Origin: Archangium violaceum
GTDB taxonomy: Bacteria > Myxococcota > Myxococcia > Myxococcales > Myxococcaceae
Assembly (NCBI RefSeq): GCF_016887565.1
Contig: NZ_CP069396.1
Location: 6,554,001-6,618,000, forward strand
Length of the DNA stretch: 64,000 nucleotides
Reading direction: 5' to 3'
A program made the translations under genes and the position numbers. This document shows positions 1 through 64,000 of this stretch, in pieces. The notes under the pieces were generated by a model, which was not told the origin of the DNA, made no database searches, and saw nothing but the letters and a program-made list of their open reading frames with translations. Every line of letters starts with the position of its first letter. Positions within the stretch are counted from its first letter, which is position 1.

Positions 1-23
1 AAAGCAGTCCTCTTTCCGAGAGG

Positions 24-431
24 TTGCACCCGGTGGCAGCCGACCCGAAGCAGTCCGAGACCCTCCGTCAGATCCAGGAGGCGTTCCAGTCCGCCCAGTC
101 CCAGATGGCCGAGCTCCGCGATCAGGTGGAGAAGCACGCCGAGTTGGCTCGAGCGAAGACACAGAGCGACTTCATCCAGAAGGAGAAGGATCGCGCGCTG
201 CGCCAGCTGGGCGAGTCGGTCTTCAAGCAGGTGCAGAAGGGCAAGCTGCAGCTGCCCGAGGGCTTTGGTCCCTTCCTGAAGGCCGTGGAGCACGCGCAGA
301 AGAAGGCCGAGGCCCATGCCCGGGAGATCGGCGATCTCCTCAAGGAAGGAGAGGAGGCGGCCCAGCGGCTGAACGAAAAAAAAGCGGGGCCGACGAATTC
401 AGGAGTAGCGTCCCGCAAGAAGCCGTTGTAG
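24..431 (+). CDS. Hypothetical coiled-coil protein
   Basis: Small charged protein of about 135 residues that I do not recognise. It is rich in Glu, Lys, Gln and Ala, has no signal peptide or membrane segment, and residues 10-60 and 90-120 read as amphipathic coiled coil. The C-terminus is basic and low-complexity (Lys/Arg/Ser). The start is uncertain: TTG at 24 or GTG at 33, the latter about 9 nt after a purine stretch (GAGAGG, 18-23). It is probably cytosolic. The stop lies 54 bp before the first tRNA gene. The gene may be cut by the window edge if a start further upstream is used. Confidence 0.55.
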   Translation: MHPVAADPKQSETLRQIQEAFQSAQSQMAELRDQVEKHAELARAKTQSDFIQKEKDRALRQLGESVFKQVQKGKLQLPEGFGPFLKAVEHAQKKAEAHAREIGDLLKEGEEAAQRLNEKKAGPTNSGVASRKKPL

Positions 432-485
432 AAGGGCGCCGCTTTTGACGGACGGCAGCCACTCCCCAGGTGGTTGCAGGGTTTC

Positions 486-558
<73 letters not shown>

Positions 559-570
559 CAGTCGAAAAAA

Positions 571-607
571 GAGGCCCGTCAGGATTGCTGACGGGCCTCG
601 TCTTTCA
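571..607 (+). terminator. Intrinsic terminator after tRNA-Ala copy 1
   Basis: Perfect 12-bp stem (GAGGCCCGTCAG with CTGACGGGCCTC, 5-nt loop) at 571-599, followed by a T-rich run (GTCTTTC). An A-run precedes it at 565-570, so it could also act on the opposite strand. Confidence 0.85.
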
Positions 608-630
608 CCCTCGAAGTCACAAGTGAATAT

Positions 631-703
<73 letters not shown>

Positions 704-711
704 CAATGAAG

Positions 712-747
712 AAGGCCCGTCAGGTTCACACCTGACGGGCCTTTTCA
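712..747 (+). terminator. Intrinsic terminator after tRNA-Ala copy 2
   Basis: A 13-bp stem (AAGGCCCGTCAGG / CCTGACGGGCCTT, 6-nt loop) followed by TTTTCATTTT. The stem core GGCCCGTCAG is shared with the terminator of copy 1, which suggests the tRNA-terminator unit was duplicated as a block. Confidence 0.88.
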
Positions 748-894
748 TTTTCGAAGGAAAGCGCGCACCACAAGTCCGCCCGCGAAGCGCCTGGGCGTCG
801 ACGGAGGAGGGCCGTACTCGGGCCGCGAGGCGTCGGGGATACCTGAGCCACCCCCCCCGGGGCTCTCGAGGCGCCAGGGGCCTCGCGGAAGCGG

Positions 895-2061
895 CTAGGC
901 CTCGCGAATCATCAGCATCTGCAGCAGGTCGCGCAGCATCTGCTTGAGGCCGCCGGCCTCGGGCAGGGTGTTGAGGATGCGCGCGGCGGCGTTGGTGGAG
1001 CGCTCGATGAGGCGCTCGGTGGCGGAACGGCCCCCGTGCTGCTCCACCAGCTCACGGGCGCGCTGCAGCATCATCTCGTCCTTGGGGCCGGGGATGCACA
1101 GCGTCTCCAGCTCCTGGCGGGCCTCGGGCGTCGCGCGGAGGTAGGCGGCCAGCAGCGGGAAGGTGCGCTTGCCCTGCGCCAGGTCCGAGTCCGTCGGCTT
1201 GCCCACCACGGAGGACTGCCCGTAGAGACCGAGGAGGTCATCACGAAGCTGGTAGGCGGTTCCCACGTAGCGACCAAAGCGCTCCAGCTTGTTGATCAGC
1301 TCCGGATCGGAACCCGCCAACATGGCGCCGCACACGAGCGGCGCGGTGAAGCCATACAGCGCCGTCTTCAGGTAGGCCACGCGCAGCGCGTGGTAGATGG
1401 ACAGCTCGGCCAGCGGTTGGTGCGGCAGCCGGATGTCCATGTACTGCCCGGCCGCGGTGTAGCGGCACACCTTGAGGAAGTAGCGCGTGGCCACGTCCGC
1501 GTCCGGCAGGTTGCAGCCCAGCATCACCTCCAGCGAACGGCCGTAGAGGTGGTCTCCGATCACGATCGCCAGGTTCTCGCCGAGCCGCCCCTCGCCGAGC
1601 ATCTTGTGCAGAGCGGCGCCCCCGCGCCGCGTGTCCGCCTGATCCGCCACGTCGTCGTGGATCAGCATGAACGTGTGCAGAAGCTCCGTGGCCGCCGCGA
1701 ACCGCCACAACCCCGAGGGAGCCCGCGTGTCGCCCCGCCCCAGGGCGTAACCCACGAGCACCAGGCCTGGTCGGATGCGTTTGGAGGGACGCAGACTGTA
1801 GCTGCGCACCTGCTCCAGCACCTTGTTCCAGGACGTGTCCAGGTGCCTCTCATCCTCGAGCTCGAGGATCTGATGCAGCACCACCTGCGTCTGGTACTGC
1901 ACCGTCTTCGCCCAGGACACGAAGTCCAGAGGGGACGAGGACTGTTCTGCCGCCGGAGTCCCGGCCGGTGAGGGCTTCCGCTCTTTCATGACGGGGTTCT
2001 GCGCACCCGAGGCTCCGCGCGTCGGCATCGTATCCTGCACTGCGGCAACCAACGTCAGCAT
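895..2061 (-). CDS. Polyprenyl (farnesyl/geranylgeranyl-type) diphosphate synthase
   Basis: Trans-isoprenyl diphosphate synthase, condensing isopentenyl diphosphate with allylic diphosphates in the cytosol and feeding quinones, carotenoids or other terpenoids. The first aspartate-rich motif reads HDDVAD near residue 136, followed by TRRGG. The second reads RDDLLG near residue 274. Upstream, KRIRPGLVL is the usual substrate-binding segment. The ATG at 2061 is chosen because GGAGGT lies 5-6 nt before it; an in-frame ATG at 2103 would add 14 residues without a visible ribosome site. The first ~70 residues are low-complexity and longer than usual for the family. It stands alone, downstream of an AT-rich leader. 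Chain length (C15 or C20) cannot be told from motifs alone. Confidence 0.9.
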   Translation of the reverse strand: MLTLVAAVQDTMPTRGASGAQNPVMKERKPSPAGTPAAEQSSSPLDFVSWAKTVQYQTQVVLHQILELEDERHLDTSWNKVLEQVRSYSLRPSKRIRPGLVLVGYALGRGDTRAPSGLWRFAAATELLHTFMLIHDDVADQADTRRGGAALHKMLGEGRLGENLAIVIGDHLYGRSLEVMLGCNLPDADVATRYFLKVCRYTAAGQYMDIRLPHQPLAELSIYHALRVAYLKTALYGFTAPLVCGAMLAGSDPELINKLERFGRYVGTAYQLRDDLLGLYGQSSVVGKPTDSDLAQGKRTFPLLAAYLRATPEARQELETLCIPGPKDEMMLQRARELVEQHGGRSATERLIERSTNAAARILNTLPEAGGLKQMLRDLLQMLMIREA

Positions 2062-2103
2062 GGCGGACCTCCGGGGCTGGGCGGCTTGGGGGGGGTCGGT
2101 CAA

Positions 2104-2285
2104 GCCCCATCGCTGATTCTTTATGATTTTAATAGCAGAAAATTTTTATAGGGGCAAATGGCTTTTAGAGAGAGAAATACTGCCGTCACTGCACGGAAGG
2201 AAGGGCCTCAGAGGGAAAAAGACGTAATGGGTCATCTAATACCCATATGTTTATTTTGACCCGCCTGCGCGTTTTCCATCGGCAA
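2104..2285 (-). promoter_or_regulatory. AT-rich upstream region of the prenyl synthase gene
   Basis: Markedly lower GC than the rest of the window, especially 2110-2170 (A/T runs around ATTTTAATAG and AAATTTTTATA). On the minus strand CCTATAAA near 2140 could be a -10 element. An inverted repeat ATGGGT-8 nt-ACCCAT at 2227-2246 could be an operator or RNA hairpin. This is the likely promoter region for the gene ending at 895. No ORF is visible in it. Confidence 0.45.
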
Positions 2286-2320
2286 TGAAAAAGCGGCCGA
2301 TCCCGAGGGAAAACGGCCGC
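2286..2320 (-). terminator. Intrinsic terminator of the aldolase gene
   Basis: Inverted repeat GCGGCCG (2293-2299) with CGGCCGC (2314-2320). On the minus strand the stem is followed by TTTTT, about 35 bp past the aldolase stop. Confidence 0.75.
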
Positions 2321-2355
2321 CGAAACCCCGTTCACGAGCGTGTGGTTTTGTGTGG

Positions 2356-3279
2356 TTATTTAGCGTTCTTGAAAATGTTCATCACGTCCTTCAGCAGCTT
2401 CACGGACTCGTCGTGCGGGCGCTGGAAGGCATTGCGGCCCATGATCGAGCCGAAACCGCCGCCGGCGGCGATCTGACGGATCTCCTCGAGCAGGGCCTCG
2501 GTGGTCTTGGACTCGCCACCGGAGAAGATCACGATGCGCTTTCCGTTGAAGGCGGATTTCACGACATCGCGGATCCGCTCTTCCATGGTCTTGGTGGGGA
2601 TCTTGTGCGCCTCGTAGACCTTCTTGGCCTCGGGCTGCTCCAGGAAGTCCTTGGGCGGCTTGACCTTGATGATGTGGGCGCCGAGCTGGGCGCTGATCTG
2701 CGCGGCGTAGGAGATGACGTCGATGGCCTGCTCGCCTTCCTTGGAGATGCTACCGCGCGGGTAGGCCCAGAGGACCGTGGGGAGGCCGTAGTCCTTGGCC
2801 TCGGCGATCAGGTCGCGCAGGGCCTCGTACTGCTCGTTGCGGGCGCCGGAGCCCGGGTAGATGGTGAAGCCGATGGCCGAGCAACCCAGGCGCACCGCGT
2901 CCTTCACGGAGCCCGTCACCGCGGACATGGGGTGCTCGGGCTTGCCCAGGGTGTCCGAGTTGTTGAGCTTGAGGATCAGCGGGATCTCACCCAGGTACTT
3001 GCCGGCCACGGCCTCCAGGAAGCCCAGGGGGGCGGCGTAGGCATTGCAGCCCGTCTCGATGGCCAGCTGGATGTGGTAGTCCGGATCATATCCGGCGGGG
3101 TTGGGAGCGAAGGAACGGGCCGGGCCGTGCTCGAAGCCCTGATCCACCGGGAGGATCACCAGCTTGCCGGTGCCGGCCAGCGTGCCGGTGTTGAGCAGAC
3201 GGGCCAGGTTGGTCAGCGTGCCCGGAGTGTCGGACGGGTACCACGAGAGGATCTGCTTGACGCGATCGGTATAAGCCAT
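2356..3279 (-). CDS. Class I fructose-bisphosphate aldolase (DhnA/FbaB type)
   Basis: Cleaves fructose-1,6-bisphosphate to DHAP and glyceraldehyde-3-phosphate through a Schiff base, in central carbon metabolism in the cytosol. The 307-residue TIM-barrel protein shows LPVDQGFEHGP near the N-terminus, GADHII-like GAHIIKVKPP carrying the candidate Schiff-base Lys, and the phosphate-binding IVIFSGGESK near residue 235. These match the DhnA (archaeal-type class I) family rather than the zinc class II enzymes. The ATG at 3279 is preceded by GAGGAG about 6 nt upstream; the open frame reaches further to 3432, but that part is Arg/Ser/Pro-rich and unlike a protein. A terminator follows at 2286-2320, so the gene is probably monocistronic. 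Confidence 0.9.
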   Translation of the reverse strand: MAYTDRVKQILSWYPSDTPGTLTNLARLLNTGTLAGTGKLVILPVDQGFEHGPARSFAPNPAGYDPDYHIQLAIETGCNAYAAPLGFLEAVAGKYLGEIPLILKLNNSDTLGKPEHPMSAVTGSVKDAVRLGCSAIGFTIYPGSGARNEQYEALRDLIAEAKDYGLPTVLWAYPRGSISKEGEQAIDVISYAAQISAQLGAHIIKVKPPKDFLEQPEAKKVYEAHKIPTKTMEERIRDVVKSAFNGKRIVIFSGGESKTTEALLEEIRQIAAGGGFGSIMGRNAFQRPHDESVKLLKDVMNIFKNAK

Positions 3280-3497
3280 GTGGCTCCTCGATGGGGGGGC
3301 GGGACGCCCCTTGACTTGGCGGCGCGGATTCTGCCCATGCGAGGGCCCAGGACCAAGCAGATCATGCGATTCTTCGTCGCGGCGCGAACGCTCGGGCGGA
3401 GAGATGCATGATCCCGATGACGGAAGCGTCACGAAGGTGGATGCTGCGCCGCTCGAAACGCCCCGCCGGGAGTGGGGCCGCTGGGAGATGGCGAGTG

Positions 3498-5081
3498 GTG
3501 AACCGCAGAGAAGCGCAACGTGTCATGGGAGTGGGGTTGATGCTCGCGGCCACGCTGGCGGGAGCGCAGATCGCACCGGCTCCGACGCCCACGCCCTCGG
3601 TCCCGTCGTCGGGCACGGCGGCACCGGCCTCGCAGGCGGCGCCCCAGGCCACGCCGCAGGCTCCCGCCGGGGGCCTGGAGACGCCCCAGGCCCCGGACGT
3701 GGCGCCCCAGGTGGGTGAGACGGCCCAGGAGGCGGTGCCGGAGCAGGGACCGCCCTCGGCGCCCGGGAAGACGAAGGCGGAGCCGCTCACGCTGGAGCAG
3801 CTCGTCCAGCGCGCGCGCAAGCAGGACGCGAGGGTGGAGGAGGCGCGGGCGGAGCTGCGCCGGCTGGAGGCGCTGCTGCGCCAGGCGCGCTGGGCCTGGT
3901 TCCCCAAGTTCGAGACGACGGTGGGCGTGGGAGGCCCGGTCCCCGAGGCGCGCAACGACGGCCTGGGCGGGCCGCCGACGACGGAGGCCTCGCTCGAGGG
4001 CGACTGGAGGTTCGGCCGGATGGGGTTCACCGCCTTCATCGAGGCCAACGCGGTGCTGCCGCTCTACACGTTCGGGAAACTGCGGGCGCTGGAGAAGGCG
4101 GCGGAGCAGGGGCCGGTCATCGGCAAGGCGCTGAAGGAGCGCGCGCAGGACGAGGCGGGATTCCAGGCGGCACAAGCCTTCTTCGGCTACCAGCTGGCGC
4201 GCTCGGGGCTGGCGCAGCTCGACGAGACGTCGAAGCGGCTGGAGGACGCGGCGAAACAGCTGCAGAAGATGATGGACGAGAAGTCCGAGCAGGTGTCGAA
4301 GATGGACCTGTACAAGGTCGGCTTCTTCCGCAACCAGCTCGAGGCGCGCCGGGCCCAGGCCGAGCAGGGCCGGCAGCTCGCGCTGGCCGCCATCCGTCTG
4401 CTGGCGGGCACTCCGCCGGGGGAATCGGTGCAGGTGGTCGAGGCGGAGCTGGAGCCGGAAGGGGAGGTGAAGGCGCCGACGCTGGAGGAAGTGCTGGCGA
4501 CGGCGGAGCAGAAGCGGCCGGAGCTCGTGGGCATCGCCGCGGGCGTCGTCGCGCGCGAGCAGGAGGTGTTCATCCGCGAGCGCATGTTCTATCCGGACAT
4601 CGGGCTCGCGGGCTTCCTGACGCTTCGGTACACCTCGAGCGCGACGACGCAGAAGGATCCCTTCGCCTTCGATCCGTACAACCAGCGCGAGGCGGGAGTG
4701 GGGCTGGTGGCGCGCGGCACCTTCGACATTCCGGTGAAGCAGTCGCAGCTGGATCAGTCGCGGGCGGAGCTGGACAAGCTGAAGGCGCAGCAGCGGCTGT
4801 TGCAGGCGGCCATCCGCCTGGAGGTGACGAAGGCGCACGGAGACCTGGTGGCGGCGCTGGAGCGGGCGAGGGTGCTCACCCAGGCGGAGCGGGACGCGCG
4901 GCGCTGGGCCACGGCGGCCATGGCGGCGTTCGATCTCGGCACCAGCGGCACGAGGGATTTGATCGAATCCTTCACGGCGCTCGCCCAGTCGTCGGCCGAC
5001 CGGGCGCAGAGCTGGCACGACTTCCAGGTCGCCCAGGCGGAGCTGGCACGGGTCACCGGCACCACGCCCCGGGAGCCGTGA
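3498..5081 (+). CDS. TolC-family outer-membrane efflux channel protein
   Basis: Outer-membrane factor of about 527 residues forming the exit duct of a tripartite exporter. A signal peptide follows the GTG start (basic NRREAQR, hydrophobic VMGVGLMLAATLAG, cleavage near AGA-Q), then a Pro/Ala/Gln-rich linker to about residue 95. Two long alpha-hairpin OEP repeats follow, the first beginning LTLEQLVQRA and the second around GTFDIPVKQSQ, with heptad-rich helices and a C-terminal segment ending ELARVTGT. GTG codons at 3495 and 3498 lie 8-10 nt after GGGAG; the frame is open back to 3408. It is followed 67 bp later by an MlaC-like gene, so the pair may serve envelope lipid or solute export. No inner-membrane partner is adjacent. 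Confidence 0.85.
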   Translation: MNRREAQRVMGVGLMLAATLAGAQIAPAPTPTPSVPSSGTAAPASQAAPQATPQAPAGGLETPQAPDVAPQVGETAQEAVPEQGPPSAPGKTKAEPLTLEQLVQRARKQDARVEEARAELRRLEALLRQARWAWFPKFETTVGVGGPVPEARNDGLGGPPTTEASLEGDWRFGRMGFTAFIEANAVLPLYTFGKLRALEKAAEQGPVIGKALKERAQDEAGFQAAQAFFGYQLARSGLAQLDETSKRLEDAAKQLQKMMDEKSEQVSKMDLYKVGFFRNQLEARRAQAEQGRQLALAAIRLLAGTPPGESVQVVEAELEPEGEVKAPTLEEVLATAEQKRPELVGIAAGVVAREQEVFIRERMFYPDIGLAGFLTLRYTSSATTQKDPFAFDPYNQREAGVGLVARGTFDIPVKQSQLDQSRAELDKLKAQQRLLQAAIRLEVTKAHGDLVAALERARVLTQAERDARRWATAAMAAFDLGTSGTRDLIESFTALAQSSADRAQSWHDFQVAQAELARVTGTTPREP

Positions 5082-5148
5082 ATAACTCCGGGCCGCGGGC
5101 TGTCCTCTCTCCCAACTTTCACTTTCAGCGATACGGAGTCACACCGAT

Positions 5149-5712
5149 ATGTTCGCCTCCCTGCTCGCAGCCGTGCTGCTCACCGCCGCCCCAGGTCCCC
5201 TCGATGTCGTGAAGTCGGGCAATACCGACGTCCAGAAGGTCGCTTCCGCGAAGGGGGCCACCGCGGATCAGCTCTCGAAGGTGGTAGAGCGCTTCGTGGA
5301 TTTTGGTGAGCTGTCCAAGCGCGCGCTCGGCGACAAGTGGGACAAGCTGACGGCCGCCCAGCGCAAGGACTTCTCCAGCACCATGGAGGGCCTGCTGCGC
5401 GCCTCCTACGCCCAGAAGGCGCTCGGCCAGGGCAAGACGCAGGTGGAGTACGGCAAGGAGACGGTCGAGGGGAACGAGGCCACCGTGGGCACCACGGTGA
5501 ACGTGAACCGGGACAAGTTCCCCGTCGAGTACAAGCTCTACAAGACGGCCGGGAAGGGCGAGTGGCGCATCTACGACATCGTCACCGATGACGTGTCGCT
5601 CCTGGAGACCTACCAGGGCCAGTTCCGCAAGCTGATCGCCGACAAGGGCTTCGACGGCCTGCTGGCCACCCTGAAGGCCAAGAAGGCGCAGCTCGAGAAG
5701 TCCGTGCAGTGA
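5149..5712 (+). CDS. MlaC/Ttg2D-like periplasmic phospholipid-binding protein
   Basis: A 187-residue protein of the MlaC/Ttg2D family, which carries lipids through the periplasm for Mla-type ABC transporters. A hydrophobic signal peptide (about residues 1-15, ending near TAAPG) precedes the typical FVDFGELSKRALGDKW segment, TAAQRKDF, and the C-terminal beta region with VEYKLYK and WRIYDIVTDDVSLLETYQ, where the family has its lipid-pocket strands. It directly follows the TolC-like gene. MlaE/F/D partners are not in the window. A hairpin (AAGTCCGT/ACGGACTT, 5698-5719) overlaps its stop codon, and the next gene is convergent 21 bp away. Confidence 0.85.
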   Translation: MFASLLAAVLLTAAPGPLDVVKSGNTDVQKVASAKGATADQLSKVVERFVDFGELSKRALGDKWDKLTAAQRKDFSSTMEGLLRASYAQKALGQGKTQVEYGKETVEGNEATVGTTVNVNRDKFPVEYKLYKTAGKGEWRIYDIVTDDVSLLETYQGQFRKLIADKGFDGLLATLKAKKAQLEKSVQ

Positions 5713-5733
5713 CGGACTTCCCCCGGACCGCGT

Positions 5734-6915
5734 CTACAGCGGCTTCTCGTAGACGCGGTACAGCTTGGAGCGCTTGCCGCCCATGGACTCGATGGCGCGG
5801 TTGACGAGGTGGTTGTCCTCGAGCGTCCAGGAGATCTCCCCGCCCTCGTAGCCCAGCTCGCGCGCCTTGTTCAGGGTGTCCAGGTAGAGGATGGCGTCCA
5901 GGCCGCGGCGCCGGTAGCCCTCGACGGTGCCCAGCAGGACGAGGCGCAGCCGGCGGATGCGGCGCGAGGCCAGCAGCAGCTTCGCCAGACCGATGGGCAG
6001 GCCGAACGTGGTGAGCCGGCCATTGGCCGCCTTGATGGCCTCGTTGGCGTCCGGCAGGGTGAGCGAGAAGCCCACGGGCTGGCCCTTCACCTCGGCCACC
6101 AGCACGAGCTCCGGGCGCACCATCTGCTTCAGATCGCGCGCCAGGTGATCGAACTCGTGCTCCGTCATCGGGACGAAGCCCCAGTTCTTCTCCCAGGCCT
6201 GGTTGTACATCGTCTTCACCCGGGCCACTTCGGCGTCGAACTCCTTCAGGTTCACCGGGCGCACGGTGACCCCCTCGCGCTGGCGGATCTTCTCCGCGAT
6301 GCGCGCCACCTTCTCCGGTGGCGGGGTGGAGGAGGACAGCTCCCACGCGAACAGATCCTTGGCCTTGGTGAAGCCGTTGGCCTCGACGAGCGCGGGGTAC
6401 CAGGTGGGGTTGTACGTCGTCATGATGGCCGGCGGGGTGTTGAACCCGTCGATGAGCATGCCCACCTCGCCATTGGTGGAGTAGCTCATCGGGCCGATCA
6501 CGGAGGCGAAGCCCTTGGCGCGCAGCCAGGAGGCGGCCGCCTCGAAGAGCACCCGGGCCACGCCGGCGTCATTCACGCACTCGAAGAGGCCGAAGAAGCC
6601 GACGTTGGTGCCCTGGAACTCGTTGTAGCGGGGGTTGTTCACCGCCGCGATCCGGCCCACCACCTCGCCCTCGCGGCGGGCCAGGAAGAACTCCACCTCA
6701 CCGAACTCGAAGAAGGGGTGCTTCTTCGGGTTCATGAAGTCCCGGCGCTCCATCTCCAGGTGCGGCACGAAGTTCGGGTCGCCCTTGTAGATGGTGTACG
6801 GGAAGCGGATGAAGGCCGTGCGATCCGCCGAGGTGCGGACGGGAGTCACCTGCACGTTGGCGGGGAGGGGCGGCAACTTCGACTCGTGGGTCTGCGTCTC
6901 GGCGGTGGCGGCCAT
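5734..6915 (-). CDS. GNAT-superfamily acyltransferase, candidate bacterial ceramide synthase
   Basis: A 393-residue protein with a GNAT-like C-terminal half: the stretch LLGTVEGYRRRGLDAIL (about residues 325-341) has the R/Q-x-x-G-x-G/A acyl-CoA loop character. The N-terminal half has FIRFPYTIYKGDPNFVPHL and GVVGRIAA-like strands. It has no signal peptide. The ATG at 6915 has AGGAGAGG 7 nt upstream, and the gene starts 15 bp after the SPT-like gene, so the two are surely co-transcribed. In Caulobacter a GNAT-type protein (bCerS) N-acylates the product of serine palmitoyltransferase; the pairing here makes the same role plausible. An N-acyltransferase acting on another amine product remains possible. 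Confidence 0.65.
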   Translation of the reverse strand: MAATAETQTHESKLPPLPANVQVTPVRTSADRTAFIRFPYTIYKGDPNFVPHLEMERRDFMNPKKHPFFEFGEVEFFLARREGEVVGRIAAVNNPRYNEFQGTNVGFFGLFECVNDAGVARVLFEAAASWLRAKGFASVIGPMSYSTNGEVGMLIDGFNTPPAIMTTYNPTWYPALVEANGFTKAKDLFAWELSSSTPPPEKVARIAEKIRQREGVTVRPVNLKEFDAEVARVKTMYNQAWEKNWGFVPMTEHEFDHLARDLKQMVRPELVLVAEVKGQPVGFSLTLPDANEAIKAANGRLTTFGLPIGLAKLLLASRRIRRLRLVLLGTVEGYRRRGLDAILYLDTLNKARELGYEGGEISWTLEDNHLVNRAIESMGGKRSKLYRVYEKPL

Positions 6916-6930
6916 GGGTGTCCTCTCCTG

Positions 6931-8472
6931 CTAGTTCTGGTCCTCGCGCCCGTTGCGGATGAAGAGGTTGGCGCCCTTCTCCAGCAGCAGGCCCGGGATG
7001 TCCGCGCGCTTCTCCCACAGCTTCATCGGCACCTGGCCGAGCTTGCGGATGTCGTCCGGCTGGAGGTTGGCGGCCTTCCAGGTGAGCGACTCCACGGCGT
7101 CGAACAGCTTGCCGGCCACCTCGCGCGAGGACATGCGCGAGAGCTGATCCAGCGAGAAGCCGTTGGTGCCGTTCTGACCCGCGCTGGCCGCGGCCCACTT
7201 CTCCGAGGCCTTGTTGTTGCGCACCTGCGTGCCCGGGCGGGCGATCTGCACCGGGGTGTACGAGGACGGCCGCGTCTGGGGGATGACGTCCAGCTTCTTG
7301 CCAATCTGCTCGAAGATGTCGAGCACCCGGTCCAGCTGCTCGTCCGTGTGCGTGGCCATGTAGCTGGTGCGGATGAGGGCGTGGCCCGGCTCCACCGCCG
7401 GAGGAATCACGGGGTTGGCGAACACGCCCGCCTCGTGCAGCGCCTTCCAGAAGCGGAAGCACTTCACCTGATCACCGATGTGCACCGGCACCACCGGCGT
7501 CACCGACACGCCCGTGTCGAAGCCCATGGCGCGGAAGCCGTTGTGCATCTTCTCGGCGATGTCCAGCAGGCGCGCGCGCCGCTGCGGCTCGGCCTCGATG
7601 ATCTCCAGCGCCTTGAGCGCCGAGGCGATGGACGCCGGCGTCATGGACGCGGAGAAGATGACCGAGCGCGACTTGTGGCGCATGTAGTTGATGACGTCGT
7701 GCGGGCCGGCCAGCACGCCGCCCAGCGACGCGAAGCTCTTGGAGAACGTGCCCATCACCAGGTCCGTCTCCGCCTCCAGGCCGAAGTACTCGGAGGTGCC
7801 GCGGCCCTTCTCACCCAGCACGCCCATGGAGTGGGCGTCGTCCGTCATCACCCGCGCGTTGTACTTCTTGGACAGCTCCACGATGCGGGGCAGGTCGCAG
7901 ATGTCGCCCTCCATCGAGAACACGCCGTCGGTGACGATGATCTTCCCCGCCTTGGGCTCCTTCTCGGCGGCCTGCTGCAGCAGCTGCTCGAGGTGCTCCA
8001 GGTCGTTGTGCCGGTACTTGCGCTCGGTGGCGAAGGACAGCCGGACACCGTCCACCAGCGAGGCGTGGTTCTGCCGGTCCGCGAAGACGATGTCGTGACG
8101 GCCCAGGATGGAGGCCATGGCCAGGTTCGTCTGGAAGCCGGTGGAGATGACCAGCGCGGCCTCGCGGTTGAGGAACTTCGCCAGGCGCTGCTCCAGCTCC
8201 TCGTGCAGCGCCAGGGTGCCGTTGAGCAGGCGCGAGCCGGAGCACGTGGTGCCGTAGCGCTCCACCGCCTTGATCGCCGCCTCCTTCACCCGGGGATCCG
8301 CGCTCAGGCCCAGGTAGTTGTTCGACCCCACCATGATGACGCGGCGGCCCTCGATCTGGACCTCCGTCGCCCCGAACGACTCCTCGATGGCGCGGAAGTA
8401 GGGGTACAGCCCCGTGGCCTTGGCGATGCGGTAGTCCTTCCAGCTGCGGCACTTCTCGAACACGTCACTCAT
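6931..8472 (-). CDS. Serine palmitoyltransferase-like alpha-oxoamine synthase
   Basis: PLP-dependent alpha-oxoamine synthase (AONS/KBL/SPT family) condensing an amino acid with an acyl thioester in the cytosol. Residues 1-400 carry the fold: SNNYLGL, NHASLVDG (His136 stacking on PLP), DDAHSMGVLG (Asp212, His214), GTFSKSFASLGG (Schiff-base Lys245) and an RTSYMATHT segment. The loop PPAVEPG lies near the position of the SPT PPATP loop. A C-terminal extension of about 110 residues, partly low-complexity, is longer than typical 400-residue family members and has no ACP-type DSL motif. The adjacent GNAT acyltransferase favours sphingoid-base synthesis (Ser plus acyl-CoA or ACP), but 8-amino-7-oxononanoate synthase or a secondary-metabolite role cannot be excluded. 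Confidence 0.75.
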   Translation of the reverse strand: MSDVFEKCRSWKDYRIAKATGLYPYFRAIEESFGATEVQIEGRRVIMVGSNNYLGLSADPRVKEAAIKAVERYGTTCSGSRLLNGTLALHEELEQRLAKFLNREAALVISTGFQTNLAMASILGRHDIVFADRQNHASLVDGVRLSFATERKYRHNDLEHLEQLLQQAAEKEPKAGKIIVTDGVFSMEGDICDLPRIVELSKKYNARVMTDDAHSMGVLGEKGRGTSEYFGLEAETDLVMGTFSKSFASLGGVLAGPHDVINYMRHKSRSVIFSASMTPASIASALKALEIIEAEPQRRARLLDIAEKMHNGFRAMGFDTGVSVTPVVPVHIGDQVKCFRFWKALHEAGVFANPVIPPAVEPGHALIRTSYMATHTDEQLDRVLDIFEQIGKKLDVIPQTRPSSYTPVQIARPGTQVRNNKASEKWAAASAGQNGTNGFSLDQLSRMSSREVAGKLFDAVESLTWKAANLQPDDIRKLGQVPMKLWEKRADIPGLLLEKGANLFIRNGREDQN

Positions 8473-8902
8473 GGGGGGTCTTCTCTCTTGGGGGAGGTCC
8501 GGGCTCCGCGAATAATGGGGCGCGCTTCCCTGCAGTGTTCATACCGACCCGGGGCACCGCAGCGCGCGTCCTCCTCGGGGGTCCAGGCGTGGCCGTCAAT
8601 ATTGAGTCACCCTCCGAGTGTCAAGGCACCGACTGTCCGGCGATGTGCTCCCAGGCCTGGGGGGCTTTTTGCCCCGGGGCGGGGTTGACACGAACCCCCT
8701 TTTGATTCCCTTGACAGGCAAGTGAGCAACCGGTTGCACAGTCGGGGCACGCCTGCCCTGGTTCTCGAGGCGCGGACGGGGGCCTTCCGGACGCGGGCGG
8801 AAGGCTTCCGGTACCGGCGGTGTTGGAACCGTCATTCTCTGAGGCCGTGACAGGGAAGCGGAAGTTTGCTTTCTGCGGGCCTCCACTCGACTGGGGTCAA
8901 GC
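8473..8902. promoter_or_regulatory. Divergent promoter region with perfect palindrome
   Basis: A 430-bp gap between the divergent SPT-like and RND genes. It holds two TTGACA hexamers on the plus strand (8685-8690 and 8711-8716) and, just after the second, the perfect 12-bp palindrome GCAACCGGTTGC (8726-8737), a plausible regulator site. A further hairpin GCCTTCCG/CGGAAGGC spans 8782-8805 in the leader of the rightward operon. No good -10 partner is visible at 17 bp. No gene is supported here. Confidence 0.5.
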
Positions 8903-11395
8903 TTGGCTGAGTCTCTTCGACGGCGTTGGTACGAGGCCTTCATCCGGAGCACGCTCGCTCGCCCGTGGCGCGTGGTGCTGGCCTTCACGTTGCTGGCGCT
9001 GGGGGGAGCCCTGCTGGCCGGACGTCTGGAGTTCCGCGGGTCCTTCGTGGAGCTGCTGCCCAAGGAGGCCCCCGAGGTCCAGGATCTCACCCGGGTGGCG
9101 CAGAAGGCCGGCGGAGACGGCTATCTGGTGGTGCGCGCGCAGGGCGTGAAGCCCGAGGCGCTGCGCGCCTTCTCCGACGCCCTGGCCAAGAAGCTCGAGA
9201 CGCTGCCGGAGGTGCGCTACGTCGAGCACCACTTCGACGTGGCCTTCTTCCAGGAGCGCGGGCTGCTGCTGCTGCCCACCGAGAAGCTCCAGGCGCTGCG
9301 CCAGGACGTGGAGGCGCGGCTGCGCTACGAGAAGCAGACTGCCCTCGCGGTGGACCTGCTGGACGAGCAGGACGCGCCGCCGGACTTCGACGCCATCGTC
9401 AAGAAGTACAGCCCGGAGGCGCCCATGCGCGAGTACCTCGGGAGCGCGGACGGCTCCGAGGTGTTCCTGATGGTGAAGCCGGATGGGACGGCGGGTGACA
9501 TCGCCTTCGCGCAGAAGCTGGTGGACGACGTGAAGCGCACGGCCGCCGAGGTGGCCCAGGGCTGGCCCGGAGTGGAGCTCGACTACGCGGGCGCCTTCCA
9601 GGCCCGGCTCGAGGAGGACGCGGTGATGCGCAAGGATCTCACGCGCGCCGGAGTCCTCTCGGCGGTGATGGCGGTGGCCATCATCCTGCTGGCCACGCGG
9701 CGGCTGTGGGCACTGGCGGTGGTGGGCGTGCCCGTCATCTTCGGTGTGTCGCTGACGTTCGCCGTGGCGGAGCTGGCGATCGGCCACCTGAACATCGTCA
9801 CGGGCTTCCTGGTGGCCATCCTCATCGGCCTGGGCCTGGAGTACGGCATCCACCTGGCCATGCGCTACTGGGAGGAGCGGCGCGAGCACTCCGCGGCCCA
9901 GGCGCTGACGGAGGCCGTGCGCGGCACCTTCGCGGGCGCCATCACCTCGGCGCTGACGAACGCGGCGGCCTTCTTCGTGCTGCTGTTCGCCCAGTTCGAG
10001 GCCTTCAAGCAGTTCGGCCTGCTGGCGGGCGTGGGCGTCGTCACGTCCGTGCTGGTGGCCTATGGCCTGGGCCCGGCGCTGCTGGTGCTCGCCGAGCGCC
10101 TGCGCCCCGGCGCTCGCAAGCAGGAGACCGCGCACGCGCCCGAGGCTCCCGCCAGCGCGACGCCGCGCCTGCCCGGCAAGCGCATGCCCACGGTGGCCAT
10201 CACCGCCATCCTGCTGTCGGTGCTCGGCTTCGCGGCCTACTCCCTCTACGTGTCGCCGCGCGTGGGCTTCGAGACGAACATGCGCAAGCTCAAGGGCGAG
10301 TCGCCCGCGATGCTCCTCGACGACCACATCGTCGAGCAGACGGGCACTCCGCTCAACCCGGCCATCCTCCTGGTGGAGGACCTGAAGCAGGCCCAGGTGG
10401 TGCAGCAGGTCATCGAGGAGGTGAAGACCCGCCACGGCGCGGACTCCACCTTCAAGCAGTCCGCCTCGCTCAATGATCTGCTGCCGCGGGACGTGCCGGC
10501 GCACCAGGAGCAGATCGCCGCGCTGCGCGGGATGCTGGAGAAGCTGCCCCAGGACGCGCAGGAGGATCAGCGCGTGGCCACGGTGAAGAAGATGCTGGAG
10601 GCCCAGCCCTACGGGCCGGATGAGATGCCCGTGGAGGTGCGCCGCCGCTTCGAGGCGATGGATGGCAAGGGCATGTTCCTGCTGCTGTTCCCCTCGGTGT
10701 CCAACCACGACACCCGGGAGCTGGCGGCGTGGGCCTCGCAGCTCGACGAGGTCATCGCCGGGGCCAAGGCCCGGGGTGTGGACCTCGCGGTGTTGGATAG
10801 CAACCGGATCGCCGCGCGCATCTTCTCCATGGTGCGCGGGGACGGACCCTTCATCCTCTGGGCGGCCGCGTCGGTGGTCTTCTTGACCATCCTCATCAGC
10901 CTGCGCAGCTTCAAGCGTGCCTGCCTGGTGGCCGGGCCACTGTTCCTGGGCATGCTGTGCCTGGCGGGCGGGATGTACCTGTTCGATGTCCAGCTGAACT
11001 TCATCAACGCCGTGGTGCTGCCCAACCTGCTGGCCATCGCGGTGGACAACTCGGTGCACCTCTTCCACCGGTACGAGGAGGAGGGCCCTGGCTCGCTGGG
11101 CCACGTCGTGCGCCATACGGGCCTGGCGGCGGTGGTCGCCACCCTGTCCAACGCCGCGGGCTACGGCGCTCTGTTGATCTCCCATCACGCCGGTCTGAGG
11201 TCGATCGGTCAGATTGCACTTCTGGGCGTCATGTGCACCTTCCTGGGCACCACCGTCTTCTTCCCGGCCATGCTCGCTTTGATGGAGCGCTGGAAGGGCA
11301 GGAAGCGGGAGGGGGGCATGGTTCGGAGCCTGGAGATTGGCGCGCCCAGGAATGACGAGGCCGCTACGGAACCGGGGGAGCGTAAATCGGCGTGA
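8903..11395 (+). CDS. RND/MMPL-family membrane exporter
   Basis: An 830-residue inner-membrane protein with the duplicated MMPL/RND layout: TM1 (about 21-42, VVLAFTLLALGGALLAG), a periplasmic domain (43-245), a TM bundle (about 250-410, including IVTGFLVAILIGLGLEYGIH), a second TM near 425, a second periplasmic domain (450-635), and a last bundle (645-800). The acidic or polar TM4-type residues (GLEYGIH and AIAVDNSVHLFHR) fit proton-driven transport. Relatives include HpnN and MmpL lipid exporters. The start is TTG at 8903 with GGGGT about 6 nt upstream. It overlaps the PAP2 gene by 4 bp, so translation is coupled. With the SPT-like gene opposite, a lipid cargo is likely. Confidence 0.85.
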   Translation: MAESLRRRWYEAFIRSTLARPWRVVLAFTLLALGGALLAGRLEFRGSFVELLPKEAPEVQDLTRVAQKAGGDGYLVVRAQGVKPEALRAFSDALAKKLETLPEVRYVEHHFDVAFFQERGLLLLPTEKLQALRQDVEARLRYEKQTALAVDLLDEQDAPPDFDAIVKKYSPEAPMREYLGSADGSEVFLMVKPDGTAGDIAFAQKLVDDVKRTAAEVAQGWPGVELDYAGAFQARLEEDAVMRKDLTRAGVLSAVMAVAIILLATRRLWALAVVGVPVIFGVSLTFAVAELAIGHLNIVTGFLVAILIGLGLEYGIHLAMRYWEERREHSAAQALTEAVRGTFAGAITSALTNAAAFFVLLFAQFEAFKQFGLLAGVGVVTSVLVAYGLGPALLVLAERLRPGARKQETAHAPEAPASATPRLPGKRMPTVAITAILLSVLGFAAYSLYVSPRVGFETNMRKLKGESPAMLLDDHIVEQTGTPLNPAILLVEDLKQAQVVQQVIEEVKTRHGADSTFKQSASLNDLLPRDVPAHQEQIAALRGMLEKLPQDAQEDQRVATVKKMLEAQPYGPDEMPVEVRRRFEAMDGKGMFLLLFPSVSNHDTRELAAWASQLDEVIAGAKARGVDLAVLDSNRIAARIFSMVRGDGPFILWAAASVVFLTILISLRSFKRACLVAGPLFLGMLCLAGGMYLFDVQLNFINAVVLPNLLAIAVDNSVHLFHRYEEEGPGSLGHVVRHTGLAAVVATLSNAAGYGALLISHHAGLRSIGQIALLGVMCTFLGTTVFFPAMLALMERWKGRKREGGMVRSLEIGAPRNDEAATEPGERKSA

Positions 11396-12336
11396 GCGAA
11401 TGGACTTCGTATAGCCGTACTCGAGAGGGCAGCCAGGAAGTGAGCTTCAAGGGAGTCGACCTCATCATCGTCGCCTCCTGTTCATTGGCCGCCCTGGCCC
11501 TCGTGGGACCCGCTCGCTGGGCCCCCGGCTCGACGGAGTCCGCTGTTCAATTCGCCATCTTCGCGCTCGGCCCCCTGGTGCTGCGCACCCTGGAGGCCTC
11601 CTTTCCCAGGAACCGGCTGCTGGCCTTCATGGCCTCCTTCTGGCTGCTGCCGGTGTTGAGCCTCAGCCACGGGTTGCTCAACCCCCTGGTGACGGCCGCC
11701 ACCCCGGTGCTGCGCGATGCCCAGCTCGCCATGCTGGATCAGCGGCTGCTCGGGGCCCAGGCGTCCGTGGTGCTCGGGCAGATGGTGCCGCCCTGGCTCA
11801 CCGACATCCTGATGGTCTGCTACTACGGCCACTTCGTCTGGCCGTTGGCGCTGGGCCTGGTGCTGTACTTCACCGGACGCCGCGAGGCCTTCGACGAGTA
11901 CCTCATCGCGCTGAGCCTCTTCTTCCTGGCCAACTACGTCTGCTACGCGCTGGTGCCCGCCATCGGCCCGCGCTACTTCCTCTTCCACTCCTTCTCCGGG
12001 CCCGTGAATGGGCTGTGGGCGACGTCCTTCCTGGACTCGGTGATGCGCATGCCGCCGTTCTCGCGGGACTGCTTCCCCTCGGGGCACACCGGGACGGCGT
12101 TGCTGGTGCTGGTGTACGCCTTCCGGTTCGTGCCGCGCTTCTTCCGGGTGATGGTGGTGCCGGCGATCTGCCTCATCCTGGCCACCCTGGTGGGCCGCTT
12201 CCACTACCTGACGGACCTGCTGTGCGCGGTGCCGCTGATGCTGGTGGTGGTGAGCCTCTCGATGGCCTGGAGCAGGGCCACGGCGCGGCGCGAAGTGACG
12301 CGCCCGGTGCGAATGGACGCTATCGTACGCCCCTGA
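11392..12336 (+). CDS. PAP2-superfamily enzyme, inositolphosphotransferase (Aur1-like) type
   Basis: A 314-residue polytopic membrane protein with about six TM segments. The PAP2 catalytic core is visible: CFPSGHTGTA (His232), and GRFHYLTD with Arg269, His271 and Asp275, the nucleophile His and Asp of motif C3. The upstream GPRYFLF and CFPSGHT spacing resembles the PAP2_3 group that includes yeast Aur1 inositol-phosphorylceramide synthase. It could transfer a phospho-head-group onto ceramide or dephosphorylate a lipid phosphate. The GTG start overlaps the exporter stop (GTGA). Myxobacteria are reported to make ceramide phosphoinositols, which fits, but the reaction is inferred. Confidence 0.75.
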   Translation: MSEWTSYSRTREGSQEVSFKGVDLIIVASCSLAALALVGPARWAPGSTESAVQFAIFALGPLVLRTLEASFPRNRLLAFMASFWLLPVLSLSHGLLNPLVTAATPVLRDAQLAMLDQRLLGAQASVVLGQMVPPWLTDILMVCYYGHFVWPLALGLVLYFTGRREAFDEYLIALSLFFLANYVCYALVPAIGPRYFLFHSFSGPVNGLWATSFLDSVMRMPPFSRDCFPSGHTGTALLVLVYAFRFVPRFFRVMVVPAICLILATLVGRFHYLTDLLCAVPLMLVVVSLSMAWSRATARREVTRPVRMDAIVRP

Positions 12337-12352
12337 ACAAGGGAGCGTACGC

Positions 12353-13549
12353 ATGAGCAGGCCAATCTTCGCGGGCCGGGTGGCCCATCTCGGAACCACC
12401 GTCTTCACCGAGTTCAGCGCGCTGGCGCTGAAGCACGGGGCCATGAACCTGGGGCAGGGCTTCCCGGACTTCGACGGGCCCGAGGCCGTGAAGGAGGCCG
12501 CCCGCAAGGCCATCACCGACGGGGTGAATCAGTACGCGCCCAGCAGCGGCCTGCGCGACCTGCGCGTGGCCATCGCCGAGCACGGCGCGCGCTTCCACGG
12601 GCACACGGGCATCGATCCGGACACCATGGTGACCGTCACCAGCGGTGCCACCGAGGCCATCTTCTGCGTGCTGCTGGGCCTGGTGGATCCGGGTGACGAG
12701 GTGGTGGCCTTCGAGCCCTTCTACGACTCGTACGACGCCAACATCGGCTTCCTCGGGGCGAAGTCGCGCTACGTGCCGCTGCGGCCGCCGGACGCCTCGC
12801 ACTCCACGTGGTGGTTCGATCGGGACGAGGTGCGCGCCGCCTTCGGTCCCCGGACGCGGGTGCTCATCCTCAACACGCCGCACAACCCCACCGGCAAGGT
12901 GTTCACCCGCGAGGAGCTCGAGTTCCTGGGCGGCCTGTGCGCCGAGTTCGATGTGAAGGTGCTCTCGGACGAGGTGTACGAGCACATCGTCTTCGCGCCC
13001 GCGCGACACATCCGCGCCGCCACCGTGCCGTCACTGACCGACCGGACGGTAACCGTGAGCAGCGGGGGCAAGTCGTTCAGCCTCACCGGTTGGAAGATTG
13101 GATGGATCATCGCGCCACCGGCGCTGCGTGACGCGGTGCAGCGGGCGCACCAGTTCGTGACGTTCGCCACGGCCTCGCCACTGCAGGCGGCGATGGCGGC
13201 GGCGCTGCGGCTGCCGGACACGTACTTCCAGGAGCTGGGCACCCAGTACCTCTCCAAGAGGGAGCGGCTGCTCTCGGGGCTCGCCGAGGCGGGACTGAAG
13301 GCGTACGTGCCCGAGGGCAGCTACTTCATCATGGCGGACATTCGCGGGAGGGGCTTCGCGGACGACGTGGCCTTCTGCCGACACCTGGTGACGGAGGTGG
13401 GAGTAGCGGCCATCCCTCCGAGTGTTTTCTATGGTCCCGAGCACAAGCACCTGGGGCAGGGGATGGCGCGCTTCGCCTTCTGCAAGACAGAGGCGGTGTT
13501 GGATGAAGCGGTGCGCCGGTTGAAGGAGGGGCTGGCTCGGGCCCGCTGA
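12353..13549 (+). CDS. PLP-dependent class I/II aminotransferase
   Basis: A 398-residue fold-type I aminotransferase. [13 protein letters not shown] near residue 31, [10 protein letters not shown] (PLP phosphate region), [10 protein letters not shown] (Asn near 178), [10 protein letters not shown] (Asp/Tyr) and [15 protein letters not shown] with Schiff-base Lys240 are all present. The pattern is closest to the methionine/kynurenine aminotransferase (YbdL/KAT) group acting on aromatic or sulfur amino acids with a 2-oxoacid. It starts 16 bp after the PAP2 gene and may be the last gene of that operon, though it may simply be neighbouring amino-acid metabolism. Cytosolic. Confidence 0.88.
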
Positions 13550-13616
13550 CGCCTGGAACCCGGGAGCCGGGCGGCTTGCGACCTCCACAACCCGGGTGTT
13601 ACATCCCCGCGCCAAC

Positions 13617-15515
<1,899 letters not shown>

Positions 15516-15533
15516 ACCGAGGGTCGCGGTGAC

Positions 15534-15629
15534 GACCCTCACCCCGACCCTCTCCCAGAGGGAGAGGGCCCAACGACGTTCCACCGTGTATGTCCCCTCT
15601 CCCTCTGGGAGAGGGCTAGGGTGAGGGTC
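15534..15629. repeat. Large imperfect inverted repeat (dispersed-repeat type)
   Basis: Arms 15534-15570 and 15593-15629 are near-identical inverted copies of about 37 bp. Each contains its own smaller palindrome (CCCTCTCCC / GGGAGAGGG). The motif CTCACCC...CCTCTCCC resembles repetitive intergenic elements common in high-GC genomes. The transcript would fold into a long hairpin between the mutase and methyltransferase genes. The right arm ends 8 bp before the methyltransferase start and provides its only G-rich ribosome-site candidate (GTGAGGG). Confidence 0.8.
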
Positions 15630-15637
15630 TTCCCACC

Positions 15638-16366
15638 GTGAGCTTCTTCGGCGAGCTCTACCTCCGTTCCACGCTGCCGTTCCTCTCCGAGGAAACGACT
15701 GCGAAGGAAGTGGCGTACCTCGCGAGAAGCTTCCAGGACCTCACCGTCCCAGGCCCCGTGGTGGACCTCGGCTGTGGCCACGGCCGGCACGCGTCGCGCC
15801 TCAACACCGCGGGCCCACTGGCCGGGCGAATCATCGGCCTCGAGCTGGACGCCCTTTCACTCGCGGAGCGGCTGCCAGGCTTTCCGGCGGTGCGAGCGGA
15901 TCTCCGCTCGCTTCCATTTGGCACGGGCTCACTGGCGGGAGCCTACGCCTGGTACTCGACGCTCTTCGTCTTCTCGGACGAGGAGCACGTGGAGCTCCTT
16001 CGAGAAGTCGCGCGGAGCCTGCGGCCCGGAGGGCGTCTGGTATTGCACACGGTGCCGTACGAGCGGCTCGCGTCACAACCGGAGGCTTCGTTCTCCACCT
16101 ACCTACCGGACGGTAGCCTGCTGGAGGAGGAGAGCCGTTTCGATGCGGCGCGGAGTCGGGACCAGGGCTCCAGGCGACTGACATTACCGGATGGACGTGT
16201 CCTTTCCGGGCAATATGCCATCCGTTACTATCCTCTTGCGGATCTGATCCAACTGTTGGAATTCACGGGATTTTCGATCCGTTGGGTGCATGGCGGGCTG
16301 GAGGGGGAGCAGCCATCCGCCGCATCGACGGACCTCATCGTGGGAGCTGAGCTGCGACATGGCTGA
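15638..16366 (+). CDS. Class I SAM-dependent methyltransferase
   Basis: A 242-residue Rossmann-fold methyltransferase. Motif I is [15 protein letters not shown] (about residues 41-55), the acidic residue ending the second strand is in GLELD, motif II/III region is ADLRSLPF, and [14 protein letters not shown] is the post-IV motif. The target is unknown; small molecules are typical for this layout. The GTG start at 15638 follows the inverted repeat. The 3' end overlaps the B12-binding subunit gene by 8 bp, so it sits inside the mutase operon. Confidence 0.85.
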
Positions 16367-16763
16367 GAAGAAGCTGCGAATTCTGGTGGCCAAGCCTGGC
16401 CTGGACGGGCACGACCGAGGGGCGAAGATCATCGCCCGGGCGTTGCGCGATGCGGGCATGGAGGTCATCTACACGGGGCTGCACCAGACGCCCGAGATGA
16501 TCGTCAACGCCGCCATCCAGGAGGACGTGGACGCGATCGGCATGTCCATCATGTCGGGAGCGCACATGACGCTGTTCCCGGCGGTGATCGAGCTGCTGAA
16601 GAAGAGCGACGCGCTCGACATCGCGGTGTTCGGCGGAGGAATCATCCCGGATGACGACATTCCCAAGCTCAAGGGCCTGGGCGTGACGGAGATCTTCACC
16701 CCCGGAAGCTCGACGCAGGACATCGTCCAGTGGATCCGAACCAACATCGCCGCCCGCGCTTGA
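16359..16763 (+). CDS. icmB: B12-binding small subunit of acyl-CoA mutase
   Basis: A 134-residue cobalamin-binding domain. [14 protein letters not shown] carries the D-x-H-x-x-G motif, His18 being the lower axial ligand to cobalt. GMSIMSGAH and [10 protein letters not shown] complete the Rossmann-like pocket for the dimethylbenzimidazole tail. It matches the stand-alone small subunit (IcmB/MutS type) and should pair with the 13617 protein. ATG 16359 overlaps the methyltransferase end; its own stop overlaps the TTG of the next gene (TTGA). No MeaB-type G-protein chaperone gene is nearby. Confidence 0.92.
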
Positions 16764-17704
16764 GCGGGCTCGCAGGACTGCCGGAACGGGTGGACGTGTA
16801 CGAGGTAGGCCCTCGTGACGGCCTGCAGAACGAGCTGCGCACGCTGCCCACGCGAGACAAGGCGAGGCTGGTGGAGGCGCTGATCGCGGCGGGGGAGAAG
16901 CGCATCGAGGTGACGTCGTTCGTGTCACCCAAGTGGATCCCCCAGCTGGCGGACGCCGAGGAGCTGCTGCGCCTGGTGGGCCGGCGAGAGGGCGTGACGT
17001 TCTCCGCGCTGGTGCCCAACCTCCGGGGCCTGTCGCGCGCCAAGGAGGCGGGCCTGGAGGAGGCGGCGGTCTTCATCTCCGCGTCCGAGGCCCACTCGAA
17101 GAAGAACATCAACAAGAGCATCGCCGAGGCGGTGGCCGAGGCGAGGCAGACCACCGAGGCGGCGCTCAAGGCGGGCCTGCGGGTGCGCGGCTACCTGTCC
17201 ACGGTGTGGGGCTGCCCCTACGAGGGCGAGGTGCCCGTGTCGCGCGTGGTGGAGATCAGCCGCGCGCTGGTGGACGGTGGCATCTACCAGCTCAGCCTGG
17301 GTGACACGATCGGGGTGGGGACGCCGAGGCAGACGGAGACGATCCTCTCCGCGCTGCTGGAGCACATCCCGGTGGAGAAGCTGGCGCTGCACCTGCACGA
17401 CACGCGAGGCACGGCGCTGGCCAACGCGCTGGTGGGCCTGCAGATGGGCGTGACGACGTTCGACGCCAGCATCGGCGGACTCGGTGGCTGCCCGTACGCT
17501 CCGGGCGCGGCGGGAAACCTGGCCACGGAGGATCTCGTCTACATGCTCCACGGCATGGGCGTGCAGACGGGCATCAACCTCGACAAGCTCGTCGAGGCGG
17601 GCATGGTGGCGCAGGAGCTCATCGGCCGGAAGCTGGCGGGCAAGTTCCTCCAGGCGGCCCTGGGCGAGCGCGAGAAGAAGGCGAGCCGCCGGGCGCAGAC
17701 CTGA
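16760..17704 (+). CDS. Hydroxymethylglutaryl-CoA lyase
   Basis: A 314-residue TIM-barrel lyase of the HMGL/DRE-TIM family, splitting HMG-CoA to acetoacetate and acetyl-CoA, the last step of leucine breakdown. [13 protein letters not shown] holds the catalytic Arg-Asp; [11 protein letters not shown] and [14 protein letters not shown] hold the metal-binding His-x-His; and [11 protein letters not shown] holds the lid-loop Cys. The start is taken as TTG 16760, overlapping the previous stop; GTG 16790 is an alternative. In myxobacteria isovaleryl-CoA, part of this pathway, is the primer for iso-branched fatty acids, so pairing with a branched-acyl-CoA mutase makes metabolic sense. Propionyl/methylmalonyl genes are absent here. 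Confidence 0.92.
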
Positions 17705-17752
17705 GTCCGCGTCATCCGGCGGCGGGGGAGCGCGGTGCACCCGCGCCCCGTC

Positions 17753-19315
17753 TCAGTGCAGCGCCGTCGTCCTTCCCGGCATGATCGCGGCGGACGTATC
17801 CGTCCCCGCTGGCGAGCCCCCACCCGAGTGCTCCGACGGAGCGCTCTCGGGCACGGGGGGCTCGGTCGGGCTGTCCGAACCCGCCGGAGCGCTCCCGCCC
17901 GTGGGCCCCGGCTGAGCGGCCGGAGCCTGCTGGGTCTCGGCGGTGACGGGGGCCTGCTGCGTGACCACGGCCGGCTGCTGCTCCGTGGGAGCAGGCGTCT
18001 GCGTCGCGGGCGCCACCACCACGGCCGGTTGCGGCTCGACGGGAGCGGGCGCCGGAGCGGGAGTGGCGGGGGCCTGCTGCGTGGCCAGGGCCGGAGCCTG
18101 CTGCTCGAGCCCGGGCGGGAGCCGGCGCGGGGGAACGACGACGGGCGGGGGAATGGGGCAGCGGGTGCAGGGACCGCGCAGGGGCACCGCGAGCACCTGG
18201 CCCAGACGCAGGAAGGTGCCGCGCATCCGGTTGGCCTTCTTGATCCGCTCCACGCCGGAGTTGTAGCGCAGGGCGATGGCGCCGAGCGTGTCACCCGAGC
18301 GCACCCGGTGCATGACGATGTTCTGGTCCGGCTGCATCGCGAGCAGTGGGGCGACGCGGCGGCCCAGCTCCTGGGCGCGCGGGTTGAAGAAGCGCACGTG
18401 GAAGTGGTCGCGGTGGCGCCGGGCGTGCTTGATGAGGGACTTCGCCCCGGCGTTGAAGAGCGAGTCCAGCCACTCCTTGTTCTCGCCCTTGCGCAGCGCG
18501 TAGTCGTACAGGACCTTCATGACGCGCTTGTCCACGAGGATCATCTGCACGTCCGAGTTCGTGGCGAGCGACTTGATGAGCGCCCAGTTCAGCTCGAGGT
18601 CGATGTACTTCTCGCGCTCCCTCACGCGGATGGGATCCACGGTGGGGTAGTAGAAGCCCAGGTCCACGTCCCGGCCGTTCTGGTGGCTCTTGTGCGGGCG
18701 CAGGTAGCCGCCCTCGCGGGAGCTGAGCTGGTTCACCCGGAGCGGGGGCGCCTTCGGGTACTGCGCCCGGACCTCGCGGATGGCCTTGGCGAGGTAGTCC
18801 ACCGTCTCCTGGGTGCCCCAGGCCAGCTCGGGCGAGACCACGATCCACTCGGGGCTCTCGGGCACGCGGACCGAGTTCACCATGCGGCCGCTCTCGACGA
18901 ACCCCACGGAGATCGACCCGAGCGCCTTCGGCTCCTTCTTCCACAGCTCCGTGAGCTGCTCGTCCGTGAGGTCGGCGGTGTAGAGCGGACCCGTGGGCAC
19001 GGCGCCCGTGGGCGCCTCCTGGGCCTCGCCCTCGTCGGTGTCGGTGGCGTCCGCCACCTCGTCGTCACCGTCCTCGGTCTCCTCGCTCCCTTCGGAGGAG
19101 GGCTCGGACGCCGCGACGGCCGCGTCGTTGTTCTCGACGACGGCCTGCGTCACGGCCTCGGGGGGCACCGGGGTGCTCTCCGCCCCCTGAGAAGGAGCCG
19201 CGGCCGACGACGCTTCCACCTCCCGTTCCGTCGCCTTCGACGGAGAGACGGAGGGAACCACGTGCGCCGCGCAGCCAGCGCACAGCAACAGGATGATCCA
19301 GGATGTAGAACGCAC
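17753..19315 (-). CDS. MepA-like murein endopeptidase with LysM domain, probable lipoprotein
   Basis: About 520 residues. The N-terminus (RSTSWIILLLCAGC) looks like a lipoprotein signal, with Cys12 or Cys15 as candidate lipid sites. An acidic Ala/Glu/Asp linker runs to about residue 105. The penicillin-insensitive murein endopeptidase (M74) core shows PHKSHQNGRDVDLGF (His211, Asp218) and RDHFHVRF (His304, His306), the zinc-ligand pattern of MepA. A LysM peptidoglycan-binding repeat spans about 336-379 (HRVRSGDTLGAIALRYN). The last 120 residues are Pro/Gln/Ala-rich. It should cut peptide cross-links in the cell wall from the periplasmic side. The GTG at 19315 is chosen because the signal follows directly; no good ribosome site is seen, and the frame is open to 19612. 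Confidence 0.82.
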   Translation of the reverse strand: MRSTSWIILLLCAGCAAHVVPSVSPSKATEREVEASSAAAPSQGAESTPVPPEAVTQAVVENNDAAVAASEPSSEGSEETEDGDDEVADATDTDEGEAQEAPTGAVPTGPLYTADLTDEQLTELWKKEPKALGSISVGFVESGRMVNSVRVPESPEWIVVSPELAWGTQETVDYLAKAIREVRAQYPKAPPLRVNQLSSREGGYLRPHKSHQNGRDVDLGFYYPTVDPIRVREREKYIDLELNWALIKSLATNSDVQMILVDKRVMKVLYDYALRKGENKEWLDSLFNAGAKSLIKHARRHRDHFHVRFFNPRAQELGRRVAPLLAMQPDQNIVMHRVRSGDTLGAIALRYNSGVERIKKANRMRGTFLRLGQVLAVPLRGPCTRCPIPPPVVVPPRRLPPGLEQQAPALATQQAPATPAPAPAPVEPQPAVVVAPATQTPAPTEQQPAVVTQQAPVTAETQQAPAAQPGPTGGSAPAGSDSPTEPPVPESAPSEHSGGGSPAGTDTSAAIMPGRTTALH

Positions 19316-19587
19316 TCGGCACGCAGAATGGACCGAAATTGTTCCGGGCCAAAGTAAAGCGCTCGGGCTGCCTGGGACTCCTGGCAGGCATCCTGGAGGG
19401 ACTTGACGCGTGGGGCCGAGGCCGCCAGACCCGTGACGGCACCTACCTCGGACCGATTCGCGAGTGAAACCGGGCACTTCGGAGTCCAGTCGAGGTGCGG
19501 GGGGGGCTCGCCGGAGGTGGGGCGAGGGTTGACGGCCCGGGGTGGGGCGGGAGAAGTAGACGGCCCCCCAACGACCTCGGGAAGGAC
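19316..19587. promoter_or_regulatory. Divergent intergenic region
   Basis: 272 bp between the divergent endopeptidase and C45-type hydrolase genes. It contains a slightly AT-richer stretch (around 19330-19360), likely the leftward promoter, and a G-rich leader ending in GGAAGG before the ATG at 19588. No gene or clear repeat was seen. Confidence 0.35.
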
Positions 19588-22500
19588 ATGACCCCGCTTC
19601 GAAAGATCTCACTCCTCGGCGCAGTGCTCCTCACCGTGGGAGGGCTTCACGCGACGCCGTCCGCCGCCGCGCAGGTGCCCGTGACCAACGCCGGCTTCGA
19701 GGCGCCCGGAACCTCGGGGCTGCCCGCGGGCTGGACGGTGAGCGGCGAGGGCCGGGTGACCTCCAGCGCGGAGGGCCGCTCCGAGGGCGCCAAGGGGCTC
19801 GTCATCGAGAACCCCGCCGGAGGCGCCGAGACCACCGTCCAGTCCCAGCCCGTGAAGCTCCAGGTGGGCCGCCTCTATCGGCTCAGCGCGTGGGTGAGGA
19901 CGCGCGGCGTGCGGGCGGATCCGCAAGCGCGCTACCCCACGGCGCTCGGCGCCTGCCTGTCGATGAAGAGCTTCCCCTTCACCAACAGCTCCCCGACGCT
20001 GGGCGCGGACCAGGACGGGCGCGTCTCGGTGCTCTTCTTCGCCGCACAGAGCACGGACCAGGTCCAGATGCACCTGGGCCGCAATGGCAAGGCCACCGGC
20101 ACCGCGTGGTTCGACGACGTGCGCCTGGAGGAGGTGGACGACATCACCACCTACATCCCGCTGGAGTCCGTGCGCTGGGCCGGCAAGGGCTTCCGCTACG
20201 ACGACGGCGGGTGGAAGTTCGTCCACATCGAGGGCGAGCCGTACGAGCGCGGCCTGCAGTACGGCCAGCTCATGGCGGACGACATCGTCGTCTTCATGGA
20301 GAAGCTGGGCTACCGCAAGAACCGCCAGGACTCGGCCAATGGCTGGGCGCAGCTCCGGCTGCTCACCGACTCGCTCTTCCTGCGCAAGTTCGAGCCCGAG
20401 TTCCTCGAGGAGATGAAGGGCATCGCGGACGGGGCCAACAAGGGCGGTGCGAAGTACAAGGATCGCGAGCTGGATCTGCTGGACGTGGTGACCCTCAACT
20501 CGGCGGTGGATCTGGCGCATCTCGAGGATGCGAACCGGGTGAGCGCCACGCCGCTGTCGGGGCGCACCTTCCTCAAGGGCGAGGACGAGACGAAGCGGGG
20601 AGGGGAGGGCGACCACTGCTCGTCCTTCGTGGCCACGAAGTCGGCGACCCAGGATGGCCAGCTCATCATGGCGCAGATCTTCATGTGGAACGGCTACACC
20701 GGCGTCCACTGGGACGTGGTGCTGGACGTGAAGCCGACGAAGGGCCACCGCTTCGTCCTGCAGACGTTCCCGGGCGGCATCCACAGCGGCTCGGACTGGC
20801 TGATGAACGACGCGGGCATCGTCATCGGGGAGACCACGGTGGAGCAGACGCCCTTCGAGCCCGACGGTACGCCCCAGAGCAACCGCAGCCGCAAGGCGAT
20901 CCAGTACGCCTCGTCGATCGACGACGTGGCCCGCATCATGTCGACGCGCAACAACGGCCTCTACACGAATGACTGGACGCTGGCGGACGTGAAGAGCGGC
21001 GAGGGCGCCTGCCTGTCGCTGGCCACGAAGAAGAGCCGGCTGTGGCGCACCGGCAGCCCCGGCAACCGCGCGGACACCCCGGGCAACCTCAAGGACTTCA
21101 TCTGGGCCAACAACAACAGCCGGGAGCTGGAGCTGCGCAAGGAGTACGTCGCCAACCCGCTGAATGCCCCGGTGGACCTGGCCTTCGACACCTGGAACCG
21201 GGACATCGCCTTCCAGGAGTACTACGAGAAGCACGGCAAGGGCGGCATCGACCTGGACAACGCCATCCGCGCCATGGCCTCCAGCCCCATCACCCGCTCC
21301 CACGCCTGTGATGCCAAGATCACCACCACCGAGATGGCGCGCCAGCTCATGTTCCTCGCGCACTTCGGAAAGCCCACCCAGCGCGAGAAGTTCGTGGGCA
21401 ACGGGCGCATCCTCATGGATTTCCCCGGCGCCATTCCCCACCTGTCGCTGGGCTACACCGCCTTCAGCCCCATCTACGTGGCGGACAAGCTGAAGGAGGC
21501 TCGTGCCCGCGCCCTCGCCCAGGAGACGAAGCTCCCCGAGCCCAAGCGGGAGCTCGACAAGGTGAAGGAGGCCCTGGGCTTCGACAAGAAGCTTCTCTGG
21601 TCCAACACCGTGTTCCCCGCCACGGACGGGGAGAACTGGCTGGTGAGTGGCTCGGCCGGCTACTGGTCCCTGCTGAAGGAGCTGCCGGACGCGGAGGACA
21701 AGGCCTTCGAGCAGCAGCGTGACGCGTTGGCGGATCTCAACGCCCGCTACCTCTACCTCGCCGCGCGCGAGGAGGACGTGGTGCCCGTGGCCGCGCGCAC
21801 CTCGTACAACCGCTATGGCACCTACGCCATCCCCCGCATCAAGGGCACCTTCCTGCTGCACCAGCTGCGGCTGCTGCTGGGCAATGCGTCCTTCTCCCGG
21901 GTGATGGGCGCCGTCCATGAGCGCTACGCCAACAAGAACATCACCACGGCGGACTTCGTCCGCACCGCGTCCCAGGTCGCGGGCCGGGAGCTCCAGCCCT
22001 TCGTGTCCCAGTGGATCGAGCGCGGGGGTCTGCCCTCGCCTCGCATCGTCGCCAGTACGACGAAGGCCCGCGACGGCTACGACGTGAAGCTGAAGGTGGA
22101 GCAGGCCGGCAAGCCCTACCACTTCGTCACCACCGTGGAGCTGCTCACCGCGAAGGGCTCGACGCTGGAGCGGGTGGAGGTGAAGGGCGCCAGCAGCACC
22201 TTCACCTTCCACGTGGCGGAGCGGCCGGTGCGCGTGGTGTTCAACCCCTCCAACGACATCCCCGTGCCGCGCGAGCGCTACCAGATCCTCTCCAACCCGT
22301 CCGATGACTTCAGCCGCCTGCTGCTCGTCCACGGCACGGCCCGCGAGGTGGAGTCCCAGCGCACGCTCACCCTGAACTTCCGCGACGCAATGGCCAACGC
22401 CTTCACCGAGGTGCTCGCCCCCGTGAAGCCCGACGCCGAGGTGACGGCTCAGGAACTGGCGGAGAAGGATCTGATCCTCCTGGGCAACGCCGAGGACAAC

Positions 22501-22851
22501 GCGCTGATGGCGCGGATCGCCGCGGAGAAGCAGCTGCCGGTGGAGCTCGGCCGGCGCTTCTTCCGGTGGCGGGGGAAGACCTACGGACGTCCCGATGACG
22601 GGCTCGCCGTGGCGCTGCCCAACCCCTGGAACCCGAAGCGGATCCTCTACCTCTACGTGGCCAACAGCGGCACGCAGCTCTGGCACATGACGCGCTCGAT
22701 CCACGAGGATCTGAAGGGCTGGGCCGTCTTCCGTGGCGGCGAGGTGCGCGGCAGCGGCTTCCACGACCTCGACGCGCTGGCGGTGGACCTGCCGGAGGAG
22801 GCCCCGGGTCCCAAGGTCCAGCCTCTCGGCTCGGCGGGCGCGGGAGACTGA
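19588..22851 (+). CDS. Secreted C45-type Ntn hydrolase fused to M1-peptidase-like region
   Basis: About 1087 residues, exported (signal peptide 1-28, ending SAAAQ). Residues 30-190 form a jelly-roll, CBM4/9-like module (TNAGFEAPG ... AWFDDVRLEEV). Residues 205-700 resemble the C45/phospholipase-B-like Ntn-hydrolase family: EPYERGLQYGQLM, GDHCSSFVATKSAT with candidate nucleophile Cys344, and SGSDWLMNDAGIVIGETT. Residues 700-850 match the C-terminal half of M1 aminopeptidases (helical FLLHQLRLLLG, TTADFVRTAS, FVSQWIERGGLPSP plus beta domain), but no HExxH zinc motif is present, so that part is probably structural. The ATG has GGAAGG 4 nt upstream. Substrate unknown: an amide of a lipid, peptide or beta-lactam-like compound. 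Confidence 0.7.
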   Translation: MTPLRKISLLGAVLLTVGGLHATPSAAAQVPVTNAGFEAPGTSGLPAGWTVSGEGRVTSSAEGRSEGAKGLVIENPAGGAETTVQSQPVKLQVGRLYRLSAWVRTRGVRADPQARYPTALGACLSMKSFPFTNSSPTLGADQDGRVSVLFFAAQSTDQVQMHLGRNGKATGTAWFDDVRLEEVDDITTYIPLESVRWAGKGFRYDDGGWKFVHIEGEPYERGLQYGQLMADDIVVFMEKLGYRKNRQDSANGWAQLRLLTDSLFLRKFEPEFLEEMKGIADGANKGGAKYKDRELDLLDVVTLNSAVDLAHLEDANRVSATPLSGRTFLKGEDETKRGGEGDHCSSFVATKSATQDGQLIMAQIFMWNGYTGVHWDVVLDVKPTKGHRFVLQTFPGGIHSGSDWLMNDAGIVIGETTVEQTPFEPDGTPQSNRSRKAIQYASSIDDVARIMSTRNNGLYTNDWTLADVKSGEGACLSLATKKSRLWRTGSPGNRADTPGNLKDFIWANNNSRELELRKEYVANPLNAPVDLAFDTWNRDIAFQEYYEKHGKGGIDLDNAIRAMASSPITRSHACDAKITTTEMARQLMFLAHFGKPTQREKFVGNGRILMDFPGAIPHLSLGYTAFSPIYVADKLKEARARALAQETKLPEPKRELDKVKEALGFDKKLLWSNTVFPATDGENWLVSGSAGYWSLLKELPDAEDKAFEQQRDALADLNARYLYLAAREEDVVPVAARTSYNRYGTYAIPRIKGTFLLHQLRLLLGNASFSRVMGAVHERYANKNITTADFVRTASQVAGRELQPFVSQWIERGGLPSPRIVASTTKARDGYDVKLKVEQAGKPYHFVTTVELLTAKGSTLERVEVKGASSTFTFHVAERPVRVVFNPSNDIPVPRERYQILSNPSDDFSRLLLVHGTAREVESQRTLTLNFRDAMANAFTEVLAPVKPDAEVTAQELAEKDLILLGNAEDNALMARIAAEKQLPVELGRRFFRWRGKTYGRPDDGLAVALPNPWNPKRILYLYVANSGTQLWHMTRSIHEDLKGWAVFRGGEVRGSGFHDLDALAVDLPEEAPGPKVQPLGSAGAGD

Positions 22852-22860
22852 GCGGACCCC

Positions 22861-24597
22861 ATGCCGCTCTTCCTCGCCCTGCCCGATGGCAGCCACGTGC
22901 CCCTGGAGAAGCCCGTGGTGTCCGTCGGCTCCGACTCCGCCTGTGACGTCGTCCTCCGGGAGCCGGGGGTGAAGCCCAGCCACGCGCTGCTCTTCCGGGA
23001 CGCGCGGGGCTGGACGGTGTCCGCCGCGTCCAAGGGCTGTGAGCTGCGCGTGCGCAACAAGCGCGTGGAGCTGTCACCACTCGCTCCGGGCGAGTCCTTC
23101 TCCGTGGGGCGCTGCACCCTCACCCTGATCTCCTCCGAAGCGGCCTCGCCAGTCGCGGGCTCCGTACCGGAAGGGGCCCCGGGTGGACGGCTGGTGGCGG
23201 TGCTGACGGGCTTCGCCTCGCGGCTGATGGTCCAGCGGCCCACCGTGGAGCTCCTGGACGAGGTCATGCGCGGGCTCGCGGAGGTGGCGGACGCGGACGT
23301 GGGCTTCCTCGTGTCGGCGGAGGGGACGCGGCGCCATGTGCTGTGCTCCACCGGGCCGGTGCCGGAGGCGGCGGTGGTGGACAGCCTGGTGGATCAGGTG
23401 GTGGCCTCGGGTGCTCCCGTCCTCGTATCGGACGTGGCCGCGGACGCCGCGCTGGCCGGGGCTCCCAGTGTCGTGGCCCTGCGCCTCACCTCCGCCCTGG
23501 TGCTGCCCCTGCGCGGGGGGACGGCGCCGCTGTCCGCCGTGTACCTCGGACGGCGCGTGGGCCGCCCACCGTTCTCCCCTCGGGAGCTGGAAGAGGCCAT
23601 GGCCCTGTCCTCGCTGGCGGCGCTGCTGCTGGCCACCTCGCGCGAGTTGATGGAGCTGCGCACACGGGTGGACAGCCTCACGCAGCGCATCGAAGCGGCT
23701 ACCTTCGAGGGGATCATCGGTGAGTCGCCTTCCATGCGCGCGCTGTACCGGCAGGTGGAGCGCCTGGGGCCCACCTCGCTCCACGTGCTCATCCAGGGTG
23801 AGACGGGCACGGGCAAGGAGGAGGTGGCGAAGGCGCTGCACCGGCGCAGTGGACGGCGCGGGCGGCTGGTGGCCATCAACTGCGCGGCCCTCCCCGAGTC
23901 GCTCATCGAGCGGGAGCTGTTCGGCCACGTGAAGGGCGCCTTCTCGGGGGCGGGGACGGACCGGCCCGGGCTGGTGGAGGCCGCGGACGGCGGCACGCTC
24001 TTCCTGGACGAGATCGGGGACATGCCGCTGTCGCTCCAGTCCCGCCTGTTGCGCGTGGTGCAGGAGCGCGAGGTGACGCGGCTGGGGGAGAACCATCCGC
24101 GCAAGGTGGACATGCGCGTGGTGTCGGCCACGCACCGGTCCCTCGAGGCCCTGGTGGCGGAGGGCCGCTTCCGCGGCGACCTGCGCTACCGCCTGGACGA
24201 GGTGCGCGTGGAGGTGCCGCCCCTGCGCGAGCGGGGCGACGACGTGCTGCTCATCGCCCACCATGTGCTGAGCCGCGAGGGCCGGCGCGCGCGGGGCTTC
24301 ACCCAGAAGGCCACGGAGGCCCTGCTCGGCCATCCCTTCCCGGGCAACGTGCGCGAGCTGGTGTCGCGGGTGCGGCGCGCGGCGATCCTCGCCTCGGGAG
24401 AGCTGATCGGTCCCGAGGACCTGGAGCTGGGAGGGGACACGGCGCCGCTGGTGCCACTGGAGGAGGCGCGCGAGGCCTTCGTTCAGCGCTACGTGCGCGA
24501 GGCCATCGCCCGGAGCGGCGGCAGCAAGAAGGACGCGGCGCAGGCCCTCGGCATCGGTCTGCGCTCGATCTTCCGCTACCTGGGCGAGGACTCCTGA
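22861..24597 (+). CDS. Sigma-54-dependent activator with FHA and GAF domains
   Basis: A 578-residue bacterial enhancer-binding protein. The N-terminal FHA domain (residues 1-92; VSVGSDSACDVVL, PSHALLF) reads phosphothreonine. A GAF-like sensor spans about 115-260. The AAA+ domain (285-520) has Walker A GETGTGKEE, the sigma-54 contact loop GAFSGA in place of the usual GAFTGA, and Walker B TLFLDEIGD. A Fis-type HTH ends the protein (SKKDAAQALGIGLRSIFRYL). The FHA domain implies control by a Ser/Thr kinase; one is encoded at 25208. It begins 9 bp after the preceding gene, so it may be co-transcribed with it. Confidence 0.92.
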   Translation: MPLFLALPDGSHVPLEKPVVSVGSDSACDVVLREPGVKPSHALLFRDARGWTVSAASKGCELRVRNKRVELSPLAPGESFSVGRCTLTLISSEAASPVAGSVPEGAPGGRLVAVLTGFASRLMVQRPTVELLDEVMRGLAEVADADVGFLVSAEGTRRHVLCSTGPVPEAAVVDSLVDQVVASGAPVLVSDVAADAALAGAPSVVALRLTSALVLPLRGGTAPLSAVYLGRRVGRPPFSPRELEEAMALSSLAALLLATSRELMELRTRVDSLTQRIEAATFEGIIGESPSMRALYRQVERLGPTSLHVLIQGETGTGKEEVAKALHRRSGRRGRLVAINCAALPESLIERELFGHVKGAFSGAGTDRPGLVEAADGGTLFLDEIGDMPLSLQSRLLRVVQEREVTRLGENHPRKVDMRVVSATHRSLEALVAEGRFRGDLRYRLDEVRVEVPPLRERGDDVLLIAHHVLSREGRRARGFTQKATEALLGHPFPGNVRELVSRVRRAAILASGELIGPEDLELGGDTAPLVPLEEAREAFVQRYVREAIARSGGSKKDAAQALGIGLRSIFRYLGEDS

Positions 24598-24611
24598 CCT
24601 GGAGTATTCCT

Positions 24612-25157
24612 GTGCACTGCATGCACCGACTCGTCCGACTCGTGGTGCCGCTCGCTCTCGTGACCGTGCTGGGCTGTCCTCTGGACATCGAGGTCCGGGA
24701 GCCGCCGCTGGACACCGACGCGGGACCGCGGGCGTGCGTGAAGGACCAGGACTGTCCGGAGGGACAGCGCTGCGACGACGCCTATTCGGACAACCACTGT
24801 GAGCCAGGTCCCCGGGTCACCCAGTCGTGCACGGGAGATTTCACGTGCTCCTACCTGGCCTCCTGTGTGGAGGGCCGTTGTGAGCTGGGCTGCCTGGGCG
24901 GTCGCTGCCGGCCGGGCTACCAGTGCGCTCCGGACAGGGAATGCGTCGAGGCCTGTTCCGAAGGGGCCCCCACGAAGCTCGGTGACTACTGCGACGGCTC
25001 CACCGACTGCGGCCGCTGTGGCTTCTGCGTGGCGCTCTCCGGGAGTGGAGAGAAACGATGTCACCAGCCGTGCACGTCCGACACGGAGTGTGGAGGTGAA
25101 ACGGGGGCGTGCCAGAAGGTGACGAACAGCACGCTGCACGTCTGCCGCCTGCCATGA
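24612..25157 (+). CDS. Cysteine-rich secreted lipoprotein, unknown function
   Basis: A 181-residue protein with a lipoprotein signal peptide (RLVRLVVPLALVTVLGC, lipobox VLGC). The mature part has about 24 Cys in EGF/Dickkopf-like spacing (QDCPEGQRCDD, TCSYLASCVEGRCELGC), suggesting a disulfide-rich surface protein anchored in the envelope. Such Cys-rich lipoproteins are frequent in myxobacteria and I cannot assign a function. GTG 24612 is favoured by GGAG 7 nt upstream; ATG 24621 is the alternative. It sits between an EBP and a kinase gene in the same direction. Confidence 0.75.
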   Translation: MHCMHRLVRLVVPLALVTVLGCPLDIEVREPPLDTDAGPRACVKDQDCPEGQRCDDAYSDNHCEPGPRVTQSCTGDFTCSYLASCVEGRCELGCLGGRCRPGYQCAPDRECVEACSEGAPTKLGDYCDGSTDCGRCGFCVALSGSGEKRCHQPCTSDTECGGETGACQKVTNSTLHVCRLP

Positions 25158-25207
25158 TCAGTGGGTGATTGCTGGGGTGAAATGGGCTCTCGTAGGATGG
25201 ACCCGAG

Positions 25208-26869
25208 ATGACGGACGAACTGCTGGCCGGCCGCTACCAGTTGGAACAGGAGCTGGGGCGAGGAGGCATGGCCACGGTCTTCCTGGCCCGGGACACGAGG
25301 TTGGCGCGCCGGGTGGCGGTCAAGGTGATGCATCCGGGCGAGGATGGGCGCCGCGCCGAGCGCTTCCGCCGGGAGGCAGAGCTGGTGGCCTCCATCAAGC
25401 ACCCCCACGTGCTGGAGATTCACGACTTCGGCGAGGACGCCCGCCGGGGGCCCTTCCTCGTGTGCGAGTGGGTGCAGGGCGAGGACCTGCGCGCGTTGGC
25501 GCAGCGGCTCGCGCCCGTGCCGCCCGAGGTGGCGGCCGTGCTGTGCTGGACGCTGGCGCAGGCGCTGGGCGAGGCGCACGCACACGGCGTGGTGCACCGG
25601 GACGTGAAGCCGGAGAACGTGCTCGTGTCCCGGAGCGGAGCATTGAAGCTGGCGGACTTCGGCATCGCCGCGGTGGCCGATGACGAGCGGCTGACGAGCA
25701 CCGGCACCGTCACGGGCTCGCTCGCGTACATGGCACCCGAGCGCCTGGATACGGGCGCTTTCTCACCGGCCTCGGACGTCTACGCGGTGGGAGTCCTCCT
25801 CTTCGAGTTGTGCGCCGGGACGACGCCGCACGCGGGCAAGGGGAGCGCGCACCTGGTGACCTCGGTGATGACGCGGGACGCGCCCCGGCTCGTGGATGTC
25901 GTGCCCGGCACGCCCGAGCCGCTGGGCGAGCTGGTGGCCCGATGCCTGGCCCGGGATGCACGCGACCGGCCCCAGAACGGCGCGGAGCTGGCCGAGCTCC
26001 TGGAAGAGGTGGTGAGTCACATCGCCGGACCTCCCGCCGAGGTCTCTCGTAACTTCTTCCGGGATCCGGTGGGCGAGGCCGCGCGGTGGCGAGAGGTCCA
26101 GTTCGAGCGGTTGCTGAGCGCGGGCCGCGCGTTGCTCGCGAAGGGGGAGGGGGCTCGGGCCGCGAAGCTGCTCAATGAGGCCCTGGCGCTCCGTCCGGAC
26201 TCCGCCGAGGTGGGCGAGTTGCTGCGCGCGCGTCCGCCGGCACGCCGTTCGCGGGCGCTCGTGGGAGGCGCAGTGCTGGTGGGCCTCCTCGCGATTCTTG
26301 GCATCTGGGGTTGGGCACGACACCGGGACGTGGTGCCGGAGGAGGTCGTGGCGACGGCTCCTGTTCCTCCCGAGCGCGCGTCCCCATCAACCCCCGCCCC
26401 CGAGCCCGTTCCGAAGCCCATCTCCGAGCCAGTTCCAGAGCCGGTCCCGGAGAAGAAGGCCACTCCCGATCCCGCGGAGCCGGTCGTTCGCGCCACTCGG
26501 GCCCAGACGCCTCGCCCGGTCCCGCCGAAGCGGACGGAGCCCCCGGCCGCCCGCCCCACGAGTCCGCCTCCGGTGGAATCGCCTCCTGTTCCAGCGGCGT
26601 CGTCTCCTGTCACGGGAGAGCCCTCGCCGGAGTCCCAGGTGCCCGCGACGTTGCGCGTGGTGGTGCGCCCCTGGGCCGAGGTGTTCGTGGATGGGCAGAG
26701 CCGGGGCTACACGCCCCGGGTGCGCGAGCTGCGCCTGTCGCCGGGCACGCACCGGCTGCGCCTGGAAAATCCGATGTGTGCTCCCATCGAGGAAGTCCTT
26801 CAGGTGTTCGCGGGCGAGTCGGTGTCGCGCGAGCTGACCCTGCGGGAGTGCAAGGAGGCCTCGCCATGA
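25208..26869 (+). CDS. Membrane Ser/Thr protein kinase with PEGA-like C-terminus
   Basis: A 553-residue Hanks-type kinase. The glycine loop is GRGGMATVF, catalytic Lys39 is in VAVKVM, the catalytic loop is HRDVKPEN (Asp132), then DFG and APERL. Every key residue is intact, so it should be active. A helical, TPR-like cytosolic segment (about 285-345) precedes one TM helix (about 350-370, ALVGGAVLVGLLAILGIWG). A Pro/Glu-rich periplasmic stalk follows, then a PEGA-like beta domain (LRVVVRPWAEVFVDGQ ... LSPGTHRLRLEN). It overlaps the next gene by 4 bp, and the FHA-EBP upstream is a possible phosphorylation target. Confidence 0.92.
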   Translation: MTDELLAGRYQLEQELGRGGMATVFLARDTRLARRVAVKVMHPGEDGRRAERFRREAELVASIKHPHVLEIHDFGEDARRGPFLVCEWVQGEDLRALAQRLAPVPPEVAAVLCWTLAQALGEAHAHGVVHRDVKPENVLVSRSGALKLADFGIAAVADDERLTSTGTVTGSLAYMAPERLDTGAFSPASDVYAVGVLLFELCAGTTPHAGKGSAHLVTSVMTRDAPRLVDVVPGTPEPLGELVARCLARDARDRPQNGAELAELLEEVVSHIAGPPAEVSRNFFRDPVGEAARWREVQFERLLSAGRALLAKGEGARAAKLLNEALALRPDSAEVGELLRARPPARRSRALVGGAVLVGLLAILGIWGWARHRDVVPEEVVATAPVPPERASPSTPAPEPVPKPISEPVPEPVPEKKATPDPAEPVVRATRAQTPRPVPPKRTEPPAARPTSPPPVESPPVPAASSPVTGEPSPESQVPATLRVVVRPWAEVFVDGQSRGYTPRVRELRLSPGTHRLRLENPMCAPIEEVLQVFAGESVSRELTLRECKEASP

Positions 26870-27609
26870 TGGCGCTCGTGGTGTCCCTGGTGCTGTCGTC
26901 CTCCCCGGTGCTGGAGCCGGCCCGCGAGGCGTATCAGGCCGGAGAAATGACGAAGGCCCGCGCCGAGCTGGAAGCGCTGCTCTACCCGTTGCGGTTGAAC
27001 GACACCGCCGAGGAGGCCGAGGCCCACCTGCTACTGGCGGCCACGTTCCACGCGCAGGAGGATCCGGAACGCGCGGAGCGCGAGGTGATCCAGGGACTGG
27101 CGGCGAGCCCTGGCGTGAAGCTGGACCCGCTGCTCTATCCACCGGACTTCATCGCCTTCGTGGAGCGGGTGCGCGGCCTGCACTCGGCGAGCATCTCCGA
27201 GCTGGCCGAGCGGCGCCGCCGCCCCGTGCTCGAGCCCCCGGCGCGTCCCCAGCCCTCGGAGGTGGAGCTGGCGCTCCAGCCGCGACGACAGCCGCCCTCG
27301 CGGGGCTGGTACCTGGTGCCCTTTGGCGTGGGCCACTTCGTGCACCAGCGGGAGACGAAGGGCACGGTGCTGGCGGTGACGCAGGGGACGTCCTTCGTGG
27401 TGTCCGCGGTCTCGCTCGGCACGGCGCTGGCGCTGCGCGGCCCCGACGGCAAGTACACCCCCGAGGACGCGTCCACGGCCCGGGGGCTCAACGTCTCCTA
27501 TCTGGTGGGGGCGTATGCCTTCGCCGCGCTCTACGCCTATGGCGTGCTGGACGGGCTCGTCTTCACGCCAGAGGAGCAGGTGCTTCGCGGCGCCCAGGAC
27601 GGAAACTGA
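26866..27609 (+). CDS. Secreted/membrane TPR-like protein of unknown function
   Basis: A 247-residue protein translationally coupled to the kinase (ATGA overlap; GGAGG 8 nt before ATG 26866). A short hydrophobic N-terminus (MMALVVSLVLSSSPV) suggests export. Residues 15-85 read as TPR-like helices (AREAYQAGEMTKARAELEALL, HLLLAATFHAQEDPERAE). The C-terminal part has two hydrophobic segments (about 175-190 and 210-230), so it may be membrane-embedded. It probably works with the kinase's periplasmic part as sensor or scaffold. Confidence 0.75.
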   Translation: MMALVVSLVLSSSPVLEPAREAYQAGEMTKARAELEALLYPLRLNDTAEEAEAHLLLAATFHAQEDPERAEREVIQGLAASPGVKLDPLLYPPDFIAFVERVRGLHSASISELAERRRRPVLEPPARPQPSEVELALQPRRQPPSRGWYLVPFGVGHFVHQRETKGTVLAVTQGTSFVVSAVSLGTALALRGPDGKYTPEDASTARGLNVSYLVGAYAFAALYAYGVLDGLVFTPEEQVLRGAQDGN

Positions 27610-27659
27610 CCGCCGTGCCATCTAGTCGACTGCCCGCGAAGCTTTTGGACATAGTCGGC

Positions 27660-27830
27660 TGTGGTCCTGCCAGCGAGAGAGGACCTTCCGGCCGCACTCG
27701 GCTCGAACTGGTCTGACTATCGGACCAGTTGCTTGAACTCGCGCCCGGAAGCCGACCCTCTCTACCTGGCTCAGTACGTAGGGAGGGCCGTGCGGAAACG
27801 CTCCGCACGACCTCCGCCGCACCAACAACG
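27660..27830. repeat. Dispersed palindromic repeat, copy A
   Basis: Intergenic sequence (27610-27838 has no supported gene) centred on an interrupted palindrome at 27714-27738 (AACTGGTC ... GGACCAGTT). It shares this core and flanks (ACCTTCCGG to its left, ACCTGGCT to its right) with copy B at 48060-48200, 20 kb away. It lies downstream of a Ser/Thr-kinase gene pair. Confidence 0.7.
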
Positions 27831-27838
27831 TCAACGTC

Positions 27839-30232
27839 TCAGCCGAGCAACTCGCCCAGGAGGCGCGCGACGGCCTTGGGGTCCGCCTGGCCATTGGTGG
27901 CGCGCATGACCTGTCCCGTGAAGAAGCCCATCAGGCCCTTCTTCCCGCCGCGGTACTCCGCGACCTTCGCGGGATTGGCGTCCAGGACACCCTGGATGGC
28001 GGTGCGCAGCTGTCCCTCGTCGCTGACGACGCGCAGGCCCTTGCGCTCCACGATGCGCACGGGGGCCTCGCCGGAAGTCTGCGCCTCCGCGAGCACGTCC
28101 TTCGCGATGCGGGCGCTGATTCCGCCCTCCGACACCAGCCCGACCAGCGCCGCGAGGTCCGCCCGGGCCACCCGGTTCGAGCCCTCGCGAATGGCGTTGG
28201 CCAGATCGTTCACCACCCACGGCGCGAGGCTCACGAGCTGCGCATCGCTCACGCCCTCCAGGTACGCGGTGAGCTGCGGCTCGCGCGCGAGCAGGTACGC
28301 GTCGTTCTCCGAGACCCCGCGCTCGCGCAGGCGCGCGAACACGGGCTCCTGCTCGCTGGAGAGCGGCGCCCGGACGGGGGCCGCCGCGTCCGCCTTCTTC
28401 TCGGCCTTCGGCTTGCTCTGCGCCCGGGGCTCCGCGCCTTCCTCCTTGCGTCCCCAGGTGTCCTTCAGCGTGATGATGCGGTTGAAGACGGGAGCATCGG
28501 CGCGGCTGTCCACCGGATCCCTCCAGAAGTAGCCGACGCGCTCGAACTGGTAGCGGGTGTCCGCCGGATCGCGCGCGACGCTGGGCTCGACCATGCCGCG
28601 CGTCACCACCAGGCTCTTCGGGTTGACGTAGCTCAGGAAGTCCATGTTGAGCGGCTTCGTCTCGTCCTCGTGGCTCGGCTGCTCCGGATCGTGCGGAGGA
28701 GCCACCTCGCCGTCGGGGTTGGGCACGGTGAACAGCCGGTCGAAGAGGCGGAACTCCACGCTCACGCCGCGTGTGGCGCTCACCCAGTGGATGACGCCGC
28801 TCGCCTTCGCGTCCTCGTCCAGCAGCGTGACGCGCAGTTCGGCCGGCTCGCCGTCCGCGCCCGTGATGACCTCGTCGCAGCGGATGATGCCCGCGCCGCG
28901 CAGGCGCACCGTCCCGCCCGGCGTGAGCCGCTTGAAGCCCTTGGGCGGATTCGCGCTGAAGTCCTCGCGCTCGATGACGATCTCCCGCGTGAGCGGCACC
29001 TCGCGCACCGCCTGCTCGGGCGCTACCCGCTCGCCGTTGGGCAGCGGCACGCGCCCATCTCCCCCCTCGCGCACGGCGTCCTGCGGCCAGTACGACAGGC
29101 TCAGGGTGCGCTCGGCCTCCAGGTTCAGGATCGTGACCTTCAGCGGCTGCGTCACGGCCATCACCCGGGGGGCGCGCGCGCTCAGGTCATCGCGGATGGC
29201 GTTCTCGAGCACCACGAGGTCCACCGTGCGGTTCGTGCGGCTCACGCCGATCTGCGCCGCGAAGGCCCGCGCCGCCTCGGGCGTCGCCCCTCGCCGGCGC
29301 AGCGCGCTCAGCGTGGGCATGCGCGGATCATTCCAGCCCGTCACGATCTTCTCGCTCACCAGGCGCCGCAGCTTGCGCTTGCTGACGACGGTGTACTCCA
29401 GGCTGCGCCGCCCGAACTCGTACTGGCGCGGCGGCATGCGGCCCGTCTGCGCCTGGGGGAACAGGTTGTCCATGAGCCAGTCGTAGATGGCTCGGTTGTC
29501 GATGAACTCGAGGCTGCACATGCTGTGCGTGATGCCCTCGATGGCGTCGCTGATGGGGTGCGCGAAGTCGTACATCGGGTAGATGCACCACTTGTTTCCC
29601 GTGCGGTAGTGGGACGCGTGCAGGATGCGGTAGAGCACCGGGTCGCGCAGCTTGAAGTTCGCGTTCGCCAGGTCGATCTTCGCGCGCAGGGCGTGATCGC
29701 CGTTCTTGAACTCGCCGGCGCGCATGCGGCGGAACAGTTCCAGGTTCTCCTCGACGCTCCGGCTGCGGTAGGGGCTGGGCGTGCCGGGCTTGTCCACCGT
29801 GCCGCGCAGGCGCGCCATCTCCTCGCCGCTGACGCTCTCCACGTAGGCCAGGCCCTTGCGGATGAGCTGTTCCGCGTAGCCGTACAGCTGCTCGTAGTAG
29901 TCCGAGGCGTAGAAGAGGCGGGAGGTGTCCCAGCCGAGCCACTTCATGTCGTGGATGATGCTGTCCGCGTACTCCTGCGTCTCGCCCTCCGGATTGGTGT
30001 CGTCCAGCCGCAGGTGGCAGACGCCGCCGTAGTCCAGCGCGGTCATGAAGTCCAGGTAGCTGGCGAAGGCGTGCCCGAGGTGCGCGTAGCCGTTGGGCTC
30101 GGGAGGAAAGCGGGTGACGACGCTGACGTGCCGCCCGGCCTTCAAGTCCGCGTCGATCACCTCGGTGATGAAGTTGGGGGCCACACGCCGGGCCTCTGGC
30201 GCGGGAATCAGGTCCACAGGCAACTTGCTCAT
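27839..30232 (-). CDS. glnS: Glutaminyl-tRNA synthetase with C-terminal YqeY/GatB-like domain
   Basis: A 797-residue class I synthetase charging tRNA-Gln. [13 protein letters not shown] is the HIGH motif, [11 protein letters not shown] is the Gln/ATP pocket, and VVSKRKL replaces KMSKS. The two-barrel anticodon-binding domain spans about 345-560. After a Lys/Ala-rich linker, residues about 645-797 form a YqeY/GatB-tail-like helical domain ([38 protein letters not shown]). The same addition is known in Deinococcus GlnRS, where it binds tRNA. ATG 30232 is chosen by the conserved core; the ribosome site is weak. It is divergent from the MFS gene with a 195-bp gap. Confidence 0.95.
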
Positions 30233-30427
30233 GGTGCCAATGTAACGTTTCTTCTCCTCGACCCAAGACGCTTCTTTGCTGCCAGGGCAGGGGAGCGCGG
30301 GCCGCCGGTTGCCCGGGAGGGGGGCAGGGAGGGCCCGGGGTCCAGGGCGCCCGAGGGAGCTCCGGACGAGAGCTGGACGCACGAAGCGGTTGCATTCCCG
30401 GGCGAGCCATGTCACGGCGGGGCTGAG

Positions 30428-31582
30428 ATGATTCACCAGGGCGGACTTACCGGGCATCCCCGCCACGTGCACCGCGCGGCGGTCGGGGCGTTGTTCTTCC
30501 TGCAGGGGCTGTGCTTCGCGAGCTGGGCGTCGCGCATCCCGACCATCCAGCAGCGGCTGGGCCTGTCCGAGGCGGCCCTGGGGGTGGCCCTGCTGGCCCT
30601 GCCCGCGGGCTCCATGACGAGTCTGCCCTTCGCGGGCTGGCTCGTGGCGAAGCGGGGCAGCCGGCAGGTGGTGCTCGGCGCGATGGTGCTCTACGGCGTG
30701 GTGCTCACGGGGCTGGGCGCGGTGGACAGCCTCGCGGGGCTCATGGGGGTGCTCTACCTGTTCGGCTTCGCGGGCAACCAGGTGAACATCGCGGTGAACA
30801 CGCAGGCGGTGGGGGTGGAGGCGCTCTATGGCCGCTCGGTGATGGCGTCCTTCCATGGCTTGTGGAGCCTGGCGGGATTCGTCGCCGCGGGGGTGGGGGC
30901 GGCGATGATGGGCTGGGGGGTGGCGCCGCTGCCGCACTTCGTGGGAACGCTCGGGCTGCTCCTGGCGGCGCTGGCGGCGAGCGCGAGCTTCATCCTCCCG
31001 GACGGGCCCGGGCGGAACCCGGAGGGGAAGCTGCTCACGCTCCCGGACAAGTCCCTGTGGGGCCTGGGGATGTTGGCCTTCTGCTGCATGATCTGCGAGG
31101 GGGCGATGTTCGACTGGAGCGGGGTGTACTTCCAGCGGGTGGTCCATGCCGAGCCGGGCCAGGTGGGCCTGGGGTACGCGGTGTTCACGGCGTCCATGGC
31201 CACGGGGCGCTTCCTGGCGGACGGGCTCGTGCAGCGGCTGAGCCTGCGGCGGGTGTTCCAGCTGAGCGGCGGGCTCATCGCGGTGGGGCTGATGACGGCG
31301 GTGCTGCTGCCGAGCCTGCCCACGGCGTTGCTGGGCTTCCTGATGGTGGGCTTCGGCGTGTCGTCCGTGGTGCCGCTCGTCTACGGGGCGGCGGGCAGGT
31401 CGAAGACGATTCCGGCGGGGGTGGCGCTGGCGGCGGTGTCGACGATCGGCTTCCTGGGCTTCCTGATCGGACCGCCGCTCATCGGCTTCATCGCGGAGGT
31501 GGTGAGCCTGCGCGGCTCCTTCACGCTCATTGCCTGCCTGGGCCTGGGGGTGGCGATCCTCGGCTCCAGGAAGGCGGATTGA
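30428..31582 (+). CDS. MFS transporter (YbjJ/FucP-like)
   Basis: A 384-residue inner-membrane protein with about 12 TM helices and short loops. [23 protein letters not shown] near the N-terminus and the loop between TM2 and TM3 ([12 protein letters not shown]) match the MFS signature, and the pattern recalls YbjJ-type permeases of the FucP/sugar group. Substrate unknown. ATG 30428 follows GGGGCTGAG. Nothing in its neighbours (GlnRS divergent, porin convergent) points to a cargo. Confidence 0.85.
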
Positions 31583-31604
31583 GCCTCCCCTCGGGGAGGG
31601 GAGG
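31583..31604 (+). terminator. GC-rich hairpin after the MFS gene
   Basis: CCTCCCC TC GGGGAGG hairpin right after the MFS stop, between convergent genes. It lacks a T-run, so intrinsic termination is doubtful; it may act with Rho or as an RNA stabiliser for either strand. Confidence 0.4.
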
Positions 31605-31630
31605 CCGCGGGTGGAGCGCCAATCCCTGGC

Positions 31631-32941
31631 TCAGAAGCTCAGGATGGCGCCCGTCTCGAGGCCCAGCGCGGTGCGGTCCGGGTCGATCCCCGCCGCCACA
31701 TCCGCCGCCTGCTGCCGGAAGTGCGACTGGAAGAGGAAGCCCTCCAGCACGAAGGCCAGCCTGCGAGAGGGCTTGAGCTCGTAGCCCACGCGCACCGTGC
31801 CGTTGTGCACCATGCCCGGACCGGTGCCCGAGAGGGTGGCGCTGCCGATGGGGGCTCCGGCGGGGTAGTCGTAGCTGGGCACCACCTTCGAGGCATCGAG
31901 CACCTTCTGATAGCCCGCCATGCCGTAGACGGCGTGCATGCCCGTCAGCACCTGGCGGACCGAGATGAAGCCACCCAGCTCCCGCAGGTCATCGCTGGCG
32001 CGGCCCTGGGCCAGCGACAGCAGGCCGAGGTTGGCGGAGTTCTGCCCGAAGTTGAGCTCCACCCGGAGGTTGGTGTTGTCGGAGGGAGCGAGCTCGGAGA
32101 AGAGCGTGGCGGCGAAGGCGGCGGCGTAGCGCTGGTCCGCGGCCCTGAAGTTGAAGGGGAGCCGCGTGGCGAGCGCGGAAGCACCGACCCGGCTCTTGCC
32201 GAACTTGTAGGTGCCGCGCACCGCCAGGGTGGGCAGGGCGCCAATCTCGAGGACGGCGTCCTTGGCGGTGACGTTGGGGGCGGGGAAGCCGATCGCCGCG
32301 CCCAGCTCGAAGCTCGGCGTGCTGTAGAGGTACTTGAACTGCTGGCGCATGAAGCCGCTGTTGCCCGCCTGGAAGAGCGCTCCCACCAGGTTGATGCCGT
32401 GCGGATTGATGGGGGCGTGCAGATCCCAGTCCTGTCCCAGGGACACGGTGTGGCCGGGATGGAAGGTGTAGTCCACGTGGACCAGACGCAGGCGGGGCAG
32501 GCTGGCGACGGTGGGGGTGGCCTTGGTGAAGTCCACGAAGTCGACTTCGAGCTGGGCCCGCAGCGGCCCCTTTTCGTTGAGCCAGAACCCCGCGCGCGAC
32601 TGCGCCACCTGGAAGGAGTGGCGGGTCGCGTTCGGGAAGTTGGAGTAGGCGGGGTTGCCCGCGGCGGTGATGGCGGAGGCGTTGGGCTGGTTGAAGGACT
32701 CCACCGCCGCGTTGGAGATGATGAAGCGCGGGGTGAGGGTGCCGTAGAACCGGAAGATGTTCTCGTCGTCCCCGGCGGCGGGGGCGGGCGGGGTGGCGAC
32801 GGCCGGGGGAGGGGTCGGAGCGGGCTGGGTGGCGGCCGGAGAGGTGGCATCACCGGTGCCGGGAGTCGTCTGGGCCAGTGCGTGAGTGGCCGAGCAGATT
32901 CCCCCCGAGACGATCAATGCGGCGAGTCGAGCAGTCTTCAT
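31631..32941 (-). CDS. Outer-membrane beta-barrel porin-like protein
   Basis: A 436-residue protein with a Sec signal peptide (cleavage near THALA-Q), a Pro/Ala-rich spacer (residues 25-57), then alternating amphipathic strands from FRFYGTLTPRFIISNAA to a C-terminal Phe (ETGAILSF), as in outer-membrane porins. Segments such as HVDYTFHPGHTVSLGQDWD are typical of DcaP/phosphate-porin-like barrels. Substrate unknown. The gene is convergent with the MFS gene and divergent from the metalloprotease gene. Confidence 0.75.
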   Translation of the reverse strand: MKTARLAALIVSGGICSATHALAQTTPGTGDATSPAATQPAPTPPPAVATPPAPAAGDDENIFRFYGTLTPRFIISNAAVESFNQPNASAITAAGNPAYSNFPNATRHSFQVAQSRAGFWLNEKGPLRAQLEVDFVDFTKATPTVASLPRLRLVHVDYTFHPGHTVSLGQDWDLHAPINPHGINLVGALFQAGNSGFMRQQFKYLYSTPSFELGAAIGFPAPNVTAKDAVLEIGALPTLAVRGTYKFGKSRVGASALATRLPFNFRAADQRYAAAFAATLFSELAPSDNTNLRVELNFGQNSANLGLLSLAQGRASDDLRELGGFISVRQVLTGMHAVYGMAGYQKVLDASKVVPSYDYPAGAPIGSATLSGTGPGMVHNGTVRVGYELKPSRRLAFVLEGFLFQSHFRQQAADVAAGIDPDRTALGLETGAILSF

Positions 32942-33149
32942 GGCTTCCCTGGGTCATGCGGTCAGGTCAGTGGGGGGCTGACACGCTACGAAGGCACGCC
33001 GCCTACTACAAGGATCATGCGCTGGCCGGGCCGAGTTACCGCGACGTGTCCAATGCGCGACTCTGATTGCTGCTTCGACCAACGAGATTTCTGCTTTGTT
33101 CCCGCCGGGGCCGGACAGACCTGCCCCAGAACAGAACAGAGAGAACCTC

Positions 33150-34805
33150 GTGCAGAGAAGAGCCACTCACGCAGTCCTGCCTTTCCTCCTTGCGTTGTCG
33201 GGACCCCTCCTCGCCTCTGGATGTGGTGCCAGCGAGGAAGCCGTGGCGTCAGTCGAGCAGGAGAAGACCCTCGCGACGGATACGCGCGATCTCTACGTCG
33301 ACACCACGTCGCTCTGGGGCTCTCCGCGCATCAGCGTCTGCTGGGAGAACCCGACGACGACGAACGCCACCGAGCGGGCCTGGGTGCAGGATGCGGCCGA
33401 AGGCACGTGGGGACGAGTCTCGGCGGTGGACTTCGTCGGCTGGGGCGCGTGCACCTCGACCTCGCGCGGCATCCGCATCAATGTCGCGGACACGGGGCCT
33501 CACGTGAAGCAGCTCGGCAGCCGGCTGGACGGCTACGTCAACGGCATGGAGCTCAACTTCACCTTCGCGAACTGGAGCCCGGTCTGCCAGTCCCAGCGGG
33601 AGTTCTGCATCCGGGCCATCGCGGTGCATGAGTTCGGCCATGCGCTCGGCTTCGCGCACGAGCAGAACCGCCCGGACCGGCCGTCCACCTGCACCGAGCC
33701 CCCGCAGGGCTCCAACGGCAACCTGATGATTGGTGCCTGGGACCTCCAGTCGGTGATGAACTACTGCAACCCGGCCTGGAACGGGAACGGGCAGCTGAGC
33801 GCGACCGACATCGCGGGCGTCGTCCAGCTCTACGGTGGCGCGCTGTGGAGCCAGGAGTTCGGCTACGACGCCGGGGGCTGGCGCGTGGAGCAGCACCCGC
33901 GCACCGCCGCGGACGTCAACGGTGACGGCCGTGCCGACCTCATTGGCTTCGGCAACGCGGGCGTATACACCGCCCTGTCCACGGGAAGCCGCTTCAACAA
34001 CTCCCAGCTCGTGCTGCAGGCCTTCGGCTACGACGCCGGGGGATGGCGCGTGGAGCTGCACCCGCGCACCGCCGCGGACGTCAATGGTGATGGCCGCGCG
34101 GACATCGTCGGTTTCGCCAATGCGGGCGTGAATGTCGCGCTGTCCACGGGCAATGGCTTCGCCGCCCCCCAGCTCTGGCTGGCGGACTTTGGCTACAACG
34201 CCGGAGGCTGGCGCGTGGAGCAGCACCCGCGCACCCTGGCGGACGTGAACGGAGACGGCCGTGCCGATGTCGTCGGCTTTGGCCAAGCGGGCGTGTATGT
34301 CGCGCTGTCCACCGGCACCAGCTTCACCCCATCCCAGTTCTGGCTGGCGGACTTTGGTTACAACTCCACCTGGCGCGTGGAGCTGCACCCGCGCACCGCG
34401 GTGGACGTGAATGGAGACGGCCGTGCGGACATCGTCGGCTTCGCCAATGCGGGCGTGGTCGTCGCACTGTCCACGGGCACTGGCTTCACCGCCCCCCAGC
34501 TCTGGCTGGCGGACTTCGGCTACGACGCCGGGGGCTGGCGCGTGGAGCAGCACCCGCGCACCCTGGCGGACGTGAACGGAGACGGCCGTGCCGATGTCGT
34601 CGGCTTTGGCCAAGCGGGCGTGTATGTCGCGCTGTCCACCGGCACCGGCTTCACCCCGTCCCAGTTCTGGCTGGGGCAATTCGGCTACGGTGCTGGAAAT
34701 TGGCGCGTGGAGATGCACCCGCGCACCCTGGCGGACATCGATGGTAACGGCCGTGCCGACATCATCGGCTTCGGCAGCGCGGGTGTGGCCAAGTACCTGG
34801 ACTGA
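33150..34805 (+). CDS. Secreted zinc metalloprotease with FG-GAP/VCBS-like repeats
   Basis: A 551-residue exported protein. The signal peptide ends with a lipobox-like LLASGC, so it may be a lipoprotein. The protease domain (about 45-230) has HEFGHALGFAH (His160, His164, His170), the HExxHxxGxxH zinc motif of metzincins, followed by a Met-turn-like SVMNYC. Residues 235-551 are six ~55-residue repeats with DVNGDGRAD calcium-binding loops, as in FG-GAP/VCBS beta-propellers. It probably cuts extracellular protein or peptide, the repeats aiding adhesion or stability. GTG 33150 is chosen because the signal peptide follows directly; the frame is open from 33096. Confidence 0.88.
   Translation: MQRRATHAVLPFLLALSGPLLASGCGASEEAVASVEQEKTLATDTRDLYVDTTSLWGSPRISVCWENPTTTNATERAWVQDAAEGTWGRVSAVDFVGWGACTSTSRGIRINVADTGPHVKQLGSRLDGYVNGMELNFTFANWSPVCQSQREFCIRAIAVHEFGHALGFAHEQNRPDRPSTCTEPPQGSNGNLMIGAWDLQSVMNYCNPAWNGNGQLSATDIAGVVQLYGGALWSQEFGYDAGGWRVEQHPRTAADVNGDGRADLIGFGNAGVYTALSTGSRFNNSQLVLQAFGYDAGGWRVELHPRTAADVNGDGRADIVGFANAGVNVALSTGNGFAAPQLWLADFGYNAGGWRVEQHPRTLADVNGDGRADVVGFGQAGVYVALSTGTSFTPSQFWLADFGYNSTWRVELHPRTAVDVNGDGRADIVGFANAGVVVALSTGTGFTAPQLWLADFGYDAGGWRVEQHPRTLADVNGDGRADVVGFGQAGVYVALSTGTGFTPSQFWLGQFGYGAGNWRVEMHPRTLADIDGNGRADIIGFGSAGVAKYLD
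33855..34795 (+). repeat. Six tandem coding repeats of about 165 bp
   Basis: Repeats begin near 33858, 34023, 34188, 34353, 34518 and 34680. Repeats 3 and 5 are almost identical for over 110 bp at an offset of 330 bp (34214-34330 against 34544-34660). The neighbouring repeats 2 and 4 also resemble each other, pointing to duplication of a two-repeat block. Repeat 4 is one or two residues shorter (NSTWR in place of DAGGWR). Confidence 0.85.
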
Positions 34806-34980
34806 TTCCCGAGGATCGTTCACGCATGAGCCAGGGGTAGAAGTCGGAGTGCCCGGCTCAACGGGGAACGATGGTGAGGGGGCGGGTCATGGCAATGACC
34901 GGGCATGGCACCGCCGTGGATCCTCGGCGAAGGCCCGCCCCTCCACCTTCAGGCGTGAGAAGCTACACGGACAACTGACG

Positions 34981-35469
34981 ATGGCCACACTCATGAGCCG
35001 CTTGCTCGAAGAGGTCACGCGTGACCACTTTCCCTATCCGCCCGCCACACCCGAGCAGATCGAGGAGTTCGAGCGGCGGGTGGGCTGGCGGCTGGACGCG
35101 GACCTGCGGGCCTTCTACCTGCATTGCAATGGGGCGGAACTGATTGAACGGCTGCCGGATACCCCTTACCGCATCCTTCCACTGTCCAAGATCGTTCGAG
35201 CACGGGTAGCCGTCTACGGGGAGGATGATGACCAGTGGGGTCCCGCTTCGATGTATACCCTCTGCGATGTACAGGACGGGGATTACGTCCTGGTGGATGT
35301 GAGCCGACAGGAGAATGAGCGTTACCCCCTGATGGATGGCTACCACGAGGCGTGGCCGAACCCGGAGTACTGCGGGCCAGTCGCCAACTCCTTCTCGGAG
35401 TTTCTGGAGGCGGCGATGCACTCTCGACGCCCTGTGTACTGGCTGGGGAAACGGAGCTCCACGACGTAA
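34981..35469 (+). CDS. SMI1/KNR4 (SUKH) family protein
   Basis: A 162-residue cytosolic protein with the SUKH pattern: PATPEQIEEFERRVGWRL, DLRAFYLHCNGAEL and a C-terminal PVANSFSEFLEAAM. SUKH proteins often act as immunity proteins against polymorphic toxins, but many are orphan and uncharacterised. No toxin gene lies directly next to it. A 175-bp gap separates it from the protease gene. It lies 52 bp before an acyltransferase gene in the same direction. Confidence 0.8.
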   Translation: MATLMSRLLEEVTRDHFPYPPATPEQIEEFERRVGWRLDADLRAFYLHCNGAELIERLPDTPYRILPLSKIVRARVAVYGEDDDQWGPASMYTLCDVQDGDYVLVDVSRQENERYPLMDGYHEAWPNPEYCGPVANSFSEFLEAAMHSRRPVYWLGKRSSTT

Positions 35470-35521
35470 TTGTCTTCCACGGGCGGAGGCTGTCCCACGG
35501 CATGTCCGGGGACGAGGTGCC

Positions 35522-36259
35522 ATGCGCTGGATCCACTCGGTGCTCTTCTGGTCGTTCTTCGCGGCGACTTCCGCCGTCCTCTTCTTCGTGGGGCTCGTCG
35601 TCTTCCTGGTGGCGTGGCCCTTTGACCGCGACGGCCGGGTGCTGCACCTGTTCTCCTGTGCCTGGGCGCAGCTCTACATCTGGGTGAACCCCGGCTGGCG
35701 CGTGCGGCTGGAAGGCCGTGAGCGCCTGCCCTGGCATGGGCCCGCGGTCCTGGTGTCCAACCACCAGTCCCTGGGCGACATCCTCGTGCTCTACGGCCTC
35801 TACCGGCCCTTCAAATGGGTCTCCAAGGCCAGTGTCTTCAAGGTGCCGTTCCTCGGCTGGAACATGTACCTCAACCGCTACGTGGGACTGGTGCGAGGGG
35901 ACAAGGAGAGCATCGCGAGGATGATGGCCGAGTGCGAGCGCTGGTTGGACCGCGGAGTCCCAGTGCTCCTCTTCCCCGAAGGCTCGCGCTCGCCGGACGA
36001 TCAGCTCAAGCCCTTCAAGGACGGCGCCTTCCGCCTGGCCCTATCCAAGGGCTGCCCCCTCATTCCCATCGTGCTCACCGGCACGGGCGACACCCTGCCC
36101 AAGCACGGGCTGCTGTTGAAATACCGGGCCCGTTGCCGAGTCCGCGTCCTGGAGCCGGTGGATCCACGTGCCTTCTCCGATGTGGTCACGTTGCGCGAGC
36201 ACGTGCGCGACCTCATGGTCCGGGAGAAAGCCCGTCTCGACGAGGAGCGATCCGGATGA
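35522..36259 (+). CDS. 1-acyl-glycerol-3-phosphate acyltransferase-like (PlsC) protein
   Basis: A 245-residue membrane acyltransferase that would acylate a lysophospholipid at the cytoplasmic face. One or two N-terminal TM segments (about 5-38) precede motif I NHQSLGD (His-x4-Asp), motif II near FLGWNMYLNRYVGL, motif III FPEGSRS and motif IV LIPIVLTGTG. The length fits PlsC. The stop overlaps the start of the ADP-ribosylglycohydrolase gene (ATGA), so translation of the two is linked, an unusual pairing. Confidence 0.9.
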   Translation: MRWIHSVLFWSFFAATSAVLFFVGLVVFLVAWPFDRDGRVLHLFSCAWAQLYIWVNPGWRVRLEGRERLPWHGPAVLVSNHQSLGDILVLYGLYRPFKWVSKASVFKVPFLGWNMYLNRYVGLVRGDKESIARMMAECERWLDRGVPVLLFPEGSRSPDDQLKPFKDGAFRLALSKGCPLIPIVLTGTGDTLPKHGLLLKYRARCRVRVLEPVDPRAFSDVVTLREHVRDLMVREKARLDEERSG

Positions 36260-37278
36260 AACGACATGCCGCGGGCGAGCACCTCCTACCGGCGGTTGCG
36301 TACGGAGACGCAGCCGGGTTGCCCCATGAAAAGAAGCCCCCTCTGCGACCAGGAAGCCTGGATCGCCTCGAGGACACACGGACGAACCCCTATCTGGGGG
36401 AGTACCCGGCGGGCACGTGGAGTGACGACACCCACTTGAGCCTGGCCGTTGCCCTGAGCCTCATCGAGGCGGATGGTTTCGACCTGGCCAGCATGGCCAG
36501 ATGGCATGTCGCCGCCTATGCCCACGTCAAAGGCGCCAGTTCCAATCCCGACCTCGTGCCACCCATCGTCACCGTCAACAAGAACAATGGCTGGGGGGGC
36601 AGCACGACCCAGAGCATTGAACGGTTGATGCGGGGAGTGGAGCCCTCTGCCTCCGGGCAGGAAGAGGGTGCTGGCAATGGCGTGCTGATGAAGCTCGCGC
36701 CCCTGGTCTACTGGCAGGAGGCTCGTTCCACCCCCCTGGACACGGCCGAACAGCAGACCATCGCGCTGACGCGCATGACCCACGCGGCTCCCGAGGCCGT
36801 CGTCAGCAGCCTCGTGCACAGGAACGTCCTGTCGCGGCTTCTCGCGATGGAGGATGGCTCGTCCTCTTCGTCGGCTCCGAGGGAGATCCTCCTGAAGGCC
36901 CATGCCGATGCGCTCGGGTATGAACGGCGCCTGGATGCCGAGCCCGTCACCAGCCGGATCCTCCGCCCGCTCACCGATGCGCTCGAGCACGGCCCCCTGA
37001 CGCGCGAAGTGATTCTCGCGGCCGCCCCGAAGGCGGGATTCCATGCGCCCGAGACCCTGGTCATGGCCTATGGCGCCTTCCTGCTCGAAAACCGGTTCCC
37101 CGAGAGCGTGTTCCGTGCCGTCGAGCTCGGAGGCGACAGCGACAGCATCGGCTCCATCGTCGCGACGATGTCCACCTTCCTGCATGGCGAGGTGAAGTTC
37201 CCCTCGGACTACGAAAAGGTCTTCGCGCGAGAGCGACTCGAGAGGCTATCCAGGCGGTTCGCGGCTGCCGCGCGCTGA
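36256..37278 (+). CDS. ADP-ribosylglycohydrolase family protein
   Basis: A 340-residue protein of the ARH/DraG family, which removes ADP-ribose from proteins or other acceptors using two Mg ions. Metal-binding motifs are visible: GTWSDDTHLSLAVA (near residue 48), GNGVLMKLAP (about 138) and GGDSDSIGSI (about 290). The family usually has GDTDT; Ser replaces Thr here, a mild change. It is cytosolic and translationally coupled to the upstream acyltransferase. The substrate cannot be deduced; reversal of toxin-mediated ADP-ribosylation is one option. Confidence 0.88.
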   Translation: MKRHAAGEHLLPAVAYGDAAGLPHEKKPPLRPGSLDRLEDTRTNPYLGEYPAGTWSDDTHLSLAVALSLIEADGFDLASMARWHVAAYAHVKGASSNPDLVPPIVTVNKNNGWGGSTTQSIERLMRGVEPSASGQEEGAGNGVLMKLAPLVYWQEARSTPLDTAEQQTIALTRMTHAAPEAVVSSLVHRNVLSRLLAMEDGSSSSSAPREILLKAHADALGYERRLDAEPVTSRILRPLTDALEHGPLTREVILAAAPKAGFHAPETLVMAYGAFLLENRFPESVFRAVELGGDSDSIGSIVATMSTFLHGEVKFPSDYEKVFARERLERLSRRFAAAAR

Positions 37279-37318
37279 GCCCGCGCGCCTCGGGTCGCGG
37301 AAGAGGGGAGGAGAACGC

Positions 37319-38767
37319 GTGTACCTCGGCATCGATGTGGGAACGTCGTCCGTGAAGGCGGTGCTCGTGGACGACCGGGAGCGCATCGTCGCGAGTGCCA
37401 GCGCGGCCCTCGAGGTCGCCCGGCCGCACGCGGGCTGGTCGGAGCAGGATCCGGACGCCTGGGTGCATGGCTGCGAGCGCGTGCTGGACGAGCTCGCCGC
37501 CTCCCACCGGGTGGAGCTCTCGGCCGTCGAGGGCATTGGCCTGTCCGGCCAGATGCACGGCGCGACCCTGCTCGGCGCCGATGACCGGCCGCTGCGTCCG
37601 GCCATCCTCTGGAACGACGGACGCTCGGAGGCCGAGTGCCACGAGCTGGAGCGGCGCTGTCCCCGCTCGCGGGAAATCGCGGGCAACATCGCCATGCCGG
37701 GCTTCACCGCGCCCAAGCTGCTCTGGGTCGCCCGGCACGAGCCGGACGTCTTCGCGAAGACGCGCAAGGTGCTGCTGCCCAAGGACCATCTCCGGCTGTT
37801 CCTCGTCGGCGATCACGTCTCCGACATGTCGGACGCCGCCGGGACGCTCTGGCTGGACGTCGCCCGCCGCACGTGGTCCGAGGAGCTGCTCGCGGCCACG
37901 GGGCTCACGCTCGCGCACATGCCGCGGCTGGTGGAGGGCTCGGAGTCCTCCGGCCGGCTGCGGCCCGAGCTGGCCCGGCGCTGGGGCATGACACGCGCTC
38001 CGGTGGTGGCCGGGGGCGGGGGAGACAACGCGGCGAGCGCGGTCGGCATCGGCGCGGTACGGCCCGGCGAGGCCTTCGTGTCGCTCGGCACCTCGGGCGT
38101 GCTCTTCGTGTCCAACGCCCGCTTCTCACCGAACACCAGAGGCGCGGTGCATGCCTTCTGCCATGCCGTGCCCGGCACCTGGCACCAGATGGGCGTCATC
38201 CTCTCCGCCGCCGCGAGTCTCGAGTGGTTGTCCTCGCTGCTCGGCGAACCGGCGCCCTCGCTGGTCGCGGCCCTGGGCGAGCGCGTCCTGGCTCCCTCTC
38301 CGGTGAAGTTCCTGCCCTACCTGTCCGGCGAGCGCACGCCGCACAACGACGCCTCGGCCCGGGGCGCCTTCGTGGGACTGGCGCACGGAGACGGACGCAC
38401 GGCGTTGACACAGGCGGTGCTGGAGGGCGTCGCCTATGCCTTCGCCGACTGCCTGCGCGTCCTCTCGGAGGCGGGTACACAGGTGGCTCGTGCCTCGGCG
38501 GTGGGCGGTGGCTCCCGCTCACCCTTGTGGCTGAAGATCCTCGCGAGCGTGCTGGACCGGCCGCTGGACGTGCACGCGGAGGGGGATTTCGGAGGCGCGT
38601 TCGGCGCCGCCCGCCTGGGCCGGCTCGCGGCGACGGGCGAGGACCCGTTCACGCTCGCCGTGCCACCGCCCGTGGCCCGGACGGTCGAGCCCGATCCGGC
38701 GCTCGTCCACCGTTATGCCCAGGAGTACCCGCGCTGGCGCCGGCTGTACCCAGCGCTCAAGGAGTGA
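37319..38767 (+). CDS. xylB: Xylulokinase
   Basis: A 482-residue FGGY kinase phosphorylating D-xylulose to xylulose-5-phosphate. GIDVGTSSVKAVLVD is the ATP phosphate loop; LSGQMHGATLL and AILWNDGRSEAE are typical of XylB; the C-terminal lobe has GGGGDNAASAVG, SLGTSGVLF and LEGVAYAFADCLRVL. GTG 37319 is preceded by GGAGG 8 nt upstream. It converges with the polyol dehydrogenase gene with only 6 bp between stops. The two enzymes together would turn D-arabitol into xylulose-5-phosphate. Confidence 0.93.
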   Translation: MYLGIDVGTSSVKAVLVDDRERIVASASAALEVARPHAGWSEQDPDAWVHGCERVLDELAASHRVELSAVEGIGLSGQMHGATLLGADDRPLRPAILWNDGRSEAECHELERRCPRSREIAGNIAMPGFTAPKLLWVARHEPDVFAKTRKVLLPKDHLRLFLVGDHVSDMSDAAGTLWLDVARRTWSEELLAATGLTLAHMPRLVEGSESSGRLRPELARRWGMTRAPVVAGGGGDNAASAVGIGAVRPGEAFVSLGTSGVLFVSNARFSPNTRGAVHAFCHAVPGTWHQMGVILSAAASLEWLSSLLGEPAPSLVAALGERVLAPSPVKFLPYLSGERTPHNDASARGAFVGLAHGDGRTALTQAVLEGVAYAFADCLRVLSEAGTQVARASAVGGGSRSPLWLKILASVLDRPLDVHAEGDFGGAFGAARLGRLAATGEDPFTLAVPPPVARTVEPDPALVHRYAQEYPRWRRLYPALKE

Positions 38768-38773
38768 ACCCCT

Positions 38774-40255
38774 TCAGCCGGCCTTCGCCTCGAGCGCCGT
38801 GAGCGTCGCCACCACGCCCCGCGCATCGAGCTGCTTGCGCAGGTCGAGGTACAGGTCGACGAAGCCCTTGTGCGCGGGCAGCTGGGTGCCCACGATCTCC
38901 GGGATGCCGAGCAGCGTCATCGGCGAGTCGCTCTGGATGACCTTCTCCAGGAGGGCGCGCGCGTTGGGCTCGTTGATGGGGTAGCGCTCGCCCTTCTCGT
39001 CCGCGCCCCCGCGCAGGTAGCGGTCATATGCCGCGAGGAAGAACGCGATGCGGTGATAGGGGCGTCCATTGTCCAGGATGGCGTGCACCGTGGGCAGGAG
39101 GAAGCCTGGGATCTTCGAGCCGCCATCCATGCACAGCCGCGCCAGCTGATCTCCCACGGCCCGGTTGGAGAAGCGCCGCAGCAGCGTGACCTTGTACTCC
39201 TCGAGGTCCAGCCCGGGCAGCGAGCGCAGCCACACGCCGGCGTCCTGGTCGAGGAAGTCGCGCAGGTAGCCGGAGAAGAGCGGATCGTGCAGGGCGTCGT
39301 CCACCTTGCGGTAGCCCGAGAGGTAGGCGGGGTAGGAGAGCATGGTGTGGCTCGCGTTGAGCAGGCGGATCTTCGCCTCCTCGTACGGAGACACGTCCTT
39401 GGTGATCATCACGCCCCCGGCCTCCCACTCCGGGCGGCCGTTGCGGAAGTCATCCTCCAGGACCCACTGGATGAAGTCCTCGCAGATGACGGGGGCGGCG
39501 TCGTCGACGTCCGTCATCTCGCGCAGCCGCTGGCGGGTGGCGTCATCCGTGGCTGGGGTGATGCGGTCCACCATCGCGTTGGGGAAGCCCACCTCGCGCT
39601 CGATCCACGCGGCGAGCTCCGGATCCCTCGCCTTCGCGAAGGCGACGCAGGCGCGCCGGGCCTGGGCGCCGTTGTGGCGCAGGTTGTCGCAGGACATCAC
39701 CGTGAAGGGCTTCACGCCCGCCTTGCGCCGGCGGTCCAGCGCCTCGATGAGGTAGCCGAACACCCCCTTGGGCTCTTGGGGGTGCGCGAGGTCATACGCC
39801 ACCGAGGGGTGCTGGAGGTTGAAGCGGCCGTGCTCGTCGATGAGGTAGCCGCCCTCGGTGATGGTCAACGAGACGATGCGGATGTCCGGGTGGCTCAGCC
39901 GGTCGAGCACGGCCTGGGGCTGATCGGGCGCGTAGAGGTACTCGACCATGGCCTCGACGACGCGCGAGGTGCGCGAGCCATCTGGAGCCATCTCGCTCAC
40001 GGTGTAGAGCCCGTTCTGGCGCTTCATGGCCGCGGCCATGGTGGCGTCCTGCGGCAGCAGGTTGACGCCGCAGATGCCCCAGGCCTCGTGGCCGGGCCGG
40101 GAGAGGATGCGGTCGAGGTAGATGGCCTGGTGCGCGCGGTGGAAGCCACCCACGCCAATATGCACGATGCCAGCGCGCAGTTTGCTCCGGTCATAACCGG
40201 GGCGGACGATCGACTTGGGCAGCGCGGAGAGGTGGGCCTGATCCAGGGTATGCAT
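38774..40255 (-). CDS. Mannitol/arabinitol-type polyol dehydrogenase
   Basis: A 493-residue NAD-dependent long-chain dehydrogenase of the mannitol dehydrogenase family. The Rossmann motif HIGVGGFHRAHQA lies at about 32-44. The catalytic segment AKIRLLNASHTML gives the Lys, Asn and His of the K-x5-N-x2-H signature. The length matches MtlK/mannitol 2-dehydrogenase and D-arabinitol 4-dehydrogenase, whose specificities cannot be separated by eye. It is the last gene of a five-gene leftward operon with an ABC importer. The xylulokinase next door favours arabitol, while the operon order matches the Rhodobacter-type smo/mtl polyol cluster. Confidence 0.92.
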   Translation of the reverse strand: MHTLDQAHLSALPKSIVRPGYDRSKLRAGIVHIGVGGFHRAHQAIYLDRILSRPGHEAWGICGVNLLPQDATMAAAMKRQNGLYTVSEMAPDGSRTSRVVEAMVEYLYAPDQPQAVLDRLSHPDIRIVSLTITEGGYLIDEHGRFNLQHPSVAYDLAHPQEPKGVFGYLIEALDRRRKAGVKPFTVMSCDNLRHNGAQARRACVAFAKARDPELAAWIEREVGFPNAMVDRITPATDDATRQRLREMTDVDDAAPVICEDFIQWVLEDDFRNGRPEWEAGGVMITKDVSPYEEAKIRLLNASHTMLSYPAYLSGYRKVDDALHDPLFSGYLRDFLDQDAGVWLRSLPGLDLEEYKVTLLRRFSNRAVGDQLARLCMDGGSKIPGFLLPTVHAILDNGRPYHRIAFFLAAYDRYLRGGADEKGERYPINEPNARALLEKVIQSDSPMTLLGIPEIVGTQLPAHKGFVDLYLDLRKQLDARGVVATLTALEAKAG

Positions 40256-40266
40256 GCGAGGGATGC

Positions 40267-41349
<1,083 letters not shown>

Positions 41350-41364
41350 GGGAAGGGTTTCCGC

Positions 41365-42198
41365 CTACTTGACCGCGCCGAAGGTCAGACCGCGAACGAG
41401 CTGCTTCTGGGAGAACCAGCCGAGCACCAGGATGGGCGCGCAGGCGAGGGTGGAGACAGCGGACAACCTGGCCCAGAACAGGCCCTGGGGGCTGGCGAAC
41501 GAGGCGACCAGCGCGCTGAGGGGCGCGGCGTGGGTGGTGGTCAGGTTCAAGGACCAGAAGGCCTCGTTCCAGCTGAGGATGAGCGACAGCAGCGCCGTGG
41601 AGGCCAGTCCGCCCCGGCTCACCGGCAGCAGCACCCGGATCATCTCCTGCGTGGTGGTGGCTCCGTCCATGCGCGCCGCCTCGAGGATGTCCTTCGGGAT
41701 GTCGCGGAAGTACGTGTAGATCATCCACACCATGATGGGCAGGTTGACGAACGCGAACACCGTGATGAGCAGGATGCGCGAGTCGAGCAGCCCCAGATTG
41801 CGCGACAGCAGGTAGATGGGGACCAGCGCCCCCACGCTGGGCAGCATCTTGGTGGAGAGCATCCACATCAAGGTGCCCCGGGTGCGCGTGCTCGGGTGGA
41901 AGGCGAAGCTGTAGGCCGCGGGCACCGCCAGCACCATGCCCAGCAGCGTGGCGCCGCCGCTGATGGCGATCGAGTTCCAGGCGTAGTGCAGGTAGTCGGT
42001 GCGCTCGAGGATCTCCCGGTAGTTCTCCAGCGTGGGCCCGAAGAAGAAGTCCGGGGGCATGGAGAAGGCTTGCAGCTCGGTCTTGAAGCTGGTGAGCACC
42101 ATCCAGAGGATGGGGAAGAAGACGATGAGGGCCACGAGCCAGGAGCCCGCCACCCGAGCGATCCCGGCCATGCGGCGGCGTTGTTTCAAGGTCGGCAT
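41365..42198 (-). CDS. Polyol ABC transporter permease (MalG/SmoG type)
   Basis: A 277-residue inner-membrane permease with six TM helices. The first is VALIVFFPILWMVLTSF. The EAA loop that docks onto the ATPase reads EAARMDGATTTQEMIRVLLP. Its size and order match the second permease of CUT1 importers. ATG 42198 is preceded by no clear ribosome site; 11 bp separate it from the stop of the first permease gene, so translational coupling may help. Confidence 0.93.
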   Translation of the reverse strand: MPTLKQRRRMAGIARVAGSWLVALIVFFPILWMVLTSFKTELQAFSMPPDFFFGPTLENYREILERTDYLHYAWNSIAISGGATLLGMVLAVPAAYSFAFHPSTRTRGTLMWMLSTKMLPSVGALVPIYLLSRNLGLLDSRILLITVFAFVNLPIMVWMIYTYFRDIPKDILEAARMDGATTTQEMIRVLLPVSRGGLASTALLSLILSWNEAFWSLNLTTTHAAPLSALVASFASPQGLFWARLSAVSTLACAPILVLGWFSQKQLVRGLTFGAVK

Positions 42199-42209
42199 GG
42201 AGGAGGTTC

Positions 42210-43091
42210 CTAGGCGTCGAGGGATTTGCCGATCAGGCGGATGAGGAAGTAGGCGACCACGTTGGCCAGCAACACGGCGAAGAGGCCACCCGCCGAGGCC
42301 GCGCCCACGTCGAACTCGAGCAGGGCCTGGGTGAAGATGAGGAAGGGCACGTTGGTGGTGGCGTCCCCGGGGCCACCGCCGGTGGTGGTGAAGATCTCCG
42401 CGAAGATGTTGAGCAGGAAGATGGTCTCCACCATCACCACGACGGCGATGGGCCGCGCCAGGTGCGGCACGGTCAGGTAGCGGAAGATGGCCACCGGTGT
42501 GGCCCCGTCCATCTGCGCGGCCTCCTTCTGCTCCTGGTTCATCGACTGCAGCGCCGTCACGAAGATGAGGATGGCGAAGGGCAGCCACTCCCAGGCGACG
42601 ATGAGGATGATGGACAGCAGCGGCCAGTCCGCGAACCAGTTGATGGGCGTCAGGCCGAACAGCTGGGACACCCAGGCGAACAGGCCGGACACCGGGTTCA
42701 TCAACAGGTTCTTCCACACCAGCGCGCTGACGGTGGGCATGATGAAGAACGGCGAGATGAGCAGGATGCGCACGATGCCCTGCCCGGGAAATCGCGCGTC
42801 CACCAGCACGCTGATGAGCACTCCGCCCACCACGGTGATGACCAGCACGCTGCCCACCAGCAGCAGCGTGTTGAAGACGCTCGTCCAGAAGCTCGGGTAG
42901 GTGAAGAAGTAGGCGAAGTTCTCCAGCCCCACGAAGGCCGTTCTGCCCGGGTAGAGCAGGTTGTAGTACTGCGTGGAGAAGTACAGCGTCATGACCAGCG
43001 GGACGATCATCCACGCGAACAGCATGATGACCGCCGGCGAGGCCGTGAGGACTCCGACACGACGTGGCGGAGAACTGGAGAAGCTCATCAC
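42210..43091 (-). CDS. Polyol ABC transporter permease (MalF/SmoF type)
   Basis: A 293-residue permease with six predicted TM helices (the first about residues 15-35, ASPAVIMLFAWMIVPLV) and a long periplasmic loop including FSTQYYNLLYPG. The EAA docking loop is KEAAQMDGATPVAIFRYLTVP. It pairs with the 41365 permease. It lies 43 bp downstream of the binding-protein gene. Confidence 0.93.
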   Translation of the reverse strand: MMSFSSSPPRRVGVLTASPAVIMLFAWMIVPLVMTLYFSTQYYNLLYPGRTAFVGLENFAYFFTYPSFWTSVFNTLLLVGSVLVITVVGGVLISVLVDARFPGQGIVRILLISPFFIMPTVSALVWKNLLMNPVSGLFAWVSQLFGLTPINWFADWPLLSIILIVAWEWLPFAILIFVTALQSMNQEQKEAAQMDGATPVAIFRYLTVPHLARPIAVVVMVETIFLLNIFAEIFTTTGGGPGDATTNVPFLIFTQALLEFDVGAASAGGLFAVLLANVVAYFLIRLIGKSLDA

Positions 43092-43134
43092 CGCACTCCT
43101 GCTCTTAAGGGAATGAAGCGGGAAGGACTCGCGC

Positions 43135-44460
<1,326 letters not shown>

Positions 44461-44502
44461 GCGACGCCTCCGGCTGAGCGGCGCGCAGAGTAGGCGCCTG
44501 GC

Positions 44503-44530
44503 GTCCAATGCGAACGCGGCGCAATTGGAC
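44503..44530 (-). promoter_or_regulatory. Candidate operator upstream of the polyol operon
   Basis: Imperfect inverted repeat: GTCCAATGCG (44503-44512), 7 nt, CGCAATTGGAC (44520-44530), 43 bp upstream of the binding-protein start. Its position fits a repressor or activator site. No regulator gene lies inside the operon. Confidence 0.45.
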
Positions 44531-44618
44531 ATCTGGCCCATTCGTTCGGTAACAAACAGGAAGATGCGCAATGCCCCCAGTCACCTCAAATCCAGAGAAT
44601 CCAGTCCGCCGGGAATAA

Positions 44619-45800
44619 TCAGGTGGGCCTATGGACGGTGAAGCGCAACGGCAGCCGTGCCGGGCCGTGGACGAGGAGTCCCTCGCGCGGCTTCCACGGC
44701 TCGTCGCTCGGGCGGTGGAAGTCGGCGAAGTGCTCGAGCAGATCCGAGAGGGCCACGCGCGCCTCCAGGCGGGCCAGCGCCGCGCCCAGGCAGAAGTGGA
44801 TGCCGTGTCCGAAGGCGATGTGCGGGTTGGGGCTGCGCGCGATGTCGAAGCGGTCCGGCTCGGAGAAGTGGCCCGGGTCACGGTTGGCCGCGCCGATCAT
44901 CGGCAGCACCATCTTGCCCGGCGGGATGCGCTGGCCGTAGAGCTCCACCTCGCGGCGCGACTCGCGGAACACGAACTGGGTGGGCGAGCGGAAGCGGATC
45001 ACCTCCTCGATCGCCGAGGGGAGGAGCTGGGGCTCGCGGCGCAGGCGCGCGAGCTGCTCCGGGTAGTCCATGAAACAGAGCATCGCGTTGCTGATGGTGC
45101 TCGTCGTGGTCTCGGTGCCGGCGAGCAGCAGGATCTGGAAGAAGCCGAGGATGTCCTCCAGCGAGAGCCGCTGCCCGTCGACCTCGGCCTCGCCCAGCCG
45201 GGTGAGGAGATCGTCCCGGGGCGCGCGGCGGCGCGCGGCGAGCAGGTCCATGAGGTACAGGCGCATCTCCTCCTTGGCCGCGGCGTGCTCGGCGATGCCG
45301 CGGCGCGCCTCCTCGCCGCCGGTCAGCGCGTAGCTGAGCTTCATGATGATCCCCGCCCAGCGCTGGAAGGTCGCCAAGTCCTCCGATGGGATGCCGAGCA
45401 TCTCCGCGATCACCAGCGTGGGGAGCAGGTCCGAGTAGTCGCCGACCAGGTCCAGCTCGCCGCGCTCCAGGTGACGGGAGAGGATCTGCCGGGAGAGCTC
45501 GCGCACGCGCGGCTCGAGCGCGGAGATGGATCGGGGGGTGAACGCGCGCAGCACGATGGTGCGCAGGTTCGAGTGGCGGGGCGGATCCGAGAAGATCATC
45601 CAGTCCGGCGCTTTGCCGGTGGGGGGCGTCACCGAGGAGCTGAATGCCTCGGAGTCGGTGACCGCGCGCTTGACGCTCTCGTAGTCGAACAGCATCCAGA
45701 TGTCGGTCCCGGGGAAGTTCAGGACCGGTGAGCCGTCTCGCATCTGCGTGTAGAGCGGGTACGGATCACGGCGCATCTCTTCGCTGAGCAGGTGCATCAT
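44619..45800 (-). CDS. Cytochrome P450 monooxygenase
   Basis: A 393-residue soluble bacterial P450. The I-helix oxygen motif is [10 protein letters not shown] (Thr231), the K-helix ExxR is EEVIR (Glu266, Arg269), and the haem loop is [17 protein letters not shown] with axial Cys337. All are intact and the length is normal for class I P450s, which need ferredoxin partners; none is encoded nearby. The substrate is unknown. It is transcribed toward the polyol operon with a 158-bp gap, and back-to-back with the kinase gene at 46014. AGGAGG lies 9 nt before the two possible ATG codons at 45800/45797. Confidence 0.95.
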
Positions 45801-46013
45801 CGGCGGGCTCCTCCTCCTGGAGTTCTAGGGGGACCTGGTGACTTCTGGAAACGAGCGGCGTGCTCCCGGGGCATGAGCGCGGGCGGGAGATGTTGAGCCG
45901 TGGACCTACCGGCCGCCCGCACGCGGCCCACGCGCGACCCCGTGAATAGGGTGAAGGTGAGGATCCTGTCGCCAGCGGTCATGTTACGCTGCACCACTTC
46001 GGAGGTGCAGTGC

Positions 46014-48023
46014 ATGAACGGAGCCCAGCCTTCTCGGCCAGGACATGAAGGAGCCCGGCGGCAGCTGCCGCATCCGCCTCGACGGCACGAAGCGCCGGAG
46101 CAGCACCTGCCCCAGGTGGGGATGGAGGTGGCCGGCTACCGGCTGGAGGCCACGCTGGGCAGCGGCGGCCAGGGCACCGTGTTCCGCGCCCGGCGCGAGA
46201 ACCAGCTCTTCGCGGTGAAGTTCATCTCCCAGCCCCATACTGCGTCCTGGGCCCGGCGTGAGCTGGACGTCATGGTGAAGCTGGGGCTCGCGGGAGGGGT
46301 GCCGTTGGTGGGACACGGCCAGTGGCCCGCCCTCGAGCCCCGCTTCCTCTTCCTCGTCACGCCCTATGTGCGCGGGCTGCCGCTGGACGCCTGGGCCCGG
46401 GAGCACAACCCCAACGCGCTCGAGGTGGCGGAGCTGGTGTGTCAGGCCGCGCGGCAATTGAGGGTGGTGCACGCGGCCGGAGTCATCCACCGGGACGTGA
46501 AGGGGTCCAACCTGCTGGTGTACGGCGAGCGTCGGCTGGTGCTGGTGGACTTCGGGGTGGCCACGTACGAGGGGGCGCCCAAGGTGACGGGGCCCGTGCC
46601 TCCGGGTACCTGGCCCTATCTCAGCCCCCGGGTGTGGCGCTCCTGGCGCGGCGAGGAGGACTCGCGCGACAGCCCGGGTGATGACCTCTGGGCGCTGGGG
46701 GTGGAGCTCTACCAGTTACTCACCGGCGGGCTGCCCTTCCGGGGAACCGAGGGCAAGCTGGTGCACGCCATCCTGCACGAGGAGCCGCGAGTACCGCACG
46801 AGCTCAACCCGCGAGTGCCCAGGGCACTGGGGGAGGTGTGCTGGCGCATGCTGCGCAAGCAGCCCGGGGAGAGGTACGCGGACGCGCGGGCGGTGGAGGT
46901 GGCGCTGGAGGAGGTGCTGAAGCAAGCGGATGAGACGTGGAAGGTGCCGCTGTGCGAGGCCTGGGGCCCGGACAACGCCACCACCTCGTGGCAGCAGGAA
47001 CTGGGGGGAGGCGCGGACCTGCTGGCGCTCTACGAGCGCCGGGCCGCCTACGCGCAACAGCCGGTGAGGGGAAAACCGCGTCCGCCGGATGAAGTCTCCA
47101 CCCAGGGCGTGCCAGGAGAGGTGCTACCTGGACCCGAAGAGCCAGCGCGACCGCGTGCCCCGGACTCGCCCACCCCGCGCTCGCGACGGGTGCTCCAAGT
47201 CGCTGGTGCGGTGCTGGTGCTGGGCCTGAGCGTGTGGCTCGCCGTGCGCGCGCTCCCGCGTCCCTCCATGTCCACGACCTCACCGGTGGGGACACCCCTG
47301 GCCGTCCTACCGGAGGAGTTCTACCCCATCACCCTGGAACCGGGTGGCCAGGAAGTGGCGCCTCCGTGGCGGCGGCTGGAAGGTGACGGTGGCGCGGCGC
47401 CCGAAGCGGCGGCAACCCCCGCGCCCGTCGCCAGCGCGACGCACTCCCAGGACACGCGCGTGAGGACACTTCGCAAGGCGCCCCAGGACCCCCCGCAGCA
47501 ACCCAAGAGCACCACCTCCACGGCCTCGAAGGCGGGGGCGGCCCTCCTCGGCTGCACCCTCGCCACCGGTTGCCCCGGCCCCACCACCACAGCCGTCCAG
47601 GTGCGGTCCCTGCCCGCTCCCACAGAGTGTCCACCCGGCTCGGTGCAAACCATGAAGGCGCTGGGCTTCCGCATTGGCAAGAGCGAAACGGCCCTGTTCC
47701 CCCGGCCGGACGAGGACGAGCCTTTCGTTCCCGTGCGCGAGGGCCCGGGCACCACGATGGAAATCGTCTTGGAAAACCCCACGACGGAGGTGCCCGGGGG
47801 CTCCATGGTCTCGGGGCAGCTCTTCTTCGGCACGGACCGCATCCACGGCCGCTTCACCCATCTCCACACACCGAATGGGTACACGTACCCCATCTGCATG
47901 GTGCTCGTTAATCGGAACGACGACATGGGCGTGGGCGACGACAACGTGAAGCCGGGTGAGAAGCCGGGCACCCTGCGCATCTCGTGGTCCGAGGGCGTCA
48001 TGCCGGTGGAGCATTTCAAGTAG
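46014..48023 (+). CDS. Membrane Ser/Thr kinase with myxobacterial extracytoplasmic domain
   Basis: A 669-residue protein. The kinase domain (about 40-310) has GSGGQGTVF, Lys in FAVKFI, HRDVKGSN (catalytic Asp), DFG and a PRVWRSW activation-segment end in place of APE, so the substrate-binding lobe is divergent. One TM helix follows (about 398-418, VLQVAGAVLVLGLSVWLAV). The outer part has a Pro/Thr linker, two Cys near LLGCTLATGCPG and a compact C-terminal domain (TECPPGSVQTMKALGFRIG ... GRFTHLHTPNGYTYPICMVL) resembling a module in other myxobacterial kinases. ATG 46014 follows GGAGGT by 8 nt. It is followed by a DUF2381 gene, a common partner. Confidence 0.88.
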   Translation: MNGAQPSRPGHEGARRQLPHPPRRHEAPEQHLPQVGMEVAGYRLEATLGSGGQGTVFRARRENQLFAVKFISQPHTASWARRELDVMVKLGLAGGVPLVGHGQWPALEPRFLFLVTPYVRGLPLDAWAREHNPNALEVAELVCQAARQLRVVHAAGVIHRDVKGSNLLVYGERRLVLVDFGVATYEGAPKVTGPVPPGTWPYLSPRVWRSWRGEEDSRDSPGDDLWALGVELYQLLTGGLPFRGTEGKLVHAILHEEPRVPHELNPRVPRALGEVCWRMLRKQPGERYADARAVEVALEEVLKQADETWKVPLCEAWGPDNATTSWQQELGGGADLLALYERRAAYAQQPVRGKPRPPDEVSTQGVPGEVLPGPEEPARPRAPDSPTPRSRRVLQVAGAVLVLGLSVWLAVRALPRPSMSTTSPVGTPLAVLPEEFYPITLEPGGQEVAPPWRRLEGDGGAAPEAAATPAPVASATHSQDTRVRTLRKAPQDPPQQPKSTTSTASKAGAALLGCTLATGCPGPTTTAVQVRSLPAPTECPPGSVQTMKALGFRIGKSETALFPRPDEDEPFVPVREGPGTTMEIVLENPTTEVPGGSMVSGQLFFGTDRIHGRFTHLHTPNGYTYPICMVLVNRNDDMGVGDDNVKPGEKPGTLRISWSEGVMPVEHFK

Positions 48024-48059
48024 AGGGCCCAAGCCAGCTGGAGTCAGTTCTTTCAGGGG

Positions 48060-48200
48060 TGCTCCCGCGGGAAAAGACGGGGCACCTTCCGGGTGCGCTC
48101 CGGACGAACTGGTCCGACTGTCGGACCAGTTGCTCCCGAGCGCGACCGGGACCTCCCTCCTGAAAGGACCTACCCACCTGGCTTGGCTGCGAACAAGGGC
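48060..48200. repeat. Dispersed palindromic repeat, copy B
   Basis: Intergenic element between the kinase and DUF2381 genes, centred on a perfect palindrome at 48109-48133 with 12-bp arms (AACTGGTCCGAC T GTCGGACCAGTT). Flanks GGGCACCTTCCGG and CCACCTGGCTT match copy A at 27660-27830. The 48024-48266 gap has no supported gene. Confidence 0.75.
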
Positions 48201-48266
48201 GGACGAAAAGCAGGGGCGACGTAGGAGGTGCTTGTTTCCCAGAGCACTCCGGAGGTAGTACGGCCC

Positions 48267-49199
48267 ATGCCCAGCCCACCGCCCACCGTCCCCCTGCTGC
48301 TCGCGATTCTCGCCACGGCTCCAGCCCTCGCCGAGCCTCCGTCTGAAGCTTGGGACACGGCGGCCGCTCGCCACCTCGAGCTGACGGCGGAGAGCCCCGG
48401 GCAGGTGCACGAGGTGCGTATCAGCCCTGGCCTCACCACCACCCTGGTGTTCAACGCGCCGCTGCTGCGCGGGAGCGTGGTGCTGGAGGCGCGCGAGCGC
48501 TTCCGGGTGGTAACGGTGGACGAGACCCTGGGCTTCATTGCGCTCCTGCCCTCGGGTGCACTGTCAACGGGACAGCAACTGCTCCTCACGGTGCGCTTCG
48601 CGGATGGCGCGGTGCCGGCGAACGTCACCTTCTCGCTGGTGGTGCACCCCACCCGGGCCGAGCCGCAGGTGAATGTGTACCGCCAGCCGCGCCCGGCCGA
48701 GTCCTTTCAACAGGAGGCGCGGCAGGAGCATGAGCGTGCCGAGCGGTGCGAGGCGCGGCTGGCGCAAACCCAGACAGAGCAGAAGAGTCCCGGGAGCATC
48801 ATCGGGCTCATCGACTCCGGGCTGGTGGTGGGCACGAAAGGCATCGCGGCACAGGACATTTCAGACACCACCCGGCAGCCCGCCAGTGAGACCCTCAGGA
48901 GCAACAAGGCTTACAGCTACCGGGCCGAGGGACGGGTGGCGGTGGCGCTGGAGGTGAGGAACACGAGCGCGCAGCCCTGGACGGTGGACACGGAGGGCGT
49001 GGCGCTGGTGGGTAGGGGAGGCGTACGGCTGCGGGTACTGCGCGTGTGGCAACCGGAGCCCCTTCCTCCAAGAGGAGGGAGACGCGTGGTGGTGGAGGTG
49101 GAAGCCACGGAGGAGCAGGCCCGGGGCACCTATGTCCTCCGACTGGGAGAGGCGAACGGGCCACGCACCGTCACCCTTCGTGGCGTGACTTTCCCGTGA
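48267..49199 (+). CDS. DUF2381 family (TIGR02268) secreted protein
   Basis: A 310-residue exported protein with a signal peptide (PTVPLLLAILATAPALA). The two-part beta-rich layout of this myxobacteria-restricted family is visible: HEVRISPGLTTTLVFNAPL, a charged coiled segment (QEARQEHERAERCEARLAQ), a conserved SGLVVGTKGIAAQDI, then a second beta domain ending RTVTLRGVTFP. The function is unknown. Members usually lie next to membrane Ser/Thr kinases as here, suggesting a periplasmic partner of the kinase. ATG 48267 has GGAGGT 10 nt upstream. Confidence 0.9.
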   Translation: MPSPPPTVPLLLAILATAPALAEPPSEAWDTAAARHLELTAESPGQVHEVRISPGLTTTLVFNAPLLRGSVVLEARERFRVVTVDETLGFIALLPSGALSTGQQLLLTVRFADGAVPANVTFSLVVHPTRAEPQVNVYRQPRPAESFQQEARQEHERAERCEARLAQTQTEQKSPGSIIGLIDSGLVVGTKGIAAQDISDTTRQPASETLRSNKAYSYRAEGRVAVALEVRNTSAQPWTVDTEGVALVGRGGVRLRVLRVWQPEPLPPRGGRRVVVEVEATEEQARGTYVLRLGEANGPRTVTLRGVTFP

Positions 49200-49208
49200 G
49201 TCTCCAGC

Positions 49209-49862
49209 TCAGCGATCCTGGAGCTCGAAGAAGTCGACCCGGCCGGTCTCCAGCGAGTACTCGGCCCCCACGATCCACATGCCTTCTTCCTGGATGAGCC
49301 GCTCGAGCAGTCGGCTGCCGTGGCGCAGGTGGGCGCACGACTGCCGCACGTTGGCGCGCACGGCCTCGCGCACGAGGAACTCCCTGTCCGCGTCCGGACC
49401 GGCGGCCTGGACCACGCTCTCCACCGCGGGCCGGCACCGGTCGACGAGGTCTCGGATGTTGTCCGAGGGCGTCCTCACATGGTGCTGGATGAAGTCCAGC
49501 GTGGCCTTGATGGCACCACAGGACGTGTGGCCCATCACCACCGCCAGGCGTGTTCCGAAGGTGGCTGCCGCGAACTCCACGCTCCCCACCAGCGAGGGCG
49601 CCACGACGTTGCCAGCCACGCGGATGACGAAGAGGTCGCCCAACCCCTGGTCGAAGACGATCTCCGACGGCACGCGCGAGTCGGAGCACGAGAGGATGGT
49701 GGCGAACGGATGCTGCCCGGCCACCAGCGCGGAACGTGCCGCCTGCCCCACGGGGACGTGGAGGTTGCGCACGGTCTGGCAGAAGCGCGCGTTGCCCTCG
49801 CGCAAACGGTATAGGGCCTGATCCGCGGGCAGGGGAGGTGGGGGAATACCAACGACGCTCAT
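49209..49862 (-). CDS. Beta-class carbonic anhydrase
   Basis: A 217-residue enzyme interconverting CO2 and bicarbonate. The zinc ligands are Cys59 in CSDSR, His112 and Cys115 in HTSCG; the Asp61-Arg63 dyad is present. The length and the C-terminal GAEYSLETGRVDF fit the plant/bacterial beta class. ATG 49862 has GAGGAG upstream; a frame open to 49934 adds a poor N-terminus. It converges with the DUF2381 gene with 9 bp between stops. Confidence 0.95.
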   Translation of the reverse strand: MSVVGIPPPPLPADQALYRLREGNARFCQTVRNLHVPVGQAARSALVAGQHPFATILSCSDSRVPSEIVFDQGLGDLFVIRVAGNVVAPSLVGSVEFAAATFGTRLAVVMGHTSCGAIKATLDFIQHHVRTPSDNIRDLVDRCRPAVESVVQAAGPDADREFLVREAVRANVRQSCAHLRHGSRLLERLIQEEGMWIVGAEYSLETGRVDFFELQDR

Positions 49863-50043
49863 ATCCGGGCTCCTCGCTTTTTCATGGGTGATACCGCCAG
49901 ACTGGGTTCGCACCAGACGGCTGCATGCCTGCACCCTACCTTGTCACGGTCCGGATGCGGCCCCATCGTTTTCAGGTGCCGCGAAGTGGCTGAGGCCGAA
50001 ATGACGGCTTCCCGTCGCCGGGCCGCTGGCCCATTCTGGGCGC

Positions 50044-50772
50044 ATGGCCCACGACGACGATCTGGAGGACTTCGACCTTCCGTTCTTCCAGCGCCTCGTC
50101 ATCCAGCTCTGGGCGTTGCTCCTCGGCCTCATCACCCGGCTCACGGACGCGCTGCTGCTGCTCTGGCGTCCCCGGTTGCTACGGCCCTACTTCGGCATCT
50201 GGCTCGCCGAGCGACTCCACTCTCCCTACCGCGCGCGGCGCACCTTCGAGGTGGTCCGGGCGCTCAAGGCCACGGGCCAGCGGTTCCGAGAGCTCATCTA
50301 TGGCGAGACGCCGCTGATGACTGCGCTGCTGGCCTTCCGGCGGGCAGGGGTCGGCCCTGGCTGCCGGCTGGTGGACCTCGGGGCCGGTCGGGGCAGGGTG
50401 CTCATCGCGGCCCGGTGGCTGGGTGCCGAGGCGCGCGGCGTGGAGCTCCTCGCCGACCACGTGGCGAGCGTGGAGAAGTGGCTCCGGCCCGCCGGCATCA
50501 CCCTCGTCGAGGGTGACGCCACGCGCGCGGACCTGAGCGACGCCACGCACGTCTTCACCAACTGGCTGGCGCTCACCCCCGAGACGAAGGCCCGGCTCGT
50601 CGAGCGCTTCCGCGACTGCCGTCCCGGTACCCGCTTCATCACGGTGACACGTCCCATCGAGGCCGAGGGCTTCCTCGTCCGTTCCCGCCACCGGATGCTC
50701 TTCACCTGGGGCTTCGAGCTCGTGTGGATCCACGAGTACCAGCCCGGCTCCGCCGCTCGCGCTTCAATCTGA
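50044..50772 (+). CDS. Membrane-associated class I SAM methyltransferase
   Basis: A 242-residue protein with an N-terminal hydrophobic helix (about 17-42, LVIQLWALLLGLITRLTDALLLLW), then a Rossmann methyltransferase domain: LVDLGAGRGRVLIAA (motif I), GVELLADHV and EGDATRADL. It may act at the membrane on a lipid or quinone-like substrate; the target is unknown. It lies divergent from the carbonic anhydrase and 97 bp before the MEDS gene. Confidence 0.82.
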   Translation: MAHDDDLEDFDLPFFQRLVIQLWALLLGLITRLTDALLLLWRPRLLRPYFGIWLAERLHSPYRARRTFEVVRALKATGQRFRELIYGETPLMTALLAFRRAGVGPGCRLVDLGAGRGRVLIAARWLGAEARGVELLADHVASVEKWLRPAGITLVEGDATRADLSDATHVFTNWLALTPETKARLVERFRDCRPGTRFITVTRPIEAEGFLVRSRHRMLFTWGFELVWIHEYQPGSAARASI

Positions 50773-50869
50773 CACTGTGGCTGTCCTCTACCGGACGAGC
50801 CCGGTGCCGTGGGGTCCAGTCCTTCGATCATCAGGGTATTTTGAAGCGGCACTGTCAGGAGGACCGCTC

Positions 50870-51484
50870 ATGAGGGAAGTGACCGTCGCGGGAAGGAAGC
50901 TCCAGCACTTCCACATCGCCGCGTTCTTCCGCTCTCCCGAGGAGGAGTACGAAGTGCTCCACTCCTACATCAAGGAGGGGATCGACGCGGGCGAGAAGAC
51001 GGTCCACATCTGTGAGCCCTGCCGGAAACACGAGCACCTGACGTACCTCGAGCAGATGGGCATCCCCACCCGGGACTGCACGCGCACGGGGCAGCTCGAG
51101 GTGCTGGGGTGGAACGAGGCCTACCTCAAGGACGGCCGGTTCGACGCGGACACGATGATGGCGCTCCTCGAGGAGCTGGTGATGACGAGCCGCGCCGAGG
51201 GTTTCTCCCGCGTTCGCATGATGGGTCATATGGAGTGGGCAATCGAGGAGCGGCCGGATCTGGAACACGTCCTGGAGTACGAAGCACGCGTCAACCACCT
51301 GCTCAACCGGCTGGAGCAGCCCGCGATCTGTGTCTACGACCTCAACCGGTTCAATGGCTCGACCGTCATCGACGTCCTGCGAACCCACCCGTACGCCATC
51401 ATCGCGGGCGCGCTCCAGGAGAACCCGTACTATGTCCCGCCCGAGGTGTTCCTGGGCCGCGCACCGAAGAACGAGCGCTCCTGA
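50870..51484 (+). CDS. MEDS-domain sensor protein
   Basis: A 204-residue cytosolic protein that is almost entirely a MEDS domain (known from DcmR-type methanogen/methylotroph sensors): HFHIAAFFRSPEEEYEVLHSYIKEGIDAGEKTVHICEP in pieces, then MMALLEELV and ICVYDLNRF. MEDS domains are thought to bind small ligands, with fold relation to KaiC/RecA. The ATG has AGGAGG 7 nt upstream. The next gene, 18 bp on, is a hybrid histidine kinase, so the two likely form one signalling unit. Confidence 0.85.
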   Translation: MREVTVAGRKLQHFHIAAFFRSPEEEYEVLHSYIKEGIDAGEKTVHICEPCRKHEHLTYLEQMGIPTRDCTRTGQLEVLGWNEAYLKDGRFDADTMMALLEELVMTSRAEGFSRVRMMGHMEWAIEERPDLEHVLEYEARVNHLLNRLEQPAICVYDLNRFNGSTVIDVLRTHPYAIIAGALQENPYYVPPEVFLGRAPKNERS

Positions 51485-51502
51485 GCGAGGAAGGCCGCGC
51501 AT

Positions 51503-54172
51503 TTGACTCGCGAGCGGACCGTCTTCCGTCTTCCGGATCTCGCCGGGCAGGGGGCACTCGCGCTCCGCCGGCAGGTCAATGATCTGTTCGCGCTCCTCGA
51601 GCTGTCTTCCGCCTGGCAGGGCATGAGGCCGGAGGAGATCGCCCAGAGCGTCATCGATCTGCTCGTCTCCCAGCTGCGTCTGGACGTCGCCCTCCTGCGG
51701 CTCCACGGACTGGAAGGGGAGCTCGAGCAGCGCTTTCCCGTGGAGCTGGACCGGGAGGCGCTCCTGGCCGCCAGCCGAGGGACGAGCCCGGAATCGCCGG
51801 CGACCTTCGAGCTGTCCCAGCCGAATCCCCTCGGCCGGACCACCGTGCGGATCGTCGCGGTTCCACCCCTGGGTGAGCCCGGGACGGTCATCGTCGGCTC
51901 GTGGCGTGAGAACTTCCCCTCCACGCACGAGCGGCACCTGCTCCGGGCGATCGCCAACCAGGCCGCGCTCGCGGTGCAGTCGAGCCGTGAGGCCTTCGCG
52001 CAGCGCAGGCTCTCCGAGGAGCGGGGCCGGCTCGAGCGGATGAACTCCGCGCTCGCGAAGCTCCACGCCGTCTCGGATGGACTCTCCCGCACGCACACCT
52101 GCGCCCAGGTCGCGGAGGTGATCCTCTCCAAGGGACTGGCCGCCATTGGCGCCCACGCGGGATGCATGTACCTGGCCGACGAGACCGGGACCGAGCTGCA
52201 CCTGGTCAAGGCAGAGGGCTACCCCGAGGCGCTCCTGCGCGACTACCTCCGCATTCCGGTGGACTCCTCCCTACCGATCTCGGTGGCCTTCCGACAGAGG
52301 CACGGCGTCTTCTCCGCCTGGGGTGTCGGCTCCTCTCTCACGGAGGAGTCCGGTCCGCCCCGGCCGCCCCCCAATACCCTGGTCTACGCCTCCGTTCCCC
52401 TGGTGGTCGGCGAACGGTGTCTCGGCGGGATGGGCTTCAACTTCCCCGCGGAGCGACGGTTCGCGGAGGACGAGCGCGCGTTCATCCTGGCGATTGCCCA
52501 GCAGGCGGCGCAAGCGTGTGATCGCGCCCGGCTCCTCGAGGCCGAGCGGCATGCCCGGCTCATGGCCGAAGCCAGGCAGCAGCGGGCGGATCTCCTGTCG
52601 GAGGCGAGCGCGCTCTTCGCCTGCTCGCTGGACCTGGGGGAGACGTTCACCCGGGTCGCCCACCTGTTGGTGCCGCGCTTCGCCGACTGGCTCGTGTTGC
52701 AGGTGACGGAGCGCACCCCCTCCGGCGGCGACGAGACGCGGACGGTGGTCGTCCACCGCGACCCGATGAAGGTCGAGAGCGCACGGGAGCTGGGGCTGTC
52801 GTTGCTGTCGACGCGGAGCGAGCAGCGCACGTGCTGCGTCACGAACAACTCGGTCATCGCGCCGGTCATGGCGCGGGGTCGCTCCCTGGGTGCCATCGTC
52901 GTGGGGACCGAGGAGGTGGGCCGGTACGACACCGAGTCCCTGGAGCTCGTCGCGGAGCTGGGCCTGCGCGCTGGCGTGGCGCTCGACAATGTCCGCCTCT
53001 ACCAGGAGGCGCGTGAGGCGGACCGCCGCAAGGACGAGTTCCTCGCGATGCTCGGTCATGAGCTTCGCAATCCGCTCTCGCCGATGGTCACGGCCCTTCA
53101 CCTGATGCGGATGAAGGAGGGAGGGGACTTCGATCGCGAGCGGACGATCATCGGGCGGCAGGTCGAGCACCTGATCCGCCTGGTGGATGACCTCCTGGAC
53201 GTCTCGCGCATCACGCGCGGGAAGATCCAACTGAAGCGCGGGCGCATCGACCTGCTGACCGTGTTGGCCAAGGCCGTCGAGATGGCGAGCCCCCTGCTGG
53301 AGCAGCGCTCGCACCACCTGGTGCTGCCCGCGGCGGGCGAGCCGCTCTTCGTCGACGGAGATCCGGCCCGGCTCGCCCAGGTGCTGGCGAACCTCCTCAA
53401 CAACGCCGCGAAGTACACCGACCCCGGGGGGCGCATCTTCGTCACCGCCGCCGGGGAAGGGGAGCAGGCGGTGCTGCGGGTCCGGGACAACGGCGCGGGC
53501 ATCGCGCCCGAGATGCTCCCGAGGGTCTTCGACATGTTCGTCCAGGAGGATCGGTCGATCGATCGCTCCCAGGGGGGACTCGGTCTGGGCCTGGCGATCG
53601 TTCGCAGCCTGGTCGAGCTCCATGGTGGGAGCGTGTCGGTGCACAGCGAAGGGCTGGGCCGCGGGAGCGAGTTCGTGGTCCGCCTGCCACTCGCCGCGCC
53701 GGGCGTCCCCGCCAGCGACGCGCACTGGAGCGGCTCACCCGAGGTGTCCATCCGTGGTGAGGAGCACGCCGTGCGACTGCTCGTCGTGGACGACAACCGC
53801 GACGCGGCCGAGCTGCTCACCGAGCTGCTGGACGCGAAGGGCTACGTCATGAGGGTGGCTCATGACGGCCCCGCGGGGCTCGAGGCGGCCCGCGCGTTCA
53901 GGCCGCACCTCGCGCTGTTGGACGTGGGCCTGCCGGTGATGGATGGCTACGAGCTCGCGTCGAGGATCCGCCAGGAGCCCTTCCTGGAGGGCATCAAGCT
54001 GGTGGCCATCACCGGCTACGGTCAGGACTCCGACCGCCGCCGTGCGCACGAGGCGGGGTTCGACGTGCACCTGGTCAAGCCCATCGATCCCTGCCAGCTG
54101 CTCCACGTCATCCGCGAGCTGCTCGGAGAGCAGGGCGAGAGCGGGAGGGCGACGTCCCAGAGCTCTCCTTGA
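51503..54172 (+). CDS. Hybrid sensor histidine kinase (GAF repeats, HisKA, HATPase, REC)
   Basis: An 889-residue soluble kinase. GAF-like sensor domains span about 25-160, 185-340 and 360-500. The HisKA domain has MLGHELRNPLSPM with phospho-acceptor His519. The HATPase domain (about 620-735) shows NNAAKY (N-box), DNGAGI (G1) and GGLGLGLAIV (G2). A C-terminal receiver (about 757-875) has DD near 761, acceptor Asp807 in LLDVGLPVMDG, and VKPID Lys. There are no TM segments. It has a TTG start with GAGGAAGG about 10 nt upstream. No HTH output; the REC may pass phosphate to an Hpt or act intramolecularly. Confidence 0.93.
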   Translation: MTRERTVFRLPDLAGQGALALRRQVNDLFALLELSSAWQGMRPEEIAQSVIDLLVSQLRLDVALLRLHGLEGELEQRFPVELDREALLAASRGTSPESPATFELSQPNPLGRTTVRIVAVPPLGEPGTVIVGSWRENFPSTHERHLLRAIANQAALAVQSSREAFAQRRLSEERGRLERMNSALAKLHAVSDGLSRTHTCAQVAEVILSKGLAAIGAHAGCMYLADETGTELHLVKAEGYPEALLRDYLRIPVDSSLPISVAFRQRHGVFSAWGVGSSLTEESGPPRPPPNTLVYASVPLVVGERCLGGMGFNFPAERRFAEDERAFILAIAQQAAQACDRARLLEAERHARLMAEARQQRADLLSEASALFACSLDLGETFTRVAHLLVPRFADWLVLQVTERTPSGGDETRTVVVHRDPMKVESARELGLSLLSTRSEQRTCCVTNNSVIAPVMARGRSLGAIVVGTEEVGRYDTESLELVAELGLRAGVALDNVRLYQEAREADRRKDEFLAMLGHELRNPLSPMVTALHLMRMKEGGDFDRERTIIGRQVEHLIRLVDDLLDVSRITRGKIQLKRGRIDLLTVLAKAVEMASPLLEQRSHHLVLPAAGEPLFVDGDPARLAQVLANLLNNAAKYTDPGGRIFVTAAGEGEQAVLRVRDNGAGIAPEMLPRVFDMFVQEDRSIDRSQGGLGLGLAIVRSLVELHGGSVSVHSEGLGRGSEFVVRLPLAAPGVPASDAHWSGSPEVSIRGEEHAVRLLVVDDNRDAAELLTELLDAKGYVMRVAHDGPAGLEAARAFRPHLALLDVGLPVMDGYELASRIRQEPFLEGIKLVAITGYGQDSDRRRAHEAGFDVHLVKPIDPCQLLHVIRELLGEQGESGRATSQSSP

Positions 54173-55319
54173 CACCTGGCCCGGCGGCGATCGCGCTGGC
54201 GTGCGACTGGAAGAGGGGATGACGGGCTCCGGTCTTCAGCACCCGCTCGATTTGTGATTGCGCCTCGCGGTAGTGGCCGTTGGCCTGGAGCGCCCAGGCG
54301 TACGCGTCGAGGGTGTAGACGTCCTCACGGCGAGCGGACTCGCGTTCCGCCAGACGCAGCGCCCGGGCTGGATCGTTGGCATGTTCGATGTAGTAGAAGA
54401 TCAACTCGCGGTTGGCGTTGTCGCTGCCCTTGCTCTCGCGCACGGCCTGCCGTTCGAAGGTGCGGAAGGCACTTCGTGCTTCGCGCGAGCGGCCAGCGCG
54501 CTCCAACGCTTCCGCCAGCGGATAGAGGTTCTCCGGGTGGGGCGCGACGGCGTAGCGCGTCTCGAACAACTCGACGGCTTCGGCCCAGCGATTCTGCTCC
54601 ATGCGCAGCGTGCCGAGAGTCCCCAGCGAGTAGTGATACCGGGGGAACAGGCTCAAGGCCTCGGTCAGTGCGGACTCGGCCTCCCGTTGCTTGCCATGGA
54701 CGAGGTGCAGGTGACCGATCTGCGTCAGGAGCCAGGCACGATCCTCGAGCTCGCCCGGGTCGGTCTGGTCGTAGGCCATGCGCATCAGCTCCAGCGCGCC
54801 CTCGACATCACCGTGGAGCTCGCGCAGGTAGGCCGCCCGCGTCAGCCCGGGGATGTTGCCCGGACGGAGGTCGAGCATCCACTGCGCGGCGGCTTCCGCC
54901 TCCGGATAGTTGCCGAGCTCGGCGTTGGCATCCGCGAGGAAGCCATACACGAGCACATCATCGGGAGCACGGCGATTGAGCTCGCGGGCGAGCTCGCGGG
55001 CCTTCTCGAACTCATGCTTGCCCAGCAGCAACCAGCACTGGACCTTCCGGCCCTCGAAGTTGTCGGGCTGGAGGCGGAAGGAGCTCTTCAGGGCCTCCTC
55101 GGCCTGGTCATAGTGAGAGGGATCGCCCGTCTCTCGCGCGCGGCGCGCCAGGGCCAGCGCGAGCTCATTGTAGGCCTGGGCGTGGTCGGGGTGCTTCTCG
55201 ATGGCGCCGCGCGCCTGGGTGATCCGCGCCTCCGCGGGAGTGGGCTTCACCTCTGCCTGCTGGCCCAGGGCAACCGACGCGAACAGCAGGACCCCCGTCA
55301 GACTCCAAATCGCTTTCAT
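54108..55319 (-). CDS. Secreted TPR-repeat protein
   Basis: A 403-residue exported protein with a signal peptide (SLTGVLLFASVALG-Q) and about nine TPR-like helical pairs (HAQAYNELALALARRA, NFEGRKVQCWLLLGKHEFEKA, RAWLLTQIGHLHLVHGKQREA). It probably works as a periplasmic or surface scaffold. The last ~20 residues are Ser/Arg-rich. It follows the DUF4331 gene by 60 bp in the same direction, and such pairs are often co-transcribed. The 3' end overlaps the histidine-kinase gene by 65 bp tail to tail. Confidence 0.85.
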   Translation of the reverse strand: MKAIWSLTGVLLFASVALGQQAEVKPTPAEARITQARGAIEKHPDHAQAYNELALALARRARETGDPSHYDQAEEALKSSFRLQPDNFEGRKVQCWLLLGKHEFEKARELARELNRRAPDDVLVYGFLADANAELGNYPEAEAAAQWMLDLRPGNIPGLTRAAYLRELHGDVEGALELMRMAYDQTDPGELEDRAWLLTQIGHLHLVHGKQREAESALTEALSLFPRYHYSLGTLGTLRMEQNRWAEAVELFETRYAVAPHPENLYPLAEALERAGRSREARSAFRTFERQAVRESKGSDNANRELIFYYIEHANDPARALRLAERESARREDVYTLDAYAWALQANGHYREAQSQIERVLKTGARHPLFQSHASAIAAGPGVKESSGTSPSRSRPALRAARG

Positions 55320-55379
55320 GGGAATCTCCTGGAAAGAAGAACCGTGGGCGCACGGTGAGCGCGCCCACGGTGTGGCTGA

Positions 55380-56945
55380 CTAGTTGACGGGACCGCCTCC
55401 CACTTCACCCGGGTCGAGGTGGCGGCGGTTGCGGCCGTCCCAGGCGAAACCGAGGTACGGGAAGGTGTTCTTGTAGGGGGCGTCGTTGACGTTCACGCCG
55501 TCACCGATGCGGTTGTTGGGGGCCTTGTTGAACAAGGGATTGAGCACGCCCGCCACGGCGCGCGCGGAGATATCGGTGACGTCGTCGCCCAGGCGGCGTC
55601 CGTTGGGGAAACCGGCGGGATCGCCCGCGAGCAGACCCAGGCGCTTCTGCTTGCCGACGGGCGTGGGAGGGACGCCCGTGTTCAAGCGGAGCAGATCGGC
55701 GACCGGGCCGGCGGGGGTGCCCGCGGCGGCGATGGGCGGCGCATAGGTCACCAGCGGTAACAGATCGGTACGGGGTGGGGTGGGGATGTCGATCCGATAG
55801 ATGGCGTTGAACACGCGCGCCAGCAGGGGGTCGAGGAAGAAGGGCGCGAACCGCGAGTCATTCCGGGGCTGGTCCACGCTGAAGCGGTCCTTGGAGCCAG
55901 TGCCCACGAGGAGCTCGTTGATGAGCGGATTGCCCATGCGCTGCACCTGCCGCCAGACCTCGTCCGCGTGGGCATCCCGGGCCTCGGCGGGCTGCCGGCG
56001 GACGAAGACACGCTGGCGCGAGGTGGTCCCCCAGGCGCCGATCGTGGCCTTGGGATCGGAGGCCGCGTGCTTCTTGCCATCGCTGGTCAGCAGGGAGACG
56101 GGGACCTCGATGGCGATGGCGTTCACGTTGTAGCCGGAGACGGCATCCGTGGCGAAGTTGCGGGTGTCGTCGGCATCCTGGGCGTCCGACAGCACGCCAG
56201 GCACCGTGAAGCCGGTGGCGCGGAAGTTCAGGGAGTCGAAGGCCGCGCCCAGGTCGATCCAGAAAGGGTCCTCCACGGTGCCGGCGAAGACGCGGATGTC
56301 ATGGCCGACCTGGTAGAGCGCCTGTTTGAACAGGGAGGGGTAGTCGGGCATGGTGCGCGGCCCGACGTTGCTCGGCAGCGCGAACAGGGGCATGTGTTCG
56401 CCCAGGCGAGTGCGCTTCACGGAATTGCCGGGGCCGCGGCGCGCCAGGGTCACCGTGTACCGCTGGCGCAGGCTGAGCCCCTCCGAGCCGGGCCCGTCCA
56501 GCGCGGTGATGGCCGGCGGCACGATGGGGGTACCGGGTGCGACTGGCGGGGGCGAGTTGTCCGGCGCGGGGATTCCCGAGCCCGCTCCCACGAAGCCCGT
56601 GAAGACGTTGGGCGCGCGGATCTCCGTGGTGAAACGGAGCTCGAACCAGACGTCCTCGATGGCGTCGTGGTTGTTGTCGATCTTGACGGTGTAGAGGACG
56701 TTGGGATCGAACGGGAAGTAGTTGGGCCCGTTCGCTGGCTCCAACAGCGGGTCCACGTTCAGGATGAAGGTGACCTTGTCTGGCTTGTCGTAGCTGACGA
56801 AGGCGAAGAAGTCGGTGATGTCCGCCTTGTGGTCCAGGGCGGTGATGGGGGCCTCGCGATGACTGGCGGCAAGGGCCCCGGGCGGAAATGCCAGGAGGGC
56901 CGCCGTCAGGACTGTGATGGCGGCCAGCGGGTTCGGCTTCAGCAT
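55380..56945 (-). CDS. DUF4331 family secreted protein
   Basis: A 521-residue exported protein. After the signal peptide (AALLAFPPGALA-A) comes SHREAPITALDHKADITDFFAFVS, the hallmark N-terminus of DUF4331, followed by VTFILNVDPL, KIDNNHDAIEDVWFELRF and conserved NAIAIEVPVSLL. Function unknown; the family is secreted and beta-rich. The downstream TPR gene is probably in the same operon. A terminal stretch rich in Gly/Asn/Asp (PYLGFAWDGRNRR) may bind metal or sugar, which is a guess. Confidence 0.88.
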   Translation of the reverse strand: MLKPNPLAAITVLTAALLAFPPGALAASHREAPITALDHKADITDFFAFVSYDKPDKVTFILNVDPLLEPANGPNYFPFDPNVLYTVKIDNNHDAIEDVWFELRFTTEIRAPNVFTGFVGAGSGIPAPDNSPPPVAPGTPIVPPAITALDGPGSEGLSLRQRYTVTLARRGPGNSVKRTRLGEHMPLFALPSNVGPRTMPDYPSLFKQALYQVGHDIRVFAGTVEDPFWIDLGAAFDSLNFRATGFTVPGVLSDAQDADDTRNFATDAVSGYNVNAIAIEVPVSLLTSDGKKHAASDPKATIGAWGTTSRQRVFVRRQPAEARDAHADEVWRQVQRMGNPLINELLVGTGSKDRFSVDQPRNDSRFAPFFLDPLLARVFNAIYRIDIPTPPRTDLLPLVTYAPPIAAAGTPAGPVADLLRLNTGVPPTPVGKQKRLGLLAGDPAGFPNGRRLGDDVTDISARAVAGVLNPLFNKAPNNRIGDGVNVNDAPYKNTFPYLGFAWDGRNRRHLDPGEVGGGPVN

Positions 56946-57011
56946 TGTCGGTCCTCACGGAGTGGGGTGGCTTCCACTCTCGATACGGACCGGTGGCGGA
57001 AATGGATGACT

Positions 57012-57084
57012 TCGGCTGAGCGCACCGGAGGCCGCGCGGAGCCCGGGCAACCAGGCAGGGCGGCCGGTGGCAATGCTCAGCCGA
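57012..57084 (-). terminator. Inverted repeat downstream of the Tim44-like gene
   Basis: Arms TCGGCTGAGC (57012-57021) and GCTCAGCCGA (57075-57084) just past the stop at 57091, extended by CCGG pairs. There is no T-run, so this is possibly a Rho-type or RNA-stability hairpin. It lies between two leftward genes. Confidence 0.4.
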
Positions 57085-57090
57085 GACTCA

Positions 57091-59040
57091 TCATCCGCCC
57101 AGCATCCCCGGCAGCTTGTCCACGAGACCGAGGTGGCCGGCGGCGAACTCCAGCATGCGCCGCTCCTTGCGGTCGATCCGCCCATCCACGAGCGCCATCT
57201 CGACGAGGTTGCGCAGGAAGACCTCGGCCTCGGGCGTGCCGCGCTGGACGAGCCGGGTGAAGAGCTGGGGACCCGTGTTGAGGGCCATCTCCACGTTGCT
57301 CCAGGGGACGCTCCAGCGGCGCGCGCACAGCTCGAGCAGCTTGCGCTCGGCGGAGTCCACGGTGCCGTCGGCCGACGCGAGCGCGGCCATCATGTAGAGC
57401 AGGCGCTGGCGCTCCTGGGGATCGGCGATGACGTCATCCACCGGCCCCTGTACGAGCCCCGGCACCTCGATGGGCTGCCTGCGCTTCGCGGTCCTCCGGG
57501 CGGTGGCCCCGGCGAAGCGCCGCTGCTCGCGGGCATCCCAGGACTCGAACGGATCCGCGGAGGCGAGCACCCAGTCCCGCTCACCGCTGCCGAGGGAGGT
57601 GCCGCAGTAGTCGCAGGTGATGGCGGCCGAGTCCGTGAGGGGCGCGTTGCACTGGGGGCACCGGTTGGTGGACATGCCGTTGTCCGTGTTGGTGCGAGCG
57701 CCGTGCTTGCGCAGCAGCGTGAAGACCCAGCGCTGGGGAACCGTCGGCAGGGAAGGGGGGCGCTCGTCGAGGGGACCCATGCCCATGCGGGCGCTCCAGC
57801 GCACCTCCACGTGCGCCTTGTCGAAGCCCTGGGGGTCCACCTCGAAGCTCCGGGTGATGACGCCGCCCACGGCGCACTCGAGGAACACCTTGCGCCGGCC
57901 CTGCCGGGAGAGCGAGCCCAGCTCCTCGTCCAGCCGGCCGATGGCGTCGGCGCTGGCCACCTTGTGCAGCGCCTGCGTGGTGCCCCGGCTCTGCGCGTCG
58001 ATCCACTTCCAGAACAGCAGGGAGGTGCGGTCCTCGAGGATCTCCAGGTTGAGGGCCGGGTCGGCCTCACGGGCCTCGAGCAGGTGGTCCACCTGGGCGT
58101 GGTGGCGCACGTGCTCGATGCCCTGGGTGATCTCCGAGAGCGTCCAGTCGTAGTTGCCCGAGTTGACGATGGCGCCGCAGTACTCGCAGCGGTTGGCGGC
58201 GCCGCCCTTGTACGGAGCGCCGCAGTTGGGGCACTTGCCCTGGAAGAGATCCTCGCCGACGCGCGTCTGGACCCCGGGCTTGCGCACGAAGGACCAGACC
58301 TCGGTGAAGGCCTCCAGCGGGGCGCGCTTCGCGGCGGTGATTGCCTCGGCCTCGGAGGCGGAGGCGGCCACGTCGGCATCTCGCATCCGGGCGCGCACGC
58401 GCAGGTGCACCGTGTCGAACCACTGGCTCTGATCCAGCCCGATGAGCTGCACGTCCAGCACCTGGATGTCGGTGATGGCGTCACGCACGCCCTGGGCGGC
58501 CATGAGCTGGAGCTGGACGTCGAAGCGCTGGTAGGTGGCGTCCGACAGGAACGGCCGCACGGGAGACATGTCCCGCTTGAACCAGGCGTCCTGCAGCTCC
58601 AGGAAGAGCTTGCGCGTCTTGTCGAGCAGGGCCTGGAGCTCGAATTGAGGATCCTTGAGACGGAGCGCGTTGACCCAGCCCTGGACGTCCCTGGAGGAGA
58701 CCGTGGTGCGCTGCTCGGCCTCGCGCTGCTGGAAGGCCCTCTTCGTGGCGCCCGTGGGGTGGACGTTGCGCCGGTAGAAGAACCAGCCGGCCACGCAGAT
58801 GCCGATCAGCGGCAGCATCACCTGGGGGTACCGGATGGTGAGCCGTACCAGCAGCTCGAAGAACTCGAGGAGGAGCCAGAACGGAATGCCGCCCCCACCC
58901 CCGTCGTCATCGGAGGAGGGGGAGCTGTAGTGCTCGCCACCTCCACCGCGCGCGAGGGCCAGGAGGGGGACGAGCAGGACGAGGCCCGGAAGGAGCCAGG
59001 GGGCCAGACGGGCGAGGGAGCGGTTCGACGCGGTGCGCAT
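57091..59040 (-). CDS. Tim44-like membrane protein with two zinc ribbons and TerB-like tail
   Basis: A 649-residue protein with TM segments or signal at about 12-30 and 52-90, an intervening acidic/Gly loop (DDDGGGGG), then a Tim44-like domain (about 115-260; AWFKRDMSPVRPFLSDATYQRF). A CxxC/CxxC zinc ribbon follows (Cys270, 273, 285, 288), then a second Tim44-like region and a second ribbon (Cys461, 464, 476, 479). The C-terminus (about 535-640) is TerB-like (LASADGTVDSAERKLLELC, LVDGRIDRKERRML, acidic EF-like turns). The duplicated domain-plus-ribbon layout is unusual. Function unknown; a role at the inner membrane is likely. No good ribosome site precedes ATG 59040. Confidence 0.75.
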   Translation of the reverse strand: MRTASNRSLARLAPWLLPGLVLLVPLLALARGGGGEHYSSPSSDDDGGGGGIPFWLLLEFFELLVRLTIRYPQVMLPLIGICVAGWFFYRRNVHPTGATKRAFQQREAEQRTTVSSRDVQGWVNALRLKDPQFELQALLDKTRKLFLELQDAWFKRDMSPVRPFLSDATYQRFDVQLQLMAAQGVRDAITDIQVLDVQLIGLDQSQWFDTVHLRVRARMRDADVAASASEAEAITAAKRAPLEAFTEVWSFVRKPGVQTRVGEDLFQGKCPNCGAPYKGGAANRCEYCGAIVNSGNYDWTLSEITQGIEHVRHHAQVDHLLEAREADPALNLEILEDRTSLLFWKWIDAQSRGTTQALHKVASADAIGRLDEELGSLSRQGRRKVFLECAVGGVITRSFEVDPQGFDKAHVEVRWSARMGMGPLDERPPSLPTVPQRWVFTLLRKHGARTNTDNGMSTNRCPQCNAPLTDSAAITCDYCGTSLGSGERDWVLASADPFESWDAREQRRFAGATARRTAKRRQPIEVPGLVQGPVDDVIADPQERQRLLYMMAALASADGTVDSAERKLLELCARRWSVPWSNVEMALNTGPQLFTRLVQRGTPEAEVFLRNLVEMALVDGRIDRKERRMLEFAAGHLGLVDKLPGMLGG

Positions 59041-59142
59041 CGGGAGAAAGAGTAACCGTTTCCGCCTTGTCAGGCCCGAGGAGTCGCCGCAGGCTGGGGG
59101 CTCGAATGGTGGCCCGGTGTAGGGGCCGGTAAGGGAGGGAAC

Positions 59143-59919
59143 ATGGCGGAATTCAAGGTCGACGCACGAGGACCCATCGAGATCTGGACCATCGACGGAG
59201 AGGGGCGGCGCAACGCCATCAGCCGGGCCATGCTGAAGGAGCTGGAGGAGATGGTGGCGCGCGTCTCGCGGGGTCACGACACGCGAGCGGTGGTGATCAC
59301 CGGGGCGGGGGACAAGGCGTTCTGCGCGGGGGCGGATCTGAAGGAGCGCTCGACGATGGGCGAGCCCGAGGTGCGCGCCTTCCTGGACGGGCTGCGGCGC
59401 ACGTTCCGGGCCATCGAGAAGAGCGACTGCGTGTTCATCGCGGCGGTCAACGGGGCGGCGTTCGGCGGAGGGACGGAGCTGGCGCTCTCGTGCGACCTGC
59501 GGGTGGCGGCACCAGCGGCCGAGCTGGGGCTGACGGAGGTGAAGCTGGGCATCATCCCCGGGGGCGGTGGAACGCAGCGGTTGACGCGGCTGGTGGGGCC
59601 GGGGCGGGCGAAGGATCTCATCCTCACCGGAAGGCGCGTGAACGCGGCGGAGGCCTTCAGCATCGGGCTGGTGAACCGGCTGGCGCCGGAGGGGCACCTG
59701 CTGGACACGGCGTACTCCATGGCGGAGAGCATCGTGGAGAACGCGCCGATCGCGGTGGCCACGGCCAAGCACGCCATCGACGAGGGCATGTCACTGGAGC
59801 TGGACGAGGCGCTCGCACTGGAGCTGCGGCAGTACGAGAAGGTGCTCGCCACGGAGGACCGGCTGGAGGGCCTCAAGGCCTTCGCCGAGAAGCGCAAGCC
59901 CGTCTACAAGGGGCGCTGA
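59143..59919 (+). CDS. Enoyl-CoA hydratase/isomerase family (methylglutaconyl-CoA hydratase-like)
   Basis: A 258-residue crotonase adding water to an enoyl-CoA. The oxyanion loop is CAGADL (61-66) and [14 protein letters not shown]. Both catalytic acids are present, Glu112 and Glu132, consistent with hydratase activity. [19 protein letters not shown] resembles human AUH/methylglutaconyl-CoA hydratase, which would fit leucine catabolism, but general enoyl-CoA hydratases share much of this. GGGAGGG lies 5 nt before the ATG. The stop lies 6 bp before the tRNA-like helix at 59926. Confidence 0.88.
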
Positions 59920-59925
59920 GAGGGG

Positions 59926-59960
59926 CGGGGAGACAGGTTCAAATCCTGTCTCCCCGACCA
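59926..59960 (+). other. tRNA minihelix-like sequence (acceptor stem joined to T-arm, ACCA end)
   Basis: Seven nt CGGGGAG (59926-59932) pair perfectly with CTCCCCG (59950-59956). Directly inside, ACAGG (59933-59937) pairs with CCTGT (59945-59949) around the T-loop TTCAAAT. The helix ends in discriminator A plus CCA (59957-59960). This is exactly a tRNA without D- and anticodon arms. It may be a deleted tRNA, an attachment-site remnant or a functional tRNA mimic. Unlike the two tRNA-Ala genes here, CCA is encoded. Confidence 0.75.
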
Positions 59961-60745
59961 TGCGCCCGCGTCCGAGTGGCTGTCTTCTTCCCAGCGCTCC
60001 GCTTTCTGGCCGGTGCGGGCTTCGACTTCGCGGCCTCCATCGCCTTCCGGGCCTCGGTCTTCTCGCCTTTGCGGAGCGCGAGCGCCGCGGCGATCCACTC
60101 CGGCGCGTAGCTCGAGGTGCAGCCCTTCGGGACCGGTCGCGGGTCCCACCGGCCGAGGCGTTCGCCGATGGCGATGGCCTCCGAGGTGTACGCGGGCAGG
60201 TGGAGGCCGATCCAGACCAGGCAGAAGTTGATGCCCTCCTTCACCCGGTACGGCGCGTCCGGCAGCTCACGCTCGATGCGCGCGAGCGCCGCGCCAACGT
60301 CGAGATCCTTCGCGAGTCCGCGCGCGATGCGCCCGGCGAGGATCTTCCATCCGGCGCGGCGAGGAAGCTCCGCGCTGCCATCCCTCCATCTTTCCTGGAG
60401 GCGCTCGGCGATGGGCGCTGCCACGAACACGCGTCCGACGAGCTCGTCGACCAGGGTCGGATTGGAGAGCGGCTCGAGGAGCCCGCGCGCCTCTTTCTCG
60501 GTGAGCGCCGCGGGTTCGAGCAGCATACACGCGAGGATCCGCGCCTCGTGATTTCCGGTCGCCCACAGCTCCAGGCCGAGCGCGTGGTTTGTCCCGAGCG
60601 CCGCTGCGAGAGCACGGATCTTCCCGAGGAGTACGCCGAAGACGTTGTCGCCCGCACCGTCGCGCACGTATCGCTGGCGCAGCTTCTCGTCGCCCTGGCT
60701 CTCGAGCTGCTTCATCACCTGGGAAAGCGTCATCGGTCTCGGCAT
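59939..60745 (-). CDS. AlkD-like DNA alkylation repair protein
   Basis: A 268-residue helical protein of the AlkD/ARM-repeat glycosylase family, which would excise alkylated bases. The pattern GLELWATGNHEARILACMLL near residue 50 and the HEAT-like repeats to about 235 are typical. The C-terminus is Lys/Arg-rich, with a stop codon that falls inside the T-loop of the tRNA-like helix (59939-59941), so its last ~6 residues come from that sequence. ATG 60745 has GAGGTG about 8 nt upstream; ATG 60733 is also possible. The gene is isolated and convergent with the hydratase gene. Confidence 0.8.
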   Translation of the reverse strand: MPRPMTLSQVMKQLESQGDEKLRQRYVRDGAGDNVFGVLLGKIRALAAALGTNHALGLELWATGNHEARILACMLLEPAALTEKEARGLLEPLSNPTLVDELVGRVFVAAPIAERLQERWRDGSAELPRRAGWKILAGRIARGLAKDLDVGAALARIERELPDAPYRVKEGINFCLVWIGLHLPAYTSEAIAIGERLGRWDPRPVPKGCTSSYAPEWIAAALALRKGEKTEARKAMEAAKSKPAPARKRSAGKKTATRTRAHGRGDRI

Positions 60746-60816
60746 GCGGGAACACCTCGGCGGATGGATGAGGGAAGGGAGGAAGGGTCGAGCCTGGGAC
60801 GTATAGAACGGGAACG

Positions 60817-62865
60817 TCAAGGCTTGCCGGAAGCCTGTGCCGCCTGCTTCTCGAAGACGTAGCGCTGCTGGGGCAGCTCGAGCACGAGCGTGGTGCCCCC
60901 CGCCTCCTGCTTGGACTGGAAATCGAAGCCGGCCAGGGGCGGGTCCATCAGGATGAGCGTGCGCGAGCCGTCGTTCTCCTGCTTCTCGCCCACGCTGCTG
61001 CGCCACTCGCCCGCGTCGAACACCGCGCCCGCGCCCTCGACGCGCAGGGTGACGCGCCCGAGGCCCTCGTTGTGCCAGGTGCCGGCCAGCGTCTTCAGCC
61101 ACTCCAGGTCCGGCTTCACGCGGATGTCGGCCATCCCCTTCTCGAGCTGCTCGCGCCGGTTCTTCAGGGCGAAGTCGAGCTGGGTGCGCGCCTCGTCGCG
61201 GCCGTCGAAGAGGAGCTCCAGGAACTTGCGGCGGACGGCGCTGCGGAAGGGGCCATCGCCCTGGACGTTGGTGAGGAGGACGACGCCCACGTTGGCATCG
61301 GGCAGGAAGAACATGTTCGAGCTGAAGCCCAGCGTGTTGCCGCCGTGGTGGATGAGGCGGGCGCCGTGGTCCTCGCCCACCATGAGCCCGAGCCCGTAGC
61401 TCATCGTGTCGGACATCTTCACCTGGGGCTCGCGGCGCGCGAGCAGGTTGGCCTCGGAGACGAGCTGCTGGCCCTCGGGTGTGCGGCCCTTGGAGAGCTC
61501 GAGCATCACGTAGCGCTCCATGTCCCGGAGGTTGGACCAGGCGCCGCCTGCGGGGCGGACGGGGACGACGGCCTCTTCGACGGACAGGGGCAGGGGCACG
61601 TATTCGAACGTCGCCGTCATCCCGTGCGGCGAGGCGTGCTCGAGCTTCGCGGCGCGGGCGAAGTCGAAGGTGGTGGACTTCATGCCGAGCGCATCGAAGA
61701 CGCGCGTCTGCATCACGCGGTCATACGCCTGGCCGAGCGGGAGCCCGGGCTCGGCGGCGTGCGCGGCCATGTAGCCACCGGCCGTCACCATGGGGTTGCT
61801 GTACTGGTACGTCTCGCCGATGCGGGTGGTGGGCTTCATCCGGCGCATCTCGGAGATGCGCTGCTCGCCGGTGACGCCCGCGTACTCGAAGAGCATCTCC
61901 ATGTCCTGGCGGGGCATGCCGGTGCACGCGCACACGGTGTTCTGCACGGTGAGCTTCTTCGTCACCTCGGCATCGGCGAGCGAGAAGTCGGGCAGGAGCT
62001 GGGTTGCCGGGGTCTTCCAGGTGAAGAGGCCCTCGTCCACCAGGCGCGCCATCATCAGCGTGGTGAGCGACTTGCTCGTGGAGCCGATGAGGAAGAGCGT
62101 CCGCGGCGTCACGGGCTCCGGCTTGCCGAGCTCCCGCACCCCGAAGCCCTTCTCGTAGAGGACCTGATTGCCCTGGACGACGGCGACGGCCACACCCGGA
62201 ATCTTCATCGTCGCGCGAGCCTGCTCGAGGAAGGACTCGAAGGACCGGAGCCGCTCGGGGGTGAGGGGAAGCGGGGCCTTTCCGGCGAAGGACTCCTCGG
62301 AGAGCCGGGCGGACTTGAAGCCGAGGAGGACCTGATTGGCCTGGGCACCGCGGCGCTCCATGGCGGCGGCGGCACCATCCAGGAGGATGACGTAGTTGGT
62401 GTCACCCTTGCGCCGCGCGAGGCCGACGATGACGCGCGACTCCTGCGCGGGAGGCTCGTAGGTGTTCTGGAAGACCTCGTCCCAGCCGTCCTGCGCGGGC
62501 GGGTGGGCCGAGTGCATCACGGGAAGGGCGAAGCCGGGCTGGGTCTGCTTCCAGGCCTCGGCGAGAGCGCGCTCGGCGGACGGGCCGGGCACCTCCAGCA
62601 GGGTGAGACGGAGCTGCCGCTCGGGGTCCTCGAGCAGCAGACGGCCCTGGTCCTCGGTGACGTACCACCCGGCGGACACGGTGAAGGGCGTGCTCGAGGC
62701 CGTCTTCATGGGCGTGGCCGCGTCGAGCTTCAGGGCCTGGACGGTGGTGGGCGAGGGCGCGGGAGCGGTGGCCTGGGGCGCCGGGGCGGAGGAGGGTGGA
62801 GCGGCGGTGGTCGTCGCCGCGGTACACGAGGTGAGCAGCAGAAGGGGAAGGGCGCCCAGGCGCAT
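60817..62865 (-). CDS. Serine beta-lactamase-like lipoprotein (class C/PBP fold)
   Basis: A 682-residue lipoprotein (signal MRLGALPLLLLTSC, lipobox LTSC, Cys14). An N-terminal domain of about 190 residues is unique. The beta-lactamase-related fold (about 195-560) has SxxK in GSTSKSL (Ser262, Lys265), Tyr-x-Asn in YQYSNPM, and HHGGNTLG in place of KTG. The C-terminal ~110 residues form a beta domain. Members act as esterases, DD-peptidases or D-amino-acid peptidases; true beta-lactamase activity is only one option. GGAG lies 11-12 nt before ATG 62865; the frame is open to 62970. It lies 124 bp after the MBL gene in the same direction. Confidence 0.85.
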   Translation of the reverse strand: MRLGALPLLLLTSCTAATTTAAPPSSAPAPQATAPAPSPTTVQALKLDAATPMKTASSTPFTVSAGWYVTEDQGRLLLEDPERQLRLTLLEVPGPSAERALAEAWKQTQPGFALPVMHSAHPPAQDGWDEVFQNTYEPPAQESRVIVGLARRKGDTNYVILLDGAAAAMERRGAQANQVLLGFKSARLSEESFAGKAPLPLTPERLRSFESFLEQARATMKIPGVAVAVVQGNQVLYEKGFGVRELGKPEPVTPRTLFLIGSTSKSLTTLMMARLVDEGLFTWKTPATQLLPDFSLADAEVTKKLTVQNTVCACTGMPRQDMEMLFEYAGVTGEQRISEMRRMKPTTRIGETYQYSNPMVTAGGYMAAHAAEPGLPLGQAYDRVMQTRVFDALGMKSTTFDFARAAKLEHASPHGMTATFEYVPLPLSVEEAVVPVRPAGGAWSNLRDMERYVMLELSKGRTPEGQQLVSEANLLARREPQVKMSDTMSYGLGLMVGEDHGARLIHHGGNTLGFSSNMFFLPDANVGVVLLTNVQGDGPFRSAVRRKFLELLFDGRDEARTQLDFALKNRREQLEKGMADIRVKPDLEWLKTLAGTWHNEGLGRVTLRVEGAGAVFDAGEWRSSVGEKQENDGSRTLILMDPPLAGFDFQSKQEAGGTTLVLELPQQRYVFEKQAAQASGKP

Positions 62866-62971
62866 GTGCAGGAATCTCCGGATAGAAAGACTGCTTCGGC
62901 GGCCTCGCCCAGAACGAACGAGCGGGAATCCGATTGCGTCCGATCGAATCGTGGCGCCCCCCATCCTCACT

Positions 62972-62987
62972 CCGCGGTCCGCCGCGG
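62972..62987 (-). terminator. Short GC hairpin after the MBL gene
   Basis: CCGCGG TCCG CCGCGG, 2 bp past the MBL stop codon. No T-run; a weak candidate for termination or RNA protection. Confidence 0.3.
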
Positions 62988-62989
62988 GG

Positions 62990-63967
62990 TTACTGCTTCG
63001 TGGTGTAGTTGGCCGGGACGTAGACGTAGCCCTTGCCCTCGGACCTCACGTGGCCGAGGCCCGGGAACGAGACGTGGGCCAGGCCCACCCAGTAGCCCTG
63101 CTTCGCCGCGTCGGCGAGGGCCTTCTTGCGCTGGGCCGCCGCCGCCTTCGAGTCAACGTCGAACTGGACGGTCACCGACGGCTCGGGGAACTGCACCGCC
63201 GCCACGTGCAACAGGTCTCCCCACAGCATCAGCTTCTGGCCCTTGCTCTCCACGGCGTAGTTGCTGTGGCCGGGGGTGTGGCCGAAGGTCGTGATGGCCT
63301 TGATGCCAGGCACCAGCTCGGTGTCACCCTCGAAGGGCTCGAGCTTGTCCGCCGTGGCGTACGGGGTCAGCATCGCCGTGGCGTTCTGGAACCCCGACTG
63401 CGCCTCAGCGGGCGCCTTCTTCATGTTGTCGGCGCTCATCCAGTAGTCCGCCTCGGCCTTGGCCAGATGCACGGTGGCGTTCGGGAAGGTCCGCTTGTCC
63501 CCGGTCATCAGCCCGCCCATGTGATCCGGGTGCAGGTGGGTGATGAACACGGCGTCGATCTGCTCCGGCTGATAGCCGGCCGCCTTCAGGTTCGCCAGCA
63601 GCTTGCCGAGCGTCGGGCCATAGAGGTTGCCAGCGCCCGTATCCACCAGCACCAGCTGGGAGCCGGTGTTGATGAGGAAGGCATTGAACGAGCTCTCCAC
63701 GGGCGTCTTGAGGAACGCGCGCGCGAACGCCTTCTCCACCTGGGCGGGCTTGATGTTGGTCAGCATCTTGTCCAGAGGCAATTCGAGGGTGCCATCGGAC
63801 AGGGCGGTGATCTCGAAGTCGCCCAGCATCATGCGGTAGTAGCCCGGCGCCTGGGTCTTGACCTGGGGCGCGGCGGCCTGCGCGGTGGTGGGCACGAGCG
63901 CGGCGCCGCTCGCGGCGGTGAGGACCGCGGCGACCGCGGCACGCCAGGGGAAGGTACGCAGCTTCAT
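62990..63967 (-). CDS. Exported metallo-beta-lactamase-fold hydrolase
   Basis: A 325-residue protein with a Sec signal peptide (AAVLTAASGAALVPTTAQA-A). The dinuclear zinc motif THLHPDHMGG (HxHxDH) is followed by a His in GHTPGH and an Asp in WGDLLH, completing the ligands. The layout (ALSDGTLELP, NAFLINTGSQLVLVDTG) matches the MBL hydrolase group that includes AHL-lactonase-like and methyl-parathion-hydrolase-like enzymes. It acts outside the cytoplasm; the substrate is unknown. ATG 63967 follows GGAG about 7 nt upstream. Confidence 0.9.
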   Translation of the reverse strand: MKLRTFPWRAAVAAVLTAASGAALVPTTAQAAAPQVKTQAPGYYRMMLGDFEITALSDGTLELPLDKMLTNIKPAQVEKAFARAFLKTPVESSFNAFLINTGSQLVLVDTGAGNLYGPTLGKLLANLKAAGYQPEQIDAVFITHLHPDHMGGLMTGDKRTFPNATVHLAKAEADYWMSADNMKKAPAEAQSGFQNATAMLTPYATADKLEPFEGDTELVPGIKAITTFGHTPGHSNYAVESKGQKLMLWGDLLHVAAVQFPEPSVTVQFDVDSKAAAAQRKKALADAAKQGYWVGLAHVSFPGLGHVRSEGKGYVYVPANYTTKQ

Positions 63968-64000
63968 CGGGTGTCTCCAGGTTGGGGATGGATCCGCCCG

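Follow-up and report, generated by a model that had tools for sequence, protein, structure and literature searches.

A hairpin resembling the top half of tRNA-Pro behind a hydratase gene of Archangium violaceum: a likely attachment-site core of integrative islands

The window, the stretch of 64,000 nucleotides of Archangium violaceum DNA that was analysed, contains an enoyl-CoA hydratase/isomerase gene followed by a hairpin with the layout of a tRNA top half and by an AlkD-like gene on the opposite strand (Table 1). The TGA stop codon of the hydratase gene occupies 59917-59919 and the hairpin starts 6 nt downstream of it; the perfect 12-bp helix, the TTCAAAT loop and the ACCA end reported in the preliminary description are all confirmed. 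The predicted RNA fold of 59917-59966 has an energy of -28.8 kcal/mol and a z-score of -4.5 against shuffled sequences (1 of 200 shuffles was equally stable), and for 59922-59960 the z-score is -5.5. ARAGORN calls no tRNA at 59926-59960, and no Rfam family exceeds its gathering cut-off at the hairpin; at a low threshold, the 12 Rfam matches in 59700-60200 (11 microRNA families and 1 viral stem-loop) all fall far below their cut-offs. A scan of 59700-60900 for intrinsic terminators found none, and the stem lacks a T-run. The window also contains a tandem pair of tRNA-Ala(GGC) genes, at 486-559 and 631-704, with equal Rfam scores.

Table 1. Features at the 3' end of the hydratase gene in the window
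Feature	Position	Strand	Basis or remark
Enoyl-CoA hydratase/isomerase gene, with the hairpin at its 3' end	59143..59919	+	ORF; Pfam ECH_1, E 6e-63
Left arm CGGGGAGACAGG of the putative attachment core	59926-59937	+	Inner 10 bp conserved family-wide
Loop or spacer TTCAAAT, 7 nt	59938-59944	+	Equals the T-loop of tRNA-Pro; proposed crossover region
Right arm CCTGTCTCCCCG	59945-59956	+	Identical to the T-stem and acceptor 3' strand of tRNA-Pro(CGG)
ACCA	59957-59960	+	Corresponds to the discriminator base and CCA of a tRNA; not conserved across the family
28 nt matching the tRNA-Pro(CGG) 3' end plus one base	59934-59961	+	Sequence identity
DNA_alkylation (AlkD-like) gene, 264 aa	59939..60733	-	Pfam PF08713, E 1.2e-16
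Segment homologous to an AlkD-like gene sited elsewhere in relatives	59962..60748	-	Sequence similarity

The exact 17-mer ACAGGTTCAAATCCTGT occurs only once in the 13.2-Mb genome that contains the window, and the 28 nt of 59934-59961 are present in identical form at three other places. The first of these is an intact tRNA-Pro(CGG) gene, in which the 5' acceptor strand is also CGGGGAG; thus, the genome does encode a tRNA that matches the hairpin, over 28 contiguous nt, and identity to the 3' end of a host tRNA, a mark of attachment sites, extends here over the end of tRNA-Pro(CGG) plus one base. The second copy lies near 6.313 Mb, behind a gene; ARAGORN reports a tRNA-Pro at this place, but the sequence looks degenerate and only tRNA-Pro-like. 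A repeat of the tRNA 3' end, some 13 kb downstream of the true tRNA-Pro(CGG) gene, is the third copy, and 6 kb beyond it there is a fourth with 96% identity; both repeats have the appearance of ordinary attachment sites of islands. Beyond the last of the tRNA-Pro att repeats of the window genome, locus L220 (about 2500-5010; G000, about 2.151-2.153 Mb) encodes a tyrosine integrase along with the C-terminal fragment of a close copy.

A search with a 26-nt hairpin pattern, allowing up to 3 mismatches, returned 23 places in all six genomes of the genus (Archangium group). The left side is of the tRNA-Pro type (GGGTCGCAGG) at 9 of these places and of another type at 14, which are spread over five of the six genomes, G001 having the tRNA-Pro type only; the number of hairpin copies per genome of the genus ranges from 0 to 5. 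The family core, which is also present in a sister genus, consists of 10-bp arms GGGAGACAGG/CCTGTCTCCC around a 7-nt loop. With at most 1 mismatch, the pattern is found in 7 of 96 genomes of the family and is confined to two genera. A looser search (8-bp arms, any loop of 3-20 nt) gave matches in 10 of 92 genomes from four genera; the loops are unrelated in those of G056, G111, G015 and G046, and a control search with the pattern reversed matched 3 genomes as well. A family hairpin is also present on a contig of A. violaceum Cb vi76. In broader collections, six stretches of the genome_contigs set match the pattern (one from Archangium and five scattered; this search may omit records close to the window) and one stretch of IMG/VR does, and we judged the scattered matches in both to be chance occurrences or simple terminators; the tRNA-Pro 3' end is found in 10 IMG/VR stretches, two of them on one contig, which we take for ordinary proviral sites.

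In an alignment of 18 members (a copy with a 6-nt loop, two long tRNA-Pro-like forms, the form on contig 307 of G004 and a degenerate TldD copy of G000 were omitted), the inner 10 bp of the arms are nearly invariant and the outer two pairs vary. The left arm starts with A, G or C and mostly continues with GGGGAGACAGG, and arms of this type follow many unrelated genes. The loop begins with TTC in 17 of the 18 members and varies in its last four positions; the T-loop motif TTCRA is present in 15, and ACCA immediately follows the right arm in only 3. Pairing is kept in 89.8% of the alignment cells, without clear covariation. The recurrence of the same 10-bp arms as a family in relatives bears out the earlier view that a chance origin of the hairpin is unlikely, and the proposed check for conservation in relatives has a positive outcome, in two genera, conservation being limited to the inner 10 bp.

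Hairpins of this family are typically located at gene ends. A same-strand stop codon lies no more than 60 nt upstream at 16 of 21 sites, a convergent gene end lies downstream at 12 and both kinds of gene end are found at 8; these sites, namely the cores in the fetched loci with no more than 3 mismatches in two 8-bp arms, include three tRNA-Pro-like forms, two of them long, and are not independent, TldD contributing four of the 16 and the hydratase, a peptidase-like gene and the gene for a 173-aa protein two each. Of 15,200 positions drawn at random from these loci, 392 (2.6%) have the same-strand arrangement, as have 369 (2.4%) in a second draw of 15,200, which also gave 707 convergent ends (4.7%) and 59 cases of both (0.4%); in all these counts, the gene ends are those called by a simple in-house codon scorer. 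The five hairpins without a called same-strand gene end comprise four with a convergent end only and one with neither, and one of the four is the second hydratase copy of G005, which is actually located behind a hydratase fragment. The label "peptidase-like" stands for what we presume from the appearance of the sequence, without a Pfam call.

At three gene ends, those of the peptidase-like, TldD and hydratase genes, synteny breaks at the hairpin and the cargo beyond it differs, although such changed flanks are less telling given that synteny looks poor generally in the genus. At the peptidase-like gene, the sequences of G002 and G004 agree as far as the right arm of the hairpin, differ over the next 1.2-1.3 kb, where each genome has its own cargo, and agree once more beyond it. 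Behind the TldD gene (Pfam PmbA_TldD_3rd), G046 has a 2.9-kb insert directly past the hairpin relative to G052, both genomes being of the sister genus, and no second core was found at the right junction of this insert. The cargo behind hairpins includes genes that match models of defence proteins, PbeA in G002 (E 8e-176) and HEC-05 in G004 (E 1e-63; HEC-05/GmrSD-like), and, behind the peptidase-like gene of G004, a gene for a cyclic-nucleotide-binding protein; downstream of the peptidase-like gene there is also a repeat array with a 126-bp step (L110, 7693-9490), inside the matching part of which the G004 stretch ends.

The hydratase site of G005 and the TldD site of G004 are each followed, about 8 kb downstream, by a second core that bounds an island, and to the left of this second core both genomes have a similar sequence ending in CTCGTCCACG-GGTTCAAATCCTGTC. 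The far end of the hydratase-site island is shared with a tRNA-Pro island over 168 bp (83% identity), and the TldD-site island retains just the last 41 bp (88-93%). A 32-nt pattern of the far end, with no more than 3 mismatches, matches at 20 places, distributed over 12 of the 98 relatives. When 19 of these 20 loci were lined up (L259 was left out), similarity extended over at least about 150 bp in 15, over some 75-114 bp in L257, L258 and L261 and over 41 bp in the TldD copy of G004; the conserved end of about 150 bp (L262, L247, L245, L249-L256) occurs in several genera of the family. The same far end closes tRNA-Pro islands (G004, G027) and tRNA-Asp islands (G003, G040, G033) and is, accordingly, common to islands at gene ends, at tRNA-Pro and at tRNA-Asp; altogether, the tRNA-like 3' ends to which it is joined are of at least three types, tRNA-Asp, tRNA-Pro and the CCCGTCGGGGACA type. 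Islands that share this far end are thus found at tRNA-Asp, at tRNA-Pro and at gene-end hairpins, and the part that switches between them, at the T-loop, is the tRNA-specific 3' half. The tRNA-Asp genes of G003 and G040 are directly followed by a gene for a tyrosine integrase (Pfam Phage_integrase); the integrase genes of these tRNA-Asp islands are at L270, 5116-6261, and L273, 3566-4660. An Imm11 gene is present within the tRNA-Pro island of G004, and the G005 island encodes a 1406-aa protein without Pfam or PADLOC matches. No phage record matched the far end in a blastn search, and no match to a 30-base pattern of it was found in IMG/VR.

Homologues of the hydratase were found in 28 of 30 genomes. 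Among the 3' ends of the gene in 9 genomes, a hairpin no more than 90 nt past an intact hydratase is present only in G000 and G005; the window genome and G005 are alike behind the hydratase through CCTGTCTCC and diverge immediately afterwards. On the other side of the hairpin, similarity to the AlkD-like genes of relatives ends at 59962, the base after the CCA-T of the hairpin, for 5 of 7 relative loci, and at 59979 and 60033 for the others. The AlkD-like gene of the window has had its own last codons replaced, and its stop codon is located inside the hairpin loop. Pairwise comparison of the AlkD loci of the window and of five relatives, without L281, shows similarity confined to about 0.77-0.90 kb around the gene, and the flanks differ. 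Given that so little is shared among the six loci, the AlkD-like gene itself seems to be a moved piece; as judged by sequence comparison, this gene (window; L276-L281) behaves like a moving single gene.

We consider it likely that the hairpin is the attachment-site core of integrative islands that cross over at the tRNA T-loop and that this core has been placed at the 3' ends of protein-coding genes. The core sites of tyrosine recombinases consist of inverted arms around a 6-8-bp spacer, and the hairpin has inverted arms of 10-12 bp around a 7-bp spacer. Under the proposed scheme, the right half, which is the 3' end of tRNA-Pro(CGG), would have been brought by the islands; the left arm is a near-perfect inverted copy of it, producing two arms of 10-12 bp and the 7-bp spacer. 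A tyrosine integrase would join the islands at the hairpins, with strand exchange near the T-loop and the crossover presumably within the spacer. Because the cores are mostly located directly behind stop codons, islands may enter just past the stop codon and leave the gene intact. In tRNA-Pro-like sites, the left arms are graded (AGGGGTCGCAGG, AGGGGACTCAGG, AGGGGAGACAGG), a series that would fit stepwise improvement of the palindrome. In the window, the end of the hydratase gene would be followed by the core and a right half of the tRNA-Pro type, the rest of the island having been lost, and this scar would then have been fused to the truncated and displaced AlkD-like gene. Given the complete tRNA-Pro-type right half and the failure to find a second site, the window copy is probably an attL-like scar rather than an unused site. 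Of the explanations put forward in the preliminary description, the remnant of an attachment site of an integrative element is the one that gains support, from the cargo switches and the common island ends in relatives.

Several observations weigh against an island site. A two-core boundary is present at hairpin sites in two species and absent in the window genome, in which no second core was found within about 17 kb downstream of the hairpin; the 32-nt far-end pattern has 0 matches in this genome. The two hairpin islands of about 8 kb contain no integrase detectable by a PF00589 search over 6 genomes or by tblastn with 8 putative integrase ORFs (one of these queries, L125, looks like a wrong frame), and tblastn with the integrase fragment of the tRNA-Pro island found none inside the hairpin islands either. 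An integrase frame of 413 aa with one in-frame stop codon is located on contig 6 of G005, 7.5 kb from a hairpin. The contig with the tRNA-Pro island of G004 has no integrase in the PF00589 listing, and visual inspection of the tRNA-Pro island of G027 revealed none, so these tRNA-Pro islands offer no pointer to an integrase either. The missing core at the right junction of the G046 insert, the mosaic structure of the G005 locus and the five hairpins without a called same-strand gene end also count against an island site. Finally, the source of the perfect left arm of the palindrome is not accounted for when the hairpin is read as an island core.

The hairpin might instead function at the RNA level in the 3' end of the mRNA, as a transcription stop, a stabilising stem or a substrate for RNase P, RNase Z or the CCA enzyme, and might have spread for its usefulness. 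The very stable stem and the excess of same-strand, convergent and double gene ends over the random positions are in line with such a function, which we nevertheless regard as unlikely given the absence of a T-run and of predicted terminators and the rarity of ACCA among the aligned members. The evidence from pairing is divided: the TldD member of G032 shows a compensating G-C to C-G change and the covariation score was reached by 29 of 500 shuffles, but the other four pairing measures were reached by 74, 147, 53 and 112 of 500, and because shuffles reach them so often, conservation appears to concern the sequence of the arms rather than their pairing. Furthermore, an RNA-level element leaves the common island ends and the cargo switches at the hairpin unexplained. 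A role in RNA mimicry, charging or termination is, therefore, poorly supported, and the suggestion of a functional tRNA mimic or a tRNA-like tag of the mRNA 3' end is weakened by the scarcity of ACCA and of clear covariation, even though TTCRA is widespread.

The likeness to tRNA could also be a matter of descent only, the hairpin being a small dispersed repeat of the REP/MITE kind that is moved by some transposase and has no role in integration. Dispersed hairpins with a common core in only two genera, the lack of an integrase at the hairpin islands and an orientation towards neighbouring genes that is not absolute would all be expected of such a repeat; its low copy number per genome, its mostly single orientation behind genes (16 of 21 sites) and the sharing of its core with the attR sequences of tRNA islands would not, and we find this explanation less probable still. 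An exact internal deletion of a tRNA-Pro gene at the hydratase locus, leaving a pseudogene, is compatible with the agreement of both acceptor strands, the T-arm and ACCA with tRNA-Pro(CGG), but it is highly improbable: left arms almost identical to this one, most of them starting with A or G, occur behind many genes, the longer tRNA-Pro-derived sites have the graded left arms AGGGGTCGCAGG/AGGGGACTCAGG, and ARAGORN detects no tRNA in stretches of 9-20 kb that surround or follow the hydratase gene in 9 further genomes. The left arm is of the family type and need not derive from the 5' end of a tRNA, and the deletion as a unique event was dropped once the hairpin family emerged. Group IIC introns, integron attC sites and REP/IS elements were set aside on anatomy alone (inserts beside the hairpin, ORFs by eye).

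An attachment-site core of this kind can be compared with several known systems. The portions of the Islander report that deal with integration sites (PMC4383910) describe islands and prophages placed in tRNA genes by tyrosine integrases, with a class at the T-loop or the T-acceptor junction and the T-loop as one known crossover place, and finders of this type that seek tRNA fragments pairing with whole tRNA genes. As in tRNA-gene islands, the right half is the 3' end of a tRNA, copies of it bound the islands and insertion is non-destructive; unlike in those islands, the target is a hairpin resembling a tRNA top half, mostly behind protein-coding genes, and the hairpin-site islands have no recognised integrase. 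Some islands have their attB in the 3' end of a protein-coding gene, and the known cases use the sequence of the gene itself. The present sites resemble these in that insertion behind or at the stop codon keeps the gene whole and differ from them in that a tRNA-derived core is common to unrelated genes. The hairpin behind a gene with small cargo is a feature of integron attC sites as well; here, no attC core consensus was seen by eye and the inserts adjoin the hairpin, the comparison being one of anatomy alone. Among myxobacterial systems, the Myxococcus phage Mx8 has tRNA-Asp as its integration target. Its integrase extends across attP, according to a passage of PMC4383910. The likeness lies in a myxobacterial tyrosine-integrase system, two of the integrases described above being located at tRNA-Asp; Mx8 is absent among the best 15 of 1973 phage records matching the tRNA-Asp integrase, and these 15 show 26-29% identity.

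A broader proposal, which we make tentatively and regard as possible rather than probable, is that Archangium-type myxobacteria keep tRNA-Pro-derived symmetric cores behind housekeeping genes as surrogate tRNA T-arms and that these sites additionally receive defence and toxin islands that lack an integrase, delivered by the T-loop integrases of tRNA-Asp and tRNA-Pro islands, which would switch between target tRNAs by swapping nothing but the 3' half of the core. The hairpin cores would then show how a T-loop integrase can change targets, with the far end constant and the tRNA half switched. The core seems to mark a chromosomal entry point of cargo that partly consists of defence genes, and island finders such as Islander would miss a tRNA-derived core moved behind protein-coding genes. 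In the titles and abstract openings of the literature on myxobacterial or Archangium integrase-tRNA islands, pseudo-tRNAs and secondary att sites, subscription papers being largely outside this search, we found no such case, which is weak evidence of novelty.

Two further hydratase loci contain duplicated gene ends. In G005, a 76-bp segment consisting of the gene end and the hairpin is duplicated with 96% identity (L035, 10810-10885 and 12264-12339), which suggests nested gene-end insertions near the hydratase island; because the duplicate lies beyond the proposed attR, this locus appears to be a mosaic. In G008 (L117, 3226-9016), where the hairpin is absent, a second copy of the last 305 bp or so of the hydratase gene lies 4.7 kb downstream; the two copies bracket a cassette of Tox-PAAR, AHH nuclease and Imm11 genes, and the second copy of the hydratase 3' end is fused in frame to another gene.
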